From Chitinophaga pinensis (GTDB lineage Bacteria > Bacteroidota > Bacteroidia > UBA7662): a DNA stretch of 47,078 bases. The stretch covers positions 1 to 47,078 of the forward strand of contig CAMCHJ010000015.1 of the NCBI GenBank assembly GCA_945874665.1. The letters are read 5' to 3'. A program made the position numbers and the translations under genes. The notes under the pieces are model-generated. The model made no database searches. It was not told the DNA's origin and was given only the letters and a program-made list of their open reading frames with translations. Below are positions 1 through 47,078 of this stretch, piece by piece; position 1 is the stretch's first letter, and each line of letters starts with the position of its first letter.

Positions 1-429
1 GAAGTGGTAGAAGATGACGAGCTGATCGAAGAAGATGATATCCAGTCGACCGAAGTTAACCAAGATACCAAAATTGATATCCCAGTAATGGAGGAGGAGA
101 CCTCGTCTGAACCCGAAATTTTTACCATTGTAGAAGACATGCCTACCTTCCCTGGTGGAGACCAAGCTTTGCTCGAATACATGGCCAAAAACACAAAATA
201 TCCGCCCTTAGCCCGTGAAAACGGCTTGCAAGGCATTGTGGTAGTTACCTTTGTAGTAGACAAAAACGGCAACATCAACAATGTACAAGTGCTTCGTGGC
301 ATAGGCGGTGGTTGCGATGAGGAAGCGATCCGCGTAGTAAAATCAATGCCATCTTGGAAGCCGGGCAAGCAGCGCGGTATGCCAGTGAGCGTACAATACA
401 ACTTGCCTTTCCGCTTTAGCTTGCGCTAA
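1..429 (+). CDS. TonB C-terminal domain protein (5'-truncated by window)
   Basis: This is the C-terminal part of an energy-transducer TonB-like protein; the reading frame is open at the left edge, so the true start lies outside the window. An acidic linker (residues 1-40, rich in E and D) leads into a TonB_C domain at about residues 50-141. The hallmarks are the Bacteroidota-type MPTFPGG segment, YPPLARENGLQG, the FVVDKNGNI strand turn and the closing VQYNLPFRF strand. TonB C-terminal domains contact the TonB box of outer-membrane receptors and pass on energy from ExbB/ExbD. In Bacteroidota many such domains also sit in proteins of other function, so the real partner is unknown. The gene is followed at once by a strong hairpin terminator. 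Confidence 0.85.
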   Translation, partial: EVVEDDELIEEDDIQSTEVNQDTKIDIPVMEEETSSEPEIFTIVEDMPTFPGGDQALLEYMAKNTKYPPLARENGLQGIVVVTFVVDKNGNINNVQVLRGIGGGCDEEAIRVVKSMPSWKPGKQRGMPVSVQYNLPFRFSLR

Positions 430-447
430 TAGGATTGCCTTTAAACG

Positions 448-472
448 AACCGACTTTCGAGTCGGTTTTTTT
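448..472 (+). terminator. Rho-independent terminator of the TonB-like gene
   Basis: An 8-bp perfect stem AACCGACT/AGTCGGTT (448-455 and 460-467) closes a TTCG tetraloop and runs into a T tract. It starts 19 bases after the stop codon. UUCG loops are known for exceptional RNA hairpin stability. Confidence 0.85.
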
Positions 473-506
473 ATGCCCAAGAAGCAGGGCAGATTCCTTG
501 CCCATA

Positions 507-540
507 AAAAATCCCCGACTGTAAGCAGCCGGGGATTTTT
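507..540 (-). terminator. Bidirectional terminator downstream of odhB
   Basis: Stem AAAAATCCCCG/CGGGGATTTTT (507-517 and 530-540) with an inner CTG/CAG extension. It has A and T tracts on both sides, so it can stop transcription from either strand. It lies 17 bases past the odhB stop and separates the two convergent units. Confidence 0.8.
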
Positions 541-557
541 GATTTAAAGCAGTTGCA

Positions 558-1781
558 TTAAATGCCCATCAGCATCCGTGCAGGGTCTTCGAGGTACTCT
601 TTAACGCGGTAAAGGAAGCTTACCGACTCGCGACCGTCGATGATGCGGTGGTCGTAGCTCAGGGCGATGTACATCACCGGGCGGATAACCACCTCGCCAT
701 TAAGGGCAATGGGGCGCTCTACGATGTTGTGCATGCCGAGGATGGCGCTTTGCGGGGCGTTGATGATAGGCGTTGAGAGCATCGACCCAAACACACCGCC
801 GTTGGTGATGGTGAACGTACCACCCGTCATTTCCTCGAGCGTGAGTTGGTTTTCGCGGGCACGTTTGGCCAAGCGGCCTACTTCGGCTTCAATTTCGTGT
901 AGGCCGAGCTTCTCGGCATTGCGTATTACTGGCACCACCAAACCACGTGGGGCCGAAACAGCGATTGAAATGTCGCAATAGTCGTTATACACCAGCTCTT
1001 CGCCGTCGATCATGCCATTTACAGCCGGAAACTCTTGCAAGGCCAGGCATACCGCTCGGGTAAAAAACGACATAAAGCCGAGGCCCACACCGTATTTCTC
1101 TTTGAATTTGTCTTTGTACTTCGAACGAATCTCCATCACTGGCCCCATGTTCACCTCGTTAAAAGTGGTAAGCATGGCCGTTTCGTTTTTCACACTTACC
1201 AAGCGGCGAGCAACGGTTTTACGCAACTGGCTCATGCGCTCACGGCGCTGGTTGCGATCGCCAGCTGGGGCGGCGGGAGCAGCAGTTGCAGTACTAGCAG
1301 CTTGAGCGGCAGCTTTGGGTGCAGCAGCTTCAGCCTTGAGGGCGTCTTCTTTGGTTACGCGACCATCTTTACCAGTACCGGCTACGGCGCTGGCATCCAT
1401 GCCTTTTTCTGCCAAAATTTTTGCAGCAGCAGGTGATGGATGTCCACTGGCATAGGTTTGTTGTGATGCTGGCGCAACGGCGGCAGGAGCGGCTGGCGTA
1501 GCTGGCGTAGCTTCGGTAGCTGCAGCAGCTGCAGCTGGTGCCTTGGCATCAATGTCCAACGAGCAAACCACATCGCCAATGGCCAATGTAGCACCTTCAG
1601 CAGCAATGATTTTAAGCACACCTGCTTGCTCAGCATTGAGCTCCATGGTGGCCTTGTCGGTTTCGAGCTCGCACAACACTTCGTCCATTTTAACGAAATC
1701 GCCGTCTTTTTTAAGCCATTTGGCTATCACCACCTCGCTGATGGATTCGCCTAGGGCGGGAATTTTAACTTCTAAAGCCAT
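558..1781 (-). CDS. odhB: Dihydrolipoyllysine succinyltransferase, E2 of 2-oxoglutarate dehydrogenase
   Basis: E2 core of the 2-oxoglutarate dehydrogenase complex, moving the succinyl group from E1-bound thiamine diphosphate to CoA in the TCA cycle. The 407-residue protein has the full layout: an N-terminal lipoyl domain with the [11 protein letters not shown] motif (lipoylated K43), an Ala/Pro-rich linker, a peripheral-subunit-binding domain ([24 protein letters not shown]), a second Ala/Pro linker, and the catalytic acyltransferase domain ending in DHRIIDG with active-site H378 and D382. A single lipoyl domain is typical for the succinyl-type E2. It follows sucA after 12 bases, so the two are co-transcribed. 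Also called sucB. E3 (lpd) is not in the window. Confidence 0.96.
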
Positions 1782-1793
1782 GATCTATTGCTA

Positions 1794-4511
1794 TTAAAGG
1801 GTAAAAGCTTGATTGATAATTTGTTGTTGCTCCTGCTCGTGAATTTTGGCATAACCAGTGGCTGGCGATGCGCTCGACTTGCGGGCAATGAGTTTGAGGT
1901 TGCGGTTTTGTTCATGACGTAACATATACGTCCACGCCCCCATGTTCTTTGGCTCTTCCTGCACCCAAAAGAATTCAGCTTTGGGATAACGGGCGTACAC
2001 CGCGTCGAGCTGGGTTTCGGCCATGGGATACAACTGTTCAATGCGTACGATGGCCACATCTTTACGTTTTTCTTCTTGTTGACGGGCGAGTAAGTCGTAA
2101 TACAACTTGCCAGTACACATTAATACGCGTTTCACTTTTTTCGGATCAGCTTGCGCTTCATCGATGATTTCGCGGAAACCGCCGCTATACAGCTCTTCTA
2201 CAGGGGAAACACATAATGGGTGCCGCAAAAGTGCCTTGGGCGACATCACCACCAATGGCTTGCGGAAATCCCAGCTCAGCTGGCGGCGCAGGAGGTGGAA
2301 GAAGTTAGCTGGACTCGTGCAATTGGCTACAATGATGTTCATTTCGGCAGCGAGCTGCAAAAAACGTTCGGGCCGGGCATTGGAGTGCTCTGGACCTTGG
2401 CCTTCATAACCGTGTGGCAGCAGCATCACTAGGCCGTTCATGCGGCGCCATTTAGACTCCCCCGAAGAGATAAATTGGTCGATGATGGTTTGCGCGCCAT
2501 TGGCAAAATCGCCAAACTGCGCTTCCCATACACTTAATACGTTGGGGGAAGCCATGCCGTAGCCATACTCAAAGCCAAGCACTGCGTACTCCGACAACAA
2601 GGAATTGTAAATGCTAAACCGACCTTGTTTATCGCTGATATTTTGCAAACCGATGTGCAGCTCGTTGGTGTTTTCGTCGCGCATACCGGCATGGCGGTGC
2701 GAAAAAGTGCCACGGATCACATCCTGACCACTGATGCGCACCTTCTTACCTTCGGTGAGCAGGGTGCCATAGGCCAGCAACTCGGCCAGCGACCAGTTGA
2801 TTTGTCCTGCCGCAAACAAACTCGCCCGCTCATCCATCACCTTTTGCACTTTGCGCATCACGTTGAAGCCTTTAGGCACGTGGGTAATGGCCTCTAACAC
2901 TTGCAGCGCAGTTTCTGGCTTTACAGCCGTAGCTGGCGAGCTGTTAAAATCTTCGTAAGTAGAGCGGCGCATTTGCTCCCACTCTTTATCAAGGGCATGT
3001 GGCTTATAGGCTACTTCTTTCTGCTTTACGAGGTTCAGGCGGTCTTGGAGGAGATTTTTGAAATCTTCTTCCATTTGCGTGGCCAGTTCTGCGGTAATAT
3101 CACCCCGTTTTTCTAGCTCAGCAGAATATACTTTGCGCGGATCAGGGTGCTTATCGATGATCGAATACAAAGTGGGCTGCGTAAATTTCGGCTCGTCACT
3201 TTCGTTGTGGCCATGGCGACGATAGCAAAGCATGTCTACAAATACATCGCGTTTAAACTGCTGGCGGAAAGCTACTGCAAATTCAACAGCAAAGGTCACT
3301 GCCTCGGCATCGTCACCATTTACGTGTAGCACCGGCGCACCAATGGCATTGGCTACTGCGGTGGAATAATCCGAGCTGCGGGCATCGTCGAAATCGGTGG
3401 TAAAGCCAATTTGGTTGTTGATAGTAAAGTGGAGCGTGCCGCCAGTGTGGTAACCTTTGAGCTGCGACATCTGTGCTACTTCGTAAACTACGCCTTGTCC
3501 TGCCAAAGCCGCATCGCCATGGATGAGAATCGGCAGTATTTTGCTGTAGTCTTTGCCGTACAACATATCAGCCTTGGCGCGTACAAACCCTTCTAGTACG
3601 GGATCAACCGCTTCCAAATGCGAAGGATTAGGCACGAGGTCGAGGTTCACCTTTTTACCCGCTGTTGAATTCATTTGGCTTGAAAAGCCTAAGTGATATT
3701 TTACATCACCATCGCCGAAGCTGAGGTCGGGATTGGCGATGCCTTCAAACTCATTGAAGATGTATTCGTAGGTTTTACCAAGAATGTTGGCCAGTACGTT
3801 GAGGCGACCGCGGTGCGCCATGCCAATGGCTACCGACTCTATGCCGAGCTCTGAACCTTTGTTGATAGCCGCATCAAGAGCTGGAATGGTGTTTTCTCCC
3901 CCTTCGAGCGAGAAGCGCTTTTGGCCTACGTATTTTTTGTGAAGAAAGCTCTCAAATACAACCGCTTCGTTGAGCTTGCTGAGGATGCGCTTCTTTTTGT
4001 CAATGCTAAAGTCGTAATGAAAAGCATGCTTCTCAAAATACTGCTTGCACCAGTCACGGATTTCGGTTTCGCGAATGTGCATGTATTCGAAAGCGAGCGA
4101 GCGGCAATAAATGGACTCAAGTTTTTCGATGATTTGTTTTAAGGTAGCGTTGGGTAAGCCAACAAGGGTGCCGGCGGCAAAAGTGCTGGCTAAATCAGCA
4201 TCGGTCAACCCGTGGTATTTGAGCGCTACACCAGGGTCGCGGTCTTTACGAGGACGAATGGGATTGGTTTTCGACAGCAGGTGCCCGCGCGAACGATACG
4301 CGTGAATGAGGTGTACCACATGCAGTTCTTTGGTCATGTGGTCGTTGCTCACCGCACCACCACCGCCTTCGGCATGTTGCGCGGCAAACTCAAAACCTTC
4401 AAAGAACTTCATCCAACCTTGATCCACCGAGCTGGGGTCAGACTTGTACTGCTGGTAATAATCGTCGATCACGGCTGGATCGGCATTGGAGAGGTACGAA
4501 AACTTATCCAT
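1794..4511 (-). CDS. sucA: 2-oxoglutarate dehydrogenase E1 component
   Basis: Thiamine-diphosphate-dependent decarboxylase that oxidises 2-oxoglutarate and hands the succinyl group to the lipoyl arm of OdhB. With the start at 4511 the protein has 905 residues, a normal E1o length. It begins MDKFSYLSNADPAVIDDYY, matching the conserved N-terminal E1o segment that binds E2. An upstream in-frame ATG at 4634 would add 41 residues of non-conserved sequence and would lie ahead of the likely promoter, so I reject it. Recognisable blocks are the HRGRLNVLAN and HGDAALAGQG segments, the GDDAEAV thiamine-site region and the GYEGQGPEHSNARPERFLQL motif of the C-terminal half. It is first gene of the sucA-odhB operon. 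Confidence 0.96.
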   Translation of the reverse strand: MDKFSYLSNADPAVIDDYYQQYKSDPSSVDQGWMKFFEGFEFAAQHAEGGGGAVSNDHMTKELHVVHLIHAYRSRGHLLSKTNPIRPRKDRDPGVALKYHGLTDADLASTFAAGTLVGLPNATLKQIIEKLESIYCRSLAFEYMHIRETEIRDWCKQYFEKHAFHYDFSIDKKKRILSKLNEAVVFESFLHKKYVGQKRFSLEGGENTIPALDAAINKGSELGIESVAIGMAHRGRLNVLANILGKTYEYIFNEFEGIANPDLSFGDGDVKYHLGFSSQMNSTAGKKVNLDLVPNPSHLEAVDPVLEGFVRAKADMLYGKDYSKILPILIHGDAALAGQGVVYEVAQMSQLKGYHTGGTLHFTINNQIGFTTDFDDARSSDYSTAVANAIGAPVLHVNGDDAEAVTFAVEFAVAFRQQFKRDVFVDMLCYRRHGHNESDEPKFTQPTLYSIIDKHPDPRKVYSAELEKRGDITAELATQMEEDFKNLLQDRLNLVKQKEVAYKPHALDKEWEQMRRSTYEDFNSSPATAVKPETALQVLEAITHVPKGFNVMRKVQKVMDERASLFAAGQINWSLAELLAYGTLLTEGKKVRISGQDVIRGTFSHRHAGMRDENTNELHIGLQNISDKQGRFSIYNSLLSEYAVLGFEYGYGMASPNVLSVWEAQFGDFANGAQTIIDQFISSGESKWRRMNGLVMLLPHGYEGQGPEHSNARPERFLQLAAEMNIIVANCTSPANFFHLLRRQLSWDFRKPLVVMSPKALLRHPLCVSPVEELYSGGFREIIDEAQADPKKVKRVLMCTGKLYYDLLARQQEEKRKDVAIVRIEQLYPMAETQLDAVYARYPKAEFFWVQEEPKNMGAWTYMLRHEQNRNLKLIARKSSASPATGYAKIHEQEQQQIINQAFTL

Positions 4512-4537
4512 TTCGATTTTTAGAGGTAAACAGACTG

Positions 4538-4545
4538 CAAAGCTA
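4538..4545 (-). promoter_or_regulatory. Candidate -7 box of sucA-odhB
   Basis: TAGCTTTG on the minus strand fits the Bacteroidota -7 consensus TAnnTTTG exactly and ends 26 bases before the sucA ATG at 4511. No clear -33 TTTG is seen at the usual distance. Its position supports the 4511 start. Confidence 0.5.
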
Positions 4546-4706
4546 CGAAGGCTTTCGATGTAATTTAGCTTAATAAATGCATTGAAGGCAGTTTTTGCCA
4601 AAAAATGATGGATTTTTTGTTGCAATTGCAACAATTATTGAATCCAACCTTAATAGAAGCCCTTCTTAAAATCTGAAATTTTAAGAATCGTGCATATTTA
4701 TCTGGC

Positions 4707-5852
4707 CTACATTAGTTTTTGCAGCATACGGCGTAAGGCGGGTGACTTTTCGCCAAGCCAACCAATAGCATTTAACACGCGATAGCGGTGTGCAAAGTTG
4801 TTCACTGCCCAAGCTTTTAGCCTCATTTCTTTCCACCATTTATTGCGTACGGCTAGGTAGTAGGGTGCTAGCGCGGCGGCTTCCCAATTACCTTGATTTA
4901 TGGCCTTGATGGCCTGTTCGGCTGCCATTTTACCACTTTGAAGGGCCAACATTATACCTTCACCATTACTTGGATCAATCAAAGAGGCCGCATCACCAAT
5001 CAACATAAAACCATCACCATGTATGCATTGTTCTTTCGAATAAAAGGGCAAGCCAAAACCTTGCAAACTGCCTTCCATTTGAGCCGTCCCCAGTTTCGTT
5101 TGAAGTACTGGGTGGCTTTTTATAAATTCATGAAATTGAGCTTTTAAGTCCACTTTATGCTTCATAATGTGCCGTGAATGCATTCCTAAACCCACATTAG
5201 CACTGTTTGGCCCAATAGGAAAGAGCCAGAAGTAGCCTGGCACCACCTCTTTGTGCACATACACCTCGTTGGCCGAAGCTTGAATGTTCTTAACTCCAGT
5301 GAAGTAGGCCCTCACGGAACCGCCATAATGCTCCCGATCAACACTAAAACCAGCCAACTGTCGCGCTACTACAGAATGTGCGCCATCAGCACCTATCACT
5401 AAATTACATTTAAATTGAACCCCATTCTGACAGCTGAGCACAAAACGCTTGTCTTCCCGTTCGATGCGCTTTAAGCCATGCCCTGGAAAAAAATCCACCT
5501 TGCCCGTAGCAAGGACTTCTTCTACAAGCAAATTGTCGAAATCAATACGGCGAACAGTGTAGGAGCGAAGTTTCCAAAAGAACTCCATAGGTGTGGCATC
5601 ACCTATAAAAAGCAAAGTACTTTTATTGGCAGCCTTTTCGGGTAAAACTTGTAAACGTTCATATGCTTTTGGTGAAATTTCACGAAGCGCACGAATGCCA
5701 TGACCCGCTATAAAATCACCACACACCTTGTCCCGCGGGAAAGTAGCCTTGTCGAGCATAGCCACCCTTAGACCACTGTCAGCCAAAATCAAAGCTGCAG
5801 CACTACCACCTGGCCCGGCACCAACAATAATTACATCATACTCCAAAAACAT
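4707..5852 (-). CDS. FAD-dependent oxidoreductase, geranylgeranyl-reductase family
   Basis: A 381-residue flavoprotein of the p-hydroxybenzoate-hydroxylase fold. The FAD-binding Rossmann motif VIIVGAGPGGSAAALILA is at the N-terminus, followed by the family signature PRDKVCGDFIAGHGIRAL, and the second FAD motif LIGDAASLIDPSNGEGI near residue 290. Members of this family (COG0644) reduce isoprenoid double bonds or act as monooxygenases or halogenases; the substrate here cannot be read from the sequence. The ATG at 5852 puts the Rossmann strand at its usual place near residue 5; an earlier in-frame ATG at 5999 would run across the divergent promoter and into the neighbouring gene. The gene is single and divergent from the epimerase gene. 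TTACTTG ends four bases before the ATG (see the leaderless-motif finding). Confidence 0.82.
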   Translation of the reverse strand: MFLEYDVIIVGAGPGGSAAALILADSGLRVAMLDKATFPRDKVCGDFIAGHGIRALREISPKAYERLQVLPEKAANKSTLLFIGDATPMEFFWKLRSYTVRRIDFDNLLVEEVLATGKVDFFPGHGLKRIEREDKRFVLSCQNGVQFKCNLVIGADGAHSVVARQLAGFSVDREHYGGSVRAYFTGVKNIQASANEVYVHKEVVPGYFWLFPIGPNSANVGLGMHSRHIMKHKVDLKAQFHEFIKSHPVLQTKLGTAQMEGSLQGFGLPFYSKEQCIHGDGFMLIGDAASLIDPSNGEGIMLALQSGKMAAEQAIKAINQGNWEAAALAPYYLAVRNKWWKEMRLKAWAVNNFAHRYRVLNAIGWLGEKSPALRRMLQKLM

Positions 5853-5917
5853 GCTACAAGTAACGTAAAAACGACAAAAAAACAAGGTAAAATAACCGTT
5901 TCCTAGTCTATAGTCAT

Positions 5918-5925
5918 TACTTTCG
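5918..5925 (+). promoter_or_regulatory. Candidate -7 box of the epimerase gene
   Basis: TACTTTCG, one base off TAnnTTTG, lies 21 bases before the ATG at 5947 in the 94-base divergent spacer shared with the FAD oxidoreductase gene. No convincing -33 element. Confidence 0.35.
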
Positions 5926-5946
5926 TTTAAACAAAGCAAGGTATAA

Positions 5947-6846
5947 ATGTCGAAAGTACTCATCACAGGTGGCAGTGGATTGGTGGGGCAACGCCTCACG
6001 CAACGTTTACAGCAAAAAGGCTATGAGGTGGTGCACTTGGGCCGTACTGCCAGCACAGCACCGGTACTTACTTATGCTTGGGACATTAACAAAGGCAAAA
6101 TCGACCCTAATGCCTTTGAAGAGGTGGCGCATGTGGTTCATTTAGCCGGTGCCGGCGTGGCCGACAAAGCCTGGAGCCTGAGTCGCAAGCAAGAAATCAT
6201 GAACAGTCGCGTTAAAGGCACCGAGCTGCTGCTCGATGCGATGGATTACCAAGCTAAAAAGCCTAAAACACTCATCGCTGCCTCTGCCATTGGTTTTTAT
6301 GGCAATGCAGGGATGGCTTTATGTACGGAAGAAAGTGCTGCCGGTCCTGATTTTCTCGCCGATGTATGCAAAGCCTGGGAAGCCGCTGCCGCCCCTGCCG
6401 ATGCCTACACCCGTCGTTGCACCGTCCGCATCGGTATCGTACTCAGCGAAAAAGGAGGCGCCTTACCCAAAATGATGCTGCCCTTCAAGCTGTTTTCGGG
6501 CAGCGTACTCGGCTCCGGTAAGCAAATGATGAGCTGGATTCACCTCGACGACCTCTGCGACATGATCATCTACCTCATCGAAAACGAGCATTGCCAAGGT
6601 GCCTACAACGCTGTGGCTCCTTTACCCGTAGCGCACTACAGCTTTATGAAAGCCCTCGGCCATACCATGAAAAGGCCTTTGTGGATGTGGGTGCCTGGTT
6701 TTGCGCTCAAATTGGTGCTAGGTGAAATGGCAGCCACCGTGCTGGCTTCGCAGTTTGTATCGAATGAAAAAATTCAGCAAGCCGGCTTTCGTTTTGAGTA
6801 TGAAAACGTTTACAAGGCGCTGAAACACCTTTTGCAAAAAGGATAG
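5947..6846 (+). CDS. TIGR01777-family NAD-dependent epimerase/dehydratase-like protein
   Basis: A 299-residue atypical SDR (SDR39U1/YfcH type). The N-terminus KVLITGGSGLVGQRLTQRL is the GxxGxxG dinucleotide-binding motif. The body has the family features VVHLAGAGVADKAW, SRVKGTELLLDAM, SAIGFYGNAG, RIGIVLSEKGGALPKMMLPFK and SWIHLDDL, and the C-terminal domain of the family with LGEMAATVLASQ (residues 255-290). The in vivo reaction of the family is not established; members are often linked to cell-division inhibition (SulA-like annotation), which is a label rather than evidence. Length is standard. It stands alone, convergent with the NlpC/P60 gene. Confidence 0.88.
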   Translation: MSKVLITGGSGLVGQRLTQRLQQKGYEVVHLGRTASTAPVLTYAWDINKGKIDPNAFEEVAHVVHLAGAGVADKAWSLSRKQEIMNSRVKGTELLLDAMDYQAKKPKTLIAASAIGFYGNAGMALCTEESAAGPDFLADVCKAWEAAAAPADAYTRRCTVRIGIVLSEKGGALPKMMLPFKLFSGSVLGSGKQMMSWIHLDDLCDMIIYLIENEHCQGAYNAVAPLPVAHYSFMKALGHTMKRPLWMWVPGFALKLVLGEMAATVLASQFVSNEKIQQAGFRFEYENVYKALKHLLQKG

Positions 6847-6880
6847 TTGGCTTTTCTATCAGCTATACATCTTTTGCTCA

Positions 6881-7444
6881 CTAAAACCGGCCCGCACCAG
6901 CAAAGTAGCGCTGGTAATACGCCTCTTTGAGATCGCTAATGATGACCCCACTACGCACCGTGGCATGAACAAATTTGTCGTTTGAGAGGTACATCCCAAC
7001 GTGCGAAATGCGGCCCTTGCGAATATTGAAGAATACCAAATCGCCCTCACGAAGCTCCTCGCGCGCTATGTGCTGCACCTTGGTGTAAATACTCGCACTG
7101 CCACCGTCAATTTGCAATCCATAAACCTGCCCAAGCAACACATTCACAAAACCTGAGCAATCAATGCCAGTACGTGTGCGGCCACCGTAACGGTAAGGCG
7201 TATCCCGCCAATATTCAAACAGTAGCAACAGCTCAGGGTTGTTTATTTCACCGAGATGCAAGTCGTATGCACTGGCTCTAGGAAGTAAAAAGCCATCGGT
7301 GCACAAGCTGTCGAAAGAAGGCAGTAGCGAATCAACTGCGCTAACAACGCTGTCAGCCGGCTTAATTAGCGTGCTGTCTGGGTTAACAGCATGTACAAGC
7401 GACACACTCCAAAACGACAAAAACAGCAGCAGCAAGGATTTCAT
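6881..7444 (-). CDS. Secreted NlpC/P60 peptidoglycan endopeptidase
   Basis: A 187-residue exported cysteine peptidase expected to cut gamma-D-Glu-diaminopimelate bonds in peptidoglycan stems. A signal peptide (MKSLLLLFLSFWSVSLVHA) is followed by a short linker and an NlpC/P60 domain at about 68-187. It shows YRYGGRTRTGIDCSGFV with catalytic C96, then GDLVFFN, HVGMYL with H148 and the third polar residue H160 in FVHATV. The start at 7444 is chosen because it begins the signal peptide; a start at 7471 would add nine residues and lie upstream of the likely -7 box. The gene is transcribed on its own, or at the tail of the amylase-amidohydrolase unit 42 bases upstream. Confidence 0.9.
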   Translation of the reverse strand: MKSLLLLFLSFWSVSLVHAVNPDSTLIKPADSVVSAVDSLLPSFDSLCTDGFLLPRASAYDLHLGEINNPELLLLFEYWRDTPYRYGGRTRTGIDCSGFVNVLLGQVYGLQIDGGSASIYTKVQHIAREELREGDLVFFNIRKGRISHVGMYLSNDKFVHATVRSGVIISDLKEAYYQRYFAGAGRF

Positions 7445-7451
7445 GGGGTTG

Positions 7452-7459
7452 TAAAGATA
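7452..7459 (-). promoter_or_regulatory. Candidate -7 box of the NlpC/P60 gene
   Basis: TATCTTTA on the minus strand (TAnnTTTG with a final mismatch), seven bases before the ATG at 7444. It implies a very short leader and supports that start. Confidence 0.3.
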
Positions 7460-7486
7460 TAAAGTCATCACCTCAATACAAACCTA

Positions 7487-9115
7487 CTACTTCACTGCTT
7501 TTCCACCCACATAGGTAGCCAGCACCTTGGTTTTCAGTAACTCTGAAGGGGTTACTTGCATTAAATCCTTGTTGAGGACTACTATATCGGCTTGTTTGCC
7601 GACTTCCAGACTGCCTTTTTCATTTTCTTCAAAGCCAGCACGTGCCGCCCAGATGGTCATGCCGCGTAAGGCTTGCTCCCTGCTCAACGCATTCTCGGCT
7701 TGGAAGCCTCCCTCGGGATACCCCACGCTATCTACCCTAAACACCGCCGCATAAAAGGTTTTTAACGGGGAGATGTCTTCTACAGGGAAGTCGGTACCCA
7801 GTGGCAACCATCCTTGCAACTGCAACAAATCTTGATAGGCGTAGGCATGGGTGATGCGCTGGGGGCCCAAACGCTCGCCCGCCCAATACATATCGCTGGT
7901 TGCGTGAGTGGGTTGCACCGAGGGTACGATGCCCGCTTTTTTGTAGATCGATAAATCGGCTGGCGTAACCACCTGCGCATGCTCTACCCGCCAGCGATGG
8001 TCACCTTGCTGGCCTACGGTTGCGGCATAAATCTCAGGTACTTGCTTGTTGGCAGCATCGCCAATGCAGTGCGTATTCATTTGGTAGCCTGCGGCAGCTA
8101 AAAGCGGGGCATAAAAAGCGAGGGTATCGGGTTCGGTAACCCACAAGCCAAAGTGATTATGATCGTCGTGGTAGCCTTCTTTTAACCGTGCTCCTCGAGA
8201 GCCCAACGCTCCATCAGCATAAAATTTAAATGCGCGTACATGCAGTTTGGGGCCACGATATGGCTTTTTGGGGAGATAATACGCCAATTCGCTAGGGAAC
8301 GCACTGATCATCCCATAAACACCCATGCTGAGTTCACCTGCCGCTTCCATTTGCTCAAGCACTTCGATTTGCTGGCGGTTTAAGCCAGCATCATGTATGG
8401 AGGTGAGGCCAACGGCATGACAAGCAGCTTGGGCATCGAGGATGGCTTCGCGCCAAGCAGCGGCATCGGGTGCTGGCAATACCGCTTCTAGGCGATTCGC
8501 TGCATTGTCGATGAGCAAACCGCTTAGCTCCCCATCCGGTCGCTTCAACAATGCACCGCCTGGTATTTGTGTGCTGGCCGTGAGTTTCGCAGCTGCAAGG
8601 GCTTGTGCGTTGGCAATAGCCGCATGTCCATCTACCCTGCTTAAATACACGGGCCTGTTGGGGAACAGACTGTCGAGTTGTACCCGATCGGGATAAATGG
8701 CTACCTCCCAATCGTTCTGGTCCCAGCCCCGGCCGATGAGCCAGCCATCCGGGTTTTCGGCTGCAAAAGCCTGCAAACGCAGTAGTACTTCGTCCCACGA
8801 ACGGGTGCCCTTGAGGTTAACCTGCTGCAAATTGAGACCATAATACACAAAATGGCAGTGCGCATCAATAAAGCCTGGGTACACAAAAGCGCCTTCCAAA
8901 TCACGCGTTTCGGCAAATTGATACTCTTTTTCCAAGGCAGCACGATTACCGGTAGCCAGCACCTTGCCGTTATGGATGGCTATGGCTTCGGCGGTTGAAA
9001 AGGCACTGTCTACGGTAAAAACAGTGGCATTGTAAAGCAGCAAATCGGCTGGTTGACGACTGCCGCAAGCTGTTAATGCTGCAAGTAAAACGGCCAAAAA
9101 TAAACGCATTAGCAT
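7487..9115 (-). CDS. Amidohydrolase family 3 lipoprotein (YtcJ-like)
   Basis: A 542-residue metal-dependent hydrolase. The N-terminus MLMRLFLAVLLAALTAC is a lipoprotein signal peptide with C17 as the lipidated residue, so the enzyme is periplasmic or outer-membrane anchored. The metal motif GFIDAHCHF (H86, H88) follows the N-terminal beta sandwich; further signatures are GRGWDQNDW, FKFYADGALGSRGA, the H in MNTHCIGD, RVEHAQVV and GTDFPVEDISP. This set is typical of the YtcJ/NfdA group (amidohydrolase_3), whose substrates are mostly unknown N-acyl or formamide compounds. Its ATG overlaps the TAA stop of the amylase gene by one base (TAATG), implying translational coupling. Confidence 0.88.
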   Translation of the reverse strand: MLMRLFLAVLLAALTACGSRQPADLLLYNATVFTVDSAFSTAEAIAIHNGKVLATGNRAALEKEYQFAETRDLEGAFVYPGFIDAHCHFVYYGLNLQQVNLKGTRSWDEVLLRLQAFAAENPDGWLIGRGWDQNDWEVAIYPDRVQLDSLFPNRPVYLSRVDGHAAIANAQALAAAKLTASTQIPGGALLKRPDGELSGLLIDNAANRLEAVLPAPDAAAWREAILDAQAACHAVGLTSIHDAGLNRQQIEVLEQMEAAGELSMGVYGMISAFPSELAYYLPKKPYRGPKLHVRAFKFYADGALGSRGARLKEGYHDDHNHFGLWVTEPDTLAFYAPLLAAAGYQMNTHCIGDAANKQVPEIYAATVGQQGDHRWRVEHAQVVTPADLSIYKKAGIVPSVQPTHATSDMYWAGERLGPQRITHAYAYQDLLQLQGWLPLGTDFPVEDISPLKTFYAAVFRVDSVGYPEGGFQAENALSREQALRGMTIWAARAGFEENEKGSLEVGKQADIVVLNKDLMQVTPSELLKTKVLATYVGGKAVK

Positions 9116-11493
9116 TATTTGAAGGTGATTATTTCGAAGCTGTTGGGCGCCAAGGTGGTAATTAACATTTTACCATCTTGCATGGCTACAGGATGGCCAA
9201 AATGCCCCATTACTTCCTGCATCCGCAAATGCTTGGGCAAGGGCAGATTGAGGGTTGCAGGCTTATTGCTCTTATTGAAACAAACAATCACGCCTTCTCC
9301 AAAAAATGAGCGCAAATAGGCCATTTGCTGTTCGCCTTCGAGTAAAAACTCAGTTTCGCCATAGTTGAGCGCCATGCTGTTGCGACGCATTTGCAGCACG
9401 GTTTCGAGGCGATAGCGGGTGCTGGCTTCGTTATCGGTCCAGTTATCGAATTTCATTGGCCGGCGGTTGTCAGGGTCACCAGCGCCTACCATGCCAATGT
9501 CGTCGCCAGCATACACCACAGGCACTCCTGGAATGGTGCTGATGAATACCAGCAATTGCTGCAATTTAAGATAGCCCACCGGGTCTATTATTTGCACATC
9601 GCGCTCCCAGCCGGCGGCAATTGGGTCTTCGTCGAAGGCCAGTGCACCCGACGCAAAACTGATGAAGCGCGGCAAATCATGGTTGCCACTGATGTTGCCC
9701 ATGAGGTTGTGGTAACCATAGTAGCGAAAACTCTCGTCGAGCGACTGACTGAGGCGGGTAAACGACTGCCCGTCTTCGGCAAACACCGAACGCGCATCAA
9801 AATACAGGTTAAAATCAAACTGCCCGTCTAACATACCGCTGCCAATGTAACTGCCAATGAGCTGGCGCGAGCCAAAGGTTTCGCCAATCTGATACAGGGA
9901 CCGCGGTTTGCCAGCCAACACCCGCTGTTTGATTTTTTGGGTGAGCCGACGCCAAAAAACCTCCGGAATGTGCTTGGTGGCATCGTGCCTAAAGCCATCA
10001 AAACCATAGTTCTCCATCCAAAAAAGCGCACTGTCGGTCATGGCTTCAATGACCTCTGGGCGCTCCAAATCAAGGGTCGGCATAAACGAATCGAACCAAG
10101 TGGTTAACCGGTGCTCATCCCAAATGCGGATGTTTTTACGCCCATCAGGCAAATCGAGCTGCGTTTTCCAATCAGGGCGCTGCTGCATCAGCGGGTGCTC
10201 CTGGTGCACATGGTTGGCCACATAATCGAGTAGCACGCTGATGCCGTTGGCATGCGCCACATCTAACAGCTCTTTTAATTCGTCGGAAGTGCCCATGCGG
10301 TGATCTACCAAACTCGACGAAATTGGCCAGTAGCCATGGTAGCCTGAATACATGCGGTTCGGCTTGGGCCATTCGCGGTAGGCACCAGCAGGATTTTGAG
10401 TGATGGGTGAAATCCACAAACTGTTCACGCCCAAATCCTTAAAAAAGCCACTTTTTATCTTTTCAGTGATGCCTTTGAGGTCGCCACCCCAATAATTGGC
10501 CTTCAAATGCACTTCCGGATGGTCCACCTGCTGGTCGTTGTTCGTATTTCCATTGTGAAAACGGTCCACCATCATAAAATACATCACCTGGGCATGCGCA
10601 TCTTGACGGGTTAAAGCAGCAGCATCTTGCAAAACCGCCCCTTTTTGTAGGGGAATGAGCAAGTCGTTGGCTTCGCCGGCTTCATTATGGGCATAAATAC
10701 GTAAAAAAGAACGCTCCAGGGCTTGCGCAGCCTCTGGTATTTGAATCTGATATTTTCCTTCTTCCCCAGCCGTAACCATGTGGTCGGGAAGCAAGGCGTT
10801 TTGCCAAAAAACAAGCAGCTCACCGGCAGCACGACTCATTTCTACCTCAATAGCGCCTTCTAACAAGGCAGTAGTGCGCAATAAAGGCAGGGTTGCGGGT
10901 TGTGGCGGCAGTACTTCGAGTACCGAATTATACCCGCCAATGCCATTGTCTTTTTTCACTGGGTTGGCAGGATCGAGCATCCATTTGCCATCAACCACCA
11001 ATTGGTAAGGATAATTGCCGGGATCGAGCTGCAAACTGGCTTTCCATACCCCGTTTTGGAGTGTTAAGGTGGTCTTTTCTGAATTCCAATTGTTGATGTC
11101 GCCTACTAAGGAAACTTTTTGAAAGGAGGAATCGCCAGGATGGTAGGTGAAATCAACTGTTTGGCGGCGCGATCGACGCAGCAACAAAGCATATTGCTTG
11201 TCTAGGTGCGTTAAATGCAACACCGAAAGTACCGCTGGTTGCTTCGGATGCACCAACAGCAACTGCTTGCCATCGGCCATACGGGTAGCCGTGAAACCTT
11301 CAGGTGCCTTGATCTCCCCCAAGCCTGCTACATCGAGGAAAAAATCTTCTAAAAAAACGATTGTGCTGTCTTGTTGTAACTGCACCACGCTCGCCAAGCC
11401 TAAAATGGCCTCACCCGTGTTTAATTTTTCTTTTGTGGGCTTACATGCTGCAAACAGGAGCACGGTGGCAAGCAAAAGTCTTGCTTTCATCAT
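9115..11493 (-). CDS. GH13 alpha-amylase/neopullulanase-like lipoprotein
   Basis: A 792-residue exported alpha-glucan hydrolase. The lipobox LFAAC (C17) predicts a lipoprotein. Residues about 110-195 form a CBM48/AMPK-like early-set domain (VGDINNWN, KASLQLDPGNYPYQLVVDG). The GH13 barrel spans about 300-690: LDYVANHVHQEHP (region I), GFRHD with nucleophile D504, YQIGETF with acid E538, and SGNHDLPRF with D606. A beta-sandwich C domain closes the protein. The layout resembles cyclomaltodextrinase/neopullulanase and Sus-type surface or periplasmic amylases, but no SusC/SusD pair is in the window. It is first gene of a two-gene unit with the amidohydrolase; two adjacent ATGs (11493, 11490) are both possible starts. 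Confidence 0.9.
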   Translation of the reverse strand: MMKARLLLATVLLFAACKPTKEKLNTGEAILGLASVVQLQQDSTIVFLEDFFLDVAGLGEIKAPEGFTATRMADGKQLLLVHPKQPAVLSVLHLTHLDKQYALLLRRSRRQTVDFTYHPGDSSFQKVSLVGDINNWNSEKTTLTLQNGVWKASLQLDPGNYPYQLVVDGKWMLDPANPVKKDNGIGGYNSVLEVLPPQPATLPLLRTTALLEGAIEVEMSRAAGELLVFWQNALLPDHMVTAGEEGKYQIQIPEAAQALERSFLRIYAHNEAGEANDLLIPLQKGAVLQDAAALTRQDAHAQVMYFMMVDRFHNGNTNNDQQVDHPEVHLKANYWGGDLKGITEKIKSGFFKDLGVNSLWISPITQNPAGAYREWPKPNRMYSGYHGYWPISSSLVDHRMGTSDELKELLDVAHANGISVLLDYVANHVHQEHPLMQQRPDWKTQLDLPDGRKNIRIWDEHRLTTWFDSFMPTLDLERPEVIEAMTDSALFWMENYGFDGFRHDATKHIPEVFWRRLTQKIKQRVLAGKPRSLYQIGETFGSRQLIGSYIGSGMLDGQFDFNLYFDARSVFAEDGQSFTRLSQSLDESFRYYGYHNLMGNISGNHDLPRFISFASGALAFDEDPIAAGWERDVQIIDPVGYLKLQQLLVFISTIPGVPVVYAGDDIGMVGAGDPDNRRPMKFDNWTDNEASTRYRLETVLQMRRNSMALNYGETEFLLEGEQQMAYLRSFFGEGVIVCFNKSNKPATLNLPLPKHLRMQEVMGHFGHPVAMQDGKMLITTLAPNSFEIITFK

Positions 11494-11559
11494 ATCAGAT
11501 TTAGAAGGGCAAACTACAAAAAAGCAATGAAATTGCGTTATCTCAGGGAGTTGGCAGCC

Positions 11560-12231
11560 TTAGTGCTGGGAAAAACTTTCGGTTTTTAACAGCGGACAAA
11601 GCTTATAGCGAGGGTCTTGGGTATCGGCATACAAGGCTTCGATCAGGGCCCGTACTTCCTGCAAGCCAATTTCGGTCGCCCACTCAAAAGGACCTTTGGG
11701 GTAATTGGTGCCAAGTTTCATGCCCAAATCGATGTCGGCTTTGCTCGCCGTGCCCTCCTGCAAGGTGTAATAGGCCTCGTTAATGATCATCGAAATAACC
11801 CGCGGCGTTACCATGCCCACGCGATCGGCTACCAACAAATAACGAACCCCCAAAGCCGCGCACTTTTCTTGCAACAACGCCTTGGCATTTTCGGTGGCAA
11901 TGCTCATTTCCCAAGGTTCAGCTGCCAAGCACCCTGGCCAGGCATTGAGTCCTGCCACGTTAAAAAGCGGCAAACGCACGCCCAAATCCGAAGCCACCGC
12001 CTGCAATTGCACACGGTTGGCATGCAACATAAAAAAGGTGTTGGGCTGGGTGGAGTACAGACCTAAGCGATCGCGATGGGTGTCAAATTCTGTATCCATC
12101 ACCAAATCAATGCCCTGCAAGTCAGCTGCACCTACGGTTGTGCCGGCAGGATGACGCTGAAGCTGGTGGCCAGTTAGTTTTTCGGTTAAACCAACAAGGC
12201 GATTTTCGGGACCAATAAGTAGTATCTGCAT
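11560..12231 (-). CDS. 3-hydroxyacyl-CoA dehydrogenase C-terminal-domain-like protein
   Basis: A 223-residue soluble protein. Residues about 132-210 match the C-terminal dimerisation/substrate domain of 3-hydroxyacyl-CoA dehydrogenases: VTPRVISMIINEAYYTLQEG, followed by DIDLGMKLGTNYPKGPFEWA. The N-terminal 130 residues begin with a Rossmann-like strand (MQILLIGPENRLVGL), but the glycine-rich loop is not a good GxGxxG and the usual catalytic SSNTS block is absent. It may bind a nucleotide weakly or be a degenerate family member. It is divergent from ridA with a 38-base spacer. I would not assign a reaction; a role in acyl-CoA metabolism is inference. Confidence 0.65.
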   Translation of the reverse strand: MQILLIGPENRLVGLTEKLTGHQLQRHPAGTTVGAADLQGIDLVMDTEFDTHRDRLGLYSTQPNTFFMLHANRVQLQAVASDLGVRLPLFNVAGLNAWPGCLAAEPWEMSIATENAKALLQEKCAALGVRYLLVADRVGMVTPRVISMIINEAYYTLQEGTASKADIDLGMKLGTNYPKGPFEWATEIGLQEVRALIEALYADTQDPRYKLCPLLKTESFSQH

Positions 12232-12239
12232 GGGTATCG

Positions 12240-12258
12240 TATATTCGCTGTAAAGATA
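12240..12258. promoter_or_regulatory. Overlapping divergent -7 candidates (3HCDH-like gene and ridA)
   Basis: On the plus strand TATATTCG (12240-12247) lies 22 bases before the ridA ATG. On the minus strand TATCTTTA (12251-12258) lies 19 bases before the ATG of the gene at 12231. Both are one mismatch from TAnnTTTG and they sit back to back in a 38-base spacer. Confidence 0.35.
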
Positions 12259-12269
12259 ACCTTAGCAGC

Positions 12270-12644
12270 ATGCAAATCATAACCTCTTCGAAAGCCCCTG
12301 CACCTATTGGCCCGTACAACCAAGCCGTAATTCACAATGGCATTTTATACATGTCGGGACAAATTGCCATCGACCCCGCCACAGGCAACTTGGTGCTCGA
12401 TAATATACAGACCGAAACCCACCAAGTGATGCGCAATTTGCAAGCGGTTTTGGAAGCAGCAGGTACCCATTTCAATAAAGCCATCAAAACCACGATTTTT
12501 TTGAGCGATATGGCGCATTTTACCGAGGTAAATGAAGTATACGGCGGGTTTTTCGACGGACATTACCCAGCACGCGAAACCGTGGCGGTTAAAGGCTTGC
12601 CAAAAGGGGTGAATGTGGAGATTTCGATGCTGGTAGCCATTTAA
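12270..12644 (+). CDS. ridA: RidA family reactive imine/enamine deaminase
   Basis: A 124-residue YjgF/YER057c/UK114 protein that hydrolyses reactive 2-aminoacrylate-type enamines or imines released by PLP enzymes. It has the standard family length and motifs: SSKAPAPIGPYNQAV at the N-terminus, YMSGQIAIDPATG, the MRNLQAVLEAAG helix, and PARETVAVKGLPKGVNVEISMLVAI at the C-terminus, which carries the conserved arginine (R105 in the family) and the closing glutamate. These make it an archetypal RidA rather than a Rid2-7 relative. The stop overlaps the convergent WG-repeat gene's stop by four bases. Confidence 0.93.
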   Translation: MQIITSSKAPAPIGPYNQAVIHNGILYMSGQIAIDPATGNLVLDNIQTETHQVMRNLQAVLEAAGTHFNKAIKTTIFLSDMAHFTEVNEVYGGFFDGHYPARETVAVKGLPKGVNVEISMLVAI

Positions 12645-13378
12645 TCTACCGGCTCACCTTCAATATCTATCACCAGTTTGCGGCCATTTAACACTGCCTC
12701 GGCCACTCCTTTTTTAAATTCGCCCAATTGATCGAATTTCGGCTCGATTTGGAGGCGGCCCGACTGGTGAAAAAGTCCCCATTTACCCTTGCGCTGCACA
12801 CGCACCAAACCCTCATCAAAATTGCCTATTTGATCATAGTCGAACGGAATGATCTGCGCGCCATTTTCGTCAATAATGCCGTATTTGCCTTTGCGTTTAG
12901 CCCGGTAATAGCCTAAACCCAAGTCATCGAGTGCTTCTAATTTCGGCGCAACCACCCATTTAAGCGCGTCGTTCAATAAGCCCCAGCGGCCTTTGAGCTG
13001 CGCAATGGCCCGACCATTTTCGAAATTTTGCAGCTGTTGTAGCTTGATTTTGCTTTTCCAGCGGCCGCTTTCATCAATGTAACCTATGGTTGTGCCCTCT
13101 ATGGCCATGGCCCGGCCATCCTCAAAACGATCAATAAAATCGAATTTCACTGGGATAACCTCGAGCCCAGCGCGGTTTAAGTACCCGGTCTTCTCCGCTC
13201 GATAAGCCCGTGCCCAACCCCCTTCGAAAGGTTCAATGTCATCATAAACGGCAGCAATTACCACTTTGCCATGGGTGTCTTTAGCTCCTTTGAAGTTATT
13301 TTGGTAAAAAAAAGTCAGTTCCTGGGCCGATGAAAGGGCTGCACTGAACAACAGGAATAAAAAGATCAAAAAAGGCAT
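12641..13378 (-). CDS. Secreted WG-repeat protein
   Basis: A 245-residue exported protein made of repeated WG/KWG-type units, a motif common in Bacteroidota surface proteins whose function is unknown. After the signal peptide (MPFLIFLFLLFSAALSSAQ) about seven units follow, each roughly 25-35 residues, with cores such as KTGYLNRAG, TIGYIDESG, RWGLLNDA, KYGIIDENG and KWGLFHQSG, each followed by a segment like IIPFDYDQIGNF. The 13378 start is chosen because it begins the signal peptide and lies downstream of an exact -7 box at 13408-13415; the ATG at 13438 would precede that box. No catalytic residues can be seen. Single gene. Confidence 0.82.
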   Translation of the reverse strand: MPFLIFLFLLFSAALSSAQELTFFYQNNFKGAKDTHGKVVIAAVYDDIEPFEGGWARAYRAEKTGYLNRAGLEVIPVKFDFIDRFEDGRAMAIEGTTIGYIDESGRWKSKIKLQQLQNFENGRAIAQLKGRWGLLNDALKWVVAPKLEALDDLGLGYYRAKRKGKYGIIDENGAQIIPFDYDQIGNFDEGLVRVQRKGKWGLFHQSGRLQIEPKFDQLGEFKKGVAEAVLNGRKLVIDIEGEPVD

Positions 13379-13407
13379 AAAAAAAGGCCGGACTTGTGCC
13401 CAACCTT

Positions 13408-13415
13408 CAAATTTA
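13408..13415 (-). promoter_or_regulatory. Candidate -7 box of the WG-repeat gene
   Basis: TAAATTTG on the minus strand is an exact TAnnTTTG match 29 bases before the ATG at 13378. It argues against the longer reading frame starting at 13438. Confidence 0.5.
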
Positions 13416-13458
13416 CATATCGTATGGAATTGGTTCATGGTGCCTACACCTGCTTATG

Positions 13459-13962
13459 CTAAGACAATAAAACCTTTACGCCTGCGTCGTCAAACTCAAT
13501 TTGCACATTGTCTTGGAGGGTGGTGGCCAAACTCAAGCCCATAAAATCAGCATGCACTGGATAAGTTTTGTGTGCACGATCAACCAATACTGCAATTTGC
13601 AAGCGCTTGTAAAGCTCGCTCATAAAGGGCTTGAGGGCATACAACAAGGTACGTCCTGTATGAGCCACATCGTCTACCACCACCACAACGCCGTTTTTCC
13701 AATCTACCGGGTTTACACCCGTAGTAATTTCATCACAAACGGGATTGTCTTTGTTTAGGCGGATGTACGTCACCACGACTTCCATGCCCGAAATCTCGTG
13801 CAAATCGGCAGCCAATAGCTCGGCCAACTGCAAACCGCGATTTTTAACCCCTGCGAGTAAAATACGCTTTTCATCAAAATTGGCTTCCCAAATTTGAAAG
13901 GCCAAGCGGCGAATTTTCTGCTTTACTTGCTCGGGTTGGAGGATAATGGTGGGCTGCGACAT
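13459..13962 (-). CDS. pyrR: PyrR-like phosphoribosyltransferase
   Basis: A 167-residue type I phosphoribosyltransferase. The PRPP-binding loop VVVVVDDVAHTGRTLLYAL is intact. The flanking blocks ILLAGVKNRGLQLAELLA and IAVLVDRAHKTYPVHADFMGLSLATT match the PyrR family (uracil phosphoribosyltransferase/pyr regulator) better than hypoxanthine or orotate enzymes. Family members interconvert uracil and UMP and, in Firmicutes, bind pyr mRNA; RNA regulation is not shown in Bacteroidota and no pyr genes are adjacent. The start at 13962 leaves a 10-base gap to ettA; the longer frame from 14019 would overlap ettA. It is the distal gene of an ettA-pyrR unit. Symbol by family resemblance. Confidence 0.75.
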   Translation of the reverse strand: MSQPTIILQPEQVKQKIRRLAFQIWEANFDEKRILLAGVKNRGLQLAELLAADLHEISGMEVVVTYIRLNKDNPVCDEITTGVNPVDWKNGVVVVVDDVAHTGRTLLYALKPFMSELYKRLQIAVLVDRAHKTYPVHADFMGLSLATTLQDNVQIEFDDAGVKVLLS

Positions 13963-13972
13963 GGTTATTGGC

Positions 13973-15646
13973 TTAAGCGCGTCCGCTAAGATCGCGATAT
14001 TTATTTTTACGGATGGCATTGTCGCCTTTGCGTTTCTTCAAATTTTCTTCGTACTCACTGTAGTTACCGTCGAAGAAGTAAAATTCACCGTTGCCTTCGA
14101 AAGCGAGCATGTGCGTACACACCCGGTCGAGGAACCAGCGGTCGTGCGAAATGATGACCGCGCAACCTGCAAAGTTTTCGATGGCTTCTTCCAAAGCACG
14201 CAACGTATTTACGTCGATGTCGTTGGTAGGTTCATCAAGCAGCAATACGTTGGCACCCTGCTTGAGGGTCATGGCTAAGTGCACACGGTTGCGCTCACCG
14301 CCTGATAGCTCCTTGAGTTTTTTGCTCTGGTCTTGACCCGTAAAGTTGAATTTACCGATGTAAGCTCGTGAATTGACCTGGCGACCGGCCAACATCATCA
14401 TTTCGGTGCCGCCTGAAATCACTTCAAACACGCTCTTTTCGGGATCAAGGCCATCGTGCGACTGGTCCACATAAGCTATCTGCACGGTCTCGCCTACGTT
14501 AAAGTCGCCCGCATCTGGCTTTTCCAATCCCATCACCATTTTAAAAAGGGTGGTTTTACCTACGCCATTCGGACCAATGATACCCACTACCCCAGCCGGT
14601 GGCAATGAAAAATTAAGGTCTTTGATCAACTCCCGATCGCCAAAACCTTTATTCACACCCATCGCTTCAATCACCACATTGCCGAGGCGCGGTCCAGCTG
14701 GAATAAACAATTCTAACTTCATTTCCTGCTCCTTGGCATCCTCATTTAAGAGGCTATTGTAGGCGCTTATACGAGCTTTTGACTTAGCGTGACGGGCTTT
14801 AGGCGCCATTCGTACCCATTCCAACTCGCGCTGGAGGGTCTTTTGGCGCTTGCTTTCACTTTTCTCTTCTTGCGCTAAACGCCTGCTTTTTTGATCCAAC
14901 CAACTCGAATAATTGCCTTCAAAAGGAATGCCTTCGCCCCGGTCGAGCTCCAAAATCCATCCTGCCACATTGTCGAGGAAGTAACGGTCGTGCGTTACAG
15001 CAATAACGGTGCCTTTGTAACGCTGCAAATGCTGCTCCAACCAGTCGATGCTCTCGGCATCCAAGTGGTTGGTAGGTTCGTCGAGTAGTAATACGTCCGG
15101 CTCCTGCAACAACAAGCGGCAGAGGGCCACACGGCGGCGCTCGCCACCCGACAAAACACCAATTTTGGAGTCAGCAGGCGGGCACATCAGCGCTTCCATG
15201 GCCATCTCCAAACGGTGGTCGATGGTCCAAGCATTGGCTGCATCCAGCTTTTCCTGCACCTCAGCCTGGCGGGCGAGCAACTTATCAAAATCGGCATCAG
15301 CATCGCCAAAAGCCTCGTTAATTTGGTCAAACTCTTTTAGCAAATCCATCACCTCCTGCACACCTTCCTGCACAATCTCTTTAACGGTTTTATTGGGATC
15401 GAGTTGAGGCTCCTGCGACAAATAACCCACGGTGTAGCCCGGCGAAAACACCACTTCGCCGTTGTAGGATTTGTCGAGACCAGCAATAATTTTCAGCAAA
15501 GTAGACTTACCCGAGCCGTTTAAACCCAAAACGCCAATTTTGGCACCGTAGAAAAACGACAAATAAATGTCCTGGAGGATGGTTTTACCCGATGGGATGG
15601 TCTTGCTGAGACCGGCCATCGAAAAGATGATCTTGTGATCTGACAT
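13973..15646 (-). CDS. ettA: ABC-F translation factor EttA (energy-dependent translational throttle)
   Basis: A 557-residue cytoplasmic protein with two ABC ATPase domains and no membrane segment. Domain 1 has Walker A GLNGSGKST and signature LSGGERRRVALCRLLL with LLLDEPTNHLDAESI; domain 2 has GPNGVGKTT, LSGGERNRVHLAMTL and LLLDEPTNDIDV. The linker between the domains and the arm insertion of domain 1 (about 95-135) are EttA-like, as is the total length (E. coli EttA is 555). EttA binds the ribosomal E site and gates the first elongation step according to ATP/ADP. The ATG at 15646 is preferred to a TTG two codons earlier. First gene of a unit with pyrR. Confidence 0.94.
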   Translation of the reverse strand: MSDHKIIFSMAGLSKTIPSGKTILQDIYLSFFYGAKIGVLGLNGSGKSTLLKIIAGLDKSYNGEVVFSPGYTVGYLSQEPQLDPNKTVKEIVQEGVQEVMDLLKEFDQINEAFGDADADFDKLLARQAEVQEKLDAANAWTIDHRLEMAMEALMCPPADSKIGVLSGGERRRVALCRLLLQEPDVLLLDEPTNHLDAESIDWLEQHLQRYKGTVIAVTHDRYFLDNVAGWILELDRGEGIPFEGNYSSWLDQKSRRLAQEEKSESKRQKTLQRELEWVRMAPKARHAKSKARISAYNSLLNEDAKEQEMKLELFIPAGPRLGNVVIEAMGVNKGFGDRELIKDLNFSLPPAGVVGIIGPNGVGKTTLFKMVMGLEKPDAGDFNVGETVQIAYVDQSHDGLDPEKSVFEVISGGTEMMMLAGRQVNSRAYIGKFNFTGQDQSKKLKELSGGERNRVHLAMTLKQGANVLLLDEPTNDIDVNTLRALEEAIENFAGCAVIISHDRWFLDRVCTHMLAFEGNGEFYFFDGNYSEYEENLKKRKGDNAIRKNKYRDLSGRA

Positions 15647-15663
15647 ATTCAAAAATTATGGGG

Positions 15664-15695
15664 CAAAGATAGGCTATTCGGGACTTCTATGCCAA
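15664..15695 (-). promoter_or_regulatory. Candidate promoter of ettA
   Basis: Minus-strand TATCTTTG (15664-15671) is an exact TAnnTTTG, with a TTG (15693-15695) 21 bases upstream as a possible -33 element. The box ends 17 bases before the ATG at 15646. Confidence 0.55.
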
Positions 15696-15770
15696 GCGCA
15701 TTGCGGTTTAACAATTATAATTACTGCTGCACAAAAACACCAAGCGAGAGCAGCGTAAAAGTGAATTTAC

Positions 15771-15778
15771 TATATTTG
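15771..15778 (+). promoter_or_regulatory. Candidate -7 box of the GNAT-like gene
   Basis: TATATTTG is an exact TAnnTTTG 16 bases before the ATG at 15795. No -33 TTTG at the usual distance. Confidence 0.45.
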
Positions 15779-15794
15779 AAATACAAACTTTACC

Positions 15795-16862
15795 ATGCCC
15801 CTGCTCGCCCACAGCACCTACACCCTCCGGCCCGACGTGGCTAAAGTGCTGCATAGCACGGTGTACGGACTGCCCGGCAAACTCCGCTACCGCCAACTCG
15901 ATGCTGCCGAAAAATGTGCCCGCATATCTAACACCCGCTGGCTGCTGCTCGAAAAAAATGGCAAGCTTCTGGGCAATGCTGCTGTGCTCGAGCGCAACAG
16001 CCAACTGGCTGGCCAAAAAACGAGTACCGCTTATGTGCGGTATTTGAGCATCCCAGGTGGCGGGCAATCAACCCACAGCAGGACCGCCGAACCCAAGCGC
16101 CACAATCACATCCGCGCGTTGCTGGCAAACGAATTGGCTGCCCAACCGCACAACGATGAGGTTTTGCCGCGGGTACTTTTTGCTTATGTGGAGGCCGACA
16201 ACCTGCCTTCTCAGCAATTGTGTGCTTCGTTTGGATTGCGGTCTTACCGACAACTACGCACCTGCATCAGTTCTCGGTTTTTTACCCGCACCCACCCCCG
16301 TTTTAGGGTTTTGCGGGAAGCTGAGAAACCGCTTGTATTGCAAAAGCTGCAGGAACAATACCAGTCCTACAACTTCTTCTTTGGAGAAGAGCTGTTTGGT
16401 CACGGCGACTATTATGTAATCACCAACGAGCAGGACGAACCGCTACTCGGCTGCCTCGTTTTTAGGTGCGATTGGGAAATTGTAGAGATGCCAGGAGTTG
16501 GTGGATGGCTCATTAAGCACGTTTTTCCACATGTGCCTTTGTTGCGGCGGCTTTTTCCAAAACACCATTTGAGCTTTGCGGCTTTAGAAGGACTGTGGTG
16601 CCCACCCAATCAGCGGCATTTACTAGATGCGCTTTTTGAAGGATGTACGGCGGCTTTAAAGCTACATGTGAGTATGTTTTGGGATGATGCCGCATCGGAA
16701 ATGGGTATGGCCGTCGAAAAATCAGTGAAAAAAGGCCTCATCGGGCACCTCAATGAAACTGTTTATGCCGATATTGTTATGAAAACCTGGCAAAGCACCC
16801 AAGCCCTTGAAACCGCTTTGCAAGAACTGCCAGTGTATGTGTCGGCACACGACCTTACCTAA
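15795..16862 (+). CDS. Hypothetical protein with GNAT acetyltransferase-like fold
   Basis: A 355-residue soluble protein that I do not recognise at family level. The first half looks like a GNAT N-acetyltransferase: residues about 45-65 (WLLLEKNGKLLGNAAVLER) resemble the beta-strand pair before motif A, and residues 125-150 (RVLFAYVEADNLPSQQLCAS followed by FGL) match the motif B region in which a neighbour residue and a short helix close the acetyl-CoA site. The second half may be a further GNAT-like domain (HGDYYVITNEQDEPLLGCLVF). No signal peptide or membrane segment. Single gene between ettA (divergent) and trmH (convergent). Substrate unknown; the GNAT call is structural inference. Confidence 0.6.
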   Translation: MPLLAHSTYTLRPDVAKVLHSTVYGLPGKLRYRQLDAAEKCARISNTRWLLLEKNGKLLGNAAVLERNSQLAGQKTSTAYVRYLSIPGGGQSTHSRTAEPKRHNHIRALLANELAAQPHNDEVLPRVLFAYVEADNLPSQQLCASFGLRSYRQLRTCISSRFFTRTHPRFRVLREAEKPLVLQKLQEQYQSYNFFFGEELFGHGDYYVITNEQDEPLLGCLVFRCDWEIVEMPGVGGWLIKHVFPHVPLLRRLFPKHHLSFAALEGLWCPPNQRHLLDALFEGCTAALKLHVSMFWDDAASEMGMAVEKSVKKGLIGHLNETVYADIVMKTWQSTQALETALQELPVYVSAHDLT

Positions 16863-16885
16863 CCGCCATCGGTACTTTCTACTGA

Positions 16886-17566
16886 CTAACGTGTTTGTCC
16901 CGCCTCAAATGCCCGCACCAGCGCATCGGCATGGCGCACCGATTTCAACAACCAATCCTCGTACAGCGCCTCCGCATCGGCCACTTCAAGCTGCCATTGG
17001 GGCTGCTCACGCTCGAGCCGCTGCCGCAATTGCGCCAGTAAAATACCTGCACTCACACTGATGTTGAAGCTTTCTGTGAAGCCCACCATCGGAATATGTA
17101 TGCGTGCATCGGCCATGGCCAGTATTTGAGGCGCTACGCCCGTACTTTCAGTACCAAAAATAAGCGCAACAGGCTTGCTGAGGTCTAAATTTTCGGCCGT
17201 ACAACTGCCTGGCTGGGGGTCAGTGGCTACCAATTGATACCCGCGGGCCTTCAAAGCACTGTAGCAGCTTGCTGCACCGCCGTTTTCTTTACCATAGGCA
17301 TGCAGTTCGGTCCATTTAGCAGCCCCTCTTGCAATTTTCAAGCTGTATTTCCAGTCGTATAACTCCTGTATCACATGCATTTCTTGCAAACCAAAACACT
17401 CTACCGAACGCAGTACGGCATTGCCATTTTCGGGGTGGTACAGGTTTTCGAGCACCACCGTGAGTTTGCGGGTGCGCTGAGCCAACACCTGCTTCAACTT
17501 ATGGAGCCGTTGGGCGCTGATGTGTTGTTCTAAAAATGCAATGTGCTCCCTGCGCGTGGTGTTCAT
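16886..17566 (-). CDS. trmH: TrmH-family (SpoU) tRNA 2'-O-methyltransferase
   Basis: A 226-residue SPOUT-class methyltransferase that uses S-adenosylmethionine in a trefoil-knot fold. Motif 1 is LENLYHPENGNAVLRSVECF (NxxAxxRS type), motif 2 LIFGTESTGV, and motif 3 IPMVGFTESFNISVSAGILL. The N-terminal extension RTRKLTVVLENL and the C-terminal helical tail resemble tRNA (guanosine-18-2'-O)-methyltransferase TrmH rather than the rRNA enzyme RlmB. The 17566 start gives MNTTRREHIAFLEQH; a longer frame from 17713 would run 146 bases into the upstream gene. It is separated by one base from the stop of the methyltransferase gene upstream, so the two form an operon. Confidence 0.85.
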   Translation of the reverse strand: MNTTRREHIAFLEQHISAQRLHKLKQVLAQRTRKLTVVLENLYHPENGNAVLRSVECFGLQEMHVIQELYDWKYSLKIARGAAKWTELHAYGKENGGAASCYSALKARGYQLVATDPQPGSCTAENLDLSKPVALIFGTESTGVAPQILAMADARIHIPMVGFTESFNISVSAGILLAQLRQRLEREQPQWQLEVADAEALYEDWLLKSVRHADALVRAFEAGQTR

Positions 17567-17567
17567 C

Positions 17568-18407
17568 TTACAGCGGTTTGCGCAATAATAGCATGTCTTG
17601 AAACCCCTCGCATTGCGCCTTGTCGCGGCCCGGCCAATAGCCAGGAAAATGGCGTTCGATTTGCAAGCCTGCTGCAACTGCTTTTTCCTGCAGCCAAGCT
17701 TCTTCAAAGGCAATATTGGCCTCTTTTACCGCAGGATCAAGCAAGGCGTAATGCCCGTGCTGGTGCACAAATTTCAAGCCCGAATACCGCATCATGCCGC
17801 TTTTGCTTTCCGCTGTTAAAATAAAAAAAGTAGCCAAACACCTACCGCCTGGCTTCATTACCCGGGCAATTTGCTGGAGGTAGTTGGCCGTATCGTCGGG
17901 CATCATGTGCGTAAACACTGAGAACAAAAACACTACATCGAAGCGATCGTCAGCATATGGAAAAACAAATCCCTTGGCCTCCTGCTCGGTGCTTAAATTG
18001 TATAAATCGTTTTTCAGGTCAATGTGGGTAAAGCGGAAATTAGCATGCGCCGTGCTAATCTTGCGCTGGCACCAGTCAACACCCGTTCGTACAATGTCGA
18101 TGCCTTCATAGCTGCCGGCTTTATTTAAATATTGCGTGAGGGGCACAGCAACACGACCAATGCCCGAACCTACGTCGAGTACCTGCTCGTGGGGCTGCAA
18201 GCCGGCAAGCGTCACCAGTTGCGCTAGCATGATTTGACCCTGTGCTTTAAAATCGCCTGAACCCACAAAAATCATCCCCCGTGGTGGAGTGAGCGTGTCG
18301 CGCTTCCCTGAGATGCCTTCCAGCATATCGATGGGCAGGTAAAACATTCGGCGGGCGAGCAGGCGCATGCGTGGACTCAAGGCATAGTAAATTTGTCTGG
18401 CAGTCAT
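17568..18407 (-). CDS. Class I SAM-dependent methyltransferase
   Basis: A 279-residue protein with a class I Rossmann methyltransferase core. Motif I is VLDVGSGIGRVAVPL (about residues 77-91), the acidic loop follows in YEGIDIVRTGV, and motif IV/post-II features appear in FDVVFLFSVFTHMMP and VMKPGGRCLATFF. The N-terminal 60 residues carry basic and hydrophobic stretches (RMRLLARRMFYLPIDML), perhaps for membrane or lipid association. The substrate is not predictable; relatives are annotated as generic methyltransferase domain 25/11 proteins. It heads a two-gene unit with trmH and is divergent from the TetR gene. Confidence 0.8.
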   Translation of the reverse strand: MTARQIYYALSPRMRLLARRMFYLPIDMLEGISGKRDTLTPPRGMIFVGSGDFKAQGQIMLAQLVTLAGLQPHEQVLDVGSGIGRVAVPLTQYLNKAGSYEGIDIVRTGVDWCQRKISTAHANFRFTHIDLKNDLYNLSTEQEAKGFVFPYADDRFDVVFLFSVFTHMMPDDTANYLQQIARVMKPGGRCLATFFILTAESKSGMMRYSGLKFVHQHGHYALLDPAVKEANIAFEEAWLQEKAVAAGLQIERHFPGYWPGRDKAQCEGFQDMLLLRKPL

Positions 18408-18422
18408 GGAACGGCTTTGTCA

Positions 18423-18430
18423 CAAATATA
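18423..18430 (-). promoter_or_regulatory. Candidate -7 box of the methyltransferase-trmH unit
   Basis: Minus-strand TATATTTG, an exact TAnnTTTG, ends 15 bases before the ATG at 18407. Confidence 0.5.
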
Positions 18431-18495
18431 GGCATAAGGCCCGAAGCCTTGTTGGTTTATAACTGAAGATGGGTTCATTTATGATACAAAGGCTG

Positions 18496-18502
18496 TATTT
18501 TG
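18496..18502 (+). promoter_or_regulatory. Candidate -7 box abutting the TetR start
   Basis: TATTTTG, one T short of TAnnTTTG, is followed by TGCC and then the ATG at 18507. Transcription would begin at or next to the start codon, giving a leaderless mRNA. Confidence 0.35.
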
Positions 18503-18506
18503 TGCC

Positions 18507-19064
18507 ATGCGACAGAAAGACCCACAAAAAACTGCTGCCATTTTCAACGGCCTGCTGAAAGTGCTGCAGGAGGATGGGACAGCAGGCCTGCAGATGTCGA
18601 AAATTGCAGCAAGTGCGGGACTGGCTACCGGTACCTTGTATCTTTATTTCGAAAGCAAAGAGCAACTCATACGAGCGGCACTTCCCTATTTTGGCAGTGC
18701 CCTTTATAAAGATTGGCAACCAAAAGTGAATGAAAAAGTGGCGTATGAGGCGCAAATCAGGGGACTTTGGCTCAGCTATCTTCACTTTTTGGAACAAAAT
18801 CCAAGTTTTTTTCTGATTGCCGAGCTCTTATCACCTGCAGAGCGCAACGAACTAGAAGGCGCTTTCTTACAACCGCTGCAACAACTGTTGGCCACAGGCT
18901 TGAAACGTAATCAGCTTAAAAAAGTGCCTCTGTATACCTTAACAATAACCATTTACGGCATTTTAGTTGCCTTTTACCGCCATCAAAACGACGATCCCAG
19001 TACTCGGCTTACCTTTCAAGCCCACCATTTGTGGGCCATCAGCTGGGATGCCATTCGGAAGTAA
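18507..19064 (+). CDS. TetR/AcrR family transcriptional regulator
   Basis: A 185-residue repressor-type protein. Residues 6-55 form the N-terminal helix-turn-helix: helix 1 (KTAAIFNGLLKVLQEDG), then LQMSKIAASAGLATGTLYLYFESKEQLIRAAL, a near-perfect TetR signature with the recognition helix ATGTLYLYF. The C-terminal ligand-binding domain (about 60-185) is all-helical and shows no metal or drug signature. It is divergent from the methyltransferase-trmH unit and precedes prs, so either neighbour could be a target; no clear inverted repeat is seen in the 99-base divergent spacer. The effector is unknown. Confidence 0.88.
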   Translation: MRQKDPQKTAAIFNGLLKVLQEDGTAGLQMSKIAASAGLATGTLYLYFESKEQLIRAALPYFGSALYKDWQPKVNEKVAYEAQIRGLWLSYLHFLEQNPSFFLIAELLSPAERNELEGAFLQPLQQLLATGLKRNQLKKVPLYTLTITIYGILVAFYRHQNDDPSTRLTFQAHHLWAISWDAIRK

Positions 19065-19118
19065 CAAATACCTCTAACAATTTTGCAATCAGCGCTATTA
19101 GCCTGTTAACAAATTCTT

Positions 19119-19126
19119 TATATTTG
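19119..19126 (+). promoter_or_regulatory. Candidate -7 box of prs-rplY-pth
   Basis: TATATTTG, an exact TAnnTTTG, lies 31 bases before the prs ATG in the 93-base gap after the TetR gene. This suggests that prs has its own promoter. Confidence 0.5.
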
Positions 19127-19157
19127 CACCTCGTTTTCAAGCACAAGCAGACCACGC

Positions 19158-20132
19158 ATGTCCGATAACAGTCCAATTTCAGCCTACAAACACCACGACA
19201 CCAAAATGTTCAGCGGGGATGCCACCAAGTTTCTTGGTGAAAAAATCGCTGAATCTTACGGTAAGCCGCTGGGTGACCTGACCGTTTTGCGTTTCAGCGA
19301 TGGCGAATTCCAGCCTTGTATCAACGAATCAGTGCGTGGTTGCGACGTTTTTTTAATTCAAAGCACTTTTGCGCCTGGCGACAATCTGTTGGAGCTCATG
19401 CTCCTAATCGATGCATGTAAGCGTGCTTCTGCCCACTACATTACGGCTGTAATTCCGTATTTTGGTTTGGCGCGGCAAGACCGCAAAGACAAGCCACGCG
19501 TACCCATAGGCGCCCGCATGGTAGCCGACATGCTCACCAATGCTGGGGCAACCCGCATCATGACCATGGACTTGCACGCCCCACAAATTCAAGGTTTTTT
19601 CAATGTACCTGTAGATCACCTCGATTCTACGACCATTTTTGTACCTTATATCAAGCAGCTCAACCTGCCCAACCTTACCATTGCCGCTCCCGATATGGGT
19701 GCAGCAGCACGTGCCAAAGTTTTTACAAAGCACCTCAATTGCGATATGATTGTGTGTGATAAAACCCGCGCTCGCGCCAACGTAGTTGAAAAAATCACCA
19801 TCATTGGTGATGTAGAAGGGCGTGATGTAGTCATTGTAGATGACATCGTAGACACCGCTGGTACCATCTGTAAAGTAGCAGAGGAGATCATGAAAAACGG
19901 CGCCAACAGCGTTCGTGCTTTTTGTACCCACCCAGTACTTTCGGGCAATGCCTATGACACTATTGAAAATTCACAGCTTACCGAGTTGGTCGTATGCAAT
20001 ACCCTGCCACTCAAAAAAACATCCCCAAAAATCAAACAGCTAAGTGTTGCAGACTTGTTCGCCAAATCAATTCGCAGCGTTAAGGAGTTCAACTCCATTA
20101 GCCACCTCTTCGAAATCACAGTAAAACAATAA
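19158..20132 (+). CDS. prs: Ribose-phosphate pyrophosphokinase (PRPP synthetase)
   Basis: A 324-residue cytoplasmic enzyme that transfers pyrophosphate from ATP to ribose 5-phosphate, making PRPP for nucleotide, histidine, tryptophan and NAD synthesis. Diagnostic segments are LRFSDGEFQPCINESVRG, the ATP-site block YFGLARQDRKDKPRVPIGAR, the PRPP-synthase signature MTMDLHAPQIQGFF, and the ribose-5-phosphate loop VVIVDDIVDTAGT. Length and motifs are those of the class I enzyme. It is first of the conserved order prs-rplY-pth, with 32 bases to rplY. Confidence 0.96.
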   Translation: MSDNSPISAYKHHDTKMFSGDATKFLGEKIAESYGKPLGDLTVLRFSDGEFQPCINESVRGCDVFLIQSTFAPGDNLLELMLLIDACKRASAHYITAVIPYFGLARQDRKDKPRVPIGARMVADMLTNAGATRIMTMDLHAPQIQGFFNVPVDHLDSTTIFVPYIKQLNLPNLTIAAPDMGAAARAKVFTKHLNCDMIVCDKTRARANVVEKITIIGDVEGRDVVIVDDIVDTAGTICKVAEEIMKNGANSVRAFCTHPVLSGNAYDTIENSQLTELVVCNTLPLKKTSPKIKQLSVADLFAKSIRSVKEFNSISHLFEITVKQ

Positions 20133-20164
20133 TTTATCCATTAATTTTTAATCACCTTAACAAG

Positions 20165-20740
20165 ATGAAGTCAATCAATTTGAGCGGTTCCCTCCGGGGG
20201 AACGTAGGGAAGTCAGATGCTGGTCAGTTAAGGGCTGAGGGAAAAATCCCTTGCGTATTGTACGGAAACGATAGCCAGACCCACTTTTGGGCCTTTGCTT
20301 ACGATTTAAAGACCGTATTATACACGCCTGAAACTTACAAAGTGCAACTTGACATTGATGGCGCCAAGTATGAAGCAATCGTACAGGAAGCCCAGTTTCA
20401 CCCTTTAAACGAAGGCATTCTGCACGTCGATTTTCTCGCGTTGCAAGCCGACAAAGAAGTTAAACTCGAGCTGCCATTGGAGTTCGTAGGCACTTCTCCT
20501 GGCGTACGTGCCGGTGGTAAATTCACTGCACGCATCCGCAAAATCAAAGTGAAAGGTTTGCCGAAAGACCTACCTGCCTCAATTCAGGTTGATATTAGCG
20601 ACCTCGAGCTTGGTAAAGTGGTTCGGGTTAAAGACATCGTAGTAGGTAACTTCAAAATCCTCGATGTACCTAACAACCCAATCGCTGCGGTAACCATTCC
20701 ACGTGCCCTCAAGGGTCAAATGGTTGCCGATAGCAAGTAA
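20165..20740 (+). CDS. rplY: 50S ribosomal protein L25 (CTC type)
   Basis: A 191-residue two-domain L25: an N-terminal 5S rRNA-binding beta barrel (about 1-90: SLRGNVGKSDAGQLRAEGKIPCVLYG) and a C-terminal CTC/TL5 domain (about 95-180: VGTSPGVRAGGKF, IKVKGLPKDLPASIQVDISDLELG). The longer CTC form is usual outside Enterobacteria. It binds 5S rRNA in the central protuberance. The last residues are short and polar, without the long acidic tail of some relatives. It lies between prs and pth, an order kept in many bacteria. Confidence 0.94.
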   Translation: MKSINLSGSLRGNVGKSDAGQLRAEGKIPCVLYGNDSQTHFWAFAYDLKTVLYTPETYKVQLDIDGAKYEAIVQEAQFHPLNEGILHVDFLALQADKEVKLELPLEFVGTSPGVRAGGKFTARIRKIKVKGLPKDLPASIQVDISDLELGKVVRVKDIVVGNFKILDVPNNPIAAVTIPRALKGQMVADSK

Positions 20741-20751
20741 GCTACACAACA

Positions 20752-21315
20752 GTGAAGTATCTGATTGTTGGTTTGGGGAACATTGGTGCAGAATACGCAG
20801 CCACCCGACACAACATTGGTTTTATGATATTGGACGCTCTGGCAATCGGGGCGTCCAATATTTTTTTTGAGCAAGACCGCTACGCCTTCCGAGCGGAGCT
20901 CAAGCACGCAGGACGCACCTTGGTGCTCATCAAGCCCACCACCTACATGAATCTCAGTGGCAAAGCCCTCCGCTACTGGATGGAAGCTGAGAAAGTGCCC
21001 GCAGATCGGGTGCTGGTCATTACCGATGACCTCAGCTTACCCACAGGCAAAATACGCATACGTGCTAAAGGCAGCGCTGGCGGGCACAACGGACTCAAAA
21101 GTATTGAAGAGGTGCTTGGCAACCAAGAGTACCCTCGGCTGCGCTTTGGTGTAGGCGATGACTTTGCCAAAGGCCGCCAAGTAGATTATGTACTCGGCAA
21201 ATTCCCCGAAAAAGAAATTACTGAAGTAGAATTAGGCATTCACAAATCAATGGATGCCGTAAAAAGCTTTGTGACGCGCGGCTTGGGACTCACCATGACC
21301 GAATTTAACAAGTAA
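20752..21315 (+). CDS. pth: Peptidyl-tRNA hydrolase
   Basis: A 187-residue enzyme that releases tRNA from peptidyl-tRNA dropped by stalled ribosomes. It starts with GTG, 11 bases after rplY, and no ATG fits; the first residues MKYLIVGLGNIG align with the family N-terminus. The catalytic histidine is in ATRHNIGF (H20). KPTTYMNLSG and GSAGGHNGLKSIEE give the substrate-binding asparagines. A small oddity is GNIG in place of the usual GNPG. Pth is essential in most bacteria. Third gene of the prs-rplY-pth unit; no hairpin terminator is obvious behind it. Confidence 0.94.
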   Translation: MKYLIVGLGNIGAEYAATRHNIGFMILDALAIGASNIFFEQDRYAFRAELKHAGRTLVLIKPTTYMNLSGKALRYWMEAEKVPADRVLVITDDLSLPTGKIRIRAKGSAGGHNGLKSIEEVLGNQEYPRLRFGVGDDFAKGRQVDYVLGKFPEKEITEVELGIHKSMDAVKSFVTRGLGLTMTEFNK

Positions 21316-21449
21316 CTCCTGCTACTTACAAATCGCGAGTAGGCTTCCCTCGAGCATCCAGAATAATTTAAAAAGCAAAACGCTTGAACCATTTACCCGC
21401 CGATAAAGCGAATACCTGGTCCAAGCGCAGCTGTTAAGTGTGTGGAAGC

Positions 21450-23009
21450 TTATTTTTTGATCAGCTGTTTGCGAACCAAATCATTGCCAACTTTCGCTAT
21501 CACTACATAAATGCCTTTCGAAAAGGCACTCACATCAATTGTAGCTTCTGTAGCCGCTAAATTTTGTCTAGAAACTACCTGACCCAATGCATTAAGAACA
21601 GTGACTTCACCAATCATGGCTTCACTTGATAAGGTCACATAATCTCCAGCAGGGTTGGGGTACAGCTTTAAAGCTGATTTTGCAACCTCACGAACATCAA
21701 GAGGAAGCGGTACACCAGTATAAAAATAAATGTTATCAACGTACACTATATCCAAATTAGAAGTAATCACAAATTGCGCTATATCGCTTCGGATGTTGGG
21801 GTTATTTGCCCAACTCGACCAAGGAACATCAATAGAAACCCACTGATTGGATGCAATTGCTGGCGTTGACGCTTCGTTAATGTTAAGCTCCCCCGCTGAT
21901 ACTTCGCCACTTGTTCCTCCAAAATCTACAATTTTGGAATTGAATACTTTACCTAGCAAATTGGGGCTTTCAGTGTAAAAATCCATGTGAAATCTGGTCA
22001 TTGGCGTTAGATTAAGGTGATTACCTGGACTGCTAAAATCAACCCCTAAAAAATTACCAAAAGTGATCTTTTTAACATCGTTACCGTTGATTTGAATGTC
22101 CTCAATATCCGAGTTGTCCCAGATCGCCGACCAAGCATCTATTTGTACATTCGAATAGACATTACTAAAAAGTGAAATCACATCATTGGCTGCCCTGAGC
22201 GGCGGTGAAGGTGCGGGAACAGTAGGTCCCGAAAAAGCATAATTTACGGTATAGGTCCTAGTTACGAGTCCGTTAGCTGAAGTAACCAGCACGGATGCGC
22301 TACCTGGCACAGCCGTTGCTTGCGTTATTACAGCATTCGCTGAAGGATCTGAGGTAGGCGCTTGGGTGATTTGAGGTACAGGACTACCAAAAGGAACTGA
22401 ACGATTGTACGAAGTAATGTTGGAAGCAAAGCCACTTACCGAGGTTCCATTTACCTTTAAATCACTCAACCCAGCATCGGCCCCTACTGGCACTGGTGTT
22501 TTCCAAAAGTATAAGTTGTCTAAGTAAATGGTACCACCCGTACCACCGTCGAATTTAAACTGAATAACATTACTGAGGTTCCCCGTTAGGCCAACCACCG
22601 GTATGTCAACACTTTTCCAAGAACCAGGTTGACTAGTTATAAGGTGGGCTATTTCTGGACCAGAACTAATGGCGTAAACATTTGGAGCTTGACTGTTGGT
22701 CCAAACATCAACATGCAAAAAATCCATATTGGCGATGTTTTGAGCATTTCCAGCCCAATCAGTCCCTTGGTAATTAAAGTTGGCATACTGAAGGACACTG
22801 TCGCCTGCAATGGCTATTTGCGTAACAACGGTATTTTGATTCCAAAATGGATTAATGGTCACACCAGAAATGTTTGAATAAGCTCCCCCGTATATTGAAA
22901 TAACGTCGGCTGCATTCCTTGTAGGTGGAGTGGGTGCTGGGCTGCCAGGCACTTGTGCGAATGCATCTGAACAGTAAAAAAGAGACAATAGGAGAATGAC
23001 TTTTTTCAT
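21450..23009 (-). CDS. T9SS-sorted secreted protein with duplicated carbohydrate-binding-like domain
   Basis: A 519-residue secreted protein. A signal peptide (MKKVILLLSLFYCSDAFAQ) is followed by two related beta-sandwich units, about 22-172 and 264-434, which share the openings DVISIYGGAYSN and DVISLFSNVYSN, an acidic-aromatic core (FLHVDVWTNS, FHMDFYTES) and the closing IYLDNLYFWK and VYVDNIYFY. Between them lies a cadherin-like beta-sandwich (about 180-260). A type A T9SS C-terminal domain (LYPNPAGDYVTLSS to VRKQLIKK) ends the protein. The repeated unit is seen beside laminarinase-type catalytic domains in Bacteroidota, suggesting glycan binding, but no catalytic domain is present here. 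A start at 23057 would precede the signal peptide and is rejected. Confidence 0.85.
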   Translation of the reverse strand: MKKVILLLSLFYCSDAFAQVPGSPAPTPPTRNAADVISIYGGAYSNISGVTINPFWNQNTVVTQIAIAGDSVLQYANFNYQGTDWAGNAQNIANMDFLHVDVWTNSQAPNVYAISSGPEIAHLITSQPGSWKSVDIPVVGLTGNLSNVIQFKFDGGTGGTIYLDNLYFWKTPVPVGADAGLSDLKVNGTSVSGFASNITSYNRSVPFGSPVPQITQAPTSDPSANAVITQATAVPGSASVLVTSANGLVTRTYTVNYAFSGPTVPAPSPPLRAANDVISLFSNVYSNVQIDAWSAIWDNSDIEDIQINGNDVKKITFGNFLGVDFSSPGNHLNLTPMTRFHMDFYTESPNLLGKVFNSKIVDFGGTSGEVSAGELNINEASTPAIASNQWVSIDVPWSSWANNPNIRSDIAQFVITSNLDIVYVDNIYFYTGVPLPLDVREVAKSALKLYPNPAGDYVTLSSEAMIGEVTVLNALGQVVSRQNLAATEATIDVSAFSKGIYVVIAKVGNDLVRKQLIKK

Positions 23010-23042
23010 AGAAATAGTTTTTTTTACTAAAACTATGAAAAA
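23002..23042 (-). promoter_or_regulatory. Inverted repeat enclosing the start codon of the T9SS gene
   Basis: Perfect 10-base arms TTTTTCATAG (23002-23011) and CTATGAAAAA (23033-23042), plus a nested pairing TAGTTTT/AAAACTA (23015-23021 and 23029-23035). On the mRNA, the start AUG (23009-23007) lies within the 3' arm, so folding would hide it. The stem is AU-rich and may be weak. Confidence 0.35.
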
Positions 23043-23445
23043 GAAAATATAAATCAAAATTCCATAAGTTTTTGACTGGATTTCAAAAACAAATGCGTTT
23101 GATATCCAAAGATGGATATTGTGAATTACGCTTGAAATATTTAGTTTAAATATATAAGAAGCATTCCCCTAGCACAAATAGCAATTCCCAGGCTGCATAT
23201 CACATAAAACCCGATCAGTTAAAAATACAAGTACTCCTATTTCTTGCAGTTGCAATCATGGTAGGTCAAATGCCATCATGGGTACCGACCCTTCTTCAAT
23301 TTGACAACCGGCAAACCAAAACGCACATACAAAACAGCCGCAGAGGGGCACTTTTTCAGTAATTTCAAACAATGCGCTGCTTAAAGCGCCGGAAATCCCC
23401 TTTAGTTCATTGAACGCTTAACGAACAAAGACACGACTGAATACA
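23043..23445. other. Intergenic region without a recognisable gene
   Basis: This AT-rich stretch, between the start of the T9SS gene and the glmS terminator, has no open frame with a convincing protein and no tRNA signature. I see only weak hairpins, for example ATATCC/GGATAT (23102-23107 and 23114-23119) and GCGCT/AGCGC (23374-23378 and 23385-23389). It must hold the T9SS gene's promoter, for which no exact TAnnTTTG is visible. Confidence 0.5.
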
Positions 23446-23479
23446 AAAAAACCGCTGCCTTGAAGAACAGCGGTTTTTT
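23446..23479 (-). terminator. Terminator of the glmS operon
   Basis: A perfect 12-bp stem AAAAAACCGCTG/CAGCGGTTTTTT (23446-23457 and 23468-23479) with a 10-base loop, beginning 18 bases past the glmS stop. The A and T runs make it usable in both directions. Confidence 0.85.
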
Positions 23480-23497
23480 GAATTATAAAATTTTCTG

Positions 23498-25339
23498 TTA
23501 CTCCACGGTAACCGACTTCGCCAAATTCCGTGGCTGGTCAACATTGCAACCCCGCATTACCGCAATGTGGTACGACAGCAATTGCAAAGGAATGGTGCTT
23601 ACCAACGGCATAAATGGCTCGAGGGTATCGGGTACTTCGATTACATAATCGGAGAGTTTTTCAACTTCAATGTCCCCTTCGGTTACCACGCTGATGATTT
23701 TACCTTTACGCGCCTTCACCTCTTGAATATTGCTCAGTACCTTGTCGTATTGTGAGTTCTGCGTGGCAATGATAACCACTGGCATTTCTGCATCAATCAA
23801 AGCAATTGGTCCGTGCTTCATTTCCGCGGCAGGATAACCCTCCGCATGGATATATGAAATTTCTTTGAGCTTCAAAGCACCTTCGAGGGCAACTGGGAAA
23901 TTATACCCACGACCGAGGTACAAGAAATTGCGGGCGTCTTTGTAAACCGCAGCAATTTGTTTCACAATATCGTTGCATAGCAATGCCTTCTCCACTTTCG
24001 AAGGAATTTGCTCCAGTTCGTATAAATAGGTGTTGAGTTGACTCTGTGAAATAGCACCCTTTTTGAAACCAACCCACAAGGCCATCTCCGCCAAAACAGT
24101 TACCTGTGCGGTAAAGGCTTTGGTAGATGCCACCCCAATTTCTGGTCCAGCATGCGTATACGCCCCCGAGTGTGTTGCCCGCGGAATCGACGACCCCACC
24201 ACATTACAAACGCCCAAAACTGTGGCGCCTTTCGATTTAGCCAACTCAATGGCTGCCAAAGTATCGGCGGTTTCGCCCGACTGCGAAATGGCAATCACAA
24301 TATCGTCGTGGAAAATCACTGGGTCGCGGTACCGGAATTCGGAAGCGTACTCCACTTCCACCGGAATTCGGGCAAAGTCCTCGAACAAATACTCAGCTAC
24401 CAACCCAGCATGCCAGCTCGTGCCGCAAGCCACAATGATGATGCGTTTAGCATTCATCAATTTGTGCTGGTGCTCGTGCAAGCCACCCATGTGGATGTGA
24501 CCAGTTTTAGAGTCAATACGACCGCGCATCGAATCAAAAATAGAACGCGGCTGCTCGTAAATCTCCTTCAACATAAAATGCTCGTAACCGCCTTTTTCAA
24601 TCATTTCCAACTGCAAATCGAGCTCTTGTACAAAAGCCGTTTTGTTTTCGTTGGCGATGGTTTTGATCGATAAAGTGCGGTTCTGGATGATGGCCATTTC
24701 ACTATCATTCAAATACACCACACTTTTGGTGTACTCAATAATCGGCGAGGCATCTGACGCCATAAAAAACTCATTCACGCCAATGCCCACTACCAAGGGA
24801 GAGCCTTTGCGTGCCGCCACAATCATCTCGGGATCTAATTTAGAAATGACTACGATGGCATATGCACCATGCACTTGGTTTAACGCCAAGCGCACAGCTT
24901 CATCAAAAGCTACTTTTTCGTTGAGATAAATTTCCTCGATTAAGTGAATCAATACCTCGGTATCGGTTTGGCTTTCGAATACATGACCCCGCATTTGTAA
25001 TTGCACTTTGATCGATGCATAGTTCTCAATGATGCCATTATGCACCAGGGATAACGTTTTGTTTTGACCAAAATGCGGGTGCGCATTCACGTCATTGGGT
25101 TCACCGTGGGTAGCCCAGCGTGTGTGCCCTATACCAATGTTGCCTTCAGCATCAGCGCCTTCCAACATGGCCTCTAAAGCAGCTACCTTACCTGCCTTTT
25201 TGTATGTTTTAATGTTTTTCTCTTTGTCGAGAATGGCAATGCCTGCACTGTCATAGCCGCGGTATTCTAATCTCTTTAAACCTTTTATCAGGATGGGAGC
25301 AGCTTGCTTATCCCCTACATATGCAACAATTCCGCACAT
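23498..25339 (-). CDS. glmS: Glutamine-fructose-6-phosphate aminotransferase (isomerizing)
   Basis: A 613-residue enzyme that makes glucosamine 6-phosphate from fructose 6-phosphate and glutamine, the first step towards UDP-GlcNAc for peptidoglycan and lipid A. The N-terminal Ntn glutaminase domain begins MCGIVAYVGDKQAA (nucleophile C2) and carries LEYRGYDSAGIAIL and GHTRWATHGEPNDVNAHPH. Two SIS sugar-isomerase domains follow (about 290-430 and 460-600: VACGTSWHAGL, SQSGETADTLAA, GRGYNFPVALEGALKLKEISY). The C-terminal PRNLAKSVTVE is canonical. It is last in an operon with a GT5-like gene and a DUF4270 gene, five bases after the latter. No glmS ribozyme is expected, as the gene is not first in its unit. 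Confidence 0.96.
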   Translation of the reverse strand: MCGIVAYVGDKQAAPILIKGLKRLEYRGYDSAGIAILDKEKNIKTYKKAGKVAALEAMLEGADAEGNIGIGHTRWATHGEPNDVNAHPHFGQNKTLSLVHNGIIENYASIKVQLQMRGHVFESQTDTEVLIHLIEEIYLNEKVAFDEAVRLALNQVHGAYAIVVISKLDPEMIVAARKGSPLVVGIGVNEFFMASDASPIIEYTKSVVYLNDSEMAIIQNRTLSIKTIANENKTAFVQELDLQLEMIEKGGYEHFMLKEIYEQPRSIFDSMRGRIDSKTGHIHMGGLHEHQHKLMNAKRIIIVACGTSWHAGLVAEYLFEDFARIPVEVEYASEFRYRDPVIFHDDIVIAISQSGETADTLAAIELAKSKGATVLGVCNVVGSSIPRATHSGAYTHAGPEIGVASTKAFTAQVTVLAEMALWVGFKKGAISQSQLNTYLYELEQIPSKVEKALLCNDIVKQIAAVYKDARNFLYLGRGYNFPVALEGALKLKEISYIHAEGYPAAEMKHGPIALIDAEMPVVIIATQNSQYDKVLSNIQEVKARKGKIISVVTEGDIEVEKLSDYVIEVPDTLEPFMPLVSTIPLQLLSYHIAVMRGCNVDQPRNLAKSVTVE

Positions 25340-25344
25340 TGTTT

Positions 25345-26661
25345 TTATTTAAGTTTGGTAAAAGTAATGATCATTCTCGGCTTGTTCAAAGTATTGTTTG
25401 AAGAGCCTAGCACAACCCTATTGGTCGAACTAATGGTGTTATTGGCAATCAGCACCATGCCAAAATCCGTTCTGCCATTGAGCAAAAGCTCCTGAATATA
25501 CCGGGTTATTACAAACCTATACTCGCCATTCCTGAAATTGCCGTCATAATAGGGCTCCACTAAATCTGGCACAATAAAGCCAGAATTGCCATTCAACGTA
25601 TCGGCACGGAGTAGGAACAAGCGATTGGGTTCTGAAAAAGGAGCGTTGTTGCTCCCTGGCACCACCTTAAATATAACTTCCACCTTGTTAATGGCCACGT
25701 CAAAATCCTTTACCAAATTGCGGAGATAAGGCATCTCTACTTTGAGTTTTACACTTCCACCTGCTTGCACAAAGCCTTCCATAACCAAATCGCTGGTGTC
25801 ATTGATACGATCGCCTACCTCGGTGCCTTGGTAATCGAAATTAAAAACGTTGCGACGGGCCACCTGATCCGACATGATCATATCGAAGCGTCGGCGCACT
25901 GTATCCGTTTTATAATACATGAACAAACCGTTGCGCGAGGAGGTGGTGCTGAACAGCATCACTGAGCCCGTGCCAGCGCTGTTCACACGCTCTGCAGTAA
26001 TGTAAATGCCTTTGAAGAACTTGAGGAAATTGGTGTTGTTTTGTAAATCCGCAGTACCACTGGCTGCCAAAATGCGATTGCTTAAGTCAACACTTAAAGG
26101 AATGCGCAGTAACCCTGGATAATTAAAAACAGTATCAACACCATTCACACGTGGCTCATTCACTGGAACAGTTCCTTTAGGCCTAGGGGTGTAATTAAAA
26201 GTGGCCAGCGGGGTGCTCTTTACCGAAGGTATTTGACTTGAATAATAAATGGAGTCGCGGTGAATGGTTTCGTCTAGTTCGTAAACCTTAAGCAAAAGCT
26301 GGTCTGTGGTGTCGCCGTAATAATTATCAAAATTCAAGGCCAACACCAAAGAATCAACCTGCACATTGCTGCCCAAATTTATGTTTTCATTAGTCAGAAG
26401 CACCTGATAAGTTAGTCCAACCTTGCTCAAGCCAAAAACCGGGTCGCTCACTTCTCCCAAAGCCAAAATGGGTGGTTGCTGTACCTCTAATGAGTCTTCG
26501 GTTACCGTATAAGTACGTATACTGAAGGTGTCGAGTTTAAAAACGCCAATGCCATCTGGATTTGGAAGCAGGTCTAAACCCACTGCACCGTCATCGTTAC
26601 AAGATGCAAATAGCCCTGTTAACAACAGGGCTATCCACAATAGATTATGCTTTAATTTCAT
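25345..26661 (-). CDS. DUF4270 family lipoprotein
   Basis: A 438-residue predicted lipoprotein, with lipobox LLTGLFASC (C20) after a hydrophobic signal. The start of the mature part, CNDDGAVGLDLLPNPDGIG, and the pattern DSLVLALNFDNYYGD are typical of the Bacteroidota-specific DUF4270 family, as is the C-terminal VLGSSNNTLNKPRMIITFTKL. The body is predicted beta-rich and secreted; no enzyme motif is seen. The family lies next to panC and starch-synthase-like genes in many Bacteroidota, as it does here. Its ATG overlaps the stop of the GT5-like gene (ATGA), so translation is probably coupled. Function unknown. Confidence 0.85.
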   Translation of the reverse strand: MKLKHNLLWIALLLTGLFASCNDDGAVGLDLLPNPDGIGVFKLDTFSIRTYTVTEDSLEVQQPPILALGEVSDPVFGLSKVGLTYQVLLTNENINLGSNVQVDSLVLALNFDNYYGDTTDQLLLKVYELDETIHRDSIYYSSQIPSVKSTPLATFNYTPRPKGTVPVNEPRVNGVDTVFNYPGLLRIPLSVDLSNRILAASGTADLQNNTNFLKFFKGIYITAERVNSAGTGSVMLFSTTSSRNGLFMYYKTDTVRRRFDMIMSDQVARRNVFNFDYQGTEVGDRINDTSDLVMEGFVQAGGSVKLKVEMPYLRNLVKDFDVAINKVEVIFKVVPGSNNAPFSEPNRLFLLRADTLNGNSGFIVPDLVEPYYDGNFRNGEYRFVITRYIQELLLNGRTDFGMVLIANNTISSTNRVVLGSSNNTLNKPRMIITFTKLK

Positions 26662-27485
26662 ACAAGTGCCGGCTGGGAGGCAAGAAGCTTTTGGTAAAAC
26701 TCGAAATGGGTTTCAACTAAATTTACTTGGTTCTGTCCATTCAACAACGGCTTGTCTAAGGCATGCGCCAAGTCTTTCACTTCACTGTCTACTTGATCAT
26801 TAGCAAGCACCACTGCGTCGGCATAGGTAATGCCTCCGAGGTTGAGCGATTTGTCGTTCAGGCCCGTAAATGGCGCTAAATCGGCGGTTTCCACGTCTTC
26901 CATGAGGGCCTTTTCTAAAAAATCGGCACCGAACTGCTCGCTAAACTGATTTTCGTAGGCAGTGTAAACTACTTTCGATTCTTTGAAAACGGCGGTGTGG
27001 CGATAATATTTCTTTACGTATAAAGGAATTAAGCTCGTCATCCAGCCGCTGCAATGAATGATGTCAGGAGCCCACCCCAATTTCAACACCGTTTCGAGCA
27101 CCCCTTTATTGAAAAAGATCATGCGCTCGTGGTTGTCGTCAAAAAACTGGTCGTTGTCGTCGCGCAAAGCATGCTTACGCTGAAAAAAGTCCTCATTATC
27201 CAAAAAATACACTTGCATCTTGGCCTGAGGCAAAGACGCTACTTTGATGATCAATGGATTGTCGCTGTCGCCCAGCACAATGTTAATTCCCGATAAACGC
27301 ACCACCTCGTGTAAACGGTGGCGGCGCTCATTGATAGAGCCGTAACGAGGCATCAAAACGCGGATTTCCATGCCTTTTTCTTGCATGGATTTCGGGAGTT
27401 CTAAGGCTGCGTTGGCAATTTCGGAGAGATTGAGGTAAGGTTGCATCTCATGTGCAACAAAGAGAATCCTTGTCTTCCTACTCAT
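26658..27485 (-). CDS. Stand-alone GT5 (glycogen/starch synthase) N-terminal-domain-like protein
   Basis: A 275-residue cytoplasmic protein resembling only the N-terminal Rossmann domain of GT5 glycogen synthases, which are normally near 480 residues. Recognisable parts are RILFVAHEMQPYLNLSEIAN, MRVLMPRYG-like IRVLMPRYGSINERRH, VYFLDNEDFF, and WAPDIIHCSGWMTSLIPLYVK. The ADP-glucose-binding KxGGL loop is replaced by a YLNLSEIANAA stretch and the C-terminal nucleotide-sugar domain is absent, so ordinary synthase activity is unlikely. The 27485 start matches the family and lies downstream of an exact -7 box. It heads the operon with DUF4270 and glmS and is divergent from panC, an arrangement kept in Bacteroidota. 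Confidence 0.8.
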   Translation of the reverse strand: MSRKTRILFVAHEMQPYLNLSEIANAALELPKSMQEKGMEIRVLMPRYGSINERRHRLHEVVRLSGINIVLGDSDNPLIIKVASLPQAKMQVYFLDNEDFFQRKHALRDDNDQFFDDNHERMIFFNKGVLETVLKLGWAPDIIHCSGWMTSLIPLYVKKYYRHTAVFKESKVVYTAYENQFSEQFGADFLEKALMEDVETADLAPFTGLNDKSLNLGGITYADAVVLANDQVDSEVKDLAHALDKPLLNGQNQVNLVETHFEFYQKLLASQPALV

Positions 27486-27516
27486 AAAGCTTTCAGTAAA
27501 ATCTATAATAAGGTTA

Positions 27517-27524
27517 CAAAAATA
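27517..27524 (-). promoter_or_regulatory. Candidate -7 box of the GT5-like-DUF4270-glmS operon
   Basis: Minus-strand TATTTTTG, an exact TAnnTTTG, ends 31 bases before the ATG at 27485. A TTG at 27548-27550 is 23 bases upstream, longer than the usual spacing. Confidence 0.45.
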
Positions 27525-27604
27525 TAGAAAAAAAACGGAATAAACCACAAAAGGCTTTGTGAATAAGGGAAAAAGGCGAATTTTGAAGCCCAATAAGCCC
27601 TAAT

Positions 27605-28456
27605 TTGTACCTCTTCCAGCAAGCTGCTTCCCTCAGTCGAACGCTTCGAGCCGCACGCCAAAACCAGCTAAGCATTGGTTTTGTGCCTACCATGGGCGCT
27701 TTGCATGAAGGACATCTCGACCTCATCCGTCAAGCTAAAAAGCAATACGACCGGGTGATTTGCAGTATTTTTGTGAATCCTGCCCAGTTTAACGATCCCG
27801 CAGATCTGGCCAAATATCCACGTACCCTCGAAAAAGACCTCGAAGCGCTGGCCCTCACCGGAGCAGATTATGTGTATTTTCCAGAAGTAAGCGATGTATA
27901 TCCGCCCAACAGCCAGCCCGAAAAATATCCGTTTGGTGCCTTGGAAACAGTATTAGAAGGCGCCCATCGGCCCGGTCATTTCGAAGGCGTAGGCATGGTA
28001 GTGGCCCGTTTGCTGCGGATTACAGTGCCGAATGGACTGCTTTTAGGCGAAAAAGATTATCAACAATGCATGGTGCTGCAGTCGCTGCTTAAACAAATGC
28101 AATGGGAGCAAAAAGTGGCGCTGCATATTTGTCCTACCCGCCGCGAAAGCAATGGCCTGGCCATGAGCTCGCGCAACCAACGCCTTACCGAGGCAGGCAA
28201 AAAGCAAGCAGCCCTACTCTATGAGATCATAAAAAGTTGCCAGGAACGCTATTTGCAGTTTAGTCCCGACCAACTCAGCGACTGGGCCATTCACAGCCTC
28301 GAAGCACAAGGCAATATCCGCGTGGAGTACTTTAGCTTTGCCGATGCCCAGCATCTGCAGCCCGTTCAACACTGGAACGAAAGCCCTGCTGTGCGTGTTC
28401 TGGCAGCTGTTTGGGTAGAAGATGTTCGATTAATAGATAATGCCCTGCTGTTTTAG
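27605..28456 (+). CDS. panC: Pantothenate synthetase
   Basis: A 283-residue ATP-dependent ligase joining pantoate and beta-alanine, the last step of pantothenate (CoA precursor) synthesis. Signatures are [15 protein letters not shown] (HxGH-type nucleotidyl motif), [10 protein letters not shown], the [10 protein letters not shown] block, LLGEKDYQQ, and the KMSKS-like MSSRNQRL. The only start that fits the family N-terminus is TTG at 27605: the frame has a stop at 27584 and no ATG or GTG before the conserved region. It is divergent from the GT5-like operon and leads a plus-strand run with panD, which supplies the beta-alanine. Confidence 0.94.
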
Positions 28457-28464
28457 TATTTTTG
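28457..28464 (+). promoter_or_regulatory. Candidate -7 box of panD
   Basis: TATTTTTG, an exact TAnnTTTG, begins right after the panC stop and ends 18 bases before the panD ATG at 28483. panD and its followers may be transcribed separately from panC. Confidence 0.5.
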
Positions 28465-28482
28465 CGGCGAAATTTCTGTTTG

Positions 28483-28833
28483 ATGTTTATACATGTTTTA
28501 AAGTCGAAAATCCACCGGGTGCGCGTAACGCAAGCAGAATTGCATTACGTAGGCAGCATCACCATTGATGAAGACCTGATGGATGCGGCGCATTTGATTG
28601 AAAATGAAAAGGTTCAAGTGGTGAATATCAACAATGGTGAGCGCCTCGAAACCTACGTTATCAAAGGCGAGCGCGGCACAGGTACCATTTGTTTAAACGG
28701 TCCTGCCGCCCGCAAAGCCGCCGTTGGTGATGTGCTCATCGTAATTGCCTATGGCATGATGACGCAAGAAGAGGCGAAAAGCTTCAAACCCACCTTGGTT
28801 TTCCCCGATCAGCACAACAAACCTGTACTTTAG
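28483..28833 (+). CDS. panD: Aspartate 1-decarboxylase proenzyme
   Basis: A 116-residue pyruvoyl-dependent enzyme that makes beta-alanine from aspartate. The self-cleavage site is G24-S25 in HYVGSITID; after cleavage S25 becomes the pyruvoyl group. K9 ([11 protein letters not shown]) and the [10 protein letters not shown] and NGPAARKA blocks are family hallmarks. The 28483 ATG places the cleavage serine at its usual residue 25; a longer frame from 28462 would not. It supplies PanC, 26 bases upstream. Its TAG stop overlaps the GTG start of the flippase-like gene by one base. Confidence 0.95.
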
Positions 28834-29861
28834 TGCCAGCGTGGCTCAAAAAAACACTGCAGTTTAGTGCCTCGCTGGTAGCGGGCCTCCTTATTTTGTG
28901 GTTGGTTTTTCGTGACCAAGACATGGCTTCCATCAAAAGTACTTTGGCCTCGGCAAAGTTTGAATGGATCATTGCCTCAGGTGTAGCAGCCCTGGTGGCA
29001 CATGGGTTTCGGGCTGCGCGCTGGGCCATGCTCATTGAGCCATTGGGCACCAAGCCTGGCTTTTTCCTGAGTTTTAATGCCGTGATGTTTGGCTACCTCG
29101 CCAATCTCGCCTTGCCGCGGATGGGCGAAATTACCCGCTGCGGGGCCATCGCCCGCAAAACCAAAATTCCGATCAATGGCCTCATTGGCACCGTCATCAT
29201 CGAGCGCGCCATCGATATGATTTTGTTGCTGCTCATCAGTGCCCTCACTGTATTGTTCAATTTAGGCCTGTTGGAAGGTCCTTTGGAACGCTTTTCAGTC
29301 AAATTGGCGGCTGCACAATGGCTCGGGTTACCGCTTTGGGTGTATCCGGTGGTGCTGGTTCCAGCCGGACTATTCGCGCTTTACTTCTACCGCAAAAAGC
29401 TCTCCCACCGCCTCCAACATCCCTTCTTCATCAAAATGAAAGGTTTTGTGCGGGGCTTGCTCACGGGCGTAAAGTCGATTCGCGAGCTCAAACACCCTGT
29501 TTTATTCATTGGCTATTCTTTAGGCATTTGGGTGGGTTACTACCTCATGACCTATTTCTGCGTTTTCGCCTTCACCAGCACCTCCATGCTCAATCCTAAT
29601 GAAGGCTTGCTCATTTTGGTAGCCGGTAGCTTTGGCTTCGTTGCCCCGGTTCAAGGCGGTATCGGCGCTTACCACGCCGTTATTTCAAAACTTTTGGTGA
29701 TGTTGCCTGGTCGCGGCATCAGCACCACCGACGCCCTCAGCTTTGCTACCCTTACCCATGCCGCACAAACCATTTTAATAATGGTTGTAGGCTTTATTTC
29801 GGTGTTAATTTTATTTGGTTGGAAATCAAAACATGGCGCAACTCCCAAACATCAACGCTAA
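28833..29861 (+). CDS. Flippase-like membrane protein (LPG synthase transmembrane/UPF0104 family)
   Basis: A 342-residue polytopic inner-membrane protein with about eight hydrophobic segments. It resembles the transmembrane domain of lysylphosphatidylglycerol synthase (MprF/AglD2, UPF0104): RAARWAMLIEPLG, MFGYLANLALPRMGEITRC, VIIERAIDMILLL, and GSFGFVAPVQGGIGAYHAVI are the typical blocks. The soluble aminoacyl-transferase domain of MprF is absent, so lipid flipping or an unknown lipid function is more likely than lysine transfer. GTG start overlapping the panD stop; the end overlaps rfaE2 by 29 bases. It belongs to the panD-rfaE2 run, a frequent order in Bacteroidota. Confidence 0.85.
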   Translation: MPAWLKKTLQFSASLVAGLLILWLVFRDQDMASIKSTLASAKFEWIIASGVAALVAHGFRAARWAMLIEPLGTKPGFFLSFNAVMFGYLANLALPRMGEITRCGAIARKTKIPINGLIGTVIIERAIDMILLLLISALTVLFNLGLLEGPLERFSVKLAAAQWLGLPLWVYPVVLVPAGLFALYFYRKKLSHRLQHPFFIKMKGFVRGLLTGVKSIRELKHPVLFIGYSLGIWVGYYLMTYFCVFAFTSTSMLNPNEGLLILVAGSFGFVAPVQGGIGAYHAVISKLLVMLPGRGISTTDALSFATLTHAAQTILIMVVGFISVLILFGWKSKHGATPKHQR

Positions 29862-30327
29862 AATACTGAGTCGCGAGGCTTTGCTGGAGCAAGTAACTGC
29901 CTGGCAATCGGCTGGCGAAACCGTGGTTTTTACCAACGGCTGCTTCGATATTTTGCATTACGGTCATGTAGATTACCTCCACCAAGCAGCCGCCCTCGGC
30001 CATCGGCTGGTGGTAGCACTCAATACCGATGCCTCGGTAAGCAGACTCAAGGGCCCCAATCGACCCCTTCAAAACGAAGCCTCTAGGGGCTTGGTGATGG
30101 CGGCCTTAGGCTGCGTAGATGCCATCACTTTTTTTGACGAAGCCACACCACTTGGATTGATAACTACTTTGCTGCCAGACGTTTTAGTAAAAGGCGCCGA
30201 TTACAGCATCGATCAAATTGTTGGTGCCAAAGAGGTATTGGCGAATGGCGGTAAAGTAGAAACGATAGCCCTGAGCACCGGCTATTCAACCACGGCTATT
30301 GAACAAAGGATACAAGCCGCCAAGTGA
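29833..30327 (+). CDS. rfaE2: D-glycero-beta-D-manno-heptose 1-phosphate adenylyltransferase
   Basis: A 164-residue nucleotidyltransferase of the cytidylyltransferase-like fold, equal to the C-terminal half of bifunctional HldE. It activates heptose 1-phosphate to ADP-heptose for the LPS inner core. Seen are TNGCFDILHYGHVDYL with the HxGH nucleotide motif, SRLKGPNRPL, ALGCVDAITFFDE, DVLVKGADYSIDQIVGA, and the STGYSTTAIEQRI tail. The start at 29833 (ATG) is preferred to a TTG six codons earlier; it overlaps the flippase-like gene. The matching kinase (rfaE1) is not in the window. Confidence 0.92.
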   Translation: MAQLPNINAKILSREALLEQVTAWQSAGETVVFTNGCFDILHYGHVDYLHQAAALGHRLVVALNTDASVSRLKGPNRPLQNEASRGLVMAALGCVDAITFFDEATPLGLITTLLPDVLVKGADYSIDQIVGAKEVLANGGKVETIALSTGYSTTAIEQRIQAAK

Positions 30328-30365
30328 TAGAAGTTCGTCAAAATGCCTTATATTCGACGTTCGAT

Positions 30366-30373
30366 TATATTTA
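30366..30373 (+). promoter_or_regulatory. Candidate -7 box abutting the type B T9SS gene start
   Basis: TATATTTA (one mismatch from TAnnTTTG) is followed by CCGC and the ATG at 30378. It supports that start and suggests a leaderless mRNA. Confidence 0.35.
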
Positions 30374-30377
30374 CCGC

Positions 30378-32768
30378 ATGACTCTTAACCACCATTGGCC
30401 TACCTCTAAATGGCTGTTTACGGCACTTTTAAGCTGTTTTTCGCTGTTTGAGGCAACTGCGCAGTATGCGCAAGACTGGCGCTTCGGTTACTCATCACGT
30501 ATTTTATTCACTGGAGCTACTCCTGCAGGCGCGCCGGGGAGTCAGCTTTTTTCAGACTTCGGGCAAGCAGGGGTTACCAATGCAGCGGGACAAATGCAGT
30601 TTTATACTTCTGGTGAACGCGCCTACAACCGCAACAATACCGATTTACTCAACGGCACCAACCTCAAAGGCAGTCAGCTGGTAACCCAATCGAGCCTCAT
30701 CATCCCTTTCCCAAACCGGCCCACCCGCCATCTTTTATTTACCCTCAACCGCACCAACGATTCGAGTGGATTAAACTACAACGTTGTCGACATGACCCTC
30801 GCTGGCGGTTTAGGCGGCATTGTAGCTGGCTTAAAAAACATCAACCTACTCCCTGGGGCCCCAGTGAATTTGCTCACCGAAAAAATGACCGCAACGCGAA
30901 AGTGCAACGGTACCGACTTTTGGGTGGTTGTACATCGCTACAATAGCAACGAATTTATTATTTACCCCGTTGATAGCAACGGTGTTGGCGCGCCGCAGTT
31001 TCAGCAAATTGGCACGGCACATACGCCAGCCATTGGTGGTAATCCACTTCGTGCGCAGCGCGGCTACATGGTTTTTTCGCCTGATGGCCGACGTTTAGCG
31101 CTAACACTCAATGGTGCGGGCACCAACAACCTCATTCAAGTATTCGACTTTAACAAGACAACCGGCGTACTCAGCAATCCGATTACCTTGCCGGCCAACG
31201 GTGGTGAATTTGGCTTGGCTTTTTCACCCGACAACGGTAAACTGTTTGTATCAGGAGGGGTGGATACGATCATCGGGCCAAATATTGGGTCTCGCAACCA
31301 CATAAGCGTCTTTAACATGGTAGCGCGAGCACCGGGAGCTACAAAAGAAGTCGTTAAAACACAAGTTTTGAGTGATTCACGCCGTTTTGCTGCCCTTCAA
31401 AATGCGCCTGATGGTAAAATTTATGCCTTGCTATCGCTTACCGATGCCCTCAATAGCATTAATACACCAAATGTGGCACCGTATGGCTATCAAGACAGTA
31501 CCATTTTTCCTATCAATGGCACCACCCGCAGTGGTTTGCCCAATTTTGTGAACGATGAGTTTGCAGCGCCTTTTGTGGCCAATTTCAGCTTTGACTTTAC
31601 TTGTATTGGTCAACCCATGTCGTTTACCGACTCAAGCTTATCAAATGCCCGCAGCTGGCGCTGGACTTTTGGAGATGTCGCTGCCGCCGGAAACGACACC
31701 AGCAGCTTGCAAGACCCCATTTATACCTATGCTGCCCCTGGCACTTACAACGTAACTTTAATTGCGGGAGATGGTTGCAATGTATTCGACACCATCACCA
31801 AACCGGTAGAAGTTGGGGTGAATTTGCCCGTTAATTTGGGTGCTGATACTGCCTTTTACTGCATTGGTGACACTGCATTTATATCGAGCAACATCATAGC
31901 CGGCTCCTTTGAATGGTTCACCGGCCAGCCGGGCGGTCCTTGGGTACCCCTTGCCGATACCACCCCCGCTTACAGTACCACCACCAGCGGCTGGTATAAG
32001 TTGGAGGCCGACAATGGCAATTGCGCCGGCGAGGACAGCATTTATGTTTTCATCAACAACAACCCCATTACGGTTGATTTGGGCCCGGATTTTCCGCTTT
32101 GCATTGGCGCAACTGAAATATTAGATGCAGGCAATCCTACCGCTACTTCTTATGCTTGGAGCACTGGCGATAATACCCGCACCATCAGCATTACCCAGCC
32201 TGATACGTTCTGGGTGGTGGTAACCGACCGGGGTTGTGTGGCCACTGACACCATCATTGTTAGCCTCGACAGCACCACGGCTATCAATGTAATGAGCGAT
32301 ACAACCCTTTGTCCCGGCGAAGAATTACGCATAGATGCCACCGCCTTCGGGACATCCTTTTTATGGTCAAATGGCGAGTCAAGTCCTTCCATTACGGTAA
32401 TAGATACGGGCACTTACATCGTAGAGGTGACTACCAGCAACGGCTGCATCCTCTACGACACCATCCGAGTAAACTACAGATGCGACACCAAGGTATTTAT
32501 GCCAACGGCTTTTAGTCCAAATGGCGACGGTTTAAACGACTTCTTTAGGCCCGCTCTACAATCTGTAGATGAAGGTGATTATGAGTTTTTGATTTACAAC
32601 CGCTGGGGGCAGCTGGTATTTTTTACCACCAATCCTTTGATTGGGTGGGATGGCAAAACAAACGGCCGACCGGCAGACCCAGGGGCCTACCAGTACATTG
32701 TTAAATATTTTACCAATGTAGAGCGGGTGAATACCTTTTTATCAGATACCTTTTACCTCTTGCGATGA
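30378..32768 (+). CDS. Secreted beta-propeller/PKD protein with gliding-motility type B sorting domain
   Basis: A 796-residue secreted protein. A signal peptide (ending SLFEATAQ) precedes a propeller-like region (about 30-410) with blades such as MVFSPDGRRLALTL, LAFSPDNGKLFVSGG and NAPDGKIYALLS. A PKD domain follows (about 415-480: SWRWTFGDVA, YTYAAPGTYNVTLIAGDGC), then three Ig-like repeats with a shared pattern (LGADTAFYCIGD, LGPDFPLCIGA, MSDTTLCPGE, each ending in a GCV/GCI strand). The C-terminus VFMPTAFSPNGDGLNDFF to YQYIVKYF is the gliding-motility-associated type B T9SS domain (CHU_C). The start 30378 is chosen for the signal peptide. It probably acts at the cell surface as an adhesin or scaffold. 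Confidence 0.88.
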   Translation: MTLNHHWPTSKWLFTALLSCFSLFEATAQYAQDWRFGYSSRILFTGATPAGAPGSQLFSDFGQAGVTNAAGQMQFYTSGERAYNRNNTDLLNGTNLKGSQLVTQSSLIIPFPNRPTRHLLFTLNRTNDSSGLNYNVVDMTLAGGLGGIVAGLKNINLLPGAPVNLLTEKMTATRKCNGTDFWVVVHRYNSNEFIIYPVDSNGVGAPQFQQIGTAHTPAIGGNPLRAQRGYMVFSPDGRRLALTLNGAGTNNLIQVFDFNKTTGVLSNPITLPANGGEFGLAFSPDNGKLFVSGGVDTIIGPNIGSRNHISVFNMVARAPGATKEVVKTQVLSDSRRFAALQNAPDGKIYALLSLTDALNSINTPNVAPYGYQDSTIFPINGTTRSGLPNFVNDEFAAPFVANFSFDFTCIGQPMSFTDSSLSNARSWRWTFGDVAAAGNDTSSLQDPIYTYAAPGTYNVTLIAGDGCNVFDTITKPVEVGVNLPVNLGADTAFYCIGDTAFISSNIIAGSFEWFTGQPGGPWVPLADTTPAYSTTTSGWYKLEADNGNCAGEDSIYVFINNNPITVDLGPDFPLCIGATEILDAGNPTATSYAWSTGDNTRTISITQPDTFWVVVTDRGCVATDTIIVSLDSTTAINVMSDTTLCPGEELRIDATAFGTSFLWSNGESSPSITVIDTGTYIVEVTTSNGCILYDTIRVNYRCDTKVFMPTAFSPNGDGLNDFFRPALQSVDEGDYEFLIYNRWGQLVFFTTNPLIGWDGKTNGRPADPGAYQYIVKYFTNVERVNTFLSDTFYLLR

Positions 32769-34090
32769 CGCTGGGGCTGGCCTTTTTGGTTGGTTTAGTT
32801 GTCGGAGCTGCGCTTTTATGGTGGCTTTCGCAGCAAAAAAACCGTATTGCGCAAGCGGCTTTGCAACAGCAACAGCTACAAGGCGCCCAATTGCAAAACA
32901 AGCTGGAGCTCCTGCAGGAAGACAGGACCAAAATAGAGCAAAGACTAGCGAACAAAGAGCGTGAAAGCCAGTTGCAATTGCAGCAATTAAGTCAGGCCGA
33001 AGCCCAAAACCGCCAATTATCTGAAAAAATCACTGTACACGACCAAACCTTAGCAAACAGTTTGGAGCAAATGCAGCTGCAGTTTAAAAACATGGCTAAT
33101 GCCATTTTTGAAGACAAAAGCAAAAGCTTTAGCGACCTCAACCGCCAGCAACTCGACCAGGTGCTGCAGCCTTTGAGGGAGCGGTTGAAGGACTTTGAAA
33201 CGCAGGTGCAAACCACCCACAAAGAGAGCATTGCTCAGCAGGCTGGCTTGTTTAACGAGCTCAAAAATCTCAAGGAACTCAACCAACAAATGAGCACCGA
33301 GGCGCGTAACCTCACCAGAGCGCTCAAGGGCGAAAGCAAAACCCAGGGCAATTGGGGTGAAGTGGTGCTGTTGCGGATTTTAGAGCGCAGCGGCCTGAGT
33401 GTTAACCAGGAATACCGCATCCAAGAATCAGTAGCTACTGAAGATGGTCGGCGTTTGCAGCCCGACGTGACCATTTTACTGCCTGAGCAAAAGTATTTGG
33501 TAATCGACAGCAAGGTGTCGCTGGTGGATTATGAGCGTTTTGTAAGCGCCGAGGAAGAAGTGGAGCAGCAAGCTGCCCTCAAACGGCACTTGTATTCGAT
33601 GCGCAAACACGTGCAAAGTCTCAGCGGCAAGGCCTATGACCAATTGTACGGCGCGGGCTCGCCCGATTTTGTGCTGCTTTTTGTGCCCATTGAGCCTGCC
33701 TTTATTGTGGCTGTACAGCAGGACCCTGAGTTGTTCAACGAGGCCTTCGACAAAAACATTGTCATTGTAAGCACCTCCACCTTACTGGCCACCTTGCGTA
33801 CCATCGCCAGCATTTGGCGCCAAGAAAACCAAAATCGAAATGCCCAAGAGATAGCGCGGCAAGCGGGTAGTTTATACGACAAATTTACTGCCTTTGCCGA
33901 GGACCTTCGTAAAGTTGGTAGTCAGATTGAGCTCGCCGGCAAAACCCACGAAAGCGCCATGAATAAGCTAGTGCTAGGCAAAGACAACCTGGTACGCAAG
34001 GCAGAGCGGCTTCGGGAGTTGGGAGCCAAAACCACCAAACAGCAAGAGCAGCGTTTACTTGACGAGGCTGAGGGCGGCGAAGCCGAATAA
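32765..34090 (+). CDS. rmuC: DNA recombination protein RmuC
   Basis: A 441-residue protein with an N-terminal membrane anchor (LGLAFLVGLVVGAALLWWL), a long Gln/Glu-rich coiled coil (about 25-180), and the RmuC domain (about 190-380). The latter has the conserved GNWGEVVLLRILERSGL and the PD-(D/E)XK-like DVTILLPEQKYLVIDSKVSLVDYERF, plus IEPAFIVAVQQDPELF and ASIWRQENQNRNAQEIARQAG. RmuC limits inversions at short inverted repeats in E. coli and is implied in DNA repair and phage defence. The ATG overlaps the previous gene's TGA (ATGA), so it is translated together with the unrelated T9SS gene. Confidence 0.93.
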   Translation: MTLGLAFLVGLVVGAALLWWLSQQKNRIAQAALQQQQLQGAQLQNKLELLQEDRTKIEQRLANKERESQLQLQQLSQAEAQNRQLSEKITVHDQTLANSLEQMQLQFKNMANAIFEDKSKSFSDLNRQQLDQVLQPLRERLKDFETQVQTTHKESIAQQAGLFNELKNLKELNQQMSTEARNLTRALKGESKTQGNWGEVVLLRILERSGLSVNQEYRIQESVATEDGRRLQPDVTILLPEQKYLVIDSKVSLVDYERFVSAEEEVEQQAALKRHLYSMRKHVQSLSGKAYDQLYGAGSPDFVLLFVPIEPAFIVAVQQDPELFNEAFDKNIVIVSTSTLLATLRTIASIWRQENQNRNAQEIARQAGSLYDKFTAFAEDLRKVGSQIELAGKTHESAMNKLVLGKDNLVRKAERLRELGAKTTKQQEQRLLDEAEGGEAE

Positions 34091-34100
34091 AGTTTTTGTC

Positions 34101-34140
34101 GAATCCGCACGACCCGTTCTCCTTGCGGTTCGGTGCATTC
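34101..34140. other. Imperfect hairpin in the rmuC/TerB-DnaJ convergent spacer
   Basis: Nested pairs GAAT/ATTC (34101-34104 and 34137-34140), GCAC/GTGC (34107-34110 and 34133-34136), GA/TC (34111-34112 and 34130-34131) and CCG/CGG (34114-34116 and 34126-34128), interrupted by small bulges. There is no T run, so it is not a classical terminator. Confidence 0.3.
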
Positions 34141-34210
34141 CAATTCGATTGCTATCCCAGAAAGTGCTTGGTTCGGCTCTTTCTTCTACCAAAACTTAAC
34201 TGTTGGAGTA

Positions 34211-34951
34211 TTACTTGATTTCACGCACCTTTTTAACCTGCTCCCAAGCTTGGTTCAATTGCTGGAATTTTTCTTTGGCGGCTTGCTGCACTTCATCGCC
34301 GAGGTGGGCTACTTTGTCGGGGTGGTGCTTGGCAGCAAGGCGGCGGTAGGCTTTTTTGAGCTCTTCGTCGGTAGCTGTAGCAGCCACTTCGAGCACGGTG
34401 TAGGCATCTTCGGTGCTGTGGCCAAACATGGCGCGGGTAGAGTTGTAGTCGGCCGTGCTAATGCGCAGTAAATGTGCGATCTCTTCGAGCACTTTGAGCT
34501 CCGCATTCGACAGTTCGCCGTCGGCCAAGGCCAGTCCAAACAGCAAATGAAGCAGCTCCAAACGCCCAGCATGGTCCATATACTGGGCAATTTGCCTGCA
34601 AACAGGCCGAAAATCGAAGTCTTTTTCAACAATTTCCCTCAATGCGAGCGTCATGTCTTTGGCCTGCTGCATGCCAAAACTGCGCTTCAAAAAATCTTTT
34701 ACATAATCTAGCTCCGCCTTCACCACGCGACCGTCGGCTTTCATTACTGCCGCCGTAAGCACCAACAGGGTTACGCTGAAATCGGATGATGTTGTTTGCG
34801 GTCGGCCGTAGGGTTGTCCTGTGCCGTCGTAAGTACGTGTACCCCGCCCATTATCTACTGCCGAACCCAGCATAAAACCGATGATGGCGCCGATGGGACC
34901 GCCAAGTACCCATCCCAATCCACCACCCAGCCATTTTGTATAACTACTCAT
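34211..34951 (-). CDS. TerB-DnaJ (DjlA-like) co-chaperone
   Basis: A 246-residue protein with three parts. An N-terminal glycine-rich hydrophobic stretch ([22 protein letters not shown]) is probably a membrane anchor as in DjlA. A TerB-like helical domain spans about 55-165 ([40 protein letters not shown], with the two acidic DG motifs that bind metal in TerB relatives). A C-terminal J domain follows (about 182-245: [20 protein letters not shown], with the DnaK-activating HPD at 210-212). It would recruit DnaK at the membrane. It lies nine bases after the upstream membrane-protein gene; TAAATTCG at the upstream stop ends four bases before its ATG. Confidence 0.88.
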
Positions 34952-34960
34952 GATGCGAAT

Positions 34961-36148
34961 TTAGGCTTTTGGTGGCATTCGGTGTATCATCCATTTTAAC
35001 CAAAAAAGCTCAAAAAACAAAATCAAGTACAAGAACAGGTATTCGTTGAACCAGTTTTCGGCGGGATTGGCTGCCGTTTGTGTAAACGTATACCTCCCCA
35101 AAAAATAAGCCATAGGGAGCAGTAGAAGATAAATCCAAGCGCTTTTGGCCATTGCGGCCGCCCTTTGCTCCACCTCTGCGTACAACATTTTAACGGTACC
35201 AGCCAACCAAGGCCAGGCAAAAATCAGTGGCAGGGCAAATAGACGGGCTTCGCGTGCCCGAGCCGTGGCCAGCACCACCACCGTATTGAGCAGCAAGGCC
35301 AACCAAAAAGCTTGCCGGTCTCGTTTTGGCCAAGCCTCTGGAAAAAGCAAACTCAACTGCAAGGGTATTCCCACCACCAAAAACAACATCCAGCAGGTTT
35401 CTGAAAGATGGGTGGCATCAAAATTTTGGGCCAAAAGTGTAAAACGTAACAATACTTCGGAGCCTGCATCTTGCGACACCCCCAGGAGTTGCTCACTGCC
35501 GAAAAACCAAGCCGTATACACCAGCAATACTGTCAAAGAACCCCGCTTGAAGCCCATTAATCGCATATCCCCCCAGCCAAAAAGCCAGAAATAGGCAGGC
35601 CAAAGCAGCCAGGAGGTCTCGCGTGCCACCAAAGCCCCCGCCAACATCAGCATGCCAAGCCACAGCTTTTGGGAGCGCCAAGCAGCCAAACTGCCAAACA
35701 GTAAAAGATACTGCAAGGGCTCGTCGTAGGTGTAAATGGGCGGAAACCAAGCAAAAAACACACTGAATCCGAGTAAAAAGAAGGTTTGATTCAAGAGTCC
35801 TTGTCGGTGTGAAGCCGACAAGGCATACAACGCCAGCGCCCCCATCCAAAATAAAAACAGCTGCAGGAGTACAAAACTTTTGGCCAAGCTCATGCCTGAA
35901 AGTGCCCCCAAAGCTTGCACCAACCAAGTGGTGAGTGGTCGCCGTGCAAAAGCCTGCTCGCTTTGGTGATAATGTACCACCTCAGCAAGGTAGTCGGCGC
36001 TTAAGCCACTAACATCAGGCGCATAGCCCTCAAACCGTAAATTCCACATGCTGTTGTGTTGCGGTAGCAGGTGCAGGTAGGCCACGAGCAATAGCAACAA
36101 AAGCGGCCAAAAAAGGGCGAACAGCTCGTTGACTTTTGCGGATTTCAT
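34961..36148 (-). CDS. Polytopic membrane protein of unknown function
   Basis: A 395-residue integral membrane protein with about ten hydrophobic segments. I do not recognise the family. After the first segment, an extracytoplasmic loop (about 30-75) carries NSMWNLRFEGYAPDVSGLS and ARRPLTTWLVQALG. A later loop has the pattern LVARETSWLLWPAYF, reminiscent of the REAPW-type loops in GT-C membrane glycosyltransferases, but a catalytic pair of acidic residues in the first loop is not evident. GT-C is therefore only a possibility. The 36148 ATG is preferred to the one at 36175: TATCTTGCAGC lies directly before it. Upstream of the TerB-DnaJ gene, nine bases apart. Confidence 0.6.
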   Translation of the reverse strand: MKSAKVNELFALFWPLLLLLLVAYLHLLPQHNSMWNLRFEGYAPDVSGLSADYLAEVVHYHQSEQAFARRPLTTWLVQALGALSGMSLAKSFVLLQLFLFWMGALALYALSASHRQGLLNQTFFLLGFSVFFAWFPPIYTYDEPLQYLLLFGSLAAWRSQKLWLGMLMLAGALVARETSWLLWPAYFWLFGWGDMRLMGFKRGSLTVLLVYTAWFFGSEQLLGVSQDAGSEVLLRFTLLAQNFDATHLSETCWMLFLVVGIPLQLSLLFPEAWPKRDRQAFWLALLLNTVVVLATARAREARLFALPLIFAWPWLAGTVKMLYAEVEQRAAAMAKSAWIYLLLLPMAYFLGRYTFTQTAANPAENWFNEYLFLYLILFFELFWLKWMIHRMPPKA

Positions 36149-36152
36149 GCTG

Positions 36153-36159
36153 CAAGATA
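36153..36159 (-). promoter_or_regulatory. Candidate -7 box abutting the membrane-protein start
   Basis: Minus-strand TATCTTG, one base short of TAnnTTTG, followed by CAGC and the ATG at 36148. Confidence 0.3.
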
Positions 36160-36192
36160 AGGAGTCGCGGTGCATCTGTGCGGCATTTGCGC

Positions 36193-36200
36193 TAAATTCG
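36193..36200 (+). promoter_or_regulatory. Candidate -7 box abutting the pepF-like start
   Basis: TAAATTCG, one mismatch from TAnnTTTG, followed by CAGC and the ATG at 36205. It is part of the recurrent box-N3C-ATG pattern. Confidence 0.4.
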
Positions 36201-36204
36201 CAGC

Positions 36205-37929
36205 ATGCCTCAATTGATCCCGCTTCCGAAAATCCGTCGTTTTGTTGCCCAAGACTTAAAAATTAGTCGCTGGGAAGATGTGCAGCCCTATTTTGAACAG
36301 CTTTTAGCTCAAGAGGTGAATACGCTGCCTGCCCTTCAAAACTGGTTGCAACAACGTTCCGAGTTGGAATCGGTGTTGGATGAGGATTTGGCGTGGCGTT
36401 ACATCCGCATGACCTGCGATACAGCCAACGAAGCACATCGGCAGGCTTATGAGCTTTTTATTGGGGAGATTTTTCCACAGATGGCGCCGTACGACGACCA
36501 GCTCAACCGGCAATTGCTGGGCAGTGCGGTGCTCGACCAAATGACCGAACCTGCCTTTTTGCTGTACAAGCGCCGTGTGGAGGGCGCCATTCGCCTGTAT
36601 CGTGCCGAAAATATTCCGCTGCAGGCCGAGCAAAAGCAGCTCGAAAGTGCCTATGGCGCGCTCATCGGTGCCATGTCGATTACCCATGAAGGCGCCGAGC
36701 TTACCTTGCCGCAAGCCGCCCAGCTGCTGAAAGCACCCGATCGGGTACTTCGCCAACAAATTTGGCAGCAAATCAGCGATCGGCGGCAGCAGGACCAAGC
36801 CCAGCTCGACGAACTCTTTAGCAAGCTCATTGCCCTGCGGCATCAAATTGCAGTGAACGCTGGTTTTGAAAGCTACACCGCTTACCGTTTTGTGGAACTG
36901 GGGCGTTTCGATTATACCGAGCGCGACTGCCTCGATTTCCACGACACCATCCGCGCCTTGGTGGTGCCGCTCAAAGCGCAGTTTGATGCCGACCGCGCAC
37001 AAGCCTTGAGCCTGCCGAGCCTTCGCCCCTGGGATACCAAGGCTGAGCCTGCCAACCGGCCTGCGCTAAAACCTTTTACCGACGAAGCCGACCTCATCGA
37101 AAAAAGTATTCAAGCCTTCCAGCAAATCGACCCCTACTTTGGCGATTGCCTGTACAGCATGCAGCAAATGGGGCATTTCGATCTCAGTTCACGTAAAGGC
37201 AAAGCCCCAGGTGGCTACAACTACCCCCTCATGGAGAGCGGTGCTCCCTTTATCTTCATGAATGCAGCGGGCTCGATGGAAGACCTCGAAACCATGATGC
37301 ACGAGGGCGGCCATGCTGTACATTCATTTCTCAGCAAAGATTTATCACTGAGCGCTTATAAAGCACTGCCGTCGGAAACCGCCGAACTGGCTTCTATGTC
37401 GATGGAGCTCATGTCGATGACCCAATACCCGCTGTTTTTCGCCTCTACAGAAGAGCAGCAGCGCGCGCGCTACGAGCAAATTCAACGCGCAGTAACTGTT
37501 TTGCCTTGGATTGCCGCCATTGACGCTTTTCAGCACTGGATTTATGCCCACCCCGCTCACACAGTACCCGAACGGGAGCAGCAATGGGCGCAACTATTTG
37601 CCGCTTATGGCTCTCCTGAGGTAGATTGGAATGGACTCGAAGATCGCCTGCCCCTGCAATGGCAAGCGCAATTACACCTGTTCGAAGTGCCTTTTTACTA
37701 CATCGAATATGGTTTTGCGCAATTAGGAGCGCTGGGGGTTTGGAAAAACTTTGTAGCCAATCCCAAACAAGCAGTGGCCAGCTACAAGCAGGCCTTAGCA
37801 CTTGGTCATACTGCCAGTATTCCTGAGGTGTATGCGGCTGCAGGCGTAAAATTCGATTTCAGTAAAAACTATCTGCAAGCTTTATTAGCCTTTGTAGACG
37901 AGCAACTCGCCGCATTAAGAAAAGCTTAA
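36205..37929 (+). CDS. M3 family oligoendopeptidase (PepF type)
   Basis: A 574-residue cytoplasmic zinc peptidase of family M3 expected to cut short oligopeptides. The zinc motif is HEGGH (H366, E367, H370) in METMMHEGGHAVHSF-like context, with the third ligand in SETAELASMSMELM about 24 residues on (E394). The conserved RKGKAPGGYNYPL and the C-terminal FYYIEYGFAQLGALGVW are typical of the PepF/thimet fold, which is otherwise helical and forms a deep channel. Length matches the Bacteroidota members (about 560-575). No signal peptide, so it acts inside the cell. Monocistronic, divergent from the membrane-protein gene. Confidence 0.92.
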   Translation: MPQLIPLPKIRRFVAQDLKISRWEDVQPYFEQLLAQEVNTLPALQNWLQQRSELESVLDEDLAWRYIRMTCDTANEAHRQAYELFIGEIFPQMAPYDDQLNRQLLGSAVLDQMTEPAFLLYKRRVEGAIRLYRAENIPLQAEQKQLESAYGALIGAMSITHEGAELTLPQAAQLLKAPDRVLRQQIWQQISDRRQQDQAQLDELFSKLIALRHQIAVNAGFESYTAYRFVELGRFDYTERDCLDFHDTIRALVVPLKAQFDADRAQALSLPSLRPWDTKAEPANRPALKPFTDEADLIEKSIQAFQQIDPYFGDCLYSMQQMGHFDLSSRKGKAPGGYNYPLMESGAPFIFMNAAGSMEDLETMMHEGGHAVHSFLSKDLSLSAYKALPSETAELASMSMELMSMTQYPLFFASTEEQQRARYEQIQRAVTVLPWIAAIDAFQHWIYAHPAHTVPEREQQWAQLFAAYGSPEVDWNGLEDRLPLQWQAQLHLFEVPFYYIEYGFAQLGALGVWKNFVANPKQAVASYKQALALGHTASIPEVYAAAGVKFDFSKNYLQALLAFVDEQLAALRKA

Positions 37930-37944
37930 ATCTTCTCTTTCAGG

Positions 37945-37974
37945 TTGTTAAAAACCAGCAAGGTGTTAACTTCG
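37945..37974 (+). promoter_or_regulatory. Candidate promoter of the T9SS CxxCH gene
   Basis: TTG (37945-37947), 19 bases, then TAACTTCG (37967-37974) fits the Bacteroidota -33/-7 layout with one mismatch in the -7 box. The box ends 22 bases before the ATG at 37997. This is the best two-element match in the window. Confidence 0.5.
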
Positions 37975-37996
37975 TTTGTAGCTACAAAACCAAACC

Positions 37997-39793
37997 ATGC
38001 TTAAAAAATTATCCATACTGTTGGTCCTGCTTGTTGCTGGCCTCCTTGCCGTTGAACAAGCTTATACCAGTTCGAGTGGTGCCCCCGCCGGGCACACTGG
38101 CGCACCCAACGAAGGCAATTGTACCTCCTGCCATGGTGGCTCGCCGCTGAATTCGGGCAATGCCACCAGGACTTTAGTTTTTAACGGCAATGCAAGTTTA
38201 ACGAGCTATGTGCCGGGTCAAACCTACACGGCAGTTTACACTGCCAGTAATCCTACTACCACTGTATTTGGCTTTCAAATGATTGCTAAAAATGCCACAG
38301 GGGCCAATGTAGGTACTTTCGTAATTAGCAATCCGAACCAAACCCAAGTTTCTTCTGGCTATCTCCAACAAACCTTCAGCGGTTCTCAGGCCAGTACACC
38401 TGGCACCAAAAGCTGGAGTTTCAGCTGGACCGCCCCTGCGGCAGGCTCAGGAACTGTGAGTTTTTATGTAGCCACCAACATTACAAATGGTAACAGCGGC
38501 ACCTCTGGTGATCAAATTTATACCAATGTATTTACCCTCACTGAAACCGTAGCAGCCACCAGCATTACTGCTGCCACCATCCCAGCAACGGCCTATTGTG
38601 TGGGCGCCACCGTACAAGTATCGTACAACGCCACAGGCACTTTCAACAGCGGTAACGTATTTACCGCCCAATTGAGTAATGCTTCGGGTAGTTTTGCGAG
38701 TCCTGTGAGCATAGGCACCAGCACCACTGGAGGCAATATTACGGCTAACATTCCTACCGGTTCAGCAGCAGGATCGGGCTATAAAATCAGGGTCATTGCT
38801 AGCAATCCGGCTACCACAGGACTAGAAAGCAGTGCTTTCAACATAAGCGTTCCCGCGGCCACACCTAGTATCACTTATAATGGCCGAACCCTTAGCAGCT
38901 CTGGTAGCGGTCCGTTTGTATGGTTCTTTAATGGCAACCCTATCTCTGGTGCGACGGCTGCCACCTATGTACCCACGCAAGTAGGCAGTTATACGGTGGG
39001 CATCGAAAACAATGGCTGTTCACCGAGTATCAGCACTGGTTTCACTGTTTCAGGCATCATCAGCAGTCTTCAACAACCTACTACGCCAGCAGTTTGTGAG
39101 TCCACTAACTTGCTTCGTGGCTTTAATACCCTTGGTAACTTCGACGCAAACAATGTTTTTACCCTCATTCTTATCAGTGCAACGGGTTTAGAAACACCTC
39201 TGTTAACTACTATCCCGAATAGCTCGAGTTTGGTGGCCTCTTTGCCGGCGGGTGTTACCGGAACTGGCTTCCGCTACCGACTGGAGGCCAGCAGTCCTTT
39301 GGCAATTTCAGCCGTTAGCGACCCCTTTAACATCATTCCCACCCCCGCTACCGCCTCCATCACTTTAAATGGCCTTACACTTACCTCCTCAGTTAGCAGT
39401 GGTAACCTCTGGTACAGAAATGGCCAAGCCATAAGCGGAGCCGACCAACAAACCTATTTAGTTACCGAAAATGGCAGTTATTACGTACGTTATTCTCAAA
39501 ATAACTGCCAGTCAGCTCCGTCCAATAGCATTGTCATCACCAATGTATCGGTGGCTGAAAATGCCAATCCTGCCTTCCGCATTTATCCCAATCCCGCCCA
39601 CGAACAGCTGCAAATAGCTGTACCAGAAGCTGGGGAGTTGTTATTACGGGACTTACAAGGTAGACTGTTGCTACAGCAGCGTTTCGAGGCCGGCGACCAC
39701 CAACTTATGCTCAGCAGTTTTGCCGCTGGCCTGTATGTACTTGTTTGGGAAGACAGCAAAGGCAGCAGTGTTCGGCGCTTTGTAAAGCAATAA
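37997..39793 (+). CDS. T9SS-sorted protein with N-terminal CxxCH (choice-of-anchor V type)
   Basis: A 598-residue secreted protein. After a signal peptide (ending AVEQAYTSSSG), residues 28-50 read GAPAGHTGAPNEGNCTSCHG, with a CxxCH motif (C42, C45, H46). This opening and the following beta domain (about 50-180: TYTAVYTAS, FGFQMIAKNATG, WSFSWTAPAAGSGTVSFYVA) fit the choice-of-anchor V domain of Bacteroidota. Ig-like repeats follow (about 185-500), with duplicated YNGRTLSSSGSGPFVWF and LNGLTLTSSVSSGNLWY units. A type A T9SS domain (FRIYPNPAHEQLQI to SVRRFVKQ) ends it. The CxxCH could bind haem c, a disulphide or a metal; the sequence cannot decide. Confidence 0.85.
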   Translation: MLKKLSILLVLLVAGLLAVEQAYTSSSGAPAGHTGAPNEGNCTSCHGGSPLNSGNATRTLVFNGNASLTSYVPGQTYTAVYTASNPTTTVFGFQMIAKNATGANVGTFVISNPNQTQVSSGYLQQTFSGSQASTPGTKSWSFSWTAPAAGSGTVSFYVATNITNGNSGTSGDQIYTNVFTLTETVAATSITAATIPATAYCVGATVQVSYNATGTFNSGNVFTAQLSNASGSFASPVSIGTSTTGGNITANIPTGSAAGSGYKIRVIASNPATTGLESSAFNISVPAATPSITYNGRTLSSSGSGPFVWFFNGNPISGATAATYVPTQVGSYTVGIENNGCSPSISTGFTVSGIISSLQQPTTPAVCESTNLLRGFNTLGNFDANNVFTLILISATGLETPLLTTIPNSSSLVASLPAGVTGTGFRYRLEASSPLAISAVSDPFNIIPTPATASITLNGLTLTSSVSSGNLWYRNGQAISGADQQTYLVTENGSYYVRYSQNNCQSAPSNSIVITNVSVAENANPAFRIYPNPAHEQLQIAVPEAGELLLRDLQGRLLLQQRFEAGDHQLMLSSFAAGLYVLVWEDSKGSSVRRFVKQ

Positions 39794-39832
39794 TGTCGTT
39801 CAAACGTTCGTAACCCTTTAACATCTTTATCG

Positions 39833-40897
39833 TTGCAAAAGCTACTTTTTCTTCTACTCATGCTCCTCTTTTCATGCAAGAAAGAAGAAAAAAAAGGTCC
39901 CGTGGCAGAAAAAACAGACTTTATTGCTGCCATGGACCTATCCTTTTTTCCGGAGATGTCAGCGGCCAATCCGAGCTTTTACGACCAGCAAGGAAATCAA
40001 GTTGATTTCCTCGCGCTGATCAAATCGAAAGGCATCAACACCGTCCGACTGCGCGTTTGGGTTAATCCTGTGAGTCAGCACAGCGGCCTTGAAGAAGTGA
40101 AGCAATTTTCACAAATCCTCAAAGCACAAGGCTTCAAAATCTGGCTCAGTCTGCACTATGCTGATACTTGGGCCGATCCGGGGCAACAGCTTACACCGAC
40201 AGCCTGGCAGGGATTGTCGCTCGCCGCTTTGAAAGACAGCCTTTACAACTACACCCACGGTATCGTTACCCAAATCAAGCCCGACTACGTACAAATCGGC
40301 AATGAAATCAACACCGGTTTTTTGCATCCTCAGGGGAACATCAACAACTTTACAAATTTTTATGGCCTTTTAGAAAGAGGCATTGCCGCCGTGCGAGACC
40401 ATGCACCTCAAACCAAAATCATACTGCATTACGCAGGTATTGAAAATGCGGCTTGGTTTTTTAACGGACTTCAGGCACTCAACTACGACATCATTGGTTT
40501 GTCGTATTACCCCCTTTGGCACGGAAAATCGCTACCTGATGTTAAAAGCAAACTAGCGGTATTGAGCGCAACTTACAACAAACCCATCCTCATTGCTGAA
40601 ACAGCTTATCCATTTACATTGGCGTGGAACGACTGGACCAACAACGTAGTGGGCCTCGATACTCAGCTTATTTTGCCGGATTATCCAGCAACGCCCATCG
40701 GACAAAGAGATTTTGTGGCGCGGCTTCGCAGCATGATCGAAGAAACACCTCAAGGACTCGGCATTTGCTATTGGGGCGGAGAGTGGGTAGCTTGGCGTGG
40801 CAACCAGGCCACCAATGGTTCTTCTTGGGAAAACCAAGCTTTGTTCGACTTTCAGAACAGGGCCTTGCCTGCCTTGGAGGAGCTCAAAAGGCCATAA
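39833..40897 (+). CDS. GH53 arabinogalactan endo-beta-1,4-galactanase lipoprotein
   Basis: A 354-residue glycoside hydrolase of clan A that cuts beta-1,4-galactan, a pectin side chain. The signal MQKLLFLLLMLLFSCKK is a lipobox (C15). The GH53 barrel shows DLSFFPEM, NTVRLRVWVNP, WLSLHYADTWADPGQQ, YVQIGNEINTG with acid/base E158, IIGLSYYPLWHG, and ILIAETAYP with nucleophile E256, ending with GICYWGGEW. The start is TTG at 39833, since the first ATG (codon 10) would destroy the signal peptide. It lies 39 bases after the T9SS gene. No SusCD-type uptake genes are near, so it may serve galactan scavenging alone or with enzymes encoded elsewhere. Confidence 0.92.
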   Translation: MQKLLFLLLMLLFSCKKEEKKGPVAEKTDFIAAMDLSFFPEMSAANPSFYDQQGNQVDFLALIKSKGINTVRLRVWVNPVSQHSGLEEVKQFSQILKAQGFKIWLSLHYADTWADPGQQLTPTAWQGLSLAALKDSLYNYTHGIVTQIKPDYVQIGNEINTGFLHPQGNINNFTNFYGLLERGIAAVRDHAPQTKIILHYAGIENAAWFFNGLQALNYDIIGLSYYPLWHGKSLPDVKSKLAVLSATYNKPILIAETAYPFTLAWNDWTNNVVGLDTQLILPDYPATPIGQRDFVARLRSMIEETPQGLGICYWGGEWVAWRGNQATNGSSWENQALFDFQNRALPALEELKRP

Positions 40898-40976
40898 AAT
40901 GGCTGCTTGCTTCTAATGAAGCTACGAATTGCAGCTGGTTTTTGACAGTTGCTCCTTCAAAACCCTTCACTTTTGC

Positions 40977-40984
40977 TATTTTTG
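40977..40984 (+). promoter_or_regulatory. Exact -7 box abutting the FAH-family gene start
   Basis: TATTTTTG, an exact TAnnTTTG, followed by ACCC and the ATG at 40989. It is the clearest candidate in the window for a leaderless transcript. Confidence 0.5.
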
Positions 40985-40988
40985 ACCC

Positions 40989-41600
40989 ATGAAAATCATC
41001 TGTGTGGGTCGCAATTACGCCGACCATGCCCGCGAGCTCAACAACGAAGTGCCCACCGAACCGGTGATCTTCCTCAAACCCGATTCGGCCATCCTCAAAG
41101 ACGGCAAGGCATTTTATCTGCCCGAGCACCTCGGCGAAATACACCATGAGCTAGAAGTTGTATTGCGGGTTTGCAAAAATGGCAAGCACATCCACGAAAA
41201 ATTTGCATCCGCCTACTACGACCAAATTGGTTTAGGCATCGATTTTACCGCACGTGATTTACAAAACAAGCTCAAGAGCAAAGGTTTGCCATGGGAACTG
41301 GCCAAGGGCTTCGACGGCTCGGCCATATTGGGCGACTTTATAGCCAAAGAAACGCTTGGCAACCTCAGCAGCCTTCAAATTCGCCTCGATATTGACGGCA
41401 GCGAGCGGCAGCAGGGCAATACCCGCGACTTGCTTTTTCCCTTCGAAAAAATCATAACTTTTGTATCGCAGTACTTCACTTTGCGACAGGGCGACCTCAT
41501 TTTTACCGGCACCCCAGCTGGTGTAAGTGCCGTTCAGCCGGGTAACCGCCTGCAAGGCTATCTCAACAACCAACTTTTGCTTGATTTTGAGGTGAAATAA
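40989..41600 (+). CDS. Fumarylacetoacetate hydrolase family protein
   Basis: A 203-residue FAH-fold enzyme, the short form common in bacteria. It begins MKIICVGRNYADHARELNN and has the metal ligands in EIHHELEVVLRV, the GIDFTARDLQ block, KGFDGSAILGDF and the C-terminal FTGTPAGVSAVQPG. This group includes acylpyruvase and 2-hydroxyhepta-2,4-diene-1,7-dioate isomerase and oxaloacetate tautomerase/decarboxylase-like enzymes. The exact substrate is unclear; acylpyruvate hydrolysis or oxaloacetate handling is the most likely. Monocistronic; convergent with the enoyl-CoA hydratase gene. Confidence 0.88.
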   Translation: MKIICVGRNYADHARELNNEVPTEPVIFLKPDSAILKDGKAFYLPEHLGEIHHELEVVLRVCKNGKHIHEKFASAYYDQIGLGIDFTARDLQNKLKSKGLPWELAKGFDGSAILGDFIAKETLGNLSSLQIRLDIDGSERQQGNTRDLLFPFEKIITFVSQYFTLRQGDLIFTGTPAGVSAVQPGNRLQGYLNNQLLLDFEVK

Positions 41601-41611
41601 AATCCTTAAAC

Positions 41612-41654
41612 TGCTGCTAATGGCCAAAAGTTATAACCATCCGCCATTAGAGCA
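41612..41654. terminator. Hairpin between convergent FAH and enoyl-CoA hydratase genes
   Basis: TGCT-g-CTAATGGC (41612-41624) pairs with GCCATTAG-AGCA (41643-41654): 12 base pairs with one bulged G and an 18-base loop. No T tract on either side, so terminator function is uncertain. Confidence 0.35.
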
Positions 41655-41677
41655 CCATCGAGGGCGCCTAAATAGGC

Positions 41678-42460
41678 TTATTGGCCCGTGAAATTCGGCT
41701 TGCGTTTTTCGTTGAAGGCAGTAACCCCTTCTTTATAATCAGCACTGTCGCCCGCAATTTTTTGGCAGTAGGCTTCGTAGTCTAGCATGCTATCTAAATC
41801 GCTGTTAAAGCTCTTGTTCAGCATTTTTTTCATCATGGCGATGGCTTTGGTGGGAGCCGATTTGTAATAATCGGTGTACACTGCTACTGCGGCATCAAGC
41901 TCAGCATCGGGTGTCACTTTGTTTACCATGCCCCAGTCGTAGGCCTGCTGCGCACTCACGCGCGAGCCCATGGTGCTCATTTCGAAGGCGCGGGCCGAGC
42001 CCACCAAGCGCGGCAGGAAGTACGATGACCCCGAATCTAACACCAAGCCCACATTCACAAATACCTCAATAAACTTGGCACTTTCAGCAGCCACCACCAA
42101 ATCGCAAGCCAAGGCCAAGGAACAGCCAGCGCCCGCTGCTACCCCATTTACCCGTGCAATGATGGGCTTGGGCAAGGCACGCATGGCCCTTATGATAGGG
42201 TTGTAACGCTTGTGCAACGATTCCGATAAATCGCGCTTACCGGTGCTGTCAGCAATGGCTTTTAGGTCTTGTCCTGAACAAAATGCCTTTCCCGCACCTG
42301 TTAGCACCACCACCCGAACAGCAGCATCACGTGCTACTTGCTTGAGCGCGTCTTGGAGCTCGTAGCTTTGCTCGTCGTTGAAGGCGTTAAACACATCGGG
42401 ACGGTTAAGCGTAATGGTGGCGATGCCGTCCTGCACCTGGTATAAAAGGCTGTTGTACAT
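41678..42460 (-). CDS. Enoyl-CoA hydratase/isomerase (PaaG-like)
   Basis: A 260-residue crotonase-fold enzyme. The oxyanion-hole segments are AFCSGQDLKAI and VNGVAAGAGCSLALACDLVVAA. GLVLDSGSSYFLPRLVGSARA carries an acidic residue at the position used by PaaG-type isomerases (1,2-epoxyphenylacetyl-CoA isomerase) rather than a clear second catalytic glutamate of classic hydratases (E in ECH1). It may therefore be PaaG or a beta-oxidation isomerase; no other paa genes are near. It is third gene of the rpoN-PAP2-hydratase unit, two bases after the PAP2-like gene. Confidence 0.85.
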   Translation of the reverse strand: MYNSLLYQVQDGIATITLNRPDVFNAFNDEQSYELQDALKQVARDAAVRVVVLTGAGKAFCSGQDLKAIADSTGKRDLSESLHKRYNPIIRAMRALPKPIIARVNGVAAGAGCSLALACDLVVAAESAKFIEVFVNVGLVLDSGSSYFLPRLVGSARAFEMSTMGSRVSAQQAYDWGMVNKVTPDAELDAAVAVYTDYYKSAPTKAIAMMKKMLNKSFNSDLDSMLDYEAYCQKIAGDSADYKEGVTAFNEKRKPNFTGQ

Positions 42461-42462
42461 GG

Positions 42463-43083
42463 TTAAAATTTAAGCCAATAAGGGAACATGGCAAGTAACA
42501 TACAGCCTATCCCGAGGAAATAGCCTGCGTAAATTTGTTTCGGACTGTGTGCTTGTAGCTGCAAACGAGCACTACCCACAATGCCTGCAAAGATAATCGC
42601 AAAAAGCAAAGGTAAAAATACGGGTTGCTGCGCGCTGTGGTGCAAGGCAAAAATGAAGGCTACAAGGCCACCCATGCCAATGGCATGCGCACTGATTTTC
42701 CAGCGCCGGTTTATATACCAAGCTGCCAACACGGCAAGCATCGCCCCCACAGCACTCATTACCAGTACATTGGCAACGCCCATGCGGCGAAAAACAAACA
42801 CCAAACTCGCCAAACAAAGGGCTTGAATAAGGTAGGGCAAATTGCGTTCGCTCCGCTCTTCTACCATCACCGAGCTCACTTTATTGAAGCGCATGAGCAA
42901 AAAAATGGCGCCCATGGGTAACGCTGTAGCCATCACAAAAACTTGCAATAAGACCATTATTTGTAGTTGCGGGGGATAATAAAGCAGTTCAAAAGGCTGC
43001 AGCCAAAAGGCAAGCAAAGCCACAAAGGTGGGTAGAAAGATGGGGTGAAAAAACCCAGACCAAAACAACGACCAGCCGCGCAT
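42463..43083 (-). CDS. PAP2-like membrane phosphatase family protein
   Basis: A 206-residue inner-membrane protein with about six hydrophobic segments. The three PAP2 signature regions are visible but altered: K68 and R80 in NKVSSVMVEERSERNLPY, SAHA (131-134) in place of PSGH, and SARLQLQAHSPKQIYAGYFLG (R173, H179), where Q183 replaces the usual aspartate of SRx5Hx3D. It may be a lipid-phosphate phosphatase such as those acting on undecaprenyl pyrophosphate, or a non-catalytic relative. The ATG at 43083 overlaps the rpoN stop by one base (TGATG), a TTG one codon earlier being less likely. Confidence 0.7.
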   Translation of the reverse strand: MRGWSLFWSGFFHPIFLPTFVALLAFWLQPFELLYYPPQLQIMVLLQVFVMATALPMGAIFLLMRFNKVSSVMVEERSERNLPYLIQALCLASLVFVFRRMGVANVLVMSAVGAMLAVLAAWYINRRWKISAHAIGMGGLVAFIFALHHSAQQPVFLPLLFAIIFAGIVGSARLQLQAHSPKQIYAGYFLGIGCMLLAMFPYWLKF

Positions 43084-44555
43084 CAAAGCTCTTTACGAAG
43101 GCGGGCAACGGGAATGCCGAGCTGCTCGCGGTATTTAGCCACAGTACGTCGGGCAATGTTGTATCCTTTTTCGTTGAGCATTTCGCCCAATTTATCGTCG
43201 CTCAAAGGCTTACGCTTTTGCTCCGCACCAATCAAATCGGTTAAAATCTGCTTCACTTCCTTGCTCGAAGCCTCCTCACCGCTGTCGGTCATGATGCCTT
43301 CGCTAAAAAACGACTTGAGTAAAAAGGTGCCGAACTCTGTTTGTACATATTTACTATTGGCCACGCGTGAGATGGTGGAGATGTCGAGGTTCACCTTGTC
43401 AGCGATGTCTTTTAAAATCATGGGCCGGAGTTTGGTTTGGTCGCCAGTAAGAAAAAACTCGTGCTGGTGGTCCATAATGGCATCCATGGTGCTGAGCAAA
43501 GTGTGTTGCCGCTGGCGGATGGCATCAATGAACCATTTGGCTGAGTCGAGCTTCTGTTTCACAAAAGTAACGGCCTCTTTCATTTTCTTATCGCCTTTTT
43601 CAGCCTTCTCATAATGCCTAAACATGTCCTTATAGGTATCGCTGATGCGCAAATCGGGGGCATTGCGGGCGTTTAAGCGCAGTTGCAGCACGCCATCTTC
43701 GTTGTGTATCACAAAATCGGGAATCACCTGCAGCACTTTGCTGTGGTCTTGCTGGGTGTTACCGGGCCGAGGATTGAGTCGAATGATTTCATGGTGCGCT
43801 GCGCGCATCGCCTGCTCGTCGAGGTTCAAGCTGCGCGCAATTTTGTCGAAATGCTTTTTGGTGTATTCGTCGAAAAAACGGGTGAGTATTCGGATGGCAT
43901 CGTAGGAGGCCGGGTGGTCGGCTCGGCGCTCCAACTGCAGCAGCAAACATTCTTGGAGGTCGCGAGCACCCACCCCGGCAGGGTCAAAGGTTTGTATCAC
44001 CCCAAGCATGCGCTCCACAACGGCTTGCTCAACCATTACATTTTGAGTAAAGGCGAGGTCATCTACCAACGATGTTAATGGTCGGCGCAAATACCCATCC
44101 TCGTCGATACTGCCCACCAACTGCTGTCCAACCAAAAAATCTTCATCACTCAATGCCAGCAAGTGTAATTGGTCGGTGAGCTGCTCGTGAAAACTATCCA
44201 CCACACTGATGGCTGGGTGATAGTCCTTTTCATCTTCATCGCTCCGGTAATTGTTATCGTCGAGTTTGTACTCTGGCGTATCGTCACCATCAAGGTATTC
44301 GCTCACATCCACGTCGGCATTGGAGGTTTCCTCGTACTCGTCAGGCGTGTCCGAGACCCGCTCCTCATCCAAATCGCTGTACTCATCCACCACAGGTTGA
44401 TCCTCCCAGCCTTCTTCCAGCGCAGGATTCTCCTCCAACTCCTCCTTGATCCGCTGCTCCAGCATAGCTGTGGGTACCTGCAACAGTTTGATGAACTGAA
44501 TTTGTTGCGGGGAAAGCTTCTGAAGTAATTTTTGCTGTAGCGTTTGCTTTAGCAT
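43083..44555 (-). CDS. rpoN: RNA polymerase sigma-54 factor
   Basis: A 490-residue sigma-54, the sigma factor that needs AAA+ enhancer-binding proteins for open-complex formation. Region I is the N-terminal glutamine/leucine-rich LKQTLQQKLLQKLSPQQIQFIKLLQ. Region II is long and acidic (about 45-125). Region III holds the core-binding domain (FDPAGVGARDLQECLLLQLE), the helix-turn-helix (LKDIADKVNLDISTISRVANSKYVQT) and the RpoN box ARRTVAKYR (468-476). No activator gene or -24/-12 site is apparent in the window. It is first gene of the rpoN-PAP2-hydratase unit and divergent from asnS. Confidence 0.96.
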   Translation of the reverse strand: MLKQTLQQKLLQKLSPQQIQFIKLLQVPTAMLEQRIKEELEENPALEEGWEDQPVVDEYSDLDEERVSDTPDEYEETSNADVDVSEYLDGDDTPEYKLDDNNYRSDEDEKDYHPAISVVDSFHEQLTDQLHLLALSDEDFLVGQQLVGSIDEDGYLRRPLTSLVDDLAFTQNVMVEQAVVERMLGVIQTFDPAGVGARDLQECLLLQLERRADHPASYDAIRILTRFFDEYTKKHFDKIARSLNLDEQAMRAAHHEIIRLNPRPGNTQQDHSKVLQVIPDFVIHNEDGVLQLRLNARNAPDLRISDTYKDMFRHYEKAEKGDKKMKEAVTFVKQKLDSAKWFIDAIRQRQHTLLSTMDAIMDHQHEFFLTGDQTKLRPMILKDIADKVNLDISTISRVANSKYVQTEFGTFLLKSFFSEGIMTDSGEEASSKEVKQILTDLIGAEQKRKPLSDDKLGEMLNEKGYNIARRTVAKYREQLGIPVARLRKEL

Positions 44556-44582
44556 AGTTTTTGTGGCAGATTATTGGTCGCA

Positions 44583-44621
44583 TAAAAATACAATTGTCAT
44601 TGTATTAAATCGCTATTTTTG
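44583..44621. promoter_or_regulatory. Divergent rpoN/asnS promoters around a perfect palindrome
   Basis: Arms AATACAAT (44587-44594) and ATTGTATT (44599-44606) form a perfect 8+8 inverted repeat with a 4-base spacer TGTC. The left arm overlaps a minus-strand TATTTTTA (44583-44590, candidate -7 of rpoN). The plus-strand TATTTTTG (44614-44621), an exact -7 box, serves asnS, and a TTG (44594-44596) inside the palindrome is 17 bases upstream of it. The position suits an operator that controls both genes, or one; no regulator is known. Confidence 0.5.
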
Positions 44622-44645
44622 GGGGTTTTTTAATGAGAATCGAAT

Positions 44646-46160
44646 ATGACCATCGAGCGACTGAGTACAGCGGTTGGACAAACAATTACCCTTCAAGGCT
44701 GGGTAATGGGCAAGCGCACAGGTAAAGGACTTATATTTTTAATAGTTAGAGACGGCTCCGGCCTTTGTCAGTGCATTGTAGACGAAAACAAAGTTGACAC
44801 GCCTCTTTTTGAAGATGCCAAGCGCATTACGCAAGAGAGTTCTTTGCGCATTACCGGCCAAGTGGTGGCCGATGAACGGCAAATAGGCGGCTATGAATTG
44901 CACGTGAGCGGGCTCGAAATTGTGAGCTTAAGTCAAGACTTCCCCATCACCCCCAAGGAGCATGGTATAGACTTTTTGATGGACCACCGCCATTTGTGGT
45001 TGCGTTCAAAGCGGCAGTGGGCCATTATGCGCATCCGCAATACCATCATCATGGCTATCCACGAGTTTTTTCAAGGGGAAGGCTTCCTTCAAACCGACGC
45101 ACCCATTTTTACGGGCAATGCTGTAGAAGGCACCTCCACCTTGTTTGAGACCGATTTTTATGGCCAGCCGGCATATTTGAGTCAGAGCGGACAGCTTTAT
45201 GGTGAGGCGATGGCCATGGCTTTTGGCAAGATTTACACCTTTGGCCCGACTTTCCGCGCCGAAAAATCGAAAACCCGTCGGCACCTCAGCGAGTTTTGGA
45301 TGATTGAGCCGGAGATGGCTTTTCACGACCTCGACATGAACATGGACACCATTGAGCGCTTCCTGCGTTTTGTGGTATTGAAAGTGTTGGATAAAAATAC
45401 CGTGGAGCTCGATATGATTGGGCGCGATACCACGGTACTCAAGCAAATCACTGAGCCGTTTCCGCGCATTACCTACGAAGATGCTGTGAAAATTCTCAAA
45501 GGCGAGCTCGAAGTGGATGGCAAAAACGCCATCAAAACCTTAGAAGCAGATTTGGTGGAAGTACAAGCACGCATTGCAGCCATCCAAGTAGAAATGGCTG
45601 ATCGCGAGGCTAAAATCGCCACTCCTGGGATGAAAAAAGGCGAAATCGGCTTCCACCAGTCAAAAATCCAGCAGCTCAAAGAAGAGCTCAGCGAGCAGGA
45701 AGAAGCCGCACGTAACATCCCCGTTTGGTTAAAAAGCGCACGCGATTTCCGCATGGGCAACGACTTTGGTGGCTCCGACGAAACGGTGCTCACCCGTTTG
45801 TTCAACACACCCATCATGGTGTACAACTGGCCGCATGAAGTAAAAGCCTTTTACATGAAACGCGACGAGCAAGACCCACGTTGGGCTAAGGGCGTAGACG
45901 TTCTGGCGCCCGAAGGCTACGGTGAGATTGTAGGAGGAGGCGAGCGCGAAACGCAGCTCGACTTACTTATTGAAAAAATACACGAGCACGAATTGCCGAT
46001 GGCGGCATTTGAGTGGTACCTCGACTTGCGCAGGTTTGGATCGGTGCCACACGCTGGCTTTGGTTTGGGCTTGGAACGTTTGGTGGCTTGGACCTGCAAA
46101 TTGCCGCATGTGCGCGAAACCATTCCTTTCCCACGGATGTACGGTCGCATTGCACCGTAA
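44646..46160 (+). CDS. asnS: Asparaginyl-tRNA synthetase with internal coiled-coil insertion
   Basis: A 504-residue class IIb aminoacyl-tRNA synthetase that charges tRNA(Asn). The N-terminal OB fold (about 10-95) binds the anticodon; KEHGIDFLMDHRHLWLRSKRQW is diagnostic of AsnRS as against AspRS. Motif 2 is FRAEKSKTRRHLSEFWMIEPEM (203-224) and motif 3 GFGLGLERLVAW (471-482). Between them, residues about 285-358 form a charged helical insertion (LEADLVEVQARIAAIQVEMA, then QSKIQQLKEELSEQEEAA), predicted coiled coil. This explains the length above the usual 430-470. Known relatives from a few other bacteria may share it. The gene is monocistronic, with its own -7 box and terminator. Confidence 0.93.
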   Translation: MTIERLSTAVGQTITLQGWVMGKRTGKGLIFLIVRDGSGLCQCIVDENKVDTPLFEDAKRITQESSLRITGQVVADERQIGGYELHVSGLEIVSLSQDFPITPKEHGIDFLMDHRHLWLRSKRQWAIMRIRNTIIMAIHEFFQGEGFLQTDAPIFTGNAVEGTSTLFETDFYGQPAYLSQSGQLYGEAMAMAFGKIYTFGPTFRAEKSKTRRHLSEFWMIEPEMAFHDLDMNMDTIERFLRFVVLKVLDKNTVELDMIGRDTTVLKQITEPFPRITYEDAVKILKGELEVDGKNAIKTLEADLVEVQARIAAIQVEMADREAKIATPGMKKGEIGFHQSKIQQLKEELSEQEEAARNIPVWLKSARDFRMGNDFGGSDETVLTRLFNTPIMVYNWPHEVKAFYMKRDEQDPRWAKGVDVLAPEGYGEIVGGGERETQLDLLIEKIHEHELPMAAFEWYLDLRRFGSVPHAGFGLGLERLVAWTCKLPHVRETIPFPRMYGRIAP

Positions 46161-46180
46161 ACCACGCAAACATCCCCATA

Positions 46181-46216
46181 AAAAAACCCGCACCGATTAC
46201 TCGGTGCGGGTTTTTT
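46181..46216. terminator. Bidirectional terminator between asnS and the rhodopsin gene
   Basis: A perfect 16-bp stem, AAAAAACCCGCACCGA (46181-46196) with its complement (46201-46216), closing a TTAC loop. T runs follow in both directions, so it ends asnS and the convergent rhodopsin gene. Confidence 0.92.
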
Positions 46217-46232
46217 ATTGTGGCTGAATAAA

Positions 46233-46997
46233 TTAAGCTGCCTTCTTAGAAGAAGAAACGGCCATTTGGTAAACTACCAAACCAAAACCGATTTTGTTCA
46301 CCGCGTCACCGAGGTTGTACATCAAATCGATGTTGAGTGAGCCAGCCATACCTGCCATCAAATTACCCGGCATCAACATATAGCCGATAGGGTAAATCGC
46401 CCAACCTACCAATACGAAGTTGCGAAGCAAACGGATAGCCTTCTGCAAATTGGCATCGCCTGAAGCTTGTGCCATTTTAGCTACGCTACCTGCAGTTGCT
46501 TCGTACACGATACCAGCCCAACCTACAGTAGAGATGATACCCCAAAGGATAGTCTGCTCAGGCTGAATGGCTTCGCCGATGTAACCAGCTACAAGCATCA
46601 ATACGCTGTAACCAATCATCTTCCAAAGCAACGACTGCTTTGCACCGTATGGACGGAGCAACAAGAAGAACTCCACACACATCAAAGGCACAGTAAGTGT
46701 CCAGTCGATGTAGCGGAACTGGGTTGGTGAAGGGTTGATGTAAGTCGCGCCCTCAATGAGATTGTTAGCAACGGCTGCCAAATAGTAGTCGCGCATGTAA
46801 TAATAGTGCGCGGCGGCTATCATGGTAATCAAACCACTAACCAACAATGAAGTCTTCCACTTGCCGTCAACATTACTTCTTTCAAAGAAGAAGAAGACTG
46901 ATGCGGCAAACATGGCCATCAGACCCACAAAGAATGTGAATCCGGTTACATCCCCTGGCTGCAGGGTAGATGATAGAAAAATGTAAGCTGTTTTCAT
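46233..46997 (-). CDS. Proteorhodopsin-type light-driven proton pump
   Basis: A 254-residue seven-helix microbial rhodopsin. Retinal binds K235 in helix G (NLGDAVNKIGFG). Helix C reads RYIDWTLTVPLMCVEF: D98 (proton acceptor), T102 and E109 (proton donor) give the DTE motif of outward proton pumps, against NDQ of sodium pumps and NTQ or TSA of chloride pumps. H64 in AAAHYYYMRD matches the proteorhodopsin histidine paired with the acceptor. M106, at the tuning position (105 in proteorhodopsin), predicts green absorption. G153 in LWGIIST aligns with W138 of bacteriorhodopsin and F152 of green proteorhodopsin, and equals the glycine of carotenoid-binding xanthorhodopsin. The ATG at 46997 is preferred to a TTG three codons earlier. 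No blh or crt genes lie in the window. Confidence 0.96.
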   Translation of the reverse strand: MKTAYIFLSSTLQPGDVTGFTFFVGLMAMFAASVFFFFERSNVDGKWKTSLLVSGLITMIAAAHYYYMRDYYLAAVANNLIEGATYINPSPTQFRYIDWTLTVPLMCVEFFLLLRPYGAKQSLLWKMIGYSVLMLVAGYIGEAIQPEQTILWGIISTVGWAGIVYEATAGSVAKMAQASGDANLQKAIRLLRNFVLVGWAIYPIGYMLMPGNLMAGMAGSLNIDLMYNLGDAVNKIGFGLVVYQMAVSSSKKAA

Positions 46998-47078
46998 GAA
47001 CAACAATTTTTTAGGTTAGGGAAAGTACAAACTTTTTTGACAAAGGTTTGAATTTTTTATATATATTTATTTTTATAT
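46998..47078 (-). promoter_or_regulatory. Upstream region of the rhodopsin gene
   Basis: AT-rich leader and promoter region. The only -7-like element is TACTTTCC (47021-47028 on the minus strand), one or two mismatches from TAnnTTTG, 23 bases before the ATG. TTTG occurs 13 bases further upstream, too close for a normal -33. Rhodopsin regulation by light cannot be judged from here. Confidence 0.3.

Follow-up and report, generated by a model that had tools for sequence, protein, structure and literature searches.

Carotenoid windows in microbial rhodopsins

Carotenoid sites in rhodopsins are recognised first of all by a conserved glycine, and a bulkier residue in its place blocks zeaxanthin binding to the xanthorhodopsin Kin4B8 (PMC12308411). 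In Kin4B8, Ser208 is crucial for 3-hydroxycarotenoids, and hydroxylated xanthophylls pass on about half of their excitation energy; among proteorhodopsins, lutein and zeaxanthin binding is reported for KR1 and EINA29G6 (PMC12308411). Binding may also occur without energy transfer, as is the case for salinixanthin in Kin4B8 (PMC13093654). For marine Bacteroidota rhodopsins, Fujiwara et al. (2025) describe bound carotenoids as photocycle-accelerating pigments, and an earlier preprint also has light-harvesting in its title. In a 2026 survey, every Bacteroidota proteorhodopsin covered from one subtree had the diagnostic glycine (PMC13043013), and the carotenoid window is therefore already known for the clade to which we assign the protein described here.

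The rhodopsin gene and its surroundings

The window, i.e., the whole 47,078-bp stretch of DNA analysed, carries an intact type-1 rhodopsin ORF (46997-46233, minus strand), the 254-residue product of which matches Bac_rhodopsin (Pfam, E 5e-42). The features referred to below are the following:

46233..46997, minus strand: proteorhodopsin gene, 254 aa; ATG start at 46997-46995, TAA stop at 46235-46233
46671..46706, minus strand: D98/T102/M106/E109, proton acceptor, tuning residue and proton donor (alignment, numbering check)
46527..46544, minus strand: W152-G153-I-I-S156-T157 in helix E, a WG..ST motif shared with xanthorhodopsin, Kin4B8 and Gloeobacter rhodopsin
46539..46541, minus strand: GGT codon of G153, the fenestration glycine (alignment)
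46368..46382, minus strand: Y206 to P210; Y206 corresponds to xanthorhodopsin Y207 and Kin4B8 Y204, P210 to the Kin4B8 Ser208 position
46293..46295, minus strand: K235, the retinal Schiff-base lysine (alignment, numbering check)
46180..46217, no strand: GC-rich hairpin with A and T runs on its flanks, between the convergent asnS-like and rhodopsin genes (read from the sequence, partial match)

Residue numbers were confirmed for D98, T102, M106, E109, W152, G153, S156, T157, Y165, Y206, D231 and K235. The gene is the sole Bac_rhodopsin match in the window's genome (2.29-Mb assembly, 35 contigs, 96% complete). It is solitary and convergent with an asparaginyl-tRNA-synthetase-like (asnS-like) gene, and the intervening hairpin is likely a terminator common to both genes. 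The rhodopsin gene starts 81 bases inside the window's end; in the genus-mate G006, the equivalent neighbourhood runs on into non-pigment genes. Relatives at least 80% identical come from metagenome bins, several of which are titled with lake or pond names, and the two nearest carry a Sphingobacteriaceae label. The host appears to be a freshwater member of the Bacteroidota.

Family placement and predicted fold

The nearest relatives of the protein in sequence and fold are proteorhodopsins, and both the DTE motif and the retinal lysine K235 are present. Sequence comparison, Foldseek and VIA-align all rank the same solved structure first, namely 9jou, the zeaxanthin-bound light-driven proton pumping rhodopsin NM-R1. 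An AlphaFold2 model built on 42 sequences (mean pLDDT 84.7) matches 9jou with a Z of 30.8 and an rmsd of 1.4 Å over 229 residues (54% identity); the structures of zeaxanthin-bound Kin4B8 (8i2z) and of Salinibacter xanthorhodopsin (3ddl) also match the predicted fold over most of the protein.

The helix E motif WG..ST is shared with xanthorhodopsins, but it is highly improbable that the protein is one of them. Identity is 27-31% to xanthorhodopsin (XR), Kin4B8 and Gloeobacter rhodopsin (GR), compared with 54% to NM-R1 and 44% to green proteorhodopsin (GPR), and a small FastTree phylogeny groups the protein with NM-R1 and Bacteroidota relatives (support 0.73), away from the xanthorhodopsins. On sequence grounds, the protein is a proteorhodopsin of the Bacteroidota clade.

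The window glycine and its conservation

Alignments were made to chains of solved structures; the XR reference sequence matched 3ddl over all 273 residues. The original prediction had placed G153, by hand, opposite GPR F152 and bacteriorhodopsin W138, and had equated it with the window glycine of XR and GR. In the alignment, G153 falls without gaps in the column of XR Gly156, Kin4B8 Gly153 and the glycines of GR and NM-R1 (9jou), and no gap separates it from Y165. The same column holds F in 8cnk (GPR F152) and in 9r22, and W in 4jq6. By residue offset, the pairing with bacteriorhodopsin W138 agrees with this alignment. The protein hence carries, at the XR Gly156 position, the glycine used as a criterion for carotenoid-binding fenestrated rhodopsins. 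Y206 provides the tyrosine found at XR Tyr207 and Kin4B8 Tyr204, which is not diagnostic alone, since GPR has it too.

Conservation was assessed in 92 relatives (55-97% identical). Some come from genomes of the family and others from a search through 84,980 species genomes, and the two sets partly overlap. All 92 have glycine at the G153 column, where all four GGN codons are used, which indicates that the column is not a product of chance. S156 is invariant, T157 is found in 91 of the 92 sequences, and Y206 in all, and the WG..ST motif as a whole is essentially fixed. D98, T102, M106 and E109 are likewise invariant, in agreement with the predicted DTE proton-pump motif and with M106 as the green-type tuning residue. 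Because a 42-sequence subset of the alignment has 68 invariant columns, fixation of G153 is by itself weak evidence; the telling point, in terms of sequence, is the presence of F or W at the same column in other proteorhodopsins. The glycine is thus not peculiar to this protein, being fixed throughout its Bacteroidota clade, and the protein, ordinary for its clade, adds a lake lineage to the known carotenoid-window proteorhodopsins.

Retinal and carotenoid genes

The gene absences reported here rest on protein-family searches. The search for crt, blh and hydroxylase genes, proposed with the original prediction, was fruitful in part. In the window's genome, a Blh domain is fused behind a lycopene-cyclase domain in one 665-aa frame (CrtY-Blh; contig C6, L003:8035-10032), so that lycopene-to-retinal conversion is encoded. 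In contrast, family searches of the same genome did not find SQS_PSY (CrtB), CrtI over the cut-off (phytoene-desaturase matches fall below it) or CrtZ. SQS_PSY (phytoene-synthase-type) is found in 15 of the 17 family genomes; CrtZ was not found by the same searches in G006, listed as 100% complete.

The fusion gene and the rhodopsin gene lie on different contigs in the window's genome. In other Bacteroidia (L183, L184, L185 and L186), the rhodopsin gene adjoins the fused CrtY-Blh gene. The fusion is no rarity, as 32 of the 72 Bacteroidia genomes that carry Blh encode it in a frame of at least 650 aa (both domains were confirmed in five), and it looks common in Bacteroidia; a literature search found no published description of it. 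In G010, the lycopene-cyclase and Blh parts are encoded by separate, overlapping frames.

A PF04116 match on contig C1 was rejected as CrtZ: it is 407 aa long, versus about 150-170 aa for the CrtZ type, and adjoins a YhhN-family gene. About half of the family genomes, including G005 of the same genus, have a PF04116 frame of CrtZ size, whereas the window's genome and G006 have none; those read show histidine-rich motifs of the CrtZ kind and zero NCBIfam model matches. In G005 (L179:6075-7510), a CrtZ-like hydroxylase gene adjoins a regulator gene whose product combines a MerR domain with a B12-binding one, a layout like that of CarH/LitR-type light sensors. Contig C11 of the window's genome carries a CrtD/carotenoid-isomerase-like oxidoreductase gene (L036:5949-7409), below the family cut-off, in the same genome in which CrtB was not found.

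G006 carries a cluster (L033:10341-16680) of CrtI, CrtB, CrtD-like, acyltransferase-like, CruG-like and CruF-like genes, the composition of which suggests an acylated carotenoid glycoside as the product. The 35-kb stretch around G006 crtI-crtB has only weak, paralogue-level matches in the window's genome; by contrast, the neighbourhood of the CrtY-Blh fusion shows mostly 82-94% protein identity between the two genomes. Since the 35-kb block also includes housekeeping-type genes (pyrophosphatase-like and histidine-synthesis-like) with no orthologue-level match here, a gap in the bin is a likelier cause than loss of carotenoid synthesis. CrtB and CrtI are probably missing through such a gap, which is the simplest reading, and a real large deletion of the crtI-crtB region is less likely. 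With no orthologue-level match to the region, we do not accept carotenoid-synthesis loss in this genome as shown.

These data bear on the view that the glycine is an inherited clade feature, and that the protein of this species binds no carotenoid. Such a view would fit the clade-wide fixation of G153, whatever the carotenoid genes, and the family searches of the window's genome, which did not find CrtB, CrtI over the cut-off or CrtZ. We regard it as very unlikely, given that the G006 crtB/crtI region is absent as a block, non-pigment genes included, and that the closest solved homologue has zeaxanthin.

Ligand choice and position 210

The stretch from Y206 to P210 aligns without gaps to XR, Kin4B8 and NM-R1, which is evidence of alignment, not of binding. 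The hydroxyl partner provided by Ser208 in Kin4B8 is not present, and P210 occupies its position. XR has Met at this site, and P210 therefore lowers the case for 3-hydroxycarotenoids but not for carotenoid binding in general. Proline is the commonest residue at position 210, found in 65 of the 92 relatives, followed by E (18), D (8) and S (1). No clear pattern linked P or D at this position to the presence of CrtZ in a dozen fragmented family genomes. With the window residues fixed and the selectivity site of Kin4B8 varying among P, D, E and S, the clade offers a test case for carotenoid choice.

The original prediction of a carotenoid antenna holds as to the xanthorhodopsin-type opening, and the nearest solved homologue is zeaxanthin-bound; the hydroxylated or keto ligand was only a guess, in view of P210 and of the searches for CrtZ here and in G006. 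As P210 removes the hydroxyl partner and the G006 crt genes come without a CrtZ match, the ligand in this lake genus could be a carotenoid whose ring bears no hydroxyl group, perhaps a glycoside with a single ring. This proposal is doubtful, and the genus-mate G005, which combines a CrtZ-like gene with proline at position 210, counts against it. If true, it would set this proteorhodopsin antenna apart from the hydroxylated ones on record.

Proposed function

We propose that the protein is a green-type proteorhodopsin that would pump protons outward when driven by light. G153 in helix E would leave a side opening next to the retinal ring, and a membrane carotenoid may put one end ring there, as in zeaxanthin-bound NM-R1. 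The carotenoid would most likely absorb blue light and hand some of that energy on to retinal; it might also speed the photocycle. Alignment of G153 to known fenestration glycines, its fixation in the relatives, zeaxanthin in the closest solved homologue, the literature on the glycine, the CrtY-Blh fusion and the phytoene-synthase-type genes of the family support this explanation; P210, which replaces Kin4B8 Ser208 and the Thr of NM-R1, and the searches that did not find CrtB, CrtI over the cut-off or CrtZ count against it, though the first two of these absences are probably due to the bin gap. On balance, we consider the explanation as a whole to be probably correct. Its parts differ in strength, carotenoid binding being likely and energy transfer to retinal plausible.

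Alternatively, a carotenoid may bind at the window but mainly stabilise the pump or speed the photocycle, with negligible energy transfer. The pigment role given by Fujiwara et al. (2025) and the salinixanthin precedent in Kin4B8 (PMC13093654) speak for this alternative, whereas the preprint title and the transfer of about half the energy from hydroxylated xanthophylls in Kin4B8 speak against it, and we rate it as possible but rather unlikely. If energy transfer does occur, as in the antenna explanation that we prefer, these bacteria exploit blue light beyond the reach of retinal by itself.

Comparison with known systems

The closest known system is NM-R1 of Nonlabens marinus. The two proteins (9jou; related entry 9jov) share 54% identity, the same fold, the fenestration glycine, the DTE motif and M at the tuning position. 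In contrast, the B-C loop is longer in our protein, which has T157 and P210 where NM-R1 has G and T, respectively. KR1 (Dokdonia eikasta) and EINA29G6 are likewise proteorhodopsins, reported to bind hydroxylated carotenoids (PMC12308411).

Kin4B8 (8i2z) is more distant (~28% identity). Although G153, T157 and the equivalent of Y204 are conserved, Kin4B8 Ser208 and Tyr209 are replaced by P210 and G211, and N188 and Y191 by L190 and N193. Salinibacter xanthorhodopsin (3ddl) belongs to another family (27% identity) and binds a keto-carotenoid, yet its G156, T160, Y207 and M208 correspond to G153, T157, Y206 and M207 of the protein described here.
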